NCBI GenBank assembly: GCA_033398695.1
Contig: CM065802.1
Coordinates: 78,292,096-78,356,095, forward strand
DNA from: Orobanche coerulescens
Taxonomy: Eukaryota > Streptophyta > Magnoliopsida > Lamiales > Orobanchaceae
Reading direction: 5' to 3'
Length of the DNA stretch: 64,000 nt
Below, one piece after another: positions 1 through 64,000 of the stretch. A program made the position numbers and the translations under genes. Position 1 is the first letter of the stretch; every line of letters starts with the position of its first letter. The notes under the pieces are model-generated. The model was not told the DNA's origin, did no database searches, and saw nothing but the letters and a program-made list of their open reading frames with translations.

Positions 1-1074
1 GTATAGTTAAGGATTGGTTGTAATCAATCGAAGATTGGTTACAACGTGTTTGATATAATACCCCAATGAACTTGGTTTAGTCGTATCGACGTTTTGAGTT
101 AGTTATTATCGTGATTGGTTCATTTATTGAGCGGATTGTTGGTAATTGTGTTATTCAAGGTTGTTCGAGCGACCGACATCTCATTTAGGACGTCTGTTCA
201 TGGAAGGACATTCTTCATCGGTGTTGTGTAAGTTAATTCTTACTCGGTTAAAAAGATATTCATTCCTTTTTGTTGTTGTTCATTCATAATCATAACTCAT
301 TTATAATGTATTAACCATATTGAGACTTTTAATTGTCGAATAATCACTTCATTCACGAGGAACGACGGTTCCAGTCATTTCATTGAGCTATCATTCACTT
401 CACTATTAATTCATCTCGGTGAGTCATTCTTGACTTTGTCGGATTATTATTCATTGATATTCATCATGGTCATTCTCGTTCATATGACCTTCTGGGTTCG
501 TATTGCGTGGCCGGCTGGTGATGTGTGGGATTTTTAGTCGGGCACATGATGGTCATGTGTTCGGGTTCACCGACACAATGGACTGTGCACACGGTAACGT
601 ACCTCCGTGAGACTAATTAGGTACAAGGACGGGTGTGTCCGGTCACTCGTCTTGTGCACATGCACATACCATTACGGGCATACTACGATGCCCCTCTTCA
701 GCTTAAATTCATAACTAAAGGATATTTCATAATTGAGATATATCATGATTGTGTATATTCAACCCTTGAGGATTGTTGTTCTGTGTAACTGACCCCGTTG
801 AGGGATATTGTTTTCAGGTCATGGCAAGGCAAAAGTACGGGAAGAGAACATTGACGGCGAGGAGTCCCACTGATACTAGTAGGGTCCCCCAATCCTTTTT
901 TTTTTCCGCTGCAGATTTTCCGTTTGGATACTCCGTTTCATTTAGCGCTGTATATTTTATCTTCATATAAAATATACATGTATTCTGTATTATCTTGGGT
1001 GTGTTGTACTTGAAACTCCTTATCGGAGTAATGGATGGTATAATGTGGTTCGGTACTGCGATTATATTATCTAA

Positions 1075-2066
1075 GGGGCTGTTTACCAAATTTGTCTGTC
1101 TGGGTAAATTGTGTTTGTCTGGGTAAATTTGTCTGTCTGGGTAAATATGTCTGTCTGGGTAAATTGATGCTGTTTACTTTTTCATCTGAATAGACTGTCT
1201 GAATAACAGAAATGACCGATTTACCCCTGAATATGTATTATTTATAAATTGTTGTTTATTTTTTAAACAATATAAATGATATGATCCAAAAATCAAGACA
1301 TAAATTCATAAAGTACTTAAAAATCCAATTTCAAATACAAAGAAGTCAAGGTCAAATACAAAGTAGCCAAATTCAAACACAAAATAGACAAATTTAAATA
1401 TTATTGAAAAATCAAATTTGACTCAGCTTCTATATATATTATTTAAATTTAAACAAAATATTATACATAAATGATTCAATTTTGTATGTAAGTAATATAT
1501 AAAATATTTAATACGTATATAAATAATACATACAATATACAATATATATTTATATATAGAAATATATTTTAAATAGATAAGAATATATAATAAATATTAT
1601 ACATATGAGTAAATGTTAATATATAAGTAATATATAATATTTATTTATATATTCATAATATATTATATTTTGTAGATACAAAAGTTTATTTATACAATAA
1701 TATATAGTAACAAATATTATATATAAATTAATAATGTATATTATTTTTATATGAATAATATATATTACATTCATTTATATTAAAACCTAAATTTTTTATA
1801 TTGTATACATAAATGAGTATATATAATGAGGACAGGAGAGTCATTTTTTTGTCCTAAATTATTTATATTGTATATATAAATGTGTGGTTTTCAATTAGGG
1901 GTAGGGGAGTCATTTTTTTGTCTTAATGGGGACAACACCCCTTTTCGTGCTTAATGAATAAGTCATTTTTGTCTGCGTGAATAAGCCATAAGTAAACACA
2001 TCCAAACGTCTGAGCGAATAAGACATTTTACCCATTAAGCTGATTAAGTCACAAGTAAACAACCCC
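1075..2066. mobile_element. PIF/Harbinger (Tourist-like) MITE, 992 bp
   Basis: Terminal inverted repeats GGGGCTGTTTAC (left) and GTAAACAACCCC (right) are flanked by a TAA/TAA target duplication at 1072-1074 and 2067-2069. Removing the element restores a sequence that aligns with the uninterrupted family A LTR near 18860-18880. A 3-bp TAA duplication and G-rich ends are typical of PIF/Harbinger MITEs. The interior is AT-rich, has no open frame, and is inferred to be mobilised in trans. Sub-terminal DNA at both ends carries TGTCTG/CAGACA-like words. Confidence 0.85.
1091..1165. repeat. Short tandem repeat at the left end of the MITE
   Basis: Four copies of a unit close to TTGTCTGTCTGGGTAAAT lie head to tail immediately inside the left terminal inverted repeat. 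Single diverged copies of related words occur near the right end (1965-2035). Sub-terminal repeats of this kind often serve as transposase binding sites; that role is inferred. Confidence 0.75.
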
Positions 2067-2149
2067 TAAGTCATTAATTTTCATTCGCCTGGTGAGTCCC
2101 AGTCGGGGGTCCACGACACTGTAATAGTCGCCTAGTTTGGGGTGTTACA

Positions 2150-3005
2150 GGATTGAGTCCGAAGACTTTCCCATGCCTATGTCGTTCCGGTTGACGAAAA
2201 ACCCTCATACTACGACAAGGCAAATCCTGAGTTGGTGTAAAAGTCTCAAAATAGATACGTGATGCAGTGTTAGTTGATGCTTGTACGATTGGTATAGACG
2301 GAGTCTCGCCCCTCAACTCATCCAGAATTATTTCGCTCATGGCCTGGTGACAAATCACATAATCCTGTTCCAGGAATCGCGTATTGGTTCTAACGATGAC
2401 CTTTTGATCTTGGGGACTATAGAACAAGCCACCCTTCGTTCCCTTAGGGTATCCTACAAACACTCGTACCTTTGTACAAGATGCCAACTTATCAGCATCC
2501 TTATTCATCAAATATGCTGGGTACCCCAAATCCGAATATGTGCTAGACTGGGCTTCTGCCCACTCCACAATTCTGTGGGTGTTTTTGAAATTGATTTCAA
2601 AGGCACCAAGTTTAGAATGTACGCCGTTGTTTCTAAGGCGTACCCCCAAAACGAAATAGGCAAAATCTAAGTAACTCATCATTGACCTAACTGTTTCTAA
2701 AAGAGTTATGTTCCTTCTCTCAGCAACACCATTTTGTTGTGAAGTTCCCGGCGTATTGAGCTGGGACGTAATCCCCTTATTTGCCAAGAAGTCCAAAAAC
2801 TCTCCACTAAGGTATTCGCCACCACGATCAGATCGTAGTAACTTGATACTCTTCCCATGACTCCTCTCCGTTTCAGCCTTGAAATCTATGAACTTGTCAA
2901 AAGCTTTAGACTTACATCGTATCAAATAGATGTATCCATATCTCGAACAATCATCTATAAACGTGATGAAGTATTCGAAACCACCCCTAGCCTGGATGTT
3001 CATTG
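2150..3005 (-). pseudogene. Copia-1 integrase core (fragment)
   Basis: The minus strand reads a copia-type integrase core without a stop to the family A LTR boundary. Visible motifs are the aspartate segment FIDDCSRYGYIYL, the second catalytic aspartate in LRSDRGGEY, and the catalytic glutamate in QQNGVAERRN. The upstream part of the same gene lies at 12657-12863, beyond gypsy element B. The five bases CATTG at 3001-3005 are the target duplication of B. The downstream end is cut at 2149 by a family A LTR, and the copia reverse transcriptase must lie beyond the window start. Integrase would insert element cDNA into the host genome; this copy is doubly interrupted. Confidence 0.85.
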
Positions 3006-3933
3006 TGTAACACCCCCGATATATTCAGGAGTATTACAGCGCCGTAAATCCTTTACATAAGGATTTACAAGGCTGAAGAATTGAACAGACATCAAAAGAT
3101 ACTAACGAATGGAAATAACGGAATTTAGATACAACAGTTCTGACCAGATACTGAAAAATACAATTGTTCAACAGCAACTTAATGATACATTACCAAAATC
3201 AAATTCAACATAAATGACTTCGTACTCGAGTACTTATTGAAATAACCAATAATCAACAGACAATTGAACCCGGCCAAAACATCACTCTGCACCCTCGTCG
3301 TCATGCAGCTCCAGTGGTTGTTTTCCCGCTCTCCTGGATCCTGAACATAAACAAAATGTTCACCCCCGAAGGGGTTAGCACAACGATGCTAGTACAAGTA
3401 CCACAACATATTACTCGTATCCCACGAAGAATAATAACGTAAACGACAAAATACCAACGAGTCTTCTCCTACGAGAAACTCATAAATGACATACACAACT
3501 GATAATCACAACATGATATCATAACATACACATGGTAATTCCGTCAATCCAGCGTTCACTGCCTAGAACCCACGATGATCCCGTCAGACCAACCCGTGGT
3601 GGAAAAACCCATCCGATGATCCAGCGCACGCTAGCATAGATCCCCCGATGATCCCGTCGGACCAACAAGAGGTGGACATACAATAACGACATACATGCAC
3701 GACAATATGTATAACAACAATACATAAAACAATTAAGGTACTTGCCTCGATTTGAAGACAATAACAACACTTCCACGAAAATGAACACTCGAAGGTCGTC
3801 CTCCTCAACCAATCACGTAACGAGACCAAACCTTAACAAAAGAAATGATATAGGATTTATCTCGCATCGTACGAATGTTTAACAATTCGATTTACGGTCA
3901 AAAGTTCATAAAACGCAATCTGTCTGAACTGCT

Positions 3934-4149
3934 TAGCGCACGCTAAGTACTCTGTGTAGCGTGCGTTAAGTCTGCTCGATAGCGCACGCAAACAACAAAG
4001 CCTAGCGCACGCTAACTATGTGTGGTCAGTACTTCACTGATCAGTCGACTGACTTGTCTGTTGGCCTAGCGTACGTTACGTACCAAATGTAGCGTACGCT
4101 AACTCGTGCTCGATAGCGCACGTTAATAATCAAAGCATAGCGTGCGCTA
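3934..4149. repeat. Palindrome array 2 of family B (3' LTR copy)
   Basis: Eight copies of a 12-bp palindrome close to TAGCGCACGCTA start at 3934, 3957, 3980, 4003 and at 4067, 4090, 4114, 4138. They form two groups of four with 23-24 bp steps and a 133-bp period between groups. The spacer between groups contains CAGT/ACTG words. In element orientation this array lies well downstream of the TATA box, unlike array 1. Confidence 0.9.
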
Positions 4150-5001
4150 TCTGTGCACGGCAGTTTACTGCTGAGCAGTAAACTGTTCTTGCCATGATCG
4201 AAACAATGAAATCTTCCGTGATACTTCATGTTACCTCCATGAATATCATGTATATACGATTCTGAATGATCTTACGGATAACAACAACTTCGGATTCAAG
4301 GATATGCATACCATATAAACCATATTCCATTTCGACTACAATTCTTCATATGACGATTCGAAAAGCTTAACGGTTGATATCAACACCTTATATCAATCAA
4401 TATTATCATGCTGAAGTTGTTTAAACGTTCCATCTATACTAGATAAATCTTTCCATGATCAATCCTTTAGATTTATCCAACAATAATGATTGTTAAAGTC
4501 AAGTCCATGATTATTATGAAGTCATCTACTAGATTTGAATTACCAATGATAGAAGCTTCTCTTCACATATTCAGTGTAATAAGATTCGAATCATGATGAT
4601 TATAATCAAGGTATTTAAGGCTTAATCATCTCAATATTCCAAACATGATATACTTTGGATAATTCATCTATGAAAATCCATATCTTGTTAACATGATCAT
4701 CCAAATCGTTAGAATCCAACTCTAAGTCTTGAGATAGATTGAACATACCTTAATATGATGAAAATCACTTAACCGTAAGGTAGAATCCAACTCCGGTTGG
4801 TTGTATGCCACTCCAAGGTGCTATTCCTCTTCAATGATTACTCCCAAGTGATAACCAATGTATAAACACCAACAATATGTGTTCTAAGTATGTAGGAGAA
4901 TATCTCAGCTCTCTGGCCTCTCAAGTATGCAGAAGGAACGAGTAAAATGTAAGCCAAAACGAGTTGTTGTCCCATTTATAATATTCTGCATTTTAACAAG
5001 T

Positions 5002-5221
5002 TAGCGCACGCTACTAAGCATTCCTTAGCGTGCGCTAATAATGGTTGACTTCAGAATTGTCCGGGTGCGCCCGTGGGAATCTTATCCGGACCCATGTCCC
5101 GGCTGGCGCATGGCTGTCCCGCTCAATAATTGAGTCCTTAGCGCACGTTACTCCTACCTGCATAGCGTGCGCTAATAATAGCCCGATAGCGCGCGTTAAG
5201 ATACATCCTTAGCGTGCGCTA
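5002..5221. repeat. Palindrome array 1 of family B (3' LTR copy), upstream of TATA
   Basis: Palindromes start at 5002 and 5026, then at 5139, 5163, 5187 and 5210, with steps of 23-24 bp and 137 bp between groups. In element sense the array precedes the TATA-like site at about 4973-4980, so it lies in U3 where enhancers normally sit. The same array occurs in the 5' LTR at 12280-12501. Confidence 0.9.
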
Positions 5222-5376
5222 TCACGAGGTTGTTTGAGCAATTTTGCATGTTTCTATACTTATGTACAATGATATCAATGCACGAAATATCATACTCCAA
5301 TAATCAAAACCACCAATCCGAATAATACATGGTTTGAATACAGATGAAATACACCGTAATAAATCCGGATATTACA

Positions 5377-5390
5377 TACTCTCCTACTAA
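5377..5390 (-). other. Polypurine tract of family B
   Basis: The minus strand reads AGTAGGAGAGTA directly before the 3' LTR start TGTAATATCC. Purine-rich sequence at this place primes plus-strand DNA synthesis in LTR retrotransposons. Confidence 0.7.
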
Positions 5391-5411
5391 AAAGGAGTTT
5401 CGTCCCTAAAC

Positions 5412-6695
5412 TCAAGATGAAAATAACTCGGGATATCTAGACTTCATATCAGCTTCCGTTTCCCAGGTGGCTTCTTCCATTCCGTGACGTGACCACTGAA
5501 CTTTGACCAAAACGATTGGTTTGTTCCTCAGTTGCTTAACTCGACTCTCGAGTATCTTGGCTGGTCTTTCTTCAAACGTCCCATCCTGCGTGATTTCGAT
5601 CTCGCCGAAATCAATGATATGACTGGGATCTGGTATATACCTACGTAACTGGGATACGTGGAACACGTTATGAACATGGCACAATGACGGCGGCAATGCC
5701 AATCTGTATGCCAACTCCCCAACTCTCTAGAGGATCTCAAATGGTCCGATATATCTCGGACTCAGCTTTCCTTTCCTTCCGAAACAAAAGATTCCCCGAG
5801 TTGGAGAAACCTTCAAAAGTACGTGGTCCCCAGTACTGAATTCCAATGGGCGACGGCGTACGTCTGCGTAAGATTTCTGGCGACTCTGGGCGGTCAACAG
5901 CCTTTCACGAATCAAGGCTATCTTCTCTCGAGTCTGCACGATCAACTCTGGTTCTGTTCCGATCAAGTCTGACGAATCATCCCAACATAGGGGCGATCTA
6001 CATCTCCTCCCGTATAATGCCTCAAACGGTGCCATCTTAATGGAAGCATGCCAACTATTGTTGTAGGTAAATTCAATCAACGGTAGATGAACTTCCCAAT
6101 CGTTTGACCAATCTAAGGCACAGGCCCTTAGCATGTCTTCCACCGTTTGTATAGTCCTCTCAGATTGTCCGTCAGTCTGCGGGTGATAAGCCGTACTGAA
6201 GTTCAATTCGGTCCCCAAGGCCTTATGAACTGCTTTCTAAAAGTGAGACACAAAACGGCCGTCTCGATCAGAAACAATGGTCTTTGGCGTACCATGCAAT
6301 CGAACTATCTCCGAAATAAATACTCGTGCCAACCTCTCTGGTCCCCACGTATCCTTAATGCCTAGAAAATGAGCTGATTTGGTTAAACGATCAACTATCA
6401 CCCCAATCATGTTCATTCCTGTCCTGGTTTTTGGCATATTAGTGATAAAGTCCATCGATATGTCCTCCCACTTCCATTCAGGAATCGAGAGTGGCTTCAA
6501 CATTCCGGCAGGCCGTTGATGCTCGATCTTAACCTGCTGACAAGTCAAGCATTTCAAAACATAGTCCGCTACATCTTTCTTCATGTTGCCCCACCAGAAA
6601 TTCTGCTTCAAGTCCTTATACATCTTACTGGTGCCCGGTGGATAGAATAGGCGAATGTGAGCTTCCTTCATAATTATGCATTTGAACATCATCAT
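5412..6695 (-). pseudogene. Family B integrase with C-terminal chromodomain-like tail
   Basis: In element order the frames show the zinc-binding part (CLTCQQVKIEHQR), the DDE core with aspartates in ISMDFITNMPK and VSDRDGRFVSHF and glutamate in [10 protein letters not shown], then the GPFEIL region, FHVSQLRRYIPDPSH, and a C-terminal VKVQWSRHGMEEATWE block that matches chromovirus chromodomain tails. Stops interrupt at about 6237 and 5727, each inside otherwise conserved text. It would insert cDNA, with the tail targeting chromatin. The frame resumes directly after each stop, so these look like point mutations. Confidence 0.9.
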
Positions 6696-6777
6696 CGTGA
6701 ACGCAGAGTCGGTTACGAAATCTCAAAACTCCGTCATCATGAATTATGAATCCGGGGCCTTTCCTTTGATCACTTCA

Positions 6778-8451
6778 TCACGTAACCGAATCATCGAGAG
6801 GATCATGCTGTCTAGATTTGATTCCTTCGGTTAATGATGAAGTTATCTCCATCACGCACAGTTGTCCTTGGACTCTTTGTAACCATACTTCAATCCCTTC
6901 ACGAATCATCTCTCGTTGAAGGCTAAGTTGGGATGTCAGCGTCTCCAGCATCTGAATAGAGACAGGCTTGCGGCTAAGTGCATCGGCCACTACATTCGCT
7001 TTGCCTGGATGATATAAAATCTCCAAGTCATAGTCCTTAATCAGTTCTAACCATCTTCTTTGCCGCATGTTCAACTCTTTCTGACTGAATATGTACTTGA
7101 GACTCTTATGATCCGTAAAGATCTGACAGTGAGTCCCGTACAGATAATGCCTCCAGATTTTCAAAGCAAAAACTACTGCTGCTAGTTCCTAATCATGTGT
7201 CGGGTAATTCACTTCAAAAGGTTTCAGTTGTCGCGACGCATAAGCGATCACCTTATCATTCTGCATCAACACGCACCCAAGTCCTTGGTTCGAAGCATCA
7301 CTGTAAACTATGAATCCTCCAGTTCCCTGCGGAAGTGATAGAATCGGTGCCGTCGTCAATCTCTTCTTCAATTCATCAAAGCTAATCTGACACAACTCAT
7401 TCCACTCAAACTTTTGAGTTTTCTGCAGGAGTCGAGTAAGTGGGCGGGAGACTTTAGAAAACCCTTCCACGAATCGACGATAGTATCCAGCAAGTCCCAA
7501 GAAGCTTCAGACCTCTTTCACGTTCTTTGGAGGCTTCCAATCCAATATTGCTTCGATCTTCTGAGGATCTACTCGGACTCCTTTAGCTGACACCACATGG
7601 CCGAGGAACATTACTTCCTTTAGCCAGAATTCACACTTAGAAAGTTTGGCGTACAACTGTTCGTTTCTCAAAAGTTCCAATACAATCCGCAATTGCTGCG
7701 CATGTTCTTCCGGGCTCTTAGAATACACCAGAATGTCATCAATGAACACGAGCACAAATTTGTCCAAAAATTCAATGAACACTCCGTTCATCAATTGCAT
7801 AAATACAGCAGGTGCGTTAGTGAGACCAAACGGCATCACTACAAACTCATAATGTCCGTAGCGAGTTCTGAACGCTGACTTCGGAACATCAGATTCCTTA
7901 ATCCTCAGCTGATGATATCCTGATCTCAGATCGATTTTAGAAAATACTGTTGCCCCTTGCAGCTGGTCAAACAGATCATCAATCCGTGGCAACGGATATT
8001 TGTTCTTAATCGTCATCATGTTCAGCTCTCGATAGTCAATACACAGTCGGAGCGACCCATCCTTCTTTCGGACGAAAAGAACTGGCGCTCCCCAGGGTGA
8101 AACGCTTAGCTGAATATAGCCCTTGTCCAGTAACTCCTCCAGCTGCTTCTTCAGTTCGTACATCTCAGTAGGTGCCATACGATACGGCGCCTTGGAAATC
8201 GGTGTAGCTCCGGGTTCCAGCTCAATGGTAAATTCCACATCCCTTCGTGGAGGTAGTCCAGGTAACTCGTCAGGAAATACATCTGGAAATTCGTTCACAA
8301 CAGGAATGGATGAAAGTTCCACATTTTCGTATTCTTTCTTCATTGCGTAACACGATGCAGCACAACTCTGTTTCAACAATTTGTGACCTTCATCGCCTTG
8401 ATCAATTTTCTGAGCTTCCGGTTTCCATCCCTCAAAGCAATTTCGAACCAT
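6778..8451 (-). pseudogene. Family B reverse transcriptase and RNase H
   Basis: The 8451-7507 frame carries the gypsy RT core: [48 protein letters not shown], and the catalytic box [10 protein letters not shown]. RNase H follows at 7500-7189 ([16 protein letters not shown]) and 7164-6778 ([19 protein letters not shown]). Stops at about 7507 and 7189 split the reading frame in conserved regions. The enzyme would copy element RNA into DNA and degrade the template. Confidence 0.93.
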
Positions 8452-8528
8452 CGTCGCCGATCAGCGAGATATTCCTCCTTCGGTAGTTCACAATTGCTCC
8501 ATATCGATTAAGCCAATCGTCTCAAGTA

Positions 8529-8789
8529 TCAGTCGTCCCCTTGCATTTCTATCACGATCAGTTTGAGAGCCACTCTGCCTCCAAATGATACAGGGAAATT
8601 TCTAGTTTCTAAATTTCCGACAATCCTCTCTCCACTCGGTAAACCAACAACATAAGGTTCACAAGCATGAAAACCGGAAATATTCAAACAATTTACACAA
8701 GACAATGATATGAAAGAATGTGTAGCTCCCGTATCGAATAAAACGCTAACTGGCTGGGAAAGGATGCGGGCCGATGCACGATGCGGCAT
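8529..8789 (-). pseudogene. Family B aspartic protease
   Basis: The frame contains the active-site motif FDTGATHSFISLSC and the downstream LPSGERIVGN typical of gypsy retropepsins. It ends at a stop (8529), and the link to the RT frame at 8451 is shifted. Retropepsins cleave the Gag-Pol precursor as dimers. The catalytic aspartate is present; the surrounding polyprotein is not intact. Confidence 0.88.
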
Positions 8790-8943
8790 GACATCGATCG
8801 TCTGTCCTTCTCATCTCGTATGCACGTGGGGAGCAGATCCGGCACTCGATGTCCCCTTTCGGTCCCATTGTCCTCTGTCTGCCTCGCCTGACCAAAATTG
8901 AGGCATCGAACACTTTCTTTGCGTCTGTGGAATCTTGGCCTCC

Positions 8944-10059
8944 TTACGGGTAGCGTGGTGTACGGGCTCTAAAAGACTTTGCAGCCTCTTCACAAAACAC
9001 CGCCCGATGTCCCTCTCGTCCACAATCAAAACAAGTCACGGCAGGAAGGGGGCAATTCCGTCGATAGTGCCCCGTCTGGGCGTAGTTAAAGCATTTCCTG
9101 GTAACATCAGTAATAGTCGATGTTGCTCTGAAGTTCTTTCCGCTCCTAACTGGGTGCGGAGGTTTCTTGAAAGAGTGAAAGGATGACTGGGCCTTACGGG
9201 GCCCGCTGTTCTTGTGCTCTGTAAAAGTACCAGAGACTTTCTGTTTCTTAGATTCCGAAAATTTCTCCATGGCGGCTTCCTTGATCTCGTACGCCAACGC
9301 CTTATCCTGGTATTGACGGAGTGTGGTACATTCAAATCCGGACATGTACCTCTGTATTTCTGGTTTCATCCTCATATCGAAATGGATCATCATTTCTGCA
9401 TCTGTTCTGACCAGATGTCGAACAAATGCCAGCTGCTGGTTAAACGTCTTAATTGCATGGGATACTGGCACATCAGAAGGCTGAGCGGAGAAAAACTCCC
9501 GAACTTTAGCTTCCCTCACAGGACGAGGGCAATACTGAGCTTCCATCATCAATCTATACTATGTCCAATCAGCATCATGGTCTACAGGCCGGATGGCTTC
9601 CCACCATTCGGACGCTTCCCCTATCAGAAAATATTGAGCGATAGAGGCTCTCCTATTGCCCTGGGCGATTAATTAGGCAAAGATTTTCTCCAGTTCCTTC
9701 AACCAATGATCCCATGTGGGAGTCTCAGAAATACCGTCGAATTTGGGTGGTTGCATCTTCGCCACCTCTTGCAGCCACCGGTCACCTCGATTTCCCATGT
9801 CTGGGATCCCTTGCTGTCTCTCTCCCTGCTGTAGTCCCACCGCCACTTGCATTCGGTCCACGACTTGGGCGAACTGAGTCATCTGGTTCACCACTTGACG
9901 AAGGATCTCTGGTACAGCAGGATCTGGTTCGTTATTAATAGACTGTTGCGGTTCGCCTGAGCTATGGCTGGCCTGATTGGAAGGCGACGCTTCCCTTTCA
10001 GCATTTCTTCGCCCGCGTCCACGACCGCGACCACGTCCACGTCCGCCTCTCAACATACT
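8944..10059 (-). pseudogene. Family B gag with two CCHC knuckles, one damaged
   Basis: The probable start is the methionine of MLRGGRGRGRGRG near 10059, an Arg-Gly-rich N-terminus. The retrotransposon gag domain follows (WDHWLKELEKIF, EAKVREFFSAQPSDVP, FDMRMKPEIQRYMSGF). Of the two zinc knuckles, CFDCGREGHRAVFC is complete, while the first reads CFNYAQTGHYRRNC and has lost its second cysteine. Stops lie near 9673 and 9552. Gag would package element RNA into cytoplasmic particles. Confidence 0.88.
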
Positions 10060-10272
10060 GTAAGCATAATACTCAATATACAAGAAACAACATCGTTCTA
10101 ATATTCGAGTATAAAGGGACATAGCATGTAAAGAACGAGATAGAGTTTAGGAACTTACAACCACCGTTCGCATGAAGACGTAGGCAGTGCAGTGATGTCG
10201 TTCACGGCCGGTTTCCTCAAAAGACATAAATGACCCCTATTTTAACCCAACGACCAAGATATCCATAATCTT

Positions 10273-10290
10273 AGCTCCGATACCATATTC
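10273..10290 (-). other. Primer binding site of family B
   Basis: Directly next to the 5' LTR the minus strand reads TGGTATCGGAGC, one base from the 12-mer TGGTATCAGAGC complementary to plant initiator methionine tRNA. It fixes the element's orientation. Confidence 0.85.
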
Positions 10291-11218
10291 TGTAACACCC
10301 CCGATATATTCAGGAGTATTACAGCGCCGTAAATCCTTTACATAAGGATTTACAAGGCTGAAGAATTGAACAGACATCAAAAGATACTAACGAATGGAAA
10401 TAACGGAATTTAGATACAACAGTTCTGACCAGATACTGAAAAATACAATTGTTCAACAGCAACTTAATGATACATTACCAAAATCAAATTCAACATAAAT
10501 GACTTCGTACTCGAGTACTTATTGAAATAACCAATAATCAACAGACAATTGAACCCGGCCAAAACATCACTCTGCACCCTCGTCGTCATGCAGCTCCAGT
10601 GGTTGTTTTCCCGCTCTCCTGGATCCTGAACATAAACAAAATGTTCACCCCCGAAGGGGTTAGCACAACGATGCTAGTACAAGTACCACAACATATTACT
10701 CGTATCCCACGAAGAATAATAACGTAAACGACAAAATACCAACGAGTCTTCTCCTACGAGAAACTCATAAATGACATACACAACTGATAATCACAACATG
10801 ATATCATAACATACACATGGTAATTCCGTCGATCCAGCATTCACTGCCTAGAACCCACGATGATCCCGTCAGACCAACCCGTGGTGGAAAAACCCATCCA
10901 ATGATCTAGCGCACGCTAGCATAGATCCCCCGATGATCCCGTCGGACCAACACAAGGTGGACATACAATAACGACATACATGCACGACAATATGTATAAC
11001 AACAATACATAAAACAATTAAGGTACTTGCCTCGATTTGAAGACAATAACAACACTTCCACGAAAATGAACACTCGAAGGTCGTCCTCCTCAACCAATCA
11101 CGTAACGAGACCAAACCTTAACAAAAGAAATGATATAGGATTTATCTCACATCGTACGAATGTTTAACAATTCGATTTACGGTCAAAAGTTCATAAAACG
11201 CAATCTGCTTCGATCGCT

Positions 11219-11427
11219 TAGCGCACGCTAAGTACTCGTAGCGTCGTTAAGTCCGCTCGATAGCGCACGCAAACAACAAAGCCTAGCGACGCTAACTATG
11301 TGTGGTCGATTTCACCGATCGCCGATCGACTTGTTCATTGGCCTAGCGTGCGTTACGTACCAAATGTAGCGTCACGCTAACTCGTGCTCGATAGCGCACG
11401 TTAATAATCAAAGCATAGCGTGCGCTA
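11219..11427. repeat. Palindrome array 2 of family B (5' LTR copy), altered
   Basis: It corresponds to the array at 3934-4149 and keeps the spacing roughly, but several palindromes are one base short (for example TAGCGACGCTA). Many spacer CTG or CAG words are replaced by CG-containing ones. The altered stretch extends to about 11460. Confidence 0.85.
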
Positions 11428-12279
11428 TTCTGTACGGCAGCATCGCCGAGCAAGAATCGTTCTTGCCATGATCGAAACAATGAAATCTTCCGTGATACTT
11501 CATGTTACCTCCATGAATATCATGTATATACGATTCTGAATGATCTTACGGATAACAACAACTTCGGATTCAAGGATATGCATACCATATAAACCATATT
11601 CCATTTCGACTACAATTCTTCATATGACGATTCGAAAAGCTTAACGGTTGATATCAACACCTTATATCAATCAATATTATCATGCTGAAGTTGTTTAAAC
11701 GTTCCATCTATACTAGATAAATCTTTCCATGATCAATCCTTTAGATTTATCCAACAATAATGATTGTTAAAGTCAAGTCCATGATTATTATGAAGTCATC
11801 TACTAGATTCGAATTACCAATGATAGAAGCTTCTCTTCACATATTCAGTGTAATAAGATTCGAATCATGATGATTATAATCAAGGTATTTAAGGCTTAAT
11901 CATCTCAATATTCCAAACATGATATACTTTGGATAATTCATCTATGAAAATCCATATCTTGTTAACATGATCATCCAAATCGTTAGAATCCAACTCTAAG
12001 TCTTGAGATAGATTGAACATACCTTAATATGATGAAAATCACTTAACCGTAAGGTAGAATCCAACTCCGGTTGGTTGTATGCCACTCCAAGGTGCTATTC
12101 CTCTTCAATGATTACTCCCAAGTGATAACCAATGTATAAACACCAACAATATGTGTTCTAAGTATGTAGGAGAATATCTCAGCTCTCTGGCCTCTCAAGT
12201 ATGCAGAAGGGAACGAGTAAAATGTAAGCCAAAACGAGTTGTTGTCCCATTTATAATATTCTGCATTTTAACAAGTTAG

Positions 12280-12501
12280 CGCACGCTACTAAGCATTCCT
12301 TAGCGTGCGCTAATAATGGTTGACTTCAAAATTGTCCGGGTGCGCCCGTGGGAATCTTATCCGGACCCATGTCCCGGCTGGCGCATGTGCTAGCTGTCCC
12401 GCTCAATAATTGAGTCCTTAGCGCACGTTACTCCTACCTACATAGCGTGGGCTAATAATAGCCCGATAGCGCGCGTTAAGATACATCCTTAGCGTGCGCT
12501 A
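12280..12501. repeat. Palindrome array 1 of family B (5' LTR copy)
   Basis: Copies of TAGCGCACGCTA or its complement begin at 12280 and end at 12501, in the same arrangement as 5002-5221. The array lies upstream of the TATA-like site at 12253-12260 in element sense, so it would act on the promoter that makes the genomic RNA. Confidence 0.9.
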
Positions 12502-12656
12502 TCACGAGGTTGTTTGAGCAATTTTGCATGTTTCTATACTTATGTACAATGATATCAATGCACGAAATATCATACTCCAATAATCAAAACCACCAATCCG
12601 AATAATACATGGTTTGAATACAGATGAAATACACCGTAATAAATCTGGATATTACA

Positions 12657-12863
12657 CATTGGACCACATACATCCGTATGAACCAATTCTAACACATTCT
12701 GAGCACGGTATCCCTTGTTTTTGAAAACCCTTTTGGTCATTTTACCTTCCAGACAGGATTCACAAATTGAAAATGACTCAACTTGGATGTCATCCAATGG
12801 GCCATAATCTATGACTCTTTGAATTCTTATAAGATTTACATGACCTAACCGTAGATGTAACAA
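12657..12863 (-). pseudogene. Copia-1 GAG-pre-integrase and integrase N-terminus
   Basis: The minus strand reads LHLRLGHVNLIRIQRV followed by CESCLEGKM and a conserved VHTDVCGPM, the first catalytic aspartate region of copia integrase. At 12657 the frame enters the LTR of gypsy B. The continuation of the same gene lies at 3005-2150, in the same frame across the CATTG duplication. Confidence 0.88.
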
Positions 12864-12887
12864 ATTTGTTTGGTTTATGCTTGAAGG

Positions 12888-13472
12888 TTATTTTCTCTTT
12901 TTAGGTTTACACAAAGAGTTAAGTAATTTATGTTTATACATGGGAGTTTGTGCAGTATTAATGACATACAGTCTATCAGTATATATACCTATGCAAACAT
13001 ATTCACCGTTTCTTCTAATAATAGCATCACCATCAAAAGAAACCGAATAACCATCAGAACTCGATTTAGAAACTAAAATTAAATTAATTCTAAAATCAGG
13101 TACCAATAATACATTATTAAGGACTAATATTTTATCACGAATCTTCAACTGCACGACTCCCACTGCTACAAACATAAGCCTAGAATAATCGCCCCAATTG
13201 ATGGTGATCTCGCTTGTACTAAGTTGCTTGGTTACCTGAAAACCATGCGAATTAAAGCAAACATGATCAGTGGAGCCTGAATCTACTTTCCACGAAGTGG
13301 TAGAACAAGCTGCCAAACATATTTTGACTACTAGTGCACGAGACATACCTTTATTAAGAGAAGGGCAGTCCATTTTGAAATGTCCTTTCTGACAGCACTT
13401 GTAGCATTTTCCCTTTAGCTTTTTGTTCGTCTTAGGATGAGGAGACTTGCTCTTTGCCTTGAGAGTTGCCAT
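12888..13472 (-). pseudogene. Copia-1 gag C-terminus and protease
   Basis: The 194-residue frame has a CCHC knuckle CYKCCQKGHFKMDC near its start and the copia protease motif VDSGSTDHVC about 60 residues later, then LNNVLLVPDFRINLILVSK, a conserved protease C-terminal region. It ends at a stop short of the GAG-pre-integrase frame at 12863. In copia elements Gag and Pol form one polyprotein, so this is an internal segment of a broken frame. Confidence 0.88.
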
Positions 13473-14165
13473 TTACTTCCGACCCATTTATTTCTTCTTC
13501 TTTCCCCATTTGGGTTTAGAAGTTGAAACACCAGATGCCGCAAGAACTTGATACCGTTGTCTGAAGAGACCTTCTACAGCTTGAAGCTCTGTCAGCAATT
13601 CCACCAAAGTATATTCCCTACGATTCATTTTGTAGTTTAGGCGTAACTGCTAAAAGTTTCTAGGTAAGCTGCCTAAAATGACATCAACTTGTGTTTCCAC
13701 ATGATAGCAGCCCTAAGATATCAAGTTCGTTCAAATGAGAAATCATCTTTAGAACATGATCCCTTATCGGGGTTCCTTCAGGCATTTGGGTCTTCTCATG
13801 GCATTTTGTCTAGCCGCTCGATTCCGATAACCAAACATCTCGCCGATATTTTTCATCATTTCCGCGGTCGTGCCCATACTCTGATACTAATGCTGCAGTA
13901 CATTTGCTAGAGAAATCAAGATGTAACATCGAGCCATCTCATCAGATTACTTCCATTTGCAGTATTCTTTCACCTCATCAGGTGTTGAATCCTCATATCG
14001 CTCTAATGTGCATTCCTTAGTTAGAACAAACTTGTGTTTTTCAGCAGTCAGGACAATATTAAGATTACGTTTCCAATCAGCAAAATTAGTGTCATCAACT
14101 ATGTTTTCTTTGAGAACTACAACAAGTGGATTGAAAGATATCGGAGATAAATTAAAAACACTCAT
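13473..14165 (-). pseudogene. Copia-1 gag N-terminus (decayed)
   Basis: The frame 14165-13947 begins MSVFNLSPISFNPLVV and includes DDTNFADWKRNLNIVL, matching copia-2 gag at 22854-23312. Downstream, 13946-13473 has homology to copia-2 gag and to sequence at 48831-49060 only in shifting frames with stops. Confidence 0.8.
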
Positions 14166-15532
14166 AACATACTACATAGCAAAATATATTGAAAAAACTC
14201 AAAACTCAAAATATATGCTAGCAACCAACACCTCGAAAAGTCCGCATATGCAAGCCACGATCATGTGGACGTTTACACACTTATTTTTCATGTAGAATTT
14301 TACGTCTTTATTTACTATCTAGTCAATTTACATTATGACAAGTAAAATTAATAGTTGGTTCCTCTTGGCCATGTATTAATTAACATAGACTCTGATGAGG
14401 AGTTTATTAATTAATACATCTAAGTGAACACCATAATTTAACAACCTTAAAATATTATATTTTGATAACAATAGTCCTACAAATGGAGAGACCATATTCT
14501 AAAAAAATAATATTTAGTTTTTGTTATCATTTGAAATTCAAAATCAGTGAAACTATAATTAGCACATTAGATATGGAGGAAGACCCTAATGTCAACGCGC
14601 ATGTTAATTACTTCACAATTTAAATCAATTATGGAGGCCAATTTAATTTTATTTAAAAAAATCAATTTTAATCACTTAGTTATTTTAACCTTAAGGTTTT
14701 TAATTTTCTCGTCCTAGCATGCAAGAAAATATACACGCATAATTCATACATGCCATACATTCAAAATAGTAAAAACCAAAATAAATTCAAGGATAATAAA
14801 ACTATCTAATTATCATGGTCTTCGTCCCCGAATTGGATCCGAGAAAATCTTCGACTCGATATCTCCCACTGGATCAAGCATCTATACCAGTCGGCCTATG
14901 GATTTCTAAAATTAAAATTTTCACTTTTATGCAAAATTAGTTACATAAAAAATTCAATTTTAAAATTTCGACTCTCCGACGGACGCAACGAACGGCGGTG
15001 AAATGGACCGGACCAAAAACTGGACAACCCGATCCGAACCGGCAAAACGGCCAAGAACATGCTTCCCGTGGCCCCCAAAAGGCAGGCTCAACACTGCTCG
15101 GAAGGCAACCGTGTGCTGCTCGGTAGCGCCCGCGTGCTGCTACTAGATCGCGACTGTCCAGCAGTCCAGGTGTTCCGGTTCTGCTCTATTTATTCGTAAT
15201 TTTCTCTTCTCTGAATTCAATTATAACTTGATAACAATTAAAATACATCGAGTTCCAGCAAAATTACAAGAAAATTAAGTTCCTAGATCTATCCATGGAT
15301 TTACTCACGGGAAAAATCATTACATGCCTCAAAATTGGGGCTAAACCAAGAATTGCATAAATAATAATAAAATTAACCATTCATATACCATGATAATTGG
15401 ATCATATTCCATGCAAGAAGACATCTAGAAAAATATTCCAATATCAAATTACATGAATATTTAAACTGCTATCAATTAATCACCAAAATTAATTAAAATT
15501 ACAAGAGCCTAAATTGTGGCTCTGATACCAAT
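14166..15532 (-). other. Copia-1 5' leader with primer binding site
   Basis: This non-coding leader lies between gag and the 5' LTR. At 15519-15532 the minus strand reads ATTGGTATCAGAGC directly after the LTR end, the initiator-tRNA-Met primer site, which proves the minus orientation. A GC-rich island at about 14980-15180 in otherwise AT-rich DNA has a counterpart in copia-2 (about 21900-22070). Confidence 0.8.
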
Positions 15533-16077
15533 TGTTGGAAATAAAACGCAGCGGAAGTGAAGTTTGGAAAAATTTTAATAAGGCGTTTTACGCATCCACG
15601 AACACAAGACCTATTTAGGCATGCTAATTAACTACTAAGATTAATAAGCAATTTAAATATTATTTATTATTTATTAAATAATATTATTGGTAAATTTAAT
15701 ATCCTAGTCAAGATCAAAGATCATATGATATTTATCTTTTGAAGCAAGTGGTTGCTACTTTTGACCTCTTCCCCAAAACCTTGTAGAGTATGATCCTGCC
15801 TTAATCCGGACGTTGTGTGGGCAATGAGCTATCGAATCTTGCTTGGACTTGTAATACCCGGTTGTAATTCAGTCATTATCATTCAGTAATTATCGTTCAG
15901 TAATTGTCACTCAGTAATTTTCACTCATTAATGATCATTTGTCACTCATATTCAATCATTATTCACCGTTCAGAGTAATTGTATCGTGTATCAATCGTCA
16001 TTCATCATCAATATAGTTGGAGAATCGTGTCGTGTTTATCATCATTGTCATCTTCATAGTGGGCTTTGTGTGAGGAG

Positions 16078-16622
16078 TAGCGCAAGCTACGTACTCTCTT
16101 TAGCGCGCGCTAATTGAGTTCGGGTAGCGCACGCTACCTCTCAACATTAGCGCACGCTAATGTAGTTCAAGCAGGCAGTCCATAAGGCACTGGACTGCAG
16201 TTGGGTTGTAAGTAGCGCACGCTACGAATGGTAAGTAGCGCACGCTAGTAGGTCGGAGTAGCGCACGCTATGCAGTCGGTGTAGCGCGCGCTAAGGTCGG
16301 ATCAGGCAGAGTCCAGTGGCTACTGGACTGAATTGGAATAATTCCTAGCGCACGCTACGAGTAGATATTAGCGTACGCTAATCGGTGTCAGTAGCGCACG
16401 CTGAATTTTGTGTGTAGCGCGTGCTACCACGATCAGATCAGAGAACATGAGGTTCTGGACTTTAGTACTGGGCAACAGCTAATTTGTTAGCGCACGCTAA
16501 CATTTTGAGTTAACTCACGCTAAGTATATGGTTGTAGCGCACGCTACCATTGCGAACAGAGGGTACTGGACTGCCCAGTACACCCGTTAGCGCACGCTAC
16601 GCACAGGAGCTAGCGCACGCCA
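16078..16622. repeat. Higher-order palindrome array in LTR family A (17 copies)
   Basis: Seventeen copies of a 12-bp near-palindrome (TAGCGCACGCTA) start at 16078, 16101, 16125, 16148; 16213, 16236, 16259, 16282; 16346, 16369, 16392, 16415; 16488, 16511, 16535; 16588, 16611. Within groups the step is 23 bp (twice 24); groups repeat every 133-142 bp. The blocks between groups carry a second conserved element with GGACTG/CAGTCC words, such as CTACTGGACTGAA at 16320-16332. The array ends 13 bp before the TATA box, so it occupies the U3 enhancer position. Confidence 0.95.
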
Positions 16623-16634
16623 AACGGGGGTTGC

Positions 16635-16642
16635 TATAAATA
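16635..16642 (+). promoter_or_regulatory. TATA box of LTR family A
   Basis: TATAAATA in the context GCTATAAATAGGA follows the palindrome array directly. It is the only strong TATA consensus in this part of the LTR and fits the U3 core promoter position. Confidence 0.8.
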
Positions 16643-17989
16643 GGACAGTTTAGTCTTTTCTTCATCATTCTTCATTTCTTTTCATTCCTTCGTCGGTTCC
16701 GAGCGATTTGGAGCCTCTCGAGAAGTGTTCTTCGAGGCGCAATCATCTATCAACATCTCCAATCTTATAATTCGGATTAATCATCATTTCATCATCTCCA
16801 TCCCATCAAATCAAGGTAATAACTTCTTGGATCTAGAATTTCGGATTTTTGGGTTTTTCCTTCCGATTTCTTCGTGTAAGCCTAGATTGTTGTTGGAATA
16901 TGTTAGATATGGATTATCTACCTTGGATAAATGTATTCCTACGAATTTATTGGCATATATTTCAGATTTCATGAATATTGGGGTTAATTCAAGAACACTT
17001 TTTGGTTGACTTTGATATTTGGGGGTTTTCGATTAAATGTTGTCGTTAACTCGAATTGTAGATTTCTATTGGATTATTGATATCATTGGAGGTGTTTTGT
17101 TGGATTGAACTACTCATTTTGGAGTTGGTTTCGATATATTCGGGATTGGATATTATCAAAGGTTGTATGTTTGCTAAGTATTCGCTAGAATGCCTCAATG
17201 AGTTTGGATATTGTTGTATCGACGTTTGAGTTGGTTATGATCGTGTTTGATATATATATGGAGCATTTGTTGGTAATTATCATTCAAGGTTGTACGAGCG
17301 ACCAACATCCCTTTTAGGACATTGTTCGAGGAAGGACATTCTTCACCGGCGTTGTGTAAGTTAATTCTTACTCGGTTAAAAGGATATTCATTCCTTTCGT
17401 TGTTGTTCATTCATAATCATAAATTCATAATGTATTAACCGTATTGAGACTTGTAATTGTCAATTAATAACTTCATCACGAGGAACGATGGTTCCAATCA
17501 TTTCATTGAGCTATCATTCATTTCACTATCATTTCATCTCGGTGAGTCATTCTTGACTTTGTCGGATTGTTATTCATTATTATTATTCATGGTCATTTCT
17601 TGTCCATATGACCTTCTGGGTTCATATTGCGTGGCTGGGTGGGGATGTGTGGAATTTTTAGTCGGGCACGTGATAGTCATGTGATTGGGTTCACCGACAC
17701 ATTGGACTGTGCACACGGTAACGTACCTCCGTGAGACTAATTAGGTACAAGGGCGGGTTTGTCTGGACACTCGTCTTGTGCACTTGCACATACCATTACG
17801 GGCGTACTATGATGCCCCTCTTCAGCTTAATTTCATAGTTGAGTTATATCATGATTGTGTTTATTCAACTCTTGAGGATTGTTGTTCTGTGTAACTAACC
17901 CCGTTGGGCGATGTTATTTTCAGGTTATGGCAAGGCTAAGGCATGGGAAGAGAACGTTGACGGCGAGGAGTCCCAGTGATACTAGTAGG

Positions 17990-18653
17990 TAGGGGTGGCA
18001 TTTCGGAACCGAAAATCGAAAACCGAACCGAAAAACCCCGAAAAAAGAACCGAAAAACCGAAACCGAAGAAGACCGAACCGAAAAACAAAAAAAATAGAA
18101 CCGAACCGAACTAATTTGGTTTGGTTCTCGGTTCGGGGTCGGGCGGAACCGAACCGGACCGAAATGGACCGAAGTCAAATTTCAACATACTAAAATGACC
18201 TTGTTTTTGTGATTTTGGTGTGTTTCGAATTTTAGTACAATTTGTTTCCCTTTTGTAAGATCCTCATGGGTCCAAGAAGGACCGATAATATGCTCATGAA
18301 TTTGTGATTCAATTAATTTAGGTTGAGAGAATGAGCTACTCTGATTTACGATTGTTATATATTTTGAGATATTTGGAAATTGCTATGCAACTCTAGCTTT
18401 TATCTTGAACATATATATAACTCTTGTTGGCTTGTTGTTATATATAACTTATTCTATTGCATATAATATTTGAATTTATATTGTGAAGAACCGAAAAAAC
18501 ATCAAACCAAATCGAAACCGAACCGAATATTTATAAAACCGAACTTAACCGAACCGAACTTCAAAAAGAACCGAACAAAACCGAAACCGAATATTTGGTT
18601 CGATTCTCGTTTTCGGTCAAAAACCGAACCGAATGAAACTGAGTCCACCCCTA
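17990..18653. mobile_element. hAT-type MITE (664 bp) inside the solo LTR
   Basis: Terminal inverted repeats TAGGGGTGG and CCACCCCTA are flanked by a perfect 8-bp duplication CTAGTAGG (17982-17989 and 18654-18661). The 8-bp duplication and the TAGGGGTG end define hAT elements. Sub-terminal regions at both ends are packed with GAACCGAACC words, so the ends can pair over about 150 bp. No transposase frame is present. The sister LTR copy at 1-2149 lacks it. Confidence 0.93.
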
Positions 18654-18956
18654 CTAGTAGGGGGCCATAGTCCTTTCAGTCTTCATGTTTTCCTCATTTG
18701 TATTCCGCTGCAGACTTCCATTTAGATACTCATTTTAATTGGTGTTGTATATTTTATCTTCATATAAAATATACATGTATTCTGTTTTATCCTGGGTGTG
18801 TTGTACTTGAAACTCCTCATCGGAGTAATTAATGATATACTGTGGTTCGGTACTACAATTATATCACTTAATTCATTAATTTTCATTCGCCTAGTGGGTC
18901 CCAGTCGGGGGTCCACGACACTGTAATATTCGCCTAGTTTGGGGTGTTACAGGACT

Positions 18957-21537
18957 TTGAAGTGGATCGGCCGAACCTATATATCTCACAACTCTCAATC
19001 TTTCTTTTCCTTCAAGTAATTCTTATTGATAGCAAGAATTAAAATGTTATCTCAATTGTGTAATCAAAGACACAAGTCAAGATCCACAATCAAACACTTG
19101 GAAGAAAAAATCGAAATCCCTTATGTAAGATATGATGTAGCGGCCGAACTCCCTCCAATATATCCTATTTATAGGCTTTGGACTACTCTAGGGATCTTAA
19201 AGAGGATTAGGGTTAGAACTTTTAGTGCAACCCAACTTTCCATATTAAGTCCTTCCTATTATGGTTGAGTTCACTAATATCAATTCAAATTAATATTGCA
19301 CTTCCAACTCAAATCCCAATTTCAGAAATCGGGCTCCGTATTTAAATTTGTTATTTCCTGTGTTTAAGATATCTAATATCCATTAATTAATTTAAGCTAC
19401 TAAAAGCTTTAATTAATTAATTTCTTATCCAAGAGTAGTATCACTCGAACCTTATTATTATATCGGAATTAAATCCACCTGCAGGGTTTAATATAATAAT
19501 CATTATCAATCTCCTCAAGGGGACATCATCAACCCGCACGAGTCGGGACACGATTTTTAATTATAATATTAATTGTCATATAGATAATATTATTTTCCAA
19601 GATATGAAGCATATTGAGTCAATCACCCTGATTCTCACCCACGATAAATCAATCACAGCAATAAATATTATAAATATACAATTAAATATTATATACTTAG
19701 AATTAAGAACTGATAATTATTCGAGATTTACGTTCTTCTTACAATCAGTACAGAGACACTATCTCACTGCGATCCAGTTCAACATATGCAAATACGGTAA
19801 TGCATGCTAATAGTCAAGACCAACTAATCTCAAGCATACATTACAAGCTTTCATATAATTTGTCGAGTAGTTACATAGATTGTGAAATATTATATTATTT
19901 TATAAGGCACCGATAATATGATCTTTCTTGTGACACCAACATACTACATTATCTACAATATATGATAAATAGACAATACATTTTCATAACCATAACGTGA
20001 ATAAATATACAAAATATGTGATTAAATGTAATTAATATTCACATAGGTAGTTACAGGGAAATAAGGTAATACATGTTAGGTTGTATACTGAAAAGCATAC
20101 TTTATGCTTGTATTACCTTATTTCCATGTAACTACCTATGAGAATATTAATTACATTTAATCACATGTTTTGCATATTTATTCATGTTATGGTTATGCAA
20201 ATGAAATGTCTAATTATTTTATATTGTAGGTAATGTGGTGTGTTTGTATCACACGGAAGATCACATTATCGGTACCTTATAAAATAATAGTTCACAACCT
20301 ATATAATTATTAGACAAATTATATAAAAGATTTTAGTGTATGCTTGAGATTAGTTGGTCTTGATTATTAGCATGAATTAGCGTATTTGCATACGTTGAAC
20401 TCGATCGAAGTGAGATAATGTTTTCTGTACTGATTGTAAGAAGAACGTAAATCTTGAATAATTATTATTTCTTAATACTAAGTACATAACAAATACTTGT
20501 GTATTTATAATATTTATTGTTTTGATTTACCATGGGTGAGAGTCAAAATCATTGGCTCAATAAGCTTCATATCTTGGAAAATAATATTATTTATATAATA
20601 ATAATTATTATTACTAAAAATTGTGTCCCGACTCGTGCGGATTGATGATCTCCCCTTGAGGAGCTCCATAGTGATTATTATATTAAACCCTGCAGGTGGA
20701 TTTAATTCCAATATAATAATAAGGTTCGAGTGGTACTACTCTTGGATAAGATATTAATTAATTAAAGCTTTTAGTAGCTTAAAATTAATTAATGGGCATT
20801 CGATATCTTAAACACGGGAAATAATATATTTAAATAAGGAGCCCAATTTCATAAATTGGGATTTGGGTAGGAAGTGCAATATTAACTCTTTAGTGGACTG
20901 AGTTGATATTTAATAGACTCAACATATTTTGGAACGCCTAATATGGAAATTTGAGGTCTATTTGAAGTCTTTTCCCTAATCCTCCTTAATATCCCTAGAG
21001 TAGCCCATAACATCTATAAAAAGGACAAGGGGTTCGGCCAGATCAACAAGTAACCGTCCAAAATTTTTTGATTTTTCTGCTTTGTGTTTGATAGTGGATC
21101 TTGACTTGTGTATTCGATTCCACAGTTAGCATATTTTTCTAAAATACCAATATATTCAGGAAAAATAAAGATAAATAAGGTATTTTTGTGGAGGAGTTTG
21201 GCCAATCCACTGGTTGTTCAAGGAAGTCTGGAAGATTGTTGCCCACACGACATCCGAATATAGGCGGGATATACTCTAGAAGATCTAAATGTAAAAATAC
21301 AAGAAGATCAAGAAGAAATTCAAATACTTCGCTACAAAGGTAACGTATTCTAAGATCTTTTAGATCTAGGTAGAATACTATGAATTATCATGTTTAGACG
21401 TGTAAATATATATTGTTCTTTTAAATTGCTTATTAATCTGTATAATTAATTATTTGACGAGCCTAAATAGATCCGATTCTTGAGGGCCGACTTTAGTAAA
21501 CCAAAAGCCGCCGCTTCCGCTGCGTTTATTTCCAACA
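18957..21537. repeat. Head-to-head inverted repeat formed by two copia LTRs
   Basis: Copia-1 LTR sequence (18957-20073, reverse) meets the copia-2 5' LTR (20074-21537, forward). The two arms are diverged copies of one family: text near 20030-20068 is the reverse complement of text near 20112-20150, and the similarity continues outward for several hundred bases. A transcript through the junction could fold into a long imperfect hairpin. Confidence 0.8.
20074..21537 (+). mobile_element. 5' LTR of copia-2 (1464 bp)
   Basis: The ends TGTTAGG and CCAACA are followed directly by a primer binding site. Its last about 260 bp recur at 50284-50545. It carries none of the TAGCGCACGCTA palindromes found in the other LTR families here. 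Confidence 0.88.
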
Positions 21538-22853
21538 ATTGGTATCGGAGACGGTCTTTAGGTTCCGTTCAATTTAATTAATTTTGTGATTAATTGCTAC
21601 CAATTTAAAAATATTCATATATTATGATCTTTGAAATATTTTTGCCAGAAATGATCTTAGAGGTGAATATGGTCCAATTATCATGGCTATATGATTTTTT
21701 TTATTAATTTTACGCATTTTGGTAATTTGGCCCGTTTTGAGACATGTATAAGTTTTCCCGTGAGAAAATCCACGGGTATAATAGGATTTTATTTTTCTTT
21801 GTAATTTTTTTGTAAATTCGAATGTATTTTATTTTGTGTAAAATTATAATCGAATTGGAGTACGCAAAACATGAAGAAAAAAAGGAGTCTCGCGCGAAAA
21901 GGAGTCCCAATCGGACGAACCGTCCGAGACCGAAAAGTTGCAGGTCAGGACCGGCCGCGGGTATGCGGTCCAGGCTGCGGATCCAGCCGCGGGTCGGGTT
22001 GGGTCAGGCAACGGACCGGGATGGTCTGGGCCGGCTCCTCCGGTGTATGGTCTTGTTCGTCTTTCCGCCGTTCGTTGTGTCCGTTGGTGCACAATATTTA
22101 AATTTAGAATTTCTTGTGCAATTAATTTTCCATGGAAAATAAAGTTTCTAAATTTGGAAATTTTGTGGGCCAACTGGGAAGATGTGATGAGATTCTTGAA
22201 GCAGTGGGAGATATCGAGCCGAAGATTTTCTCGTTATTCAAAATAAGGAATAAAAGCCATAATTGGATTTAATTATCGAATTTTTTTTATTATTGGTTTA
22301 TATTGTTTTTTATGTATGACATGTATGAATGTATGCGTGATATGTTTCTTGCATGTTAGGACAAGAAAATTAAAAACCTTAAAGCTAAAATAACTAAGTG
22401 ATTAAATTGTTTTATTTTAAAATCAAATTGGCGTCCTTAATTAATTTAAACTGTGAAGTAATTAGCATGCGCATTAACATTAGTTACTTCCTCCATATCG
22501 GATGTGCTAATTATATGTTCAGTAGTTTTAGATTTCAAATGATAACAAAAGAAAAATATTATTTTTCATGATAAGACCTCTACATCTGTAGGACTATTAT
22601 TTAAAAGATAATATTTTAAGGTTAAATTATGGTATTAATACATGGCTAAGAGGAACCAACTATTAATTTTACTTGTCATACTGTAAATTGACTAGATAGT
22701 AAAATTAAAAACGTAAAACTCTACTTGAAAAGTGTGTGTGAACATCCACACGATCGTGGCTTACATATGTGGGTTTTTCGAGGTGTTGGTTGCTAGCATA
22801 TATATTGTGTTTTTGAGATTTTTCAATATATTTTTCTATGCACTATGTGATGA
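21538..22853 (+). other. Copia-2 primer binding site and 5' leader
   Basis: ATTGGTATCGGAGAC at 21538-21552 follows the LTR and matches the initiator-tRNA-Met primer site with small changes. The leader contains a GC-rich stretch (about 21900-22070) with several overlapping open frames on both strands and no recognisable protein, then AT-rich DNA similar in reverse to 14166-15000. Confidence 0.78.
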
Positions 22854-23329
22854 ATGTTTTTAATTTTATTTCAGATGTATTTCAATCCACTTGCTGTAAT
22901 TCTCAAAGAAAACAAACTAGATGGCATTGATTTTGTTGATTGGAAACATAATCCAAATATTGTCGTGACTGATGAAGAATACAAGTTTGTTCTAACTGAG
23001 GAATGCCCATTGGAACCAGATGCGGATTCGACACCTGATGAGGTGAAAGAATACCGCAAATGGAAGAAATCTTATGAGATGGATCGCTGTTACATCTTGA
23101 CTTCTTTATCAAATGTATTGCAGCATCGGCATCAGAGTATGGGCACGACCGCGAAAATGATGCAAAATCTCGACGAGATGTTTGGTGATCAGAACCGGGC
23201 GGCTAGGCAAAATGCTATGAGGGTCTTGACGATGACCCAAATGCCTGAAGGAACCCAGGTAAGGGATCATGTTCTAAAGATGATTTCTCATCTAAACGAA
23301 CTTGTATCTTAAGGGCTACCATTGATGCG
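22854..23329 (+). pseudogene. Copia-2 gag N-terminal half
   Basis: A 152-residue frame (22854-23312) reads copia gag: FNPLAVILKENKLDG, FVDWKHNPNIVVTDEEYKFVLTEECPLEP, DEVKEYRKWKKSYEMDRCYILTSL, and QNAMRVLTMTQMPEGTQVRDH. It is the least damaged copy of this gag in the window. It stops after HLNELVS by a frame change, and family C begins about 20 bp further on. The gene continues at 48831. Confidence 0.88.
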
Positions 23330-23899
23330 GATTATTCAGGATATGTTACAACGTCTTGAGCCCCTCCGTGGAACCCACAAGGCTATAGATACGTAGAACC
23401 ATGAATTTCGACCGATAATGTCTAAACATAATCCAGTGGAAGACAATAAGAATAGACAACTAAGGTAATGATCAATACGATAGAATACAATACATCGGGA
23501 ATCAAGCCCAGGGCAGTTCCAGCCAAAACATCAAAAACACGTGAGACACTACTCGAGTGTTCATAACCATTCCAAGTACAACATTATTGAATGGATGAAA
23601 TACAATTACATACAGAGACAAGACACAGCATCACTCTTGCCCATCATCTTCGTGCCGACCCGGTACATGCCTATCCTCTCTCCTGGATCCTGAAATACAT
23701 GAAATGTACTTCCTCCAAAAAGGGATTAGCCATCGAATAGCTAGTACAAGTACACAAGTATGAAATACAATACTTGCACGATAAAGTAAGCATATACTCA
23801 TATCATCAATCATCGAGATATTCAATCCCATATCATTCTCATATTATCAACCTTAAGATTAGTATTCCGGAATAACTAAATCTCATACCATACCTCATG

Positions 23900-24215
23900 A
23901 TTAACCGTGGATTCGCACTATAAGCTACGATCCCTCAGAGGACTCGAATCAATCCTGGAGTGGTTAACCCAAAAATGTTCAATGGATCGCACTATACGCA
24001 ACGACCCCTCAGAGGACTCGAAGTCCCATCCCGTAGTGAACATATAATTATACTAACATGATGTTCGATGGATCGCACTAAAAGCAATAACCCCTCTGAG
24101 GACTCGAAGTCCCATCCCGGAGTGAACACGTGGTTATACACCTAAGATTGTTCAAGGGGTCGCACTATAAGCAATGACCCCTCAGAGGACTCGAAGTCCC
24201 ATCCCGGAGTGAACA
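23900..24215. repeat. About 85-bp tandem repeat in the family C 3' LTR (4 units)
   Basis: Four head-to-tail units share TCGCACTA, then ACCCCTCAGAGGACTCGAA, then CCCGGAGTGAAC. The first unit is the most diverged. The same four-unit block is in the 5' LTR at about 47340-47650. In element sense it is downstream of the TATA box, so it would be transcribed. Confidence 0.85.
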
Positions 24216-24815
24216 TCTTATCAAATACATCACAAACACTCTGCTTTCAACGTCAAGAAATACAATCATAAACATATACTTGCCTTTGAGACATAGTCGA
24301 TTCAAGGGTAGAGGTACACGAGCTTGAGTGGTCCCGAAATGCACTTCTAGTCCTAAATGATCCACAAGAATTACGATAATCAAGAATTAATGCGCAAATC
24401 ACAAGAAGGACTTCACGAAACCCCCACTAACGATTCCCCCGATTACGATATCATGAACATAGGGTTGAGGTAACACCCAACCCTCTCGATTTCGCAACGC
24501 AACCCAAAGTAGGGCATGAAATCATTGGGTTGACGTATACACAAGTGAGATTAATTACAAACTTAAGATTTCCATGGTCAAAACGAATTATACAACCAAA
24601 TTGGACAAAACCCCCCAAAATTTCCCAAGGTATCGTTTTCAAGAAGTTTACCTTGATTTGGAAGGGTGAGGAAGATCAAATGTGGTATAATCCAAACTAA
24701 TAGCTTGAAGATGATGACAAATGATGATAACTAGTCGAGATCTTCATGAATCGCCTGATATCGCCCAAAGAAGAAGATGAAGTGATAAATGATATAAAAG
24801 GGATATGCTCCATCC

Positions 24816-24823
24816 TATATATA
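24816..24823 (-). promoter_or_regulatory. TATA-like box of the family C 3' LTR
   Basis: TATATATA in the minus-strand context TATATATAGGATGG lies 12 bp beyond the last palindrome of the array at 24836-25252 in element sense. The 5' LTR has the same site at 48250-48257. Confidence 0.65.
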
Positions 24824-24835
24824 CAAAATCCTGTC

Positions 24836-25252
24836 TAGCGTGCGCTAATCATAAGGATAGCGTGCGCTAACGGGCCACCGCGTAGTCCAATAGCTTCTGA
24901 CCCGTGTCGTTAGCTTGCGCTACTGGCGATGCTAGCGCGTGCTTAATACAAATAGTGTGCGATAGCTCATCAACTAGTGTACGCTAACTGCTCGTCCAGA
25001 GAACAGAAACCAACCTACTGCCTCTGCCAAACCCGAGTAATTAGCGTATGCTACTAGCGTGCTAGCGTGCGCTACTCAACACAAATAGCATGCGTTAGCT
25101 CGTCGCTTAGCGTGCGCTAACTGCTCACCCAGAGAATAGAACCTAGTTGCTACCTCTGCCATGCTCGAATCATTAACGTGCGCTACTGGCGATGCTAGCG
25201 TATGCTACTCAACACAAATATCATGTGTTAGCTCATCACCTAGCGTACGCTA
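24836..25252. repeat. Palindrome array of the family C 3' LTR
   Basis: Copies of TAGCGTGCGCTA and decayed variants start at 24836, 24858; 24911, 24933, 24953, 24975; 25042, 25063, 25086, 25108; 25174, 25196, 25219, 25241. Steps are 20-23 bp and groups of four repeat every 131-132 bp. The spacer blocks share GTCCAGAGAA and CCTCTGCCA. The layout equals that of LTR family A. Confidence 0.93.
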
Positions 25253-25449
25253 ACTGCTCCTCTCAATAATACAACTGCGAAGTCCGATCACCACGAATAT
25301 GTTCCGAAAGATATGAAACTCTGAAATCAACAATATCTCAATAAGCGTTTACAAAGAGTGACAAAAGTGAAATAACTTCAAAGCTAAAAATTTATGAAAA
25401 GTACGGGTATTACATTCTCCCCCTCTAAAAAGAGGTTTCGTCTCGAAAC

Positions 25450-26653
25450 TTAAGAAATAAAAAGTTCGGGGTGTCTCGATCGTATCTTCTCTTCCATCTC
25501 CCAAGTCGCTTCCTCAACTCCATGTCTTGACCATTGCACCTTAACCAACAGAATGGTATTGTGTCGAAGATGCTTCTCACGACATTCAAGGATCTTTACC
25601 GGTCTTTCTTGAAAGGTGACATCCTTAGCTACATCAATATCACTATAGTCGATAATATGACTCGGATCCGGTATATATTTCCTCAACTGAGAAACATGAA
25701 AGACACAGTGGACGTGACTCAAAGCTGGAGGTAACGCCAAGCGATAAGCTAAATCTCGAACCCTCTCCAAAGTTTCAAACGGTCCGATATACCTCGGACT
25801 AAGTTTCCCCTTTTTTCCAAAGCGGAAAACTCCCTTCGTCGGTGACACCTTGAGCAGAACATGATCTCCCACTTCAAATTCCAAGTGTCTACGACGAGTA
25901 TCAGCATAAGATTTCTGAAGGCTCTGGGCAGTCAACAACCAGTCTCGGATAATGGAAATCTTCTTCTTAGTTTCCATCAACCTATCCGGTTCCGTTCCGA
26001 CTAACTCCAAAGCCTCATCCCAACATAATGGCGATATACACCGCCTACCATAAAGTGCTTAAAATGGTAGCATTTTAATCGACACATGCCAACTATTATT
26101 ATAGGCAAACTCGATCAATGGTAAATGAAGTTCCCAATCATTACTCCAGTCTAGGGCACAAGCCCAAAACATATCCTCTAATGTTTGAATTGCCCGCTCG
26201 GTCTTACCATCTGACTATGGAGGAAAAGATGTACTCAATTTCAACTTGGTGCCCAAGGCCCGCTTGCTAGAAATGTGACACAAAATGTCCATACCGATCA
26301 GAAACAATAGTTTTAGGGGCACCATGCAATCTCACAATCTCAGCTATAAAAGTTCGAGCCAATCTCTCTGGTCCCCAAGTATCCTTAAGACCCAGGAAGT
26401 GTGCAGACTTAGTTAACCAATCGACGATTATGCAAATCATATTCATTCCAGCTCTAGTTCTCGGCATTCCAGTGATAAAATCCATAGAGATGTCTTCCCA
26501 CTTCCACACGGGAATGGGAAGCGGATTCAACAATCCCGCTAGTCGTTGATGCTCAATCTTGACTTGTTGACAAGTTAAACATCGCAAGACGAACTCTGTG
26601 ACGTCTATCTTCATATTATTCCACCAAAAATTTCGGTTCAAGTCCTTGTACAT
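25450..26653 (-). pseudogene. Family C integrase with chromodomain-like tail
   Basis: The frame 26653-26267 has CLTCQQVKIEHQR, ISMDFITGMPR and VSDRYGHFVSHF (the family text DRDG reads DRYG here). The segment 26266-26011 is disrupted by stops. The frame 26010-25450 has [42 protein letters not shown] and the chromovirus tail VKVQWSRHGVEEATWE. The tail is complete; the core is broken. Confidence 0.88.
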
Positions 26654-26795
26654 ATTACTCGTTCCAGAGTGGATTGAGTAAGGCGTAGCATGGGCTTCTC
26701 AAAGAATTATCTGTATCAACGCCAGATTATTCGGAACACAGTCTGCCCTAAAATCTCAAAATACTGTCCTCATGGACCATAAAACTAGGGGCTTT

Positions 26796-27678
26796 TCATT
26801 TTATTACATCTTCCTTCAGTTGAGAATTCATCGGGTCACTCCACTGTTTCACTTTGATGTCATCAACCAAGGACGAAGTAATTTCGAGGGTACACAACTG
26901 TCCCTGCACTCTTTGAAGCCAAACTTTTATACCTTGCCCGATCAAATCCTGACAGATCTTCGTCTGGGGTATAAGAATCTCGAGCATCTGAAGTGATGCA
27001 GGTTTGCGGCTCAAAGCGTCCGCGACGACAGTGGCCTTCCCCGGATGGTAAAGAATTTCCAAATCATAATCCTTAATCAATTCAACCAACGTCGTTGCCT
27101 CATATTCAACTCTTTCTGACTGAAAATGTATTTAAAACTCTTGTGATTGGTATAAATCCGATACAAAGATCCATACAAATAATGCCGCCAAATCTTAAGT
27201 GCGAAAACAATTGCGGCCAATTCCAAATCATGAGTAGGATAATTCACCTCATACGGCTTCAACTGCCGTGATGCAAAGGATATCGTTTTATCGTGCTGCA
27301 TAAGCACACATCCAAGTCCTTGTCCAGAAGCGTCACTATAAATTGCAAATCCTTCACCACCCTGTGGTAAAGCTAAGATCGGCGCTGAAGTCAAACGTCT
27401 CTTCAGTTCATCGAAGCTCTGCTATCTCTCAGTAGTCCAAACAAACTTTTCCATCTTCTGAAGTAATTGCATAAATGGCCGAACGAGTTTCGTCTCCCTC
27501 GACAAACCGACGGTAATACCCAGCAAGACCCAAAAAGCTACGAAGTTCCTTAACATTATTAGGCGGTGCCCAATCTAGCACTGCCTCAATCTTATGGGGT
27601 CCACACGAAGCCCTTCGGCCGAAATCACATGCCGAGAAACATAACTTCCTTCATCCAGAACTCACATTTTGAGAATTT
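26796..27678 (-). pseudogene. Family C RT C-terminal part and RNase H
   Basis: From 27678 leftward the minus strand shows RT thumb/connection text in shifting frames, then RNase H at 27394-27077 ([38 protein letters not shown]) and 27089-26796 ([17 protein letters not shown]). The RT start and catalytic region are on the other side of element E, at 44656-44103. Confidence 0.85.
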
Positions 27679-27683
27679 CGCAT

Positions 27684-28792
27684 TGTTGCTACCCAAAATA
27701 TTATCCGGAGATAGATATTGCTGGAATGGATGGATAGCAAACAAAGTGCGAGAGCACTTCCGTAGAGAATGTAAATAACACAAGATTTGCTGGGGTTGTT
27801 AGTCCCGAGCTTAAATGCTCTCGCGGGATATTATTAACACAAATATTCTGGGATACAAGTATTAATGTTACAATACTGCTACAATGAGTGTAAAGATCCT
27901 AGTTATCTTAGCTATAGAGAGTGAGGATTTCCGGAAGAACCAGATATGATGCTCTGTGAGTTCTTGTAACAACGTTGATGAGCTTTGACAACGGTGAGAG
28001 ATCGACAATCCCTCACGGTGTGTGTTAGCTGTATGTTTAAGTTCCTAGGCTTGTGAGTCTCGTTGAATCTGTACTGCAGGGAGTTTTTGCCTCTGCCGAT
28101 CGTGTTCTGGATGAGAGATGCTGAGAGAGAAATCATGAGGTAGATCCAAGAGAGGAAACTGTGAGCCTGAAGGAATGTCTGTGTTTGTATGTGTTGTTGC
28201 CAACTGATTTCTGCTGTGAGTGGTACTAATAGGAACCTTTTTTCAATTCCGGAGGTTCTCTATTTATAGGACTGGGGCCTGCTGGGCGATCACCTTTGCT
28301 GCATTATAATAAGCGGGCAATCGTCTTTTAGCACATGGGCTGGTCCCCTTAAAGTCCGTAGGAGTTGCTAGCAGCCAGCTGTGCGGTCTAATGAGAAGTC
28401 TGCACGCGTCTGAGTTGCTGTCACGGGCGGTCCCACCTTGTACCTTTCGGCGGGTTTGTCGGTAGGTGAGTAGGTGGTGACAGGCTGTGGTCAACGATCC
28501 ATGTTATGCGGCGCCTTTCGCGGATCTACATATGGGCATTGCTTTGAGATCCAGTCTTCGTAGACTTTCACGAACGAAGGTCTTGATCGTGGCATAGGAC
28601 GGTCGTCCCTAGTCGAGCACGAGAGTCGATCGCTGGGTGCCAAAGGCGATCGCCCTGAAAGTCGATCGCTAGATGCTCGAAGGTGGACTGTTGTCTCTGT
28701 TTAGGCGAGTTCGTCGTAGCTTGATTGGTCGTGGACTCGGTCGCTCGGCCCTTATACCGATCGTCGTCGAGGCGTACAAATCGCCGCACAAC
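27684..28792 (-). mobile_element. 3' LTR of element E
   Basis: It matches 42987-44097. A polypurine tract (AGCTGGGGGGCAAT on the minus strand) abuts it at 28793-28806. A TATA site in element sense (TATAAATAGAG, 28258-28268) is preceded by a segment rich in CGATCG words (28290-28790). Confidence 0.92.
28430..28790. repeat. CGATCG-rich segment upstream of TATA in the E 3' LTR
   Basis: The palindrome CGATCG and its close relatives recur, for example at 28627, 28647 and 28663 (steps of 20 and 16 bp). The same words appear in the 5' LTR at about 43900-44090. Spacing is less regular than in families A-D, but the position upstream of the TATA box is the same. Confidence 0.6.
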
Positions 28793-29153
28793 AATTGCCC
28801 CCCAGCTCGCTTCGATGTTGGAAACGCGGGGTGAGGTGGTTCTGTTGTCGATCGCTGAATTATGACGAGTGACTCTGTATTTTACGGAACTGGCGATCGT
28901 CCTTGAGTGGATCGGTTTGTATTCGGATGACCTGGTCGGTCGCTGAAGTGAGCGGGAAATGATAATGGACTCGGAAAAGTCTCTGGGGCACGTGTCGGGT
29001 TCTTATTGGGGGATACCGACGGTTAGCTGCGACTCCTCGTCTGGCGTGCCCTCAAAACGATGCATCGCGGGTTTCAAAGGACTCATTAAATGCGACGGTT
29101 GCACTCCAACCCTTGAGATTCTCCATAATTGCACGGAAGTCCCTGCTTTCTCC

Positions 29154-29163
29154 TATAAAAAGG
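29154..29163 (+). promoter_or_regulatory. TATA box of the antisense gene in E
   Basis: TATAAAAAGG lies 155 bp before the ATG at 29309, on the strand opposite to Gag. It suggests the antisense gene has its own promoter just inside the 3' LTR of E. A possible 5'-UTR intron begins at a GTAAGA at 29274. Confidence 0.6.
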
Positions 29164-29308
29164 CGCAGGGTTGCAGTGTTAAGACCCTTACGCGCTTTAT
29201 CGGAGAAGAAGACTTTTGCTGAAGATTTTTCTGGAGATTTCGACTGCTGATTGTCGATCGATTCAATCCTTGGTAAGAAAAACTCCTTTTCTCCTCTTTT
29301 CTTCGAGA

Positions 29309-30606
29309 ATGACTGGAACATCTTCTTCACACGGAGTGGGCACCAGCTCCGCCGCCGGGGCATCGACTGTCTGGGGAGGATCCTCCGCAGATTTCCATCT
29401 GGAGATGGTCGCCGAGGCTATTCGGGCCGGTATTGACCCTGCGGAAGTCGATGCGTTGTTTAATGAAGCCGACGTCGCCAAGGAGGCGACGGTTGAGCGG
29501 AGGCGCTCGCAGATGGAGAGAGATTCGGCGGTTAGGGCCTACTGGGAGCAGCACAGTGCTTTTGGCCGGGCCTATTTGGCCTTCACTGAAATCATGGAGA
29601 GGTTGGATGGTCCGTCTCCTAAATTCAATTACCGGGAGTATTCGATCGCTCATCCTTATCAACCTCCTAGGCGATCGTTGTTTCGGGCTGCGTAGCGATC
29701 TCTATGGTCTCTTGGCCAGATAAGAAGCTCGGCGACCAGGAAGGACCTGTCCGTATGGAGGACGAGGTTCCATGTCCCTTCAGATGTGGATCTATTTGTG
29801 CCGGCCGATAATGAATGGGCTGATCAGCCTCCGGAGGGCATGGTCTCTGTGAACGAAGCGATCAAGGAGGCCGGGCTGCGGTTTCCTTTGCCGTCCTCCA
29901 TCACCCATCTGCTGGCCGCTTGGAATGTGGCGCTGCTCCAGTTGACGCCGAATGCCTGGCTTCAGATAATTTGCACTCTCACCTTGTTCGGCGGTCACCG
30001 ACTGTACCGCCTTCCTTCGCCGTTGGAGATGAACCACCTGTTCAAGCTGACGGTTCAGAAAGGGTCGGTCGGAGGCTATCATATTCAGGGCTGATCCGTT
30101 CGGGTGATCCTCGGAGTCCCGAACAAAGTGCGGGGCGATCCGGTGAAGTGGTTCTGGGTCGTCGGTTCATGGAAGGCATTAGCGAGCAACAATCCTATGG
30201 ACGAGTTGAATATTTCCACTGGCTTTCGGGAGAGGAATCCGGGTAAGGGTTCTGACTCTCCCTTAGTTCGGATATGTTCTGAACTGATCTAATTTGGTTT
30301 TCCTTTTGCAGGTTTCCATATTCCGACGATCGACAAGATTCCCTTTGACTTTTTGGTCGTCTGGGAGCGGATACGAAGTTTGCCGGACAACGACCTAGAC
30401 GCCTTCCGGATCAACAAGGAGAGCCGTTGGTTGTCAGCTCGGCTATTCAGCTTTCCACGTCATCTCTCGGTCTCAGGTAGGAGTTTCCGCGATCTCCAAT
30501 TGCTTGGCGATCGTCCTGTTTGGAGAGAGTGTCTGACCGTGGTTTGATCGTTTTTTATTGCAGAAGTCCGCTTTTCTCACTTCTTGGAGCCCCCACCGGA
30601 GATAGC
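29309..30606 (+). pseudogene. Antisense gene of element E, first part (PF04195-like domain)
   Basis: The start ATG opens a Ser/Gly-rich N-terminus and an acidic helical segment (EMVAEAIRAGIDPAEVDALF). After 29695 the frame changes. The segment 29786-30094 (EAGLRFPLPSSITHLL, LTPNAWLQII) and 30104-30241 (GDPVKWFWVVGSWKA) resembles the plant putative gypsy-type transposon domain PF04195. Two introns are visible: GTAAGG at about 30243 to TTTTGCAG at about 30310, and GTAGGAG at about 30475 to TTATTGCAG at about 30564. In-frame stops at 29695 and near 30094 show decay. Element F interrupts it at 30607. The function of this protein family is not known. Confidence 0.75.
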
Positions 30607-31872
30607 TGTTGCGAGATTTGGTGAACGCAAGTGCACGTTGTCGTAAATAAGTAATAAAGTGATAAGTAAGATATCGTTCCCACGAGGACTGACTTACTAA
30701 CTATCAATTTATGAGTATTCTAATTTTATCTGAACGATCGAAATTGGAGGTGCAAGTTATAACTAAAAAGAATAAATAGTAAAATCGATTGTTTGAAGAA
30801 AGAAAATCAAATAAGGGAATAATCTAGGATTGTGAATCCACCTTGGTTTATCCGAATTACTCTTGATTATATGAATTTAATGATTTCCCAATTTATTGAA
30901 GGCGAAGGTTGCTAAAATACTCTAACGCCTCTCCAGAGGTCAATAGAATTTTCTAAGGCGAATAACACACTCTATTCCTAGGTGAATTAATTCGACAATA
31001 GGCAAAAAGCACGAAATCTTCAGAAAGGCCACGTAATTCCTATGAGTATATTCCTATCTCACAAGATAAAACGGTTCTCACCAATTTTTCCTACCAACTC
31101 TCCTCTCCCGATCCGAGTTGCGTAATCAAAACAATTCAATTATAGGCCACACAATTGAAAGCATTAAGAACAATTGGGGAAAACTCAATAGAAAAGGGAA
31201 TTATATTGATAATGCAAAATCAAAAGTTAATTCATCAAAACCTCGGTTTCACAGAATAGGGTTCTAGCCTGACATGCTAGAAAATAAAAATACACAAAGA
31301 ATTAAAGAACGCATAAAAATCAAACGCAGTCGAAGAACTTGGATTCCTCCGTTCTCTCGCTTCCGCTCTATGCTCCTTGGTGTTTTTCTCCTTCTCTCGA
31401 TTCCTCGATGATTCTTCGATTCTCCCTTTTCAGACCTTTAATCCCTATTTATAACCCTCATTCGTCTCCAAAACGCGTCCGGGAATTAGGTTGAGAACAG
31501 GCTCCAAAAACGGCACAGAAACGCGGCAAAATCAGCATAACCGCCCCGTGGGCCGCGGCTCAGTAAGTGCGTGTCGCGGCCCTTACTGCTGAGCGCCCTA
31601 TGCCTGGGCGCAATTTTTCTTCATGGGTCGCGGCTCAGTAAGTGCGTGCCGCGGCCCCCGGTACAGTGTGTTCGGGCTCATGCTGTCCGTGCGTGTGCCG
31701 CGTCCCCTGGCCAGAAATTGTCGTTTTCGCCCATTTTTCGGCGTTTAGGCTTCCGGACTCCAATTTCCTTCAAAACATATAAAGATAGTGCATCAAAAGC
31801 TCATTTATGCAGATTTAGACATAAAATGTATACAAAATAATGATAAATAAGAGCATAAAAATACGCCTAACA
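30607..31872 (-). mobile_element. 3' LTR of element F
   Basis: It matches 37167-38426. It has about 30 extra bases near 30637-30668 (a TAAGTAATAAAGTGATAAG stretch absent from the 5' LTR) and lacks about 20 bases near 31687 that the 5' LTR has. A TATA site lies at 31446-31453 (TTATAAATAGGG in element sense). The polypurine tract TTTGGGGGTATT is at 31873-31884 on the minus strand. Confidence 0.92.
31550..31695. repeat. GCCGCGGC palindrome array, F 3' LTR
   Basis: Copies of a GC-rich palindrome (GGGCCGCGGCTC, GTGTCGCGGCCC) start at 31550, 31571, 31625 and 31647: pairs 21-22 bp apart, with about 54 bp between the second of one pair and the first of the next. In element sense the array sits directly upstream of the TATA box at 31446-31453. 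Short open frames across this array occur in both LTRs but follow the repeat, not a protein family. Confidence 0.88.
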
Positions 31873-32339
31873 AATACCCCCAAACTTGAGCCTTTGTTTG
31901 TCCTCAAGCAAAAATTAATTTTAAACAAAAAGTATCGTGAATGATCGTGCACATCCGTAGTGCTCAACTTAATCAATACTACCCTGAAAATCTCAAAGAA
32001 TAATACGAGTATCGTATTAGTGAGTCACATCACGGACACTGATTCCACAAAGTAACCATTTTTAGTGCTAGATAATCGTTCATGAAGAAAATCAAGCTCA
32101 AATATTAACAAGCGTGACTTTAGTCGACCGCCAATATGAATGGTTATATTAAACAAGCCAACTCGCCCAGTCCCACAGTCTAGTGGCAAAAAACATTCAA
32201 GAGTTTCATCGTCAAAAATAATCCTCGGACAGCATTCCCTTATATATGATTAATAAAATGATTTGAGTTGACCACTAGGTTCCGGCTCTCGGGATGTTTC
32301 ATCGGGATAACCCTAGGGTGGATTTACATTCTCATGTAT

Positions 32340-32640
32340 TGGGGAACCGTTTGATGTAAAAGACACTCATGGGGCACATGGTTGCTTCTAGTTACTAAGT
32401 TCCCCTCTACAGCGAAGGAAAAACTCGAATAGCTATTCCCGCACGTCCGATTCAAGGTTGCTGTTTTACGCGAGAGTAAACAACGGGTCACGTGAATACC
32501 CCCGGTTACTAGGCTCCCCATCATCGGCACATGCGATATCTCTAAACCATTAGTCTATTCAGGGTTGTCGTTTTACGTGAGAGTAAACAACGGGTCACGC
32601 GAATACCCCCGGTTACTAGACTTCCCATCATAGAACAATT
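32340..32640. repeat. About 107-bp tandem repeat in F
   Basis: Two clear units (anchors GTTTTACGCGAGAGTAAAC at 32462 and GTTTTACGTGAGAGTAAAC at 32569) share CGGGTCACGTGAATACCCCC and GGTTACTAGRC. A third, diverged unit lies just to the left, near 32345. Confidence 0.8.
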
Positions 32641-34020
32641 TCTCGACTTTTTGGGAAAGACTATCCGACTCTAAACTCAATTTAAGTGCCAACAAGACTC
32701 ATGTTACTAGACGACTAGCTACGCGAAAAGTGTAACCAAACTTATAGACGGCGGTTTGAAAATACGTGTCTCCTTTCTTATACGCTAAAATTTCTACAAT
32801 AACGAAAAATTTCAGACCTAAATGAATACTCAGAGGAAACAGATATCACTGATTGCAACTCGACCAAAACTCAACCGTTTATTCAAAACGAAATCAGTAT
32901 CATATCATTAGTTTTACACAAAGAAGCACGAAAAATTCACGAATGCAAATAAAAACAAGACAAGCAAGGCTAGCGTAAAAAATAACGAATAAGTAAAAAA
33001 ACAACTGAAAGTAAACCCCCCCCCCCCACCAAACTTAGGACGTACATTGACCTCAGTGGACACAGATAATAATATGCGATAAAATAAAAGGTCAAGTACT
33101 CCCCTAATGTCAGCTCAGGAACTGGTGCCGGCCTCGTCCGGCGAGGAGGGTGGTGTGGATGGCCTAGATGGTGGAATGAATAGCCCGTCCGGGTGCAGAA
33201 TATGGCTCGTCCACGCAGAAAGGTAGTCCCGATGGAAAGCATCCCTCGCCGCCAAGCGCCTCTCCTCACGTCGATTGGCCCGACGAGGTTCCTGAAAAGA
33301 TAAACACCGGAAATTACACAACCTTTAAGGAAAACCAGACCACTCTCGACTTAAGATACGCTAAACGTGAATATAGAGTATTGCACCATCATAAGGGGAG
33401 ATTAAGACTGAGCTTTCAAATTTAAGCATGACGTAAGGGTTGGGGTACAATGTAATTCGATAAAATAATTTCGTTGCATATAGTTTTACAAACGTTTGGC
33501 TCAAAATTTTTCATTGACGCATTTTATCAACCACTTAGTATGCATGAGTTTAAATGAAGAATAAGAGTGATAATGGTTTAATCCAATCCCCAACAATAAC
33601 AACATCAATCGATAGTCATGACAAAACGACGAATAACATCAACAATCCATACAAAATCATCAAATATCATCCACAATCAATCGATAATCACCATACCAAC
33701 TCAACCTTGATAGAACTAAACATATTCAACTTTGAATGAAGAACAATACCTTACTTTACAAATCATGTAGCAATTAGGATTAAGAGATGAGAATCGATCA
33801 GTTACCTTGCTTTGGATTGAAGAATGCAAGAAGAAGAAGAATCGAATGGGGATTGTCCGAGTGCTGCGCGAAGGAAGGGAAAGAAACTTACCTGGTGTCG
33901 GCCGATCGAGTATATGAAGGAAGCCTGGGCGGTTCAAATTCGCAACAGGGGCCGTGGCATAGCTTAAGTAAGTCGTGGCCCAGAGTATAGCCTGCCTGGG
34001 CGTTTCTTTTATGTTGCCGT

Positions 34021-34214
34021 GTGCCGCGACTCAATATACGCGTGCCGCGGCTCATTTGGTCCGTGCCGCAGCACGGAGTACATCTTCCTGGGCGTTGCTT
34101 GGACATTTGGCGTGCCGCGGCTCAGTGCATATGTGCCGCGGCACAGAGTACAGTTCGGTTGGCCTTTTTGTGTCAACTTGTGTGTGCCGCGGCTCGCTTC
34201 CATTGTGCCGCGGC
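34021..34214. repeat. Internal GCCGCGGC palindrome array in F
   Basis: Copies of GTGCCGCGGCTCA or relatives start at about 34021, 34042, 34063; 34112, 34133; 34184, 34205, with a constant 21-bp step in groups. The blocks between groups share CCTGGGCGT, also seen between groups in the F LTRs. The array is in the internal domain, outside either LTR. Confidence 0.85.
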
Positions 34215-34439
34215 TCAAGGATGAATTTTTCCCTGGGGGTTTTCCTGCACAGAATTTTCAAAGGAACACATCAAGAACGTGAGAGATAAGCATATCAAGG
34301 CAAAAATGACGAACAATAAAGATTCTAAAATGCCAGAAAACACTGAAGAACAAAAATATACAACTAATACTCGGGTTGCCTCCCGGGAAGCGCTAAGTTT
34401 ATAGTCTTTAGCCGGAATTATTGAAAATCAGTTCGCATT

Positions 34440-35729
34440 TCACAAAGACCATTTGGACTCCGCACAGTACATCGAACCGTTATTACGTGATTTAAATTTT
34501 TGACCATTAAATTTCAACTGTTCGACTTTTGGTTTGGACATCCAACGTTCTTTGCGAAACGGATTTAACAATAGTAGCCTCCCAAAACACCCATTTTGCA
34601 ATTGACTTGGTACTCGTTTGACATCCGGCTTAATTTTCAACTCCACGGGCGAACTTATGACAGCATGAGAATTTTTCGATGGTGGATGAACGGATGTTGA
34701 AGACGACATATTCCAATGCTTATGATACACGATTCGTTCTTCATTTTTCTTAGACGTTGGAGCAGCTAAAGTGGATTCTGAACATTTCGACCGGCAACTC
34801 TCCCAGTGTGTGTCTTTCTCAAAGATATCAATTTTTGAACACTTCTCGACCTTGCTTGGACACGGGAGAGATCGAAACACTTTGAATGTGACTTGATCAT
34901 CTTCAACCCGAAGTATTAATTTACCCTCATGAACATCAATAAGGGTCCTTCCGGTAGCTAAGAACGGTCTACCCAATATAATCAGAATCTCATGGTCTTC
35001 TTCCATATCAAGCACAATGAAATCAGCAGGGAAAATGAATTTATCGACCTTGACCAAGACATCTTCTATTACCCCTCTCGGGTACTTGATGGATCTATCG
35101 GCTAGTTGTAGAGAGACCGTAGTAGGTTTCGCTTCCCCAAGTCCTAGCTTCTTGAAAATAGAAAGAGGCATGAGATTAATGCTAGCGCCGAGATCACATA
35201 ATTCTTTATCAAAAGACAAGTTCCCAATAGTGCACGGTATAGTGAAGCTTCCTGGATCCTTCAATTTAGGCGGGAGCTTTCTCTGCAAGATTGCACTGCA
35301 CTCTTCAGTCAGTGCCACCGTTTCATATTCCTCGAGCTTCCTTTTGTTAGATAAGATTTCTTTCATGAACTTTACATAGCTCGACATTTGTTCCAAGGCA
35401 TCAGCAAATGGAATGTTGATGTGTAGTTTCTTGAAGACGTCGAGAAACTTGGAAAATTGTTTGTCCAATTTTTGCTTTTGCAATCGCTGCAGAAACGGGA
35501 CGGGTGGCACATAGGCTGTCGGATTATCTGGAAACAATTTCGAGGATCTAGAAATTTGTGGTTCCTCGGTCGCCGAATTTTTCTTCTCCTCATCATCACC
35601 TCTCTTTTTGTTCTGCTCGGGCTGCTCACACAATTCCTTCCCGCTTCTCAAACCAATGGCATTGATACTCTCTCTAGGGTTCGTCTCAGTTGTACTTGGC
35701 AAGGTACCCTCAGGGCGGGCTGTTAACAC
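34440..35729 (-). CDS. Athila-type Gag C-terminus and aspartic protease (429 aa open frame)
   Basis: This is the longest uninterrupted retroelement frame in the window. The early part (INAIGLRSGKEL, PPVPFLQRLQKQKLD, KFLDVFKKLHINIPFADAL) is the Athila region before the protease. Catalytic text follows: LCDLGASINLMPLSIFKKLGLGE, and the flap/terminal part ILGRPFLATGRTLIDV. The catalytic triad reads DLG instead of DTG or DSG; Athila proteases commonly have this form. The frame ends at 34440, just short of where RT would begin. A stop (about 35740) separates it from Gag. Confidence 0.88.
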   Translation of the reverse strand: MLTARPEGTLPSTTETNPRESINAIGLRSGKELCEQPEQNKKRGDDEEKKNSATEEPQISRSSKLFPDNPTAYVPPVPFLQRLQKQKLDKQFSKFLDVFKKLHINIPFADALEQMSSYVKFMKEILSNKRKLEEYETVALTEECSAILQRKLPPKLKDPGSFTIPCTIGNLSFDKELCDLGASINLMPLSIFKKLGLGEAKPTTVSLQLADRSIKYPRGVIEDVLVKVDKFIFPADFIVLDMEEDHEILIILGRPFLATGRTLIDVHEGKLILRVEDDQVTFKVFRSLPCPSKVEKCSKIDIFEKDTHWESCRSKCSESTLAAPTSKKNEERIVYHKHWNMSSSTSVHPPSKNSHAVISSPVELKIKPDVKRVPSQLQNGCFGRLLLLNPFRKERWMSKPKVEQLKFNGQKFKSRNNGSMYCAESKWSL

Positions 35730-35741
35730 ATTTGCTATTTG

Positions 35742-36923
35742 TCACAATTGGACTTCCAAGTTGCGAATAGAAGCGGAATGGTTTTGCAAGGTTACTTCCG
35801 TACGGGTCATGAACTGACTCGTATTTGCTGCTAATTTCGCCATTGCTTCCTCTAGAGAGATTTTTGGAGCGGGAGGAGGTTGTTGTTGGTGTTGAGCAAA
35901 CTGAGGTTGGTTTAAGTTTTGTCCGTTTTTCCACGAAAAGTTAGGGTGATTTCGCCACCCCGGATTATATGTGATGGAGTACGGATTGTTCTGCCGATTC
36001 CCGTTCCCCACAAATTGAGCTTGTTCCAACGGGTGTTGCTCGAAAGGATTTCCAACTTGGCACTCTGCGCTAGGATGAGACCCGTTGCACCAATTACATG
36101 ATTCTGTGGTGACGGTGGTAGGAGTATGTGAAAAAGCTTGAAGTTGCTGAGTCAAGGCGGCAACTTGGGCCGATAGTGTAGATATTGGATCATTATTGGA
36201 GATTTCCATTACTCGTTTCGGGATCACTCATTCAGAAGGCCACTAATAAGCATTTGCAGCCATCGCCTCCAATAGAGAATGAGCTTCCGCCATCGTCTTT
36301 CCCATTAACGCTCCTCCAGCGGCTGCATCAACAAGAGTGCGTGTAAAAGCACTCAATCCGTTATAGAATTTCTGAATTTGCAGCCAATCCGGTAGACCAT
36401 GGTGTGGGCATCTCCTTAGCAAATCCTTGTATCGCTCCCAAGCTTCATGAAGCGATTCCATATCAAATTGCCTGAAAGTAGTTATCTCGTTCCTAAGTCT
36501 CGCCGTATTTGATGGTGGAAAGAACTTAGCCAGGAAGGCTTGTGCTAATTCTGCCCAAGTCGTGATAGAGCCCGGTGGTAATGAATTCAACCAAAACTTG
36601 GCTTTTTCCCTTAGAGAGAAAGGGAAAAGCCGCAGACGAATAGCATCATCGGTAACACCGTTATTCTTGAAGGTGTCACATATCTCGAGAAATGAAGCGA
36701 TGTGTGCGTTGGGATCATCGTTTGCCAGTCCACAAAATTGGCTTGCTTGCACCATCTGAATAATAGCCGGCTTAATCTCGAAATTGTTCGCTTGGATGGT
36801 TGGACAACGAATTCCCGAAAAGTTTGCATTGATTTGTGGCATTTCATAATCACGGAGTGCCAATGCCGGTTGAGCTTGCTGCATAGGGTTGTCTACTCCG
36901 TGATTTTCCGTGTTATAGGCCAT
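35742..36923 (-). pseudogene. Athila-type Gag of element F
   Basis: The frame starts MAYNTENHGVDNPMQQ at 36923 and has Athila Gag hallmarks: FEIKPAIIQMVQ, FCGLANDDPNAHIASFLEICDTFK, RLRLFPFSLREKAKFWLNSLPPGSITTW, and FYNGLSAFTRTLVDAAAGG. It continues after stops near 36241 and 36228 into 36227-35742, which has a knuckle-like CNWCNGSHPSAEC. The stops sit where the family has CAG and CGA codons, as expected from C-to-T change at methylated sites. Gag would assemble particles. Confidence 0.9.
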
Positions 36924-37142
36924 GGTGTCTTTTGCTGGTAGCTAGCGCTTTTCCTTCTTGTTTTTCCGAAGAGTGCGCTCGAGTTCGGTATCCAAAGGTA
37001 GTAGGCCTTCGTTACCGAATTTTCTCATGCACTAACCAGAAATTCCTGAAAGGAAAACAAATAAATAAAAAAAATTACAAATATAAAATAATGTTCAAAT
37101 TAAGACTAGAATTACTGAAATTGATATTAGTAAAATAATCAG

Positions 37143-37166
37143 TCCCCGGCAACGGCACCAAAAACT
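37143..37166 (-). other. Primer binding site of element F
   Basis: On the minus strand TGGTGCCGTTGCCGGGGA follows the 5' LTR after a short AGTTTT spacer. It differs by one base from the TGGCGCCGTTGCCGGGGA site usual in Athila elements. Confidence 0.85.
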
Positions 37167-38426
37167 TGTTGCGAGATTTGGTGAACGCAAGTGCAGATAT
37201 CATTCCACGAGGACTGACTTACTAACTATCAATTTATGAGTATTCTAATTTTATCTGAACGATCTAAATTGGAGGTGCAAGTTATAACTAAAAAGAATAA
37301 ATAGTAAAATCGATTGTTTGAAGAAAGAAAATCAAATAAGGGAATAATCTAGGATTGTGAATCCACCTAGGTTTATCCGAATTACTCTTGATTATATGAA
37401 TTTAATGATTTCCCAATTTATTGAAGGCGAAGGTTGCTAAAATACTCTACCGCCTCTCCCGAGGTCAATAGAATTTTCTAAGGCGAATAACACACTTTAT
37501 TCCTAGGTGAATTAATTCGACAATAGGCAAAAAGCACGAAATCTTCAGAAAGGCCACGTAATTCCTATGAGTATATTCCTATCTCACAAGATAAAACGGT
37601 TCTCACCAATTTTTCCTACCAACTCTCCTCTCCCGATTCGAGTTGCGTAATCAAAACAATTCAATTATGGGCCACACAATTGAAAGCATTAAGAACAATT
37701 GGGGAAAACTCAATAGAAAAGGGAATTATATTGATAATGCAAAATCAAAAGTTAATTCATCAAAACCTCGGTTTCATCAAAATCCTATAATAGGGTTCTA
37801 GCCTGACATGCTAGAAAATAAAAATACACAAAGAATTAAAGAACGCATAAAAATCAAACGCAGTCGAAGAACTTGGATTCCTCCGTTCTCTCGCTTCCGC
37901 TCTCTGCTCCTTGGTGTTTTTCTCCTTCTCTCGATTCCTCGATGATTCTTCAATTCTCCCTTTTCAGACCTTTAATCCCTATGTATAACCTCATTCGTCT
38001 CCAAAACGCGTCCGGGAATTAGGTTGAGAACAGGCTCCAAAAACGGCCCAGAAACGCGGCAAAATCAGCATAACCGCCCCACGGGCCGCGGCTCAGTAAG
38101 TGCGTGTCGCGGCCCTTACTGCTCAGCGCCCTATGCCTGGGCGCAGTTTTTCTTCATGGGCCGCGGCTCAGTAAGTGCGTGCCGCGGCCCCCGGTACAGT
38201 GTGTTCGGGCTCATGCTGTCCGTGCGTGTGTCGCGGCTCAGCGTACGGGTGCCGCGACCCCTGGCCAAAAATTGTCGTTTTCGCCCGTTTTTTGGCGTTT
38301 AGGCTTCCGAACTCCAATTTCCTTCAAAACATATAAAGATAGTGCATCAAAAGCTCATTTATGCAGATTTAGACATAAAATGGATACAAAATAATGATAA
38401 ATAAGCGCATAAAAATACGCCTAACA
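37167..38426 (-). mobile_element. 5' LTR of element F with palindrome array
   Basis: It matches 30607-31872. GCCGCGGC-type palindromes start at about 38083 and 38105, 38158 and 38178, and about 38227 and 38248, three pairs with 20-22 bp steps. The third pair is shortened in the 3' LTR. The TATA site seen in the 3' LTR reads TATGTATAACC here (about 37979-37989). Confidence 0.9.
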
Positions 38427-38431
38427 ATAGC

Positions 38432-39788
38432 TATGTCGAACCCTGGAGTTTTGGGCCGCCTTCGCCATAAGAAGTCATCTCGAGCTCCTCCGGTGGCGTT
38501 ACCCCTAATTCCGGAGGCGGAGCCTCGCATAGAGCCGATCGTGGATGAGGAGGAAGTTCGTGAGGAGGGGCTCCGGATGAATCGCAAACAGCAGAGGTTG
38601 GGAGATACTCCAGTTTCTGCCCCTGCCAGTGAGGTGCCGATCGCGGCGCCTCCGATCACCGTATCCCTCCGTCGACTGAGTCTATGCCCTCTGCGACTTT
38701 CCTGCGGGAGATGGCGATCGCTGAGGCTAAGACCCCTCACGGGAAACCACACTTTGGTCGCGACCCCGAGAGGGCTGAGAGGTAGACTTTGCTTGTTGAG
38801 TTGAAACTTGTCATTCGCGTGGGAGATGTGTTAACTTTTGTTGTCTTGATGAAGGATCTGTAGTACTAACACTTCTTGCCCGCCGATGGTGCTGGATTTT
38901 CTGGCGAGCCGATCTCCTCGCCAGGCTTGCGATGTCCCGCTATATGTCAACCGGGCCGTTTCTGCTCTGCCGAAGGCCTGGACGACGGACTTAGATGCGA
39001 TCGCTCGCCAGCGATCAGGGAATACAATGCAGGCTGCTTTCGCCCTTTCTCTCCAGCTGGCGACCATGGCTGCCCAAGCTGTGCAGGAGTTCGAGGGGCG
39101 TCCTTCCACTACTCGCCTGCAGGCGGATCTCGAGGCGGCTCGGAAAGAGAATGTCGAGTTCTCCGACAGGATTGTGGCAATGGAGAAGGATTCCATGGAT
39201 GCAGCTAAGCGGGCGAACCATGAACTTGAGCTGGCGAGATAGGATGCCGCGCAAGCCCGGGTGATGGTTGACCGATTTCGGGACTGGATGACAGATGCCG
39301 TACAGTCGCAGACGGCCGCTGAGAAGGTGGCCGATCGACTGAAGGTGACTGTCACTCAGCTGACTAGCGAGCTGTCGGCGTCGAGGGGAGAGACGGCTGC
39401 AAGGGAGGCCGAGCTCCAGGGTGTGCAACAGGCGATGGCGGAGCTGAAAGGTAAGCAAGAGGCGACCGAGGCCAATCCCTTCCTAAATGTGGAGTTTGTC
39501 AGTGAGTTTGCCTATTATATGGCATTCGCTGACTCGCTCCGAGCTGCTAAGAAGGGAGGACTGAAGGTTGTCCCTCTTGCCGAAAACTTCAAGGCTTATG
39601 CATTCGAGCATCCTCTTCATCCTGACTTCTCCGTGCCTATCTTGGATCTTGCGGACATCGGCGTGGATTTAAGCTGGTATCCGACTCCGGCGAAACTTGT
39701 ACATCCTGATGCTCCGGAGGACGGGGAGGCCGCTCCGGAAGCTGGCGAAGGGTCGCGGACCGATCCGGAGGCTGAGGGCGAAGGCTAG
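38432..39788 (+). pseudogene. Antisense gene of element E, second part (coiled coil)
   Basis: Coding continues right after the F duplication: an acidic, proline-rich stretch (PLIPEAEPRIEPIVDEEE), then after a possible intron (GTAGAC at about 38780 to CTGTAG at about 38861) a long helical segment. The part at 38886-39242 (LEAARKENVEFSDRIVAMEKDS) and 39261-39480 looks like coiled coil. The C-terminus (FADSLRAAKKGGLKVVPLAENF, HPDFSVPILDLADIGVD) is followed by a Glu/Gly-rich end. A TAG at 39240 breaks the frame where CAG would keep it open. Stop at 39786-39788. Confidence 0.72.
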
Positions 39789-41156
39789 GCAGGGGCCTGA
39801 GGCTCTTTCTTCTTATTAATTTAGCTTTTTGCCTTGTAATTTTGTAGCTTTCTCTTTGTAGCATTTAGGCCTTCGGGCGACCGTCTATATATTTCTGAGA
39901 CTTCAAGTAATGTAATGAATGTTTGTTTCTCCGATCTATTACTTGAATGATTGCTTTTCTGAGTCTTTTGCTTGACTTTTTACAAATGTGTGAGGAGAGA
40001 TTGTTGCGTGTGTAGGTCTAAGTGAATTGATAAACTCATATAGATAACTTTTACAACAAATTCGATCACTGCACAAACATCTGAATAATGCCGATCTCCG
40101 TATGTAATTGAATAGGGATGATCGTCGTGTAAATAGCTCCGCACTCTTCCCCCTTGTTTTTGTTCACTTAGTGAAAGTAAGGGGACGAAAATAAATCGTT
40201 GAGTGAGCGGTCTTCAAATTTGTCGAATCCTCGAAAGGCCGTCCATCTCGGCCTTAAGGAGACGTAAACGATCGCGGAGTTCGATGGACCGACCTCCAAG
40301 ATCGTGTCTTATGAACGAGCGACATTCCGTATGATGGCTAAGTTCTCGTGACTCACTTAATTGGTAGGGTCCTCCGAAGGCTGCGCCTCGCCTCGTATTT
40401 AAACGAAGGGCGTGCGGTCTTGGTCTGGAAGATTCCTTGCGCGGGGCGTCGTCGGATTAATCAACTCCACTTCCGCGGCTTCTTAGCTCTGCTTCCACCT
40501 CGGCCCGCCATGAAGATGGCGACCCTCAATGGTGTACGTTGAGATGGGGGGAGGGTCGCGTCGCATTGCCCAGAAAGGACCCACCACGTTAAGCGATGGG
40601 CCTCCGAGGGCGGGAGAACGCGTCCACATATTAGTTTTGGAGGGCCCTCAGACTACGCCGGCCTCATATTTAAACGAAGGGAGGGCGATCGCGGCCTAAA
40701 GGGACCTTGTACGGGCGCAAAGAACGGTTCCATCGTCTTCCACGACCATGGCGACACTCTTCTACCTCGGACCATCAAGTCAGATGACGATCCTCGACGG
40801 TATATGTTGTGTCAGGGGAGGAGATCGCCTGCCTAGGTTCTTCATGTAGATGGCGAACTTTAGAGTGCGAGCGAGTAATCCTCTGATTTGATTTGGAGAG
40901 ACCTTCGGCTACACCCGCCTCGTATTTAAACGAAGGGCGAGCAATCGAAGCCCAAAGGAACCTTGCATGGACGGATCGTCGGTTTCATCGATTTTCGCGA
41001 CCATGGCGGCACTCTTCTACCTCGGACCATCATGTCAGATGACGATCCTCGACGGTATACGTTGTGCTCGGGGAGGCGATCGCTGCCTAGGTCCATCATG
41101 TCAGATGACAAACTTTTGGGGGCGAGCAAGTCATCCTCTTTTTTCGAAGCATTTGT
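39789..41156. other. Non-coding region of E between the antisense gene and gag
   Basis: It contains the likely 3' end of the antisense gene (AATGTAATGAATG near 39912) and a three-unit tandem repeat at 40358-41130. No protein is recognisable on either strand. Confidence 0.7.
40358..41130. repeat. Three about 260-bp tandem repeats in E
   Basis: The anchor TATTTAAACGAAGGG is at 40396, 40667 and 40923 (steps 271 and 256). Units 2 and 3 share long text such as CTTCTACCTCGGACCATCA and GACGATCCTCGACGGTAT; unit 1 is more diverged. CGATCG-type words recur in each unit. Confidence 0.85.
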
Positions 41157-42860
41157 TCAGGCAGTAGCCTTTGGTTTGATGAGGCGGAAAATCGGGGAGA
41201 GACGTCCGAAGTTCCCTTCTCTTGATTGAAGCATGTAGATACGGTCGCCGAGGTTGATCGAGGGGTCGGCTCGTATGAGCTTTTTAACCTGTTCGCGTTC
41301 GACTCGAACGACCGTGTTGGGAGATTTGTAGGGGCTCCGGCTAAGCCAATAAGCTGTCCAACTTGCCCTCCTCGAACAATTTCCAGAGTTGTTTGAGGAG
41401 GTCACGGCATTGGTTGGTGCTGTGGCCGGGACTCTTATGGTAGGCACAATATTGATTGTGGTCCAGATGACCATGGTCCTTATCGCTTTTGGCTTGTTCA
41501 ACGGTTCGCACCCTTTGATGGCGTAAAAAATGTGGGCCGGAGTTCGGTTGAACGTGTGGAGGAGATGGGTTTCCATATCCTCGAAGGCCCTGATATCACC
41601 GGATGGCTTGGTGACCGCCTTCTTGGTTTTGGCGATCGCCGCCTTTCGGACTGGAGGTGGCGTTTCCTCGCCTAAGCGGAGGGTGAGCATCTTCTGCCTG
41701 GCCAGAAAATCGGCAGCCTTAGCGTGGAAGATCGCGTAGGTTGGGGGGATGTCTTTCGTCAGATGTCTAAACATGAGTGAGTGACCGTAGAATCCCCCCA
41801 GGACTGAATAGAGAGCGAGCTCGTCGCTGATGGGCTCGCCGGTGAGGACGATTTTGCCCACTCGGTTGATGTAGTCTGCGTTAGATTCGTCTTCCCCTTG
41901 CCTGAGTTTCACCATACGGTGAGGACCTTGGGTTCGAGCGAACTTGGCGGCGAAGTACGACGTGAAGTCGTGCGCCAGTTGTTCAAAGGAGCTGATCGAT
42001 CGCGGTGGCAATGAGATGTACCACTTATGGGCCAGTTCGCCCAATGTTAACGGGAAGATTCGGAACTTGGTCGTGTCTGATGCCCCACACCCAGTCATGT
42101 AAATTCGGAATTTGCTTAGGTGGGTTTCGGGGTCCAATCTCCCTTCGTACAGAGGTGTTTTAGGAGGAGCGATCCTTGGTTGCACGGGGGCAAGTTCGAT
42201 GTGGACCGCGAGTGGCTCGGTCGGTCTGATGATCTTTCTGCTGGTGCTTGCCCCAGTGTCCAATAGTGCTTTCATCTCGTCGAGCTGGCGTTGCATAGCG
42301 GCCATCGTCGCGGCCTGGCTGCTCGCGGCTAGGCGCTCAGAGCGGGAGCCGAGGCGATCAAGTAGTGACCCCCTAGCGTTCGGATCGGGAGTCAGACGGC
42401 TGACTTGTGTTCGGCTGGGAGTTGGGACGGACTCGGATTCCGTCGTCTCATGGTTGGGGACAGAATGCCCCGGTCACCATGATGGATCGCTTCCCAAGCG
42501 ACTGAATACGGAACCGTCCGGCCGCGAGAGAGCCTTTTCTTGCAAATTGGGGCTTTATGACGATCGCTCGCCCAGTAGCCCCTTGAACTTCCATTTGCCC
42601 ACGCGGCGGATGGCTGAGGGAGTTAATGCGGGCGTCGCGCATGCTCTCCGTCGCTCCTTTAGGATGGCCATAGCCTCCTCGATCTGTTCCGCAGTTTGGA
42701 ACTGGTCGAGTGAGAGGTCGGGGCCACCCCGAAGGTGCGGGATCGAGAGTCTCGCATTGTCGCGGCTTCCCTCTGCCGTCGGCTGGGGCTCGGATCGAGC
42801 TGGGATATGATGTACGGCGGTTAGGATAGCGGCTCTCTTCGACGTGGTGGCGGACGTCAT
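41157..42860 (-). pseudogene. Element E gag (Tat-like)
   Basis: The probable start is MTSATTSKRAAILT at 42860; the frame shifts once or more before the main frame 42305-41157. Conserved Gag text includes PPKTPLYEGRLDPETHLSKF, FRIFPLTLGELAHKWYISL, and PPRSISSFEQLAHDF, matching Tat-lineage Gag. A zinc-binding-like segment CAYHKSPGHSTNQC is readable near 41405-41450 only in another frame, showing a late frameshift. It would package element RNA; pol must come from another element. Confidence 0.87.
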
Positions 42861-42986
42861 TGTTCTGAAGGCTTTCTTTGAAGTGTAGTGAGTGTCACTT
42901 CAAGTATATGCCCCGAGAACAGTGAGTGTTCTTCGGGACGGTAGGAATAAAAATGAAGGTGTAGATGCCCTTCCTCTAGCGCCAAT
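42861..42986 (-). other. Element E leader and primer binding site
   Basis: After the LTR the minus strand reads ATTGGCGCTAGAGGAAGGG (42968-42986), the type of primer site next to Tat-like LTRs. The short leader runs to the gag ATG. Confidence 0.75.
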
Positions 42987-44097
42987 TGTTGCTACCCAAA
43001 ATATTATCCGGTGATAGATATTGCTGGAATGGACGGATAGCAAATAAAGTGCGAGAGCACTTCCGTATAGAATGTAAATAACACAAGATTTGACGTGGTT
43101 GTTAGTCCCGGGCTTGAATGCTCTTGCGAGATATTATTAATACAAATATTCTGGGATACAAGTATTAATGTTAGAATACTGCTACAATGAGTGTAAAGAT
43201 CCTAGTTATCTTAGCTATAGAGCGTGAAGATTGCCGGAAGAACCAGATATGATGCTCTATGAGTTCTTGTAACAACGTTGATAAGCTGTGACAACGGTGA
43301 GAGATCGACAATCTCTCACGGTGTGTGTTAGCTGTATGTTTAAGTTCCTAGGCTTGTGAGTCTCGTTGAATCTGTACTGCAGGGAGTTTTTGCCTCTGTC
43401 GATCATCTTCTGGATGAGAGATGCTGAGAGAGAAATCCTGAGGTAGATCCGAGAGAGGAAACTGTGAGCCTGAAGGAATGTCTGTGTTTGTATGTGTTGT
43501 TGCCAACTGATTTCTGCTGTGAGTGGTACTGAGAGGAACCTTTTTCCAACTGCTGGAGGTTCTCTATTTATAGGACTGAGGCCTGCTGGGCGATCGCCTT
43601 TGCTGCATCAAAATAAGCGGGCGATCGTCTTTTAGCACATGGGCCGGTCCCCTTAAAGTCCGTAGGAGTTGCTGGCAGCCAGCTGTGCGGTCCAATGAGA
43701 AGTCTGCATGCGTTTGAGTTGCTGTCACGGGCGGTCCCACCTTGTACCTTTCGGCAGGTTTGTCGGTAGGTGAGTAGGTGGTGACAGACTGTGGTCAACG
43801 ATCCATGTTATGCGGCGCCTTTCGCGGATCTGCACATGGGCGCTGCTTTGAGATCCAGTCTTCGTAGACTTTGAAGAACGAAGGTCTTGATCGTGGCATA
43901 GGACGGTCGTCCCTAGTCGAGCACCAGAGTCGATCGCTGGGTGCTAAAGGCGATCACCCTGAACGTCGATCGCTAGATGCTCGAAGGTGAATTGTTGTCT
44001 CTGTTTAGGCGAGTTCGCCGTAGCTTGATTGGTCGTGGACTCGGTCGCTCGGCCCTTATACCGATCGCCGTCGAGGCGTACAAATTGCCGCACAACA
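42987..44097 (-). mobile_element. 5' LTR of element E
   Basis: It pairs with 27684-28792, with scattered substitutions only. The TATA site TATAAATAGAG (43562-43572 in element sense) is preceded by CGATCG-rich DNA at 43580-44090. Confidence 0.92.
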
Positions 44098-44102
44098 CGC
44101 AT

Positions 44103-44689
44103 AAAGGTGCTCATCTCTCAAAATGTCCAGTATTAAACGCAAGCGTTGGGCATGCTCCTCCTCGTCTCGAGAGTAAATCAAAATATCATCAATAAAGACG
44201 ACTACGTTTATCAAGGTACTCAATAAATGTCTTGTTCATTAACTGCATGAATACTGCCGGTGCATTAGTCAGCCCAAAAGGCATGACCACAAATTCATAA
44301 TGTCTATATCTCATCCGAAAAGCAGTCTTCGGAACGTCGGCCTCTTTCACTCAAAGCTGGTAGCATCCAGAGCTCAAATCAATCTTCGAGAATACTGCAG
44401 CTCCCTGCAACTGATCAAATAAATCATCTATACGAGGTAATGGATACTTGTTCTTGATGGTCACTTTGATTAGCTCATGGTAATCAATGCATAAATGTAG
44501 TGAACCATCCTTCTTTCTCACAAAAAGAACTGGTGCGGCCCAAGGCAAAACGCTCGGTCTAATGTACCCCTTCTCCAACAGTTCTCCTACTTGATTCTTC
44601 AATTCTTGCATATATGAAGGTGCCATACGATAAGGCGCCTTCGAAATCGGAGCCAAGTCAGGCTCTAAATCAACAGAAAATTCTATCCC
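44103..44689 (-). pseudogene. Family C RT N-terminal part and catalytic region
   Basis: The frame 44656-44351 reads [37 protein letters not shown] and [22 protein letters not shown]. After a stop, a catalytic FIDDILIYS is readable at about 44165-44195 in a shifted frame. Element E cuts the gene at 44098, and the rest is at 27678. Confidence 0.85.
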
Positions 44690-45247
44690 TCAATCTGGCG
44701 GTAATCCCGAAAGATTATCTGGAAAAACATCTGAATATTCATTAACAATTGAAATCGAAGAAAAGTCGACTCCATTCTCCTCTGACTTCAAAGTATAACA
44801 ATAATAGCCCATGCAACCTTTATTCAAGAGGTTCCCAGTTTTCATGGTAGTTATAAGCAACTTAGGTTGATTCAGATTACGGCCCAAACAAGTGTATTCA
44901 ATGCCATCCTCCTTTATCATAGTGATAACCTTAGTGCAATAATTCATAATCGCTCCATGACTTTCAAGCCAATCATTACCGAGGATTAAATCCTCGCTAT
45001 CAATATCGATCACAATCAGATTCGACAACCAATCAGTATCTGCTATGCGTACAAGATAGTTTCTAATCTCCCAATTTCCCACGATTCTATCCCCGCTAGG
45101 TAGTTTTACAATGAATGGGTCACAAATAGTCATACAATCAATACTCAAACGGCGTACACAATCTAAGGTGATGAAAGAATGTGTAGCTCCAGAATCAAAA
45201 AGTACTCGAACTGGATGAGATAGAATATGAATGGTACCTGAGGCCAC
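44690..45247 (-). pseudogene. Family C aspartic protease
   Basis: Active-site text FDSGATHSFITLDC lies near the N-terminus, followed by LPSGDRIVGNWEIRN and LILGNDWLESHGAIMNY. It is longer and better preserved than the family B copy. It ends with NEYSDVFPDNLSGLPP, the linker to RT, at a stop near 44690. Confidence 0.88.
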
Positions 45248-45382
45248 CGCCGCTTTAGAATCATCCTCTCAGCGCATTTCGTAAATTTGTGGATGTGCCG
45301 ACCCAACACTGGAGTCTCCCTCTCTAACGGTCTAACTCCATCCGCGGCCTCTGCCATAACTCTGCTGCGGCGGGTTAGGTGA

Positions 45383-46500
45383 TTACCACTGATTCGCATT
45401 CGGCTCCTTAAGTACTGGGGCGGAAGCTCGGGTATCAATGGTCTTATCCCCATCCGTACAATAAGTCGCCCTGTGACCCATCTCGCCACAAATATTACAT
45501 TTCAAAGGTGGAAAAGAACACTCACAGTTAAGGTTACCAGTACGATTACAATTGAAGCACGTCACTGCACGAGTCGAACGAAAACTCTTCCCACCCTTAA
45601 AAGAATGCGACGACTTCCCGACAGAATAGTTAGCCTATGAGGTTTCTGAAAGTTGCCACCCTTGCTTCTAGAATAGTTACCGGTGGTCTTCTGCTTCTTC
45701 GGCTCATTAGCAATATCAGTGTTAGCACACAACATATCATATGCTAAAGCCCTGTCTTGGTACTCCTTCAAGGTGGTGCAAGTAAACCCAGCCATATAAC
45801 GTTGTAAATCTATATTCATTCGCATGTCGAAATGGCGGATCTTGTAACGCTCATCACGCACCTGATTCTTCACACGAACTAGCTATTGGTTGTATTCCAC
45901 TATCGCCTGTGAGACTGGAATGTTCTGCGGCTTAGCTTCGAAAAAGGCTCGGATCCTGCTTTCTTGCACTGACCAAGAGCAAAACTCAGCCTCAAGTAGA
46001 TCTTTAAATTCGTCCCATGTAGCAGCATGATCTTGTGGTTTAACAGCTTTCCACCAGGTCGCGGCTTCTTTAGTAAGAAAGTATTGAGCAATAGGTAGCT
46101 TCCTCGTTTTGGGGCAATCAACTGCCTCAAGCATTTTTTCCAGTTTGAAAAGCCAACTCTACCACCCAGCTGGGTCAGTAGCACCGTTAAACTGTGGAGA
46201 ATGCATACGGACCACATTCTGGAGCGAAGCGTCCATTGTCGGATTAGGATTATTCATCTGAACAACTTGTGTCAGGAAGGCCATTTGATTTGCCACCTGT
46301 TGAAGAATATTCGGAACACCAGCATCCGTATTATCTCCTCGTCCGACTGACTGGTCATACTGACTCTCGGTATCTGGATGCATTGAATTAGATAAAGTAT
46401 GGGTATCCGACCCTGCAACAGAACTGAGGGAAACGGCTGCGCCACGCCCTCTCCCGCACCCGCGGCCGCGTCCACGTCCTCATCCCCTGTCAGCAGACAT
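45383..46500 (-). pseudogene. Family C gag
   Basis: The N-terminus near 46500 is Arg-Gly-rich in a broken frame. Following frames show QVANQMAFLTQVV, AQYFLTKEAATWWKAVKPQDH, FCSWSVQESRIRAFFEAKPQN, and FDMRMNIDLQRYMAGFTC. The knuckle region has CFNCNRTGNLNCEC, where the zinc-binding histidine is Asn, and an intact CNICGEMGHRATYC. Several stops divide it. It parallels family B gag domain by domain. Confidence 0.86.
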
Positions 46501-46745
46501 TCTGAAGGACACATATAGTACATAAGTACAATTCAAATCGCACGTCATCAAGGTGACCGATTCCTAAGAATACCAAATTAAAAGTGAAGCGATTGAGGAA
46601 ATACAAGAAGAGTAAAAGGACTTACAAGTACCAGTCGCACTGTGATGATGGCAAGTTAGTGATACTGTAAACAAATGATGACTCAATAGACCCAATAAGA
46701 CCGACAGCCTAGGTATCCATAAACCTAAGCTCTGATATCATATTA
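46501..46745 (-). other. Family C leader and primer binding site
   Basis: At about 46727-46741 the minus strand reads TGATATCAGAGCTTAG, one base from the initiator-tRNA-Met site. The rest of the leader is short and non-coding. Confidence 0.75.
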
Positions 46746-48830
46746 TGTAACACCCCGAAGTTATTCAGGGTATATTACAGCGCCATGAGCCCCTCCATGG
46801 GACCCACAAGGCTATAGATACGCAGAACCATGAATTTCGACTGATAAGGTCTAAACATAATCCAGTGGAAGACAATAAGAATTGGCAACCAAGGTAATAA
46901 TCAATATGATAGAATACAATAGATCGGGAATCAAACCCAAGGCAACACCGGCCAAAACATCAAAATCACGTGAGACACTACTCGATTGTTCATAACCATT
47001 CCAAGTACAACATTATTGAATAGATGACATACAAAATACAGATAGAGACAATACATATCATCACTCTTGCCCATCATCTTCGTGACGACCCGGTACATGT
47101 CTATCCGCTCTCCTGGATCCTGAAATACATGAAAGGTACTTCCTCCAAAAAGGAATTAGCCATCGAATAGCTAGTACAAGTACACAAGTATGAAATACAA
47201 TACTTCTTGCACGATAAAGTAAGCATCTACTCATATCATCAATCATCGAGATATTCAATCCCATATCATTCTCATATTACCAACCTTAATATAAGTATTC
47301 CGGAATAACTAAATCTCATACCATACCTCATGATTAACTGTGGATTCGCACTATAAGCTATGAACCCTCAGAGGACTCGAATCAATCCCGGAGTGGTTAA
47401 CCCAAAAATGTTCAATGGATCGCACTATACGCAACGACCCCTCAGAGGACTCAAAGTCCCATCCCGTAGTGAACATATAATTATACCAACACGATGTTCG
47501 ATGGATCGCACTAAAAGCAACGACCCTTCAGAGGACTCGAAGTTCCATCCCGGAGTGAACATGTGGTTATACACATAAGATTGTTCAATGGGTCGCACTA
47601 TAAGCAATGACCCCTCAGAGGACTCGAAGTCCCATCCCGGAGTGAACATCTTATCAAATACATCACAAACACTTTGCTTTCAACGTCAAGAAATACAATC
47701 ATAAACATATACTTGCCTTTGAGACACAGTCGAGTCAAGGCTAAAGGTACACGATCCTGAGTGGTCTCGAAACGCACTTCCGGTTCTAAATGATCCCCAA
47801 GAAATACGATAACCAAGAATTAATACGCAACTCACAAGAAGGAACTCACGAAACCCCCACTAATGATTCCCCCGATTACAATATCATGAACATAGGGTTG
47901 GGGTAACACCCAACCCTCTTGATTTTGCAACACAACCCAAACCAGGGCATGAAATCATAGGGTTGACATATACACAAGTGAGATTAATCATAAACTCAAA
48001 ATTTCCATGGTCAAAATGGATTATACAACCAAATCGGACAAAACCCCCCAAAATTTCCCCAAGGTAGGGTTTTCAAGAAGTTTACCTTGATTTGGAAGGG
48101 TGAGTAAGATCAAAGGTGTTATAATCTGAACTAATAGCTTGAAGATGATGATAAATGATGATATCCAGTCGGGATCTTCACGAATCGCCCGAAATCGCCC
48201 AAAGAAGAAGATGAAGTGATAAATGACGGAAATGGGATATGCTCCGTCCTATATATACAAAATCCTGTCTAGTGTGTGCTAATCATAAGGATAGTGCGCG
48301 CTAACGGGCCACCACGTAGTCCAGTAGCTTCTGACCCGCATCATTAGCGTGTGCTACTGGCGATGCTAGCACGCGCTACTTAACACAAATAGTGTGCATT
48401 AGATCATCGCCTAGCGTACGCTAACTGCTCGTCCAGAGAAGAGAAACCAACCTACTGCCTCTGCCAAACCCGAGTAATTAGCGTACGCTACTCAACATAA
48501 ATAGCATGCGTTAGCTCGCCGCCTAGCGTGCGATAACTGCTCGCCCAGAGAACAAAACCCGGTTACTTCCTCTGCCATACTCGAGTCATTAACGTGCGCT
48601 ATTGCCGCTGCTGGCGCGCGCTACTAAACACAAATAGGCTACGTTAGCTCATTGCCTAGCATGCGCTAACTGCTCCTCTCAATAATACAACTGCGAAGTC
48701 TGATCACCACAAACATGTTATGAAAGATACGAAACTCTAAAATCAACAATATCTCAATAAGCGTTTACAAAGAGTGACAAAAGTGAAAGAACTTCAAAGC
48801 CAAAAATTTATGAAAAGTACGGGTATTACA
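46746..48830 (-). mobile_element. 5' LTR of family C (2085 bp)
   Basis: It begins on the plus strand with TGTAACACCCCG, ends with GGGTATTACA at 48830, and aligns with 23332-25414. It includes the four-unit tandem repeat at about 47340-47650, a TATA-like site at 48250-48257, and a palindrome array at 48270-48668. Confidence 0.92.
48270..48668. repeat. Palindrome array of the family C 5' LTR
   Basis: It is the counterpart of 24836-25252 with the same groups and 22-bp steps, but one group is shortened near 48480. Many copies are decayed by single G-to-A or C-to-T changes (for example TAGTGTGTGCTA at 48270). The spacer text GTAGTCCAGTAGCTTCTG at 48316-48333 resembles the spacer element of families A and D. 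Confidence 0.9.
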
Positions 48831-49197
48831 GATATCATCCAAGGCAGATACCTAGGAGCTTTGAGCACTTCCACCTAAACTACAATATGAATCATAGGGA
48901 GTATACCTTGACGGAATTGCTGAAAGAGCTTCAAGCTGCGGAAAGTCTCTTCAAGCAAGAGTATCAAGTTCTTGCGGCAACTGGTGTTTCAAATTCTAAA
49001 CCCAAATGGGGAAGAAGAAAAAACAAGTTGGACAAAAGCAAGTGGTACCTCTCATGGTAAAAAGCAAGGCTCCTCATCCTGAGGCGAACAAAAAGCCAAA
49101 GGGAAAGTGATATAAGTGTGGTCAGAAAGGACATTTCAAAGCGGACTGCCCTGCTCTTAAGAAAGGTATGTCTCGTGCACTAGTAGTCAAAATATAT
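48831..49197 (+). pseudogene. Copia-2 gag C-terminus with zinc knuckle
   Basis: Sequence after family C continues copia gag: a helical segment ending in the LTELLKELQAAESLF type, then a CCHC knuckle with one codon turned into a stop (TGATATAAGTGTGG at about 49108), and ADCPALKKGMSRALVVK, matching copia-1 at 13472-13330. It stops at 49197 against the family D LTR. Confidence 0.85.
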
Positions 49198-50275
49198 TAT
49201 TGGAACATTTTATTCCACACATTCAATTTAGAGGTTTTGATGATAAGTTGTTGAACAAAGAAAAACAACAATGAATCAAGAAGAAGTCGAAGACTCTCGA
49301 GCTGGATAGAAAAACATTGAACTGAAGCAACATCACATATAACGTACGTAATGCAACATAGCTAAAGTACATAATAAAGACCAGCTGAAGATACAACATG
49401 GATAACGTACGTAATGAACAAAGCCCAACGTACGCAATGATCTGCGATTAACATACGTAATACAAATAGGTTAACGTATGCTATGAGAAAGTGAAGTTCG
49501 AATTCAAATAAATCAATCCATTGGATTGATTCTAGAAATTTAAAAGGCGTGCAACGGATATGTGAAGATAACGTACGCAACGTAGAGATATTAACATACA
49601 CTAAAAGGAGGATCTAACGTATGCTACGAAGATAGTTAACGTACGCTACGGGAGATACAGAAGCTACTAGACTGAAGTGAACAACATATAATGTACGCAA
49701 CATGTAAAGGTTACGTATGCTAAAGAGCATTACGTGCGCTATGCAGTAAGCTTAACGTATGCTATGAAGAGGGCATTAACCAACGACTAGTTTAGGCTTT
49801 AAAGCCTATAAATACCACTTCATATGGTATTCACAATACAACAACTTCAAGCAAAGTATTCATACATCAGATATTGTTATATTCATTATTGTTGTTGTAA
49901 TCGAGCTTAATTCATAAGAGTTCGAGTGTTTAATTCACTGAACCAAACACGAGAGAAAAGAAAGAAATATAGATTTGATACGGTGTTATTAGGATCGTAG
50001 TTCCGACATTGTTAGAATCATAATCTAAATCCAAGTGAGGTTTTTATAGTACCGATATAAAGCTAGAAAGATTGATTCCTTATCCGATAGAAAAGGAAAA
50101 CAGTTTATCTTGGACCGACGTAAAGACAAGATTGTAATGGTTTATCCTGGACAGAAGACAAGATTGTAACGGTTTACCTCGAATCAATAAAATAAAATGC
50201 AGAAAGGTTTATCTTAAGCCTATAGAAAAAGATACAAAGAGAGGACGTAGGCACATTGCCGAACCTCTATATATC
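49198..50275 (+). mobile_element. Truncated copia LTR of family D
   Basis: It begins TATTGGAACATTTTATTCCACAC, the counterpart of the TGTTGGAATATTTATTCC start of the solo LTR at 51113-52301 (reverse). Similarity to that LTR lasts to about 50275 (GCCGAACCTCTATA), where it jumps into the last part of the copia-2 LTR. A TATA box is at 49807-49814 (CCTATAAATACC). Confidence 0.85.
49340..49764. repeat. Decayed palindrome array of LTR D (TAACGTACGCTA type)
   Basis: Groups start at 49403, 49426, 49449, 49472; at 49569, 49592, 49615, 49637; and at 49689, 49711, 49730, 49753, with an extra copy at 49340. Steps are mostly 22-23 bp. Most copies read TAACGTACGCTA or TAACGTATGCTA, which are G-to-A or C-to-T versions of TAGCGTGCGCTA. 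The array ends about 40 bp before the TATA box at 49807. Confidence 0.88.
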
Positions 50276-50283
50276 AAGCTTTA

Positions 50284-50545
50284 GGTGGGATATGCTCTAG
50301 AAGATTTAAAGGCAGAAAAGGAGAAATTCAAATACTTCGCTTCAAAGGTAACATATTCTAAAATCTTTTAGATCTAGATAGAATACTATAAATTATCATG
50401 TTCACACGCGTAAATATATATTGTTCGTTTAATTGCTTATTAATCTGTGTAATTAATTATTTGACGAGCCTAAATAGATCCGATTCTTGAGGGCCAATTC
50501 TAGTAAACTAAAACCTGCCGCTTCTGCTGCGTTTTATTTCCAACA
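50284..50545 (+). mobile_element. Remnant of the copia-2 3' LTR
   Basis: It aligns with 21265-21537 of the 5' LTR, from GGGATATGCTCTAGAAG to TTATTTCCAACA, and is followed by the ATACA duplication. Its left part, and everything between the gag knuckle and here, was lost or replaced by LTR D. Confidence 0.88.
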
Positions 50546-50586
50546 ATACAAGGATAAAGTATGCTTTGCAGTATACAACCCTAAAA

Positions 50587-51107
50587 CCCAAACGATCATG
50601 CCAGAAGGGAGAAGACAAAGCCGCAAAGTTTGATAGAGTGGTGGTTGGATATTTGATCGTGGTGACGGGATAAAGGTCTTCCTAGCTATCACACCTCATT
50701 ATTGCCACCCCGTCTGAAAATACTTCACAGAAAACCCATAAGGATCAAATTCAACAGTCACAGATTTGTCAGTAGTAAATTTTCGTACTGAGATTAAATT
50801 CGTAATGAGTTTAGGAGCATGTAAGACATCCCGTAAGGATAAAGGGGGGTTCGTGGGAGGTAAACAATTATGACCACAACCACAAATTGTAATTGAATGA
50901 CCATTGCCCACAACAATACCATTATTTTGATTGATCAAATTAAAATAAGATGAGAGATTACCGTTGGAGAGTGTCATATGAGAAGTCGCCCCAATATCCA
51001 TGTACCAATTATGACCAAGGCCATGGTGTGCATAGCGGACTTGATGTCAGCTGGAACATATAAACCATGAGGAGCTACTGCTGCTGTGTATACATGTTGG
51101 GCTAGAG
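50587..51107 (-). pseudogene. Copia-3 protease and GAG-pre-integrase segment
   Basis: The frame 51001-50699 begins MDIGATSHMTLSNGNLSSYF, the copia protease active site with DIGA in place of DTGA, and continues LRDVLHAPKLITNLISVRKF. Past a stop, shifted frames still read GDLYP-like text and a WHDRLG motif of the GAG-pre-integrase domain, which is cut at 50587 by the copia-1 LTR. The rest of this pol must lie outside the window. Confidence 0.85.
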
Positions 51108-51112
51108 AAGGG

Positions 51113-52301
51113 TGTTGGGTACCAAATCGAATATTTGCGCCGTTTTATGCGGAAGCGTAAATAAATTACGGAAAATAAATCACACAAAGATTTATAGAGG
51201 TTCGGCTATTAACGAAGCCTACGTCCTCTCTCGATGTATCTTTTTCTTAGGATTAAGATCAAAACCTCTACGCCTCTCTTCTATCGGTCGAGGGATTACC
51301 GTTACAAGCTCGTCTTCTATCGGTCCGAGTAAAACCGTTTTTCCTTTTCTATTGGATAAGGAATCAACCACTCTAGCTTTCTATGGGTACTAGATAAACC
51401 TCACTTAGATATCGATTGCGATTCTAACAATGCCGGATACTTGATCCTAATAACACCGAATCCAATCGTATCTTTTCTTTTACCTCTCGTGTATAATGTT
51501 GAATGTATAAACACTCAAACTAACAAAATAAGCTCAATATTACAACAACAATGTAAGTATATGATTCTCAGATGTATGACTTGTTTGCTTGAAGTTGTTG
51601 TTCTCAAACAATACCATATGGATGGTATTTATAGGCATTTCCCATAAACTAGCCGTTGCTGGCTGTTTTGACTTGCTAGCGTGCGCTAGCCTTCTTTTGT
51701 AGCGTGCGCTAGATATTTCCAGTTTCAGTCCAGTAGCTTCGTTTTTTCTTTAGCGTACGTTATGCCTCCTTCCTTACGTACGTTATTTCACTTACTTAGC
51801 GTACGTTAACCATGATTGAGTAGCGTGCGTTAACGTAATATATCCGTTGCCTTTCCTTGTCAAACTATCCGTTTGGTGCTTGACTTTGACTTGCTTTTCC
51901 CAACGTTCGGATTGACTGGATTCAAACAACTTAGCGTGCGCTAATCATACTGTGTAGCGTGCACTAATGAAGACTTCATTGCATACGTTTTGTTGTGTTT
52001 GAATTCCTTCACAACGGTAACAGGACTTCGATAGCGTGCGTTAATAATGATGTGTAGCGTGCGCTATCTCAATAGTTTACATCACTGCAGCTTACTTCGA
52101 AACTTGGCTGGAATGCAGCTTACTCCGCGTTAGCGTGCGCTAATGAATATGCCTTAGCGTGCGCTAATGCAGTCCAGATTGCAACTTTTTGCGTCTTCGT
52201 CTGCTTCGTTGTTTTGCTTCGCCTCGATGTTGTTTTGTTGTTAAGCAACTTTAATCATCAAAACATAAATTAAATAATGTGTGGAATAAATATTCCAACA
52301 A
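51113..52301 (-). mobile_element. Solo copia LTR of family D (1189 bp)
   Basis: The ends are TGTTGG and CCAACA in both directions; the flanks carry a perfect duplication AAGGG (51108-51112 and 52302-52306). It interrupts copia-3 gag-protease sequence. A TATA box lies at 51626-51633 in element sense (CCTATAAATACC). Confidence 0.93.
51677..52166. repeat. Palindrome array of the solo LTR D
   Basis: TAGCGTGCGCTA copies start at 51677, 51700; 51751, 51774, 51797, 51821; 51932, 51955; 52032, 52055; 52131, 52155, with steps of 23-24 bp inside groups. A spacer at 51724-51737 reads TTCAGTCCAGTAGC; its reverse complement GCTACTGGACTGAA is present exactly in the gypsy LTR A spacer at 16319-16332. The array lies just upstream of the TATA box. 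Confidence 0.92.
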
Positions 52302-52306
52302 AGGGT

Positions 52307-52403
52307 CCAAAATTCCTGACTGGATTGCTGGGCCAGTTGAAGGGCGAGCCCATGATGTTGTTGGGTAAGAATATGGACGTGGAGCAAAAACCCATTGAGT
52401 TTG
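52307..52403 (-). pseudogene. Copia-3 gag-protease linker
   Basis: This short piece between the solo LTR and the TRIM reads, on the minus strand, a Pro/Ser/Trp-containing stretch (WVFAPRPYSYPTTSWARPS) that links copia-3 gag (53682 and beyond) to its protease (51001). Confidence 0.75.
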
Positions 52404-53676
52404 TGTTAGATTATAGGCGGGTTTAGCCCAATGGGTTTAGGGTTTACCTAAAGCCCATTATGTATCGGTATTTATATGTGTTGTATTTCCCATTATCAAT
52501 CAAGCATTCAGTTTTCTTACATGGTATCGGAGAACTAGGTTCATACCCTGTGCTCACCACAACCCCTTGCCGCCGCCCACCTCCGGCGACCTTCCTATGA
52601 CGCCGTTAGAGGTGCCATCTTTTGCATCCCCTACCTTTTTATTTCCTTTTCTCTCAAATAGACCTTAGCCGCCAGAACATAATAGCCGTCGCCGTCGAGT
52701 GACCTCTGGCGAAGCTCTACCGCTATGTTTCCTGCCGGCATTCTCTTCTTCTACATTTCTGTTTTATGTTGTTTTTGCATCAGATCGAGAGAGACAGAGA
52801 GAAGCGCGGATCTACAACCTTCGGTCTTTTCTGTCCTACGACTGCCAGCGGCTCCGATGCGTCTTCGATGATGTCTTCTCCGTCGCCAGTTTCTCATTTT
52901 CTGTTCCATCTATTTTCAACTTGTCCGGTGATCTGATCTTATCTGGTGATCTAAACCTCCATCTCCAGCGCATCTACCACTACCAGGGTCTCCTTTCAAC
53001 TTGTCCGGCAACGATACAACCAGATCTATGTTCGGAGCTGCTACTGGTAACGGCCTTTAAGATTTGCTTCTGCTGTCTCAGCTCTATCTCTCCATCGATC
53101 TCTCTTATTCTTCTCCGGCGTCGACGTGGTCCGACGAGAACCAGCATATATTTTCTCAACATCTCCGGCGACCACCACTCGATCTGTAACTTAGCCAGCA
53201 TATCCCAGATAACTTCTGCGGCCTCTTCTTCTATGCCGCCAGCATCCTCCGCTGGAGATATACCTTCTTCCTCCGCTGCGTTGAGTCTCTGCTGCCCTTA
53301 TCCTTTGCTGCATATCTCTCCTAATCACCGATGTCATAGATCTCGTTGGCATCCTTCTTCTTCTCAAAACTCTGGCGCCGAATTCACCGGAAACCTGCGC
53401 CGACACTACCGGAGCTCCACTTCTTGCTGTCGGCGACTCCAGGTCAAGATCTCGAGTTCTCGCCTCTCGCCGTTGCTGCCTCCATTTTTTTCTCTCTTTC
53501 TTTTCATATTTGTCAGTTTCATCATCTAGTAGTTTCCCCCGATGAAACTGCGGGGGGATGTTAGAGTATAGGCAGGTTTAGCCCAATGGGTTTAGGGTTT
53601 ACCTAAAGCCCATTATATATCGGTATTTATATGTGTTGTATTTCCCATTATCAATCAAGCATTCAATTATCTTATA
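52404..53676 (+). mobile_element. TRIM: terminal-repeat retrotransposon in miniature (1273 bp)
   Basis: Two 118-bp LTRs (52404-52521 and 53559-53676) start TGTTAG. A primer site TGGTATCGGAGA follows the first, and a polypurine tract CGGGGGGA precedes the second. Flanks GTTTG and ATTTG form an imperfect 5-bp duplication. The short LTRs and small size define a TRIM, which depends on proteins from other elements. The inside has a 276-codon frame unlike retroelement proteins. Confidence 0.9.
52699..53529 (+). CDS. 276-aa Ser/Leu-rich open frame inside the TRIM (unrecognised)
   Basis: The frame fills most of the interval between the TRIM LTRs. It is rich in Ser, Leu and Arg (SSFSSTFLFYVVFAS, ISSSRLSPLLPPFFSLF), with hydrophobic stretches at both ends and no motif I recognise. 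The DNA carries many CTCCGGCGA-type words. It may be an unexpressed frame favoured by a pyrimidine-rich strand, or host sequence captured by the element. I do not assign a function. Confidence 0.3.
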   Translation: MTSGEALPLCFLPAFSSSTFLFYVVFASDRERQREARIYNLRSFLSYDCQRLRCVFDDVFSVASFSFSVPSIFNLSGDLILSGDLNLHLQRIYHYQGLLSTCPATIQPDLCSELLLVTAFKICFCCLSSISPSISLILLRRRRGPTRTSIYFLNISGDHHSICNLASISQITSAASSSMPPASSAGDIPSSSAALSLCCPYPLLHISPNHRCHRSRWHPSSSQNSGAEFTGNLRRHYRSSTSCCRRLQVKISSSRLSPLLPPFFSLFLFIFVSFII

Positions 53677-53681
53677 ATTTG

Positions 53682-54602
53682 TGGTACCCATTGCAGTGAC
53701 CAAGTTGTCCGGCATGCCACTACATTGATAGAGATCTCGCCGGCTATACACCACTGTTTCCACACCCTGGACCACTTCGGACGTCGGTACGCTTACCTCC
53801 GTCTGAGCCGCGTCCTGAACCGCCTTTGCGCCCATGCCCAGAATTGTTGTGGTGGGAATTTTTGTGCTTCTCTCGGTGTGGGCCCGCAAAGTCAGGTGGT
53901 ATTGCGGCATCCTCAACTGCGGCCATCAATGGCCGAACCATAGCTGTGAGACACCATGGATGCAAGTTCGCGTTCTTCCAGATAGAAAGAGGACCGAGCT
54001 TCTGCAAATGGAAGGAGAGGTTTCACATGATGAATTTATGTCCCAACACCTTTGTATGCTTTAATGAGACTTGAAACCAGTTGAAGGACAAAGAGGCTAT
54101 TCGATACAAGAGCCCCAACATTTTTCAGTTGATCCGCAAGGTTTTTGAGACGCTGACAATAGGCAGAGGCATTGGGAAAATCCTCCATACGGGTCGTCGT
54201 GAATTCTTGTTCGAGAGTCATCGCATGAGAGTTTTGATGATCTTGGAAAATATCACGCAGGCGGACCCAAGCATCCATTGTTGTGGCATCTGGTTCGATG
54301 ATGGTGTTCAACAAATCATTTGAAATTGTCGAATATATCCATTGGAGCACGATGGCATCAATGGTTGTCCATAATTCGACTTCATCGCCAGTTTTAGGAT
54401 CCGGTTTCTCCTTACATGAGGGTGGAGGAATGATGTGATGAAGGACTTTGTGAGAACGAGCATGAATCTTGAAAAGCTCGGCCCATGTGCCGTATTGTGA
54501 GTTCTCCATCTCAAGAACAACATAGATGTGATTATTGATATTTTAAACCGCGAATGCCGGGTGGAACACGGACTTAAGCGGAGCAGGTGTTTCATCAGTC
54601 AT
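53682..54602 (-). pseudogene. Copia-3 gag
   Basis: The start ATG is at 54602-54600 (MTDETPAPLKSVFHPAFAV, then a stop). The frame 54509-54036 reads [60 protein letters not shown], and the [30 protein letters not shown] segment in part, as in the copia Gag family UBN2/RE1. A His/Arg/Gly-rich tail is at 54007-53744. The TRIM interrupts the downstream part. No intact knuckle is visible. Confidence 0.88.
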
Positions 54603-54687
54603 GGCGGATGGAAGAAGATGACGAAGAGAAAAAAAGAAGGAGATACTAGGGTGCAACGGAAGAAAGGATGAGGAGGAAAAGAAACCC

Positions 54688-54700
54688 TAGTCTGATACCA
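54688..54700 (-). other. Primer binding site of copia-3
   Basis: The minus strand reads TGGTATCAGACTAGG just upstream of gag, the initiator-tRNA-Met type. The 5' LTR should begin at 54701, but I cannot identify its ends; the adjoining TTTCTTTG lacks the usual terminal CA. Confidence 0.7.
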
Positions 54701-55898
54701 CAAAGAAAAATTTTTGGGGTGGATAAAGGAAATATTTTCCTGTGATTATTATACAAACTATACGACATCATTTTAGGCTAGATTTACGACAATATATGAT
54801 GGCCTAAAATACAAGATCATGAAATTTTCTAACTAATATTTATATAATCTATCAAATTATATTATTCTTAGGTATTTCTTGGTCTCTAATTTGATAACTT
54901 CTTGATGATTAATTGGGGGTTATGTATGTGTTAGAATCAATAGTTGGTCGGATAATTAAATTTTAAAGTTGGAGGCGGTCGGCCACGACTTACTTTTGGT
55001 ATTTAATGAATTTACGAAATTTGTTTTCTACTTGAATTTGAGTTGAACTGAGTTTTGAAAAGTATGTCTTTATGTAGCGGATACTGATGGATATATGACT
55101 GGTTGCTCAATTACAAGATTCCGGATACTTCTTCATAATACTATACCACATTGTGAAATAGATTTTGATTTTGTAATGTTGTATATACATAGTGAACTAT
55201 ATCTGGTTGTGTAAGTCTATTTAATTATGTGTACTTCATAATAGTGTCATTCTTTTTTTAGTTACGCTTCATTAGTTGTTGATTGCGTTTCTATATAAAG
55301 ATGATTACTGTATTTTTAATATTACAAATGTTCGTGTTATCTTATGTAAATAGTTACTCTATATTTTCCATTACTTTCTGAGTATTTTGTTACTATTTTG
55401 ATAATATCTGATTATCGTGGCAATATCTCCAAATTTTGATTATTAGTCGTAAATATACGAACAGACATACATAAAAAGTATCCAAATATACATATTTAGG
55501 TAACAAAATATAGATTGATAGTATCCACATATTTGTATGTGAATTTAGATTGCAAATTTGCTTGATGTTCAACAATAAACTAGAAACAATATTCAGTTAT
55601 GTGTACTTAGGTGTTCAAGATGCACTTGATACTTTCAACTATTTAATTTTTATTATTGAATATAAAAGAATTAACGAGTATGAATAATTGATATCCAAAT
55701 GGAATATCCAGATATGTTGGCAAGAATAATTGGTATATCCGTGTACTCTATTTTTCTATTGTTAAATAAAAAGTAACAAGTAAGCGTAATGGTATCCATA
55801 TGCAATATTCAGGTTACCAAACTATACTTGATACCAAAAAAAAAAAAGCTAGAATAATTGGAATCCAAAAATAATGTCCACGTAACCAAACTAATTTG
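54701..55898. other. AT-rich region, possibly old LTR plus diverged repeats
   Basis: I see no gene. The first part may be the eroded 5' LTR of copia-3. From about 55460 it holds diverged copies of a roughly 100-bp unit (AATAATTGGTATCCA, GCAATATTCAGGTTACC) that continue on the other side of element G at 61331-61460. Confidence 0.6.
55640..55898. repeat. Diverged about 100-bp AT-rich repeat, left part
   Basis: Units share TATCCAAATGGAATATCCAG / TATCCATATGCAATATTCAG, GTTAAATAAAAAGTAACAAG and GAATAATTGG words. Element G inserted into this array, and one more unit follows at 61331-61460. A related word in the opposite orientation occurs near 62200. Confidence 0.55.
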
Positions 55899-56084
55899 TG
55901 TTATAAACATGAGAGAAAAAGACAGAAATTGGAAGAGAAGAAGAATAATGTGTGTATTCTTATGAGGGCCAAAGGCCTTTATTTATAGGTACACATCTAG
56001 GGTTTCAGGGGTATAAAGGTCATTCATTAGTAAATACATTAATTACAACACTCCCCCTTGAATGACCTTTAATACATGCTGCCT

Positions 56085-56515
56085 CATTAAAACCTTGTCG
56101 GGAAAACCCAGTGGGAAAAAACCCGATCGAAGGAAAAAGAGTACAGCTACTCCCCCTGAAATCGATTACATAAGATCTTTGAGTTAACGCATTCCGATCT
56201 TGTGTACTAGTCTTCTGAATGTTGATGTCGGCAACGTCTTTGTGAATAAGTTCGCCAATTAATCACTTAAGTGAATATTTGATGTATCTACCTTTGAGAT
56301 ACAAGTGATATCGTCTTCATACAATACTTCCTCTTGAATATTATGATGTTCATGCCTCATCAAAACTCCTTCGGAAAAACCCTGTGGGAAAAAACCGATA
56401 GAGAAAAAGAGTACACAGTATAAATTTGCTCATGTGTTGCATTGGTTGCCTCGTTAAAAACCTTACCTAAGAAAACCCGGTGGGAAAAAACTTAGAAAGG
56501 GAAAAAGAGTACAAC
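56085..56515 (-). repeat. Three copies of a copia 3'-UTR repeat in element G
   Basis: Near 56088-56150, 56350-56415 and 56450-56515 a unit recurs with ATTAAAACCTTGTCGGGAAA-like text, then CCAGTGGGAAAAAACC and AAAAGAGTACA. Read on the minus strand, this is the repeat often found between pol and the 3' LTR of one group of plant copia elements. Confidence 0.8.
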
Positions 56516-56520
56516 CATTT

Positions 56521-59500
56521 GGTCTTCAGGACCTTTTGACCTTCAGGGTCGACATAATCTTCAAGCTGATTTAAAAGTTATCACTTCTCCCCCTCAAGAT
56601 AACAATCTTGCACTCCAATACCATGAATATAATTTTGGACATGGAGAGATTTAGTGAATAAATGCTAGATTAACATTATTGCACTTCTTAACCTCGTGTG
56701 GAAATAAATTTCATCTTACTTGCCCAAACATTATATGCAACACATAAATGGAAAATATTTATCATCATAATAAATAGGCGATGAGAACAAATATGAAATC
56801 ATAATCCCTAATAGCCACCAATATCGAATCTCGATCTCTTTCATGTAATAAACCAATATGGTTAACACCATTCCACATTCTCCTTCTTGGAGAAATATTA
56901 AATTTTGCTAGCATGTTAACTTCAATTTGTATATCAGCCTGATGATGTAATGCTTCAATAGCATACAAGTACGGAACTTGGTCCTCTTATATCTTTGTTA
57001 TTTTCTTGAGATCTATATGAGTCGGTATCCACTTCAAGTGGTAAGACAACCTTTAGGTAGCTAAATGGATAAAAACTTTCCATCATATATGCTCGATCTA
57101 CAAGTCGAGACAATACTAATACTTAGTTTTATCTAAGTTTTTCATTTTGAACTTGTATTTAGACACGAGTTCAAATATTTCACATATATCCTCTTCAGGA
57201 GGAATTCACTTAGTCGGTTGATCCACCAGACTATTTCAAAATGTATAAATATTTATAACTCAAAATAGTACATGTTGCGAATTTCGCGTTCCTATTACTT
57301 TAGGAACCTCAAGTCCGTCAGGGACTTTCATATAGATATTCGCGTCCAATGACCCCTAGAAAAATGTGGTGATGACATCACTAATTGAATATCTATATTC
57401 ATATAATTGTCATATGTATATTAAATGACGAAATTTAGTGTCAATGGGAGAATATGTTTTGGGTATGCGCTTAAACCCTTGATATACTAATCTCGCTTAT
57501 CTTTCACCACTTTATTTTATTTTGCGAGTTAAGCTTTGTCTCAATTGCTTATATTTTATTTAGTGCTTCACGCACTCCACTAGCAATTGTTGAGACACAA
57601 AGTGTTGTCGACAACTATCATTCTTATAAACAATTCTCCCATATTCATAAAGTTAATGACAACTTCAACAAAATCAAATATTCAACATTTCCCATAACAT
57701 TTGATTTGGTCGTCCCATAATCCAATAATGTAATTATTTAGTGCACGTGCAAATTAAGGTATTGAGATTCTCATCTCCGGGACGATCCTCTTCAGGAGGT
57801 TTTTGAAGTGATGTTGTAGTTTAATCTATTTGTATTCCGCGGATTTTATCTTTAATACCAATAAAGAATACGTCTCTCACGCTTCTGGCGTCGAGGAGTA
57901 TCAACAAATATATTTCGTTCACATTCGACTTTAATTCTTTATGGTACATATACAATTGGTATATGAGATTTCATCACTCATTTGGCAATCAATAACTTGT
58001 TGAACTTCGAGTTCATAGTGCGTAAATTTAAATATCCAACCCAATGAGAATTTTCCGACTTTCTCTTATTTATATTTCATTTATCCCTCTAATGTCGGAG
58101 ATAGTTGGAATTGGATTATAAAATCAATCCTCTTCATGAGGTGCACTAATAACAGAGGGTGTGACCCAAATATTGTGCCTTTGATATGGATACTTGAATT
58201 TGAAATTCATCGCAACATGATCATTGGATAAAATATTATATCGCTTATAATTAATTCGATACTCATTGAATAAAGCTCCTTTTAGAGCCGACAATAAGAA
58301 TATTGCCATATGAAATTATACCAATCCTTCGGGGATTGTCTTTCCATTCCTCAAGTAGAAATTGAACGAATCAATATGACATAAAGTTATGTATTTTTCA
58401 TTTGAAATAAATACATGCAACTTCAAATGTAAATTGCTCTCGAGGAGCATGTATTTTTCTTCAAAAATATTAATTGTGCTAACTCAGGAGCAACAATTTA
58501 AATCAAAGATAATCATATATTACCGAAAATATGAAGTACTCATCAAGAGTATGTGATATTTTTCAAAAGTATCAATTATGCTACCTTGGGAGCAACAATT
58601 TATAAGCATATAACACCCAAAATATAAATTACTCTAAAGAGTATGTAAATATTAATTAAAAGTATTAATTGTGCTACGTCATGAGCAACAATTTATATCA
58701 ATGTGGTGATAATAAAAGCAATTCAATAACACAAGGCCATATAGAAAATATTCAAAATAATGCCATTTTTTTTGTTTAATATTCTTCAGGAATATTAACT
58801 TTAATTGATGTGTTTATTATAAATACTATCATAAAAATATGACTATATATCGTTGTGTTTTATCAAGAACATCAACAATTTCTTTTTAATAATCTTTTGG
58901 ATTATTAAAATTACAAATTCATGTTCCTTCAGGAAACCATGAAAATATATTAATGTAATGTATTAAAAGAATCATTACAAATAATTTTATATCAATGATA
59001 CAAGTATCATCATCAATATAATATGTAATAACTATCGTTATTACTCTTCTTCCAGAAGAAAGTGCAATAATTATTATGCAATTAATCCAACATCTATAAG
59101 ATGTTGATGAAAATTGGTCAACTCAAAATAATATAATTTTAAGTGTATAAATGTACTTCATGATATTTACTAGTAATTTGTGACATTTATCATACAATAT
59201 GTGTGAATTTGTATCAATATATCTTGAGGATATATATCATAAATAAACATATAGTTAAATAATATATACAAATAATATAAATAGACTTTAACACCAAACA
59301 TGTAAATTTAAACATGTAAATATTGAAAGTATTGGGATTAATAGACTTCTGGTCTAATAAGTGGTGAATATTATTTACATTGATATTTTTTCTAATACCA
59401 ATTTCTTTTCTTCAGAAATTGTATATGTCATTTGTCTCACTTGTTATCGCGGAATCATAAATATTTCAAGCGATAGTTTAGAAATCCATAGATTTATCGA

Positions 59501-60744
59501 TACTTAGAAGATAATAGTGCAAAATCTTCGACCCTGTAGGAAGGAATTTAGTGGTTCTTCATGAACTGTCAATAAATTTCTACCTTTTTTTTTTCATACG
59601 AAAGGTATCATTCTAAAGATATCATGCATATTTGCACTTTGATGAGACAATAAATTATTACCACTATTTAATCCCAATAACTTGGCATTCTATTCACAAA
59701 AAGAAGAAACAAGATAAGCCAAGAATTTGAATGATACAAATATCTTCAGGATATTTGACCCTTTTATCACTAATTATATAGCAACGATCAATTCAAATCA
59801 TACTCCAGGTATGATATCATATCTTATATTGATAAAAACTCACAATATATCATAAGAGATAATAAAATATTAAACTACACAATATATAAGATTATATATT
59901 GACATATAATCTTAAGATTATCATTTTCGTGTCCTTATCATTAACCGTTGATATATCAACTCCACGAGATAAAATTTATAAATAATTATCCCTTACAAGG
60001 ATAAACTCTAAATTTTATCTACTTCGGGAGATAAAATTTGAGCCATGTAATATTGAAGTTTTTAATTTAATATTGTTCACTTCCGGGAACAACTTGATAG
60101 GAATATTCGACCACTTACTAATATTGCTATCATTGGAGCACAGTCGGATTATGATTGTGGAGTATATCATATCTTGTACAATCTCGATAGAGATATTCTC
60201 AAATCATATTAATATTTTTTATTTGAGATATAAGTTATATTTTCCTTCAGGGATAATATCATGCTACATCAAGGGCATAATGATTTAATTATGCTATTAT
60301 ATTTATAAATAACAAATCAATATTCTTCAGGAATATTGTATCATCACATAATTCATGTATAAATAAGAATTATTCATTTAGAATAGTAATATTCTTCAAG
60401 AATATTACAATTAATTGTGCTACTTCGGGAGCAATAATTTTAAGATCCATAATTGAATATACAAAGGGAAAAAATAGTACGAGAATTAATCAAGGCTCGA
60501 AATAACTAAACTAAAATAGTTGCTTCTTCAAGAGCACTTACAATATTCTCCAGGAATATTATTTTGTATTTTTCATTAGGAATTGCACAAATTATTAGAT
60601 CTCATAGTGTTCTTCATGAACACATCATATTCAACTAGAATATGACGAAATAACGTTGTCCTTCTTCAAGGACTACAACAAATCTTTTATCTTAATAATC
60701 TTCTGGATTATTAAGTATTGTTGAATCGTGTTTCTTCCGGAAAC
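56521..60744 (-). repeat. Array of short hairpins with a conserved TTCAG-type loop
   Basis: At least twenty perfect or near-perfect hairpins occur. Examples with stem and loop: GGTC/TTCAG (56521), GACC/TTCAG (56538), TCCTC/TTCAG (57189), AAATATC/TTCAG (59738), CAATATTC/TTCAG (60318), GTAATATTC/TTCAA (60386), GTGTTC/TTCAT (60607), TTAATAATC/TTCTG (60692), GTTTC/TTCCG (60730), ATCATAC/TCCAG (59797). An octaloop form ACTTCGGG closes TGCT (about 60418) and an 11-bp stem at 60010-60039. Stems differ in sequence; the loop is kept. In RNA of the element strand the loop would read CUGAA. Confidence 0.85.
56765..57560 (-). pseudogene. Copia RT/RNase H remnant in element G
   Basis: In several frames the minus strand keeps copia RT text: ARLVVQGFKRIPKTYSPI at about 57425-57480, TPEE and FKMKNLDKTKY at about 57125-57205, VVLPLEVDTDSYRS near 57020-57050, and NMLAKFNISPRRRMWNGVNHI at about 56850-56910. 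No catalytic YVDD box can be read. The frame is broken many times. Confidence 0.75.
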
Positions 60745-61330
60745 AAAGAGGAATATGATTTGATAATAAATTTTGAGGTCATCATATATATTATTTATAT
60801 ATAATGCACACAAAAATATAAAATTTAATAACTAAATATAATATATTTTTCCTCAAAATCATCATATGCAAGAAAGTTTTTGAAGGAGTAAATAGAATTA
60901 ATACCTTTCACCCATGTAAAAAAAAGACTATTTTTGTTCGGACTTTTTTTTTATGCATGCAATACGTTTTAGAATCCGATCTCCACCGTTGAATTTATAG
61001 ATCTGTTTGTCAGGAAGATACTGTAAAAATTTCATGATGATCCGACGGTTAAAAAAACGGGAATCGCGATTTTAGCGCGATCTCGCGATCTGAAAAAAGC
61101 TGCTCGTTTTTTTTTTTTTTGATTTCGAAAATCGGAGAGAAAAAAAAAATTACTCGTAGAGTATCGTGCTGATAACGTGTTATAAACATGAGTGAAAAAA
61201 GACAGAAATTGGAAGAGAAGAAGAATAATGTGTGTATTCTTATGAGGGCCAAATGCCTTTATTTATAGGTACACATTTAGGGTTTCAGGGGTATAAAGGT
61301 CATTCATTAGTAAATACATTAATTACAACA

Positions 61331-62999
61331 ATTTGGTATTATCCACAATTTTGTACATTCATCATTCATTGTTAAATATAAACAAATTAATGAGTAAGAA
61401 TAATAGGTACCTAGATGCAATATCAGGATAACCAAAGTAATGTCCATAGGCATCCAACTAGTTATTTCCACTAAACCCGACCACTCAAAGATGCGGCCAG
61501 CCACCATTTTCCTCAGTAAGAAGACGTGTAACTAAGAGAATTTTTGCTTGCAAATTGCATTCCAATGGTTGCGAGTTCACAAATATTAGAACCATTTCGC
61601 CGATGTTGATGAGGAGGATCAATAGGTCGTCGAGCAAATACTCATATTCACAGAGAAGTCTTTGTCTATACGATCCCTCTATTAGTCGGTAAACGACAAC
61701 CACAAATGTGTCTAATAGCTTTAGTCTAACCTAGATATGGTCGGGTCGACTACCAATCTTTCATGCAATATCACATCTGACATCCGACTCGAGACTTGAA
61801 GCCTGGTGAACTTTCGCCGCCTGCTTTTTGAACCCAAATAGAGATGAATAGGATTTTTTTTGTAACTGAATCGAGAGTTTTTTCTTCATGTTGCGACAAA
61901 TAACTGAAAAGATCCAATTATTTAATAATTATATGCAAATTATGTTATTTGTGTAAATATTTCTATTTTTTTATTTTTTTTGTAATAAATTATAGAGAGA
62001 AAAAATGTTGTTGATGATAGTTAAAAGGGTTCTTTACATATCTATACAACATTTACAAATTAATTATATAAATCTAACATAAAAAAATTACAAAACTAAC
62101 GCATTAGATACTTGTAATTAATAGTTGGGTTACCTGAAATAATACTTCTGGATACTAGGTATTCAATATCTAATATCTCAATCTCTAGTGAAGTATATTG
62201 CATTTAGATACTTGCAAGTAGCAGTATGATTACATGATTTATTACATTTGTATACGAGCTTAAGTCGTGATTCTTGTAATTATTTTAGCTTGTGTGATAT
62301 TTTTGTAATATTTTTATAAAATGTATTGAATAGTGTAATTTATCCTAGTTAAAAATGGATTTAGCCCAACTGTGTTGCATCATGGGTTTGAAAGATCGAA
62401 GCAATGAGCCTCACTCTTTAAGAGCACCATGAAATAACATGAATCCTTTTATTCGTTTAAAAAAAATCTACTTTAAACACCTTAATAATAACATTTTTTT
62501 ATCAAGTTTATAAATATCAAAGACTTCGGTACAATTTACTTCAGTTATGTATATTAGCGAAGTAAAAAACAAAAAACATCTTCGCTATTCTATTTGCTGA
62601 AGTAAAACACTCACGTAGACTTCAGTAAATGATATCATACTAAAAAGCAGAAACTAGTTGAGGATTTTAAGATACAGAGACTTCACTAATTTGATAATTA
62701 ATGAAGTTACAGTATGAAATTTTATTTTTTATCAGAATATTTTTACAAAAGCGAAGTGTATGTGTTTTGACCGGGAATTAATATTTTCAACTTCAGATTT
62801 TTTCATTTAGCTCCTAAAAATACAAGTAAATATTACCATTATTAATTTATGTTATGTATTAGATTTTAATATCACTACAAGTAAAGTTCCTGTTATCAAG
62901 AGTTTATAATTTATGGAAAGATACTGTTATTAATTTATGTTATGTATTAGATTTTAAACTTCAGATTTTAATCATTATAAGAAACAAGTAAAGTTCCTA
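61331..62999. other. AT-rich intergenic region
   Basis: I see no gene here. It begins with one further unit of the AT-rich repeat split by element G (61331-61460). A cluster of GAAGTA/ACTTC words lies at 62519-62800. CACTACAAGTAAAG at about 62873 resembles a CACTA end but has no partner. Confidence 0.6.
62519..62800. repeat. Dispersed ACTTCRG / CGAAGTA words
   Basis: About ten copies of ACTTCAG, ACTTCGG, GAAGTAAA or GCGAAGT occur in both orientations within 280 bp. Such clusters form sub-terminal regions of some plant DNA transposons; no terminal repeats were found. Confidence 0.45.
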
Positions 63000-63000
63000 A

Positions 63001-63525
63001 TGATCTCTCTGTCGTTCGCCTACCCCGCCCCCAGTCCGCCTCGCTGCCTCCCCCAGTTTGGTGCGCCTCCGGCAGCCTCCTCCGGTCCGACGCGCCCTCG
63101 ATCTGACTCTCTGTCTGCCCCGCCCCTTAATCCGCCTCTGCCTCCCATCAAATCCTCCACCCCGCCCCTGAATCCCAGTCCTCCACGCTATCTCCTCCCT
63201 ATATGCTTTGCCTCCATCCGCCTACCCCGATCCGCCTAACCGCCACGACGCCTGCCACGACGCCTCTCCCGGTCCGCCTAACCTCCATCCGCCTCTTTCC
63301 TAACCGCCACGACGCATGCCACGTGGCGCCCCCCATTTTTCCGCCCCTCTCATTTGCTAACCCTAGCCGCCTCGACCAGTGCCGCCTCTAACTCTATCCA
63401 CCGCGACCAGCGCCCCCTGTTCGTCGTGCCCCTCTCATTGTATGTACAATTTTCTATTTCTACACATTAGTTTGTTCGATTTTGTGTTTGATTGCATTGA
63501 TAAAGCCGATCTCTCGTTGTTGTAG
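63001..63525 (+). promoter_or_regulatory. C-rich promoter or 5'-UTR-like block with G-box and possible leader intron
   Basis: Composition switches abruptly from AT-rich to C-rich at about 63000. Repeated TCCGCCT and CCGCCACGACGC words follow, and a G-box CACGTG with GC flanks lies at 63320-63325. A candidate leader intron runs 63440 (GTATGT) to 63525 (TTGTAG). Open frames here are Pro/Ser low complexity and probably not translated. The block leads towards the exons at 63745, so it may be the start of a host gene. Confidence 0.45.
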
Positions 63526-63744
63526 GGCATGGAATGTGGAAGGAAATCGTGAATGATGGTTGGTTGAGGTTAATCTGTTGCCTCTAATTCATGGATTTTT
63601 CACTGAATTTATTTTGTTTTATTTTAGATTTGCTATCTGTTTAGAAGAAATTTAGTGTTTCTGATTTTTATTTAGTTATGTTTCACGAGATTTTCTGATT
63701 GGATTAGGCAATTAATTGCTTATTTTCATGAAGGTTTGTTCCAG

Positions 63745-64000
63745 TATTGTCTGTTATATTGTTCTGGCCACACTTTTCCTTATCAACTGCTGAAGCTCTA
63801 CAAGAAGCCTTGTTGAGGGGTGTAAAAGTGGTGGTAACCACTCGAAAAGTAAGAAATGAACTTTCTTTGTGATTTGATTGGACTTTATATTCCATGTGAC
63901 TATAATGTAGTCTTTACTTGATAGTGATGCTATTTTCTCTCTCATTGGATTGTTCTGTAATGCAGACTCGTCCAGCTGTATTAAACATTTTCAAGATGGT
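63745..64000 (+). CDS. Partial HAD-superfamily (Cof-type) hydrolase exons
   Basis: An exon ending at 63848 reads STAEALQEALLRGVKVVVTT followed by RK; a GTAAGA donor, an intron, and a TGCAG acceptor at 63961-63965 follow, then TRPAVLNIFKM to the window end. Both exons are in the same phase (phase 0). The joined order of motifs (ALxEALxRGVKVV, then a TRPA segment) matches plant HAD-like phosphatases related to the YbeY-HAD proteins. The usual ATGK reads TTRK, and no convincing upstream exons or DxDGT motif are visible, so it may be a diverged gene or a fragment. Confidence 0.5.

Follow-up and report, generated by a model that had tools for sequence, protein, structure and literature searches.

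A palindrome array upstream of the TATA box in both gypsy and copia LTRs of Orobanche coerulescens

In the 64,000-nucleotide stretch of Orobanche coerulescens DNA analyzed here (the window), arrays of the 12-bp palindrome TARCGYRCGYTA lie upstream of the TATA box, in the same order and at the same spacing, in LTRs of both gypsy and copia elements. The module's carriers in this genome are several gypsy LTR families and a single copia family, here called D, which is abundant, gag-only, and of Sirevirus type. The sequence-only reading had claimed the same module for a copia LTR and for gypsy LTRs, which is confirmed within the window, and had offered movement between superfamilies or convergence as its source. 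This is the right pair of alternatives, and both of the findings named as refuting the claim fail (see below). We lean toward movement, a choice that is unproven, on the joint agreement of order, spacing, motif orientation, and a non-palindromic word.

Palindrome arrays and the LTRs that carry them

With up to one mismatch, the palindrome occurs 85 times in the window, compared with a mean of 0.98 and a maximum of 4 in 100 shuffles. Nearly all copies lie within the LTR arrays of A, B, and C and of two D copies, D+ and D-. As an outside control, a palindrome pair 9–13 bp apart was found in two prokaryotic stretches (genome_contigs) and one viral stretch (viral_contigs); the viral stretch, L001, has nothing beyond that single pair. 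The gypsy LTRs and their arrays are as follows.

15850-18951, plus strand: LTR A, a solo gypsy LTR with ends TGTAATACCC/GGGTGTTACA and target-site duplication (TSD) GGACT, lying in the 5′ LTR of copia E
16078-16622, plus strand: array A, clusters 4-4-4-3-2, final gap 53, TATA at 16635
3002-5376, minus strand: LTR B3 of gypsy element B, arrays at 5002-5221 (upstream of TATA) and 3934-4149 (downstream of TATA)
10287-12656, minus strand: LTR B5 of gypsy element B, whose differences from B3 fall mostly in the array downstream of TATA
23332-25414, minus strand: LTR C3 of gypsy element C, array 24836-25252
46761-48830, minus strand: LTR C5 of gypsy element C, array 48270-48668, word at 48315-48331

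By domain content and similarity, A, B, and C are assigned to Ty3/gypsy. Element B encodes RVT_1 (E 2.7e-36) and Integrase_H2C2 (5.7e-14) domains, element C has a gypsy-type SH3_Tf2-1 match (5e-26) plus similarity to B, and L020, one of 20 genome samples, contains an A-family LTR pair around an internal region 72–76% like B. Among the 120 best of 7989 RT hits, identity reaches at most 76%, and the hits that bear a name come from plants apart from two labeled as bacterial. The LTRs of all three begin TGTAATAyCC, and we take them to be of the Tekay/Del chromovirus lineage; the Chromo match in C scores 20.2 bits, below the curated cut-off of 25.1. Two further genome samples, L025 and L031, contain relatives of B (74–84% identity in matched LTR pieces) with layout 4-4-2 or 4-4-4, so the B of the window seems to have lost a cluster.

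The copia side comprises the following features.

51113-52300, minus strand: LTR D-, a solo LTR of a gag-only Sirevirus-type copia family, identified by its borders, TSD, and full-length and gag-selected relatives
51108-51112 and 52301-52305: TSD AAGGG of LTR D-
51677-52166, minus strand: palindrome array of D-, 12 palindromes with up to one mismatch
51724-51740, minus strand: word GAAGCTACTGGACTGAA in the final gap of D-, its GGACT ending 15 bp before the closing doublet
51626-51633, minus strand: TATA box TATAAATA of D-, 43 bp after the last palindrome
49198-50275, plus strand: LTR D+, an AT-type relative of D-
49340-49764, plus strand: palindrome array of D+, with the word variant GAAGCTACTAGACTGAA at 49660-49676 and TATA at 49807-49814
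50276-50545, plus strand: F-like LTR end joined to D+, 86% to copia F 21261-21539

The sequence-only reading described D- as a solo LTR with ends TGTTGG/CCAACA and an AAGGG duplication, carrying the palindrome at 23–24 bp steps. This description stands: AAGGG flanks both ends, and 7 of the 11 steps are 23–24 bp. With relaxed matching, the D- array reads in sense order as clusters 2-2-3-4-2 followed by a final gap of 51 bp. LTR ends were a thin basis for calling D copia, an assignment with which the primer-binding site (PBS), gag, and Sirevirus signatures of its relatives agree. That D might instead belong to a gypsy element, one of the two refuting findings, is contradicted by the copia PBS, PF14223 gag, and Sirevirus polypurine tract (PPT) of these relatives.

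A search of the 3.65-Gb assembly with the D- array gave 40 scored matches of 3643 first-look candidates, at 96–100% identity. The full-length D relatives (L012-L017) have LTRs of ∼1185 bp and, in four of five elements (L016 could not be resolved), an internal region of ∼2.0 kb; in elements with this region pol is absent, and there is no RT. Family D is non-autonomous and gag-only. Two elements, L012 and L015, keep a long open gag ORF (479 and 501 aa, respectively), and that of L013 and L017 is interrupted; the two open ORFs, the ones scanned, match PF14223 Retrotran_gag_2, a copia-type gag (E 6.3e-31 and 2e-32, respectively). The sequence TGGTATC(A/G)GAGC, which we take to be a PBS of initiator tRNA-Met (iMet) type, follows ...CCAACA in four of five D elements (again with L016 the exception) and is present in the gag-selected copies L043 and L044, with TGGTATCGGAGA in L045. 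A terminal PPT, AGGGGGAG, lies 10 bp before the 3′ LTR in all six loci, with an AT/TG junction at the 3′ LTR in the five loci read. The linker holds three to five PPT copies per element in five of the six loci and one in L017. An inverted repeat, TAATCATCAAAA, borders the PPT with a 12/12 match and a right arm 37 bp inside the 3′ LTR (6/6 loci). D thereby resembles Sireviruses as described in the consulted parts of Bousios et al. (2010, PMC2829016), which have multiple AGGGGGAG PPTs, the AT/TG junction, and a PPT-bordering inverted repeat; the published repeat averages 28 bp in length, lies 28 bp inside the LTR, and also occurs in almost half of classic copia elements.

So that copies could be chosen independently of the array, the genome was also searched with gag, giving 86 scored matches of 74,976 candidates. 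These are 96–100% identical to D gag, most with a 521-aa frame and several with internal stops. Family D is recent and abundant. Three gag-selected copies (L043-L045) were taken from outside the 40-row list of the array search, and in all three the array lies between the LTR start and the PBS, hence within a copia LTR itself; this counts for the exchange reading set out below. The final gap of L044, only 28 bp, counts against it. No autonomous partner of D was found among the genome matches examined. One D locus (L014, G000:C7:133306000-133315900) has three tandem D LTRs with a period of ∼3.2 kb, as unequal recombination leaves.

D+ is provisionally copia through its likeness to D- only (68% identity over 748 columns). 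We dropped an assignment of the whole of 49198-50545 as a copia LTR via its last 280 bp, which are 86% to copia F. Matches of D+ to other genome copies are confined to query positions 1-1079 of the LTR, and of 45 listed rows only one, the window's own copy, passes position 1079, so a heritable recombinant LTR was rejected. Since among these 45 rows the window copy alone crosses the joint with F-type sequence, at 50275-50282, the joint looks local to this site, and for the same reason we withdrew as evidence the argument that F shares an LTR end with D+ yet has no array. Elsewhere in the window, a 2.1-kb inverted repeat (19054-21127) apparently represents the U3 halves of head-to-head copia LTRs E (minus) and F (plus), which are 81% alike. 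Neither E nor F has a palindrome array, with two scattered matches (up to two mismatches) per stretch scanned.

A common layout upstream of the TATA box

The comparison took in 13 array rows extending as far as a TATA box, all oriented with transcription; because LTR pairs and close relatives are included, the rows are not independent, and the counts that follow are to be read in this light. The common order is palindrome clusters, a final gap, a closing doublet, and the TATA box. The final gap is 50–55 bp in 11 of the 13 rows, the exceptions being B3 (113) and B5 (118); that of the genome sample L032 is 51 or 55 bp, depending on how overlapping matches are resolved. The closing cluster is a doublet in 11 rows and has four palindromes in D+ and L031. 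The distance from the last palindrome to the TATA box is 12–13 bp in A, C, and the B relatives, 11 bp in L032, 21 bp in B, and 42–43 bp in D.

The final gap also holds a non-palindromic word. In eight of the 13 rows, from A, C, and D, TAYTRGACT ends 14–15 bp before the closing cluster, and in C and D the word is longer than in A (GAAGCTAYTRGACT); in this comparison the final gap lacks such a word in B, the B relatives, and L032. A has one copy in an inner gap (16316-16332) and TACTGGACT in its final gap. Allowing up to three mismatches, the window contains the 17-mer GAAGCTACTGGACTGAA four times, in the arrays of A, C, D+, and D- (once per array), compared with a shuffle mean of 0.12 and a maximum of 2. 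The 14-mer GCTACTGGACTGAA is common to LTR A (16319-16332) and, as its reverse complement, D- (51724-51737), just as the sequence-only reading had it; in family C, where it saw a similar word, the match in C5 is at 48315-48331. The word it placed in D+ at 49673-49686 is present but lies 13 bp away, at 49660-49676.

Agreement of the gap, the doublet, and the word slot across superfamilies counts for exchange, as does the orientation of the motif, whose center is CA and never TG in A (13:0), C3 (8:0), C5 (7:0), and D- (9:0); in B and L032 the orientation is mixed. The differing TATA distances (42–43 bp in D versus 11–21 bp elsewhere) count against it.

Spacers were compared with the palindromes masked, using 15 shuffles per pair. 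Among A, C5, D+, and D-, the word is common to all six pairs, each scoring above its own 15 shuffles. For A versus C5 the two orientations score alike (22 for sense and for antisense) because A also carries inverted copies of part of the word, a tie that counts against exchange. Compared with these four, the spacers of the B arrays never scored higher than the best of their 15 shuffles. Between copia and gypsy arrays no alignable sequence is common beyond the sites, which also counts against exchange. Even D+ and D- spacers have nothing above shuffles aside from the word, leaving too little alignable sequence for a module tree.

The arrays extend well beyond the window. In 20 evenly spaced 10-kb stretches (200 kb of the 3.65-Gb assembly), 97 palindromes were found with up to one mismatch, compared with 2–7 for each of six symmetric control motifs. 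Six samples contain arrays (L018, L020, L025, L030, L031, and L032, with only three palindromes in L030), and three others have 1–3 scattered matches each. The other refuting finding, a module scattered at random across the genome, fails as well: in the stretches examined the palindromes form dense ordered arrays. L018 is a 5.2-kb tandem unit whose copies are 98.9% identical and carry TTACGTACGTAA-type palindromes, with no assignable LTR position. The palindromes of L030 (7744-7801) apparently lie downstream of a PBS, in an internal region, again with no assignable LTR position. With this apparently internal set and the B array downstream of TATA (3934-4149), the module is not confined to U3. 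No superfamily could be assigned to L032 from the sampled stretch.

Conservation and turnover of the arrays

Conservation in D- was measured over 19 LTRs, with L004, L005, and L008 excluded as repeats of the window copy and L012. At non-CpG positions, 7 of 1862 palindrome cells differ, compared with 82 of 5814 spacer cells; as most of these LTRs were recruited by array likeness and have shared ancestry, this is an indication and not a test. The lower rate counts for the exchange reading, in which the sites are selected. At CpG positions, palindromes vary as much as spacers (0.016 per cell each), which counts against it. Within D-, the word is no better kept than its surroundings (7 of 323 cells differ); of the three gag-selected D copies, one has the core unchanged, and of three further A copies, one has the word unchanged in its final gap. 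This variability of the word, and its absence from the final gap of B, the B relatives, and L032, count against exchange. No arm-to-arm covariation of the palindromes was detected within families (173 copies, 4.647 symmetric pairs versus 4.674 shuffled).

Differences between the two LTRs of one element are concentrated in the arrays, the pattern expected of conversion or fast turnover: B3 and B5 differ at 49 of 518 array columns, compared with 11 of 1864 outside, and C3 and C5 at 75 of 421, compared with 125 of 1670 outside. This bias fits DNA-level exchange. In B, however, the excess comes from the second array, past the TATA box (41 of 292 columns), with no significant excess in the upstream array alone (8 of 226), and 29 of 31 array substitutions are transitions, which is odd for conversion from a divergent copy; both features count against exchange. 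In the Tnt1 copia superfamily, U3 regulatory blocks reportedly vary faster than the rest of the element, a variation said to lie inside that one superfamily and not to run from copia to gypsy.

From 3934-4149 (B3) to 11219-11427 (B5), CAG/CTG falls from 16 to 3, CG rises from 23 to 34, and CGAT/ATCG rises from 2 to 11; CAGT words repeatedly become CGAT in LTRs that are otherwise nearly identical. The change may be real, a loss of CHG methylation sites, or may be systematic sequencing error.

Palindromes are TAGCGCACGCTA-like in A, C, and D-, TAACGTACGTTA-like in L025, L031, and D+, and TTACGTACGTAA-like in L018; the GC type predominates in the first group and the AT type in the second. Because the type differs family by family, arrays seem to switch type as blocks.

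Exchange, convergence, and known systems

The explanation we prefer, though we give it slightly less than an even chance, is exchange between the superfamilies of a promoter-upstream enhancer array that is kept by selection on its sites. The module would be an upstream enhancer of the LTR promoter, bound at numerous sites by a protein that is probably dimeric; its site grammar is one of clusters ∼23 bp apart closed by a 50–55 bp gap, a doublet, and the TATA box. We infer the protein and its enhancer action from the place upstream of TATA, the near-symmetry and regular spacing of the sites, and their conservation over spacers. Transfer, and its direction, are likewise conditional: DNA-level recombination, acting on nested or neighboring LTRs, would have placed a gypsy-type U3 array in front of a copia core promoter, where it would have been retained since it responds to the same nuclear factor. 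Turnover as a block within each family would then leave only sites and spacing. Opportunity for such an exchange exists in the window, where gypsy LTR A is nested inside copia LTR E, and a common layout with features that one factor need not impose fits it. Against it, no copia/gypsy breakpoint or donor-recipient intermediate was found among the arrays compared.

Convergence is possible but, in our judgment, a weaker candidate. Here one abundant host factor would prefer a certain spacing, and arrays would have arisen separately in copia and gypsy elements through tandem duplication and selection. In other plants, Sirevirus LTRs have palindromic repeats of their own upstream of TATA (Bousios et al., 2010), so copia elements can build arrays unaided. 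Convergence is also favored by the restriction of copia-gypsy likeness to the sites and not their flanks, by the differing TATA distances, and by the B relatives and L032, which show the layout without the word. However, the non-palindromic word, placed and oriented alike in A, C, and D, would have to converge too, as would the common motif orientation.

That comparison also delimits what is new. In the consulted text, Sirevirus repeated motifs (RM) are palindromic, number at least eight per RM-bearing element, cluster in the upstream half of the LTR shortly upstream of the TATA box, and are termed Sirevirus-specific relative to the classic copia elements compared (Bousios et al., 2010). D is alike in its palindromic motif, clustering, and place upstream of TATA. 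The published RM cores are CGG-CCG (except in Tnd-1), whereas the D motif is TARCGYRCGYTA and lacks this core; the D array therefore has RM-like placement and none of the RM sequences published there. Unlike the published RM, the present motif and layout also occur in gypsy LTRs. Palindromic Sirevirus LTR arrays are thus already published, and sharing with gypsy is the new part. On the gypsy side, 5′ CpG islands of Del LTRs are likewise CpG-rich, variable, and located in the upstream part of the LTR (Cruz et al., 2014, PMC4029996); in the main text of that paper “palindrom” occurs 0 times, no sharing with copia is reported, and no such island is reported for eudicot Del. Across titles and abstract openings, our literature search found no module common to copia and gypsy, and a search by motif letters gave no plant-transposon paper by title among the matches listed.

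An unlikely third account, drawn by analogy, is that the array would be the target of a sequence-specific anti-silencing protein of the VANC kind and not an ordinary enhancer, so that unrelated elements would profit from one protein. As far as the consulted text of Hosaka et al. (2017, PMC5735166) goes, VANC targets are tandem arrays of short motifs whose evolution tracks that of the protein, and an unrelated element, AT9TSD1, also contains VANC6 motifs. The likeness to our arrays lies in noncoding tandem motif arrays within transposons, array turnover, and one unrelated sharer, and variation of palindrome type by family (GC in A, C, and D-; AT in L025, L031, and D+) would suit such a system. 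VANDALs differ in being DNA transposons with their own VANC gene and no reported TATA-anchored layout, and within families our arrays keep a fixed TATA distance, like enhancers.

The two remaining explanations are both highly improbable. Common descent from an ancestral LTR that predates the copia/gypsy split draws on the sharing itself and nothing further; copia E and F lack the array, and survival over such time is implausible when spacers are unalignable even within D. Assembly artefact, or gypsy LTR fragments inserted in D, could draw on the systematic look of some array differences (CAG/CTG versus CGAT/ATCG), but the array lies upstream of TATA, between the LTR start and a copia PBS, at many genome sites, the D- copy of the window has intact TSDs, and the gag-selected copies already contradict it.

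An exchanged array would mean that pieces of LTR promoters pass between copia and gypsy in the course of evolution, and that a single factor, encoded by the host or by a transposon, may govern many elements of this 3.65-Gb genome together. A broader proposition, possible but doubtful at present, is that a regulatory cassette with a fixed grammar circulates among LTR retrotransposon superfamilies, much as promoter cassettes do among plasmids, with copia and gypsy elements co-activated by one trans-acting factor. With thousands of first-look candidates in the genome, exchange versus convergence is decidable by computation, and the factor behind the arrays can be sought by DNA-affinity methods.
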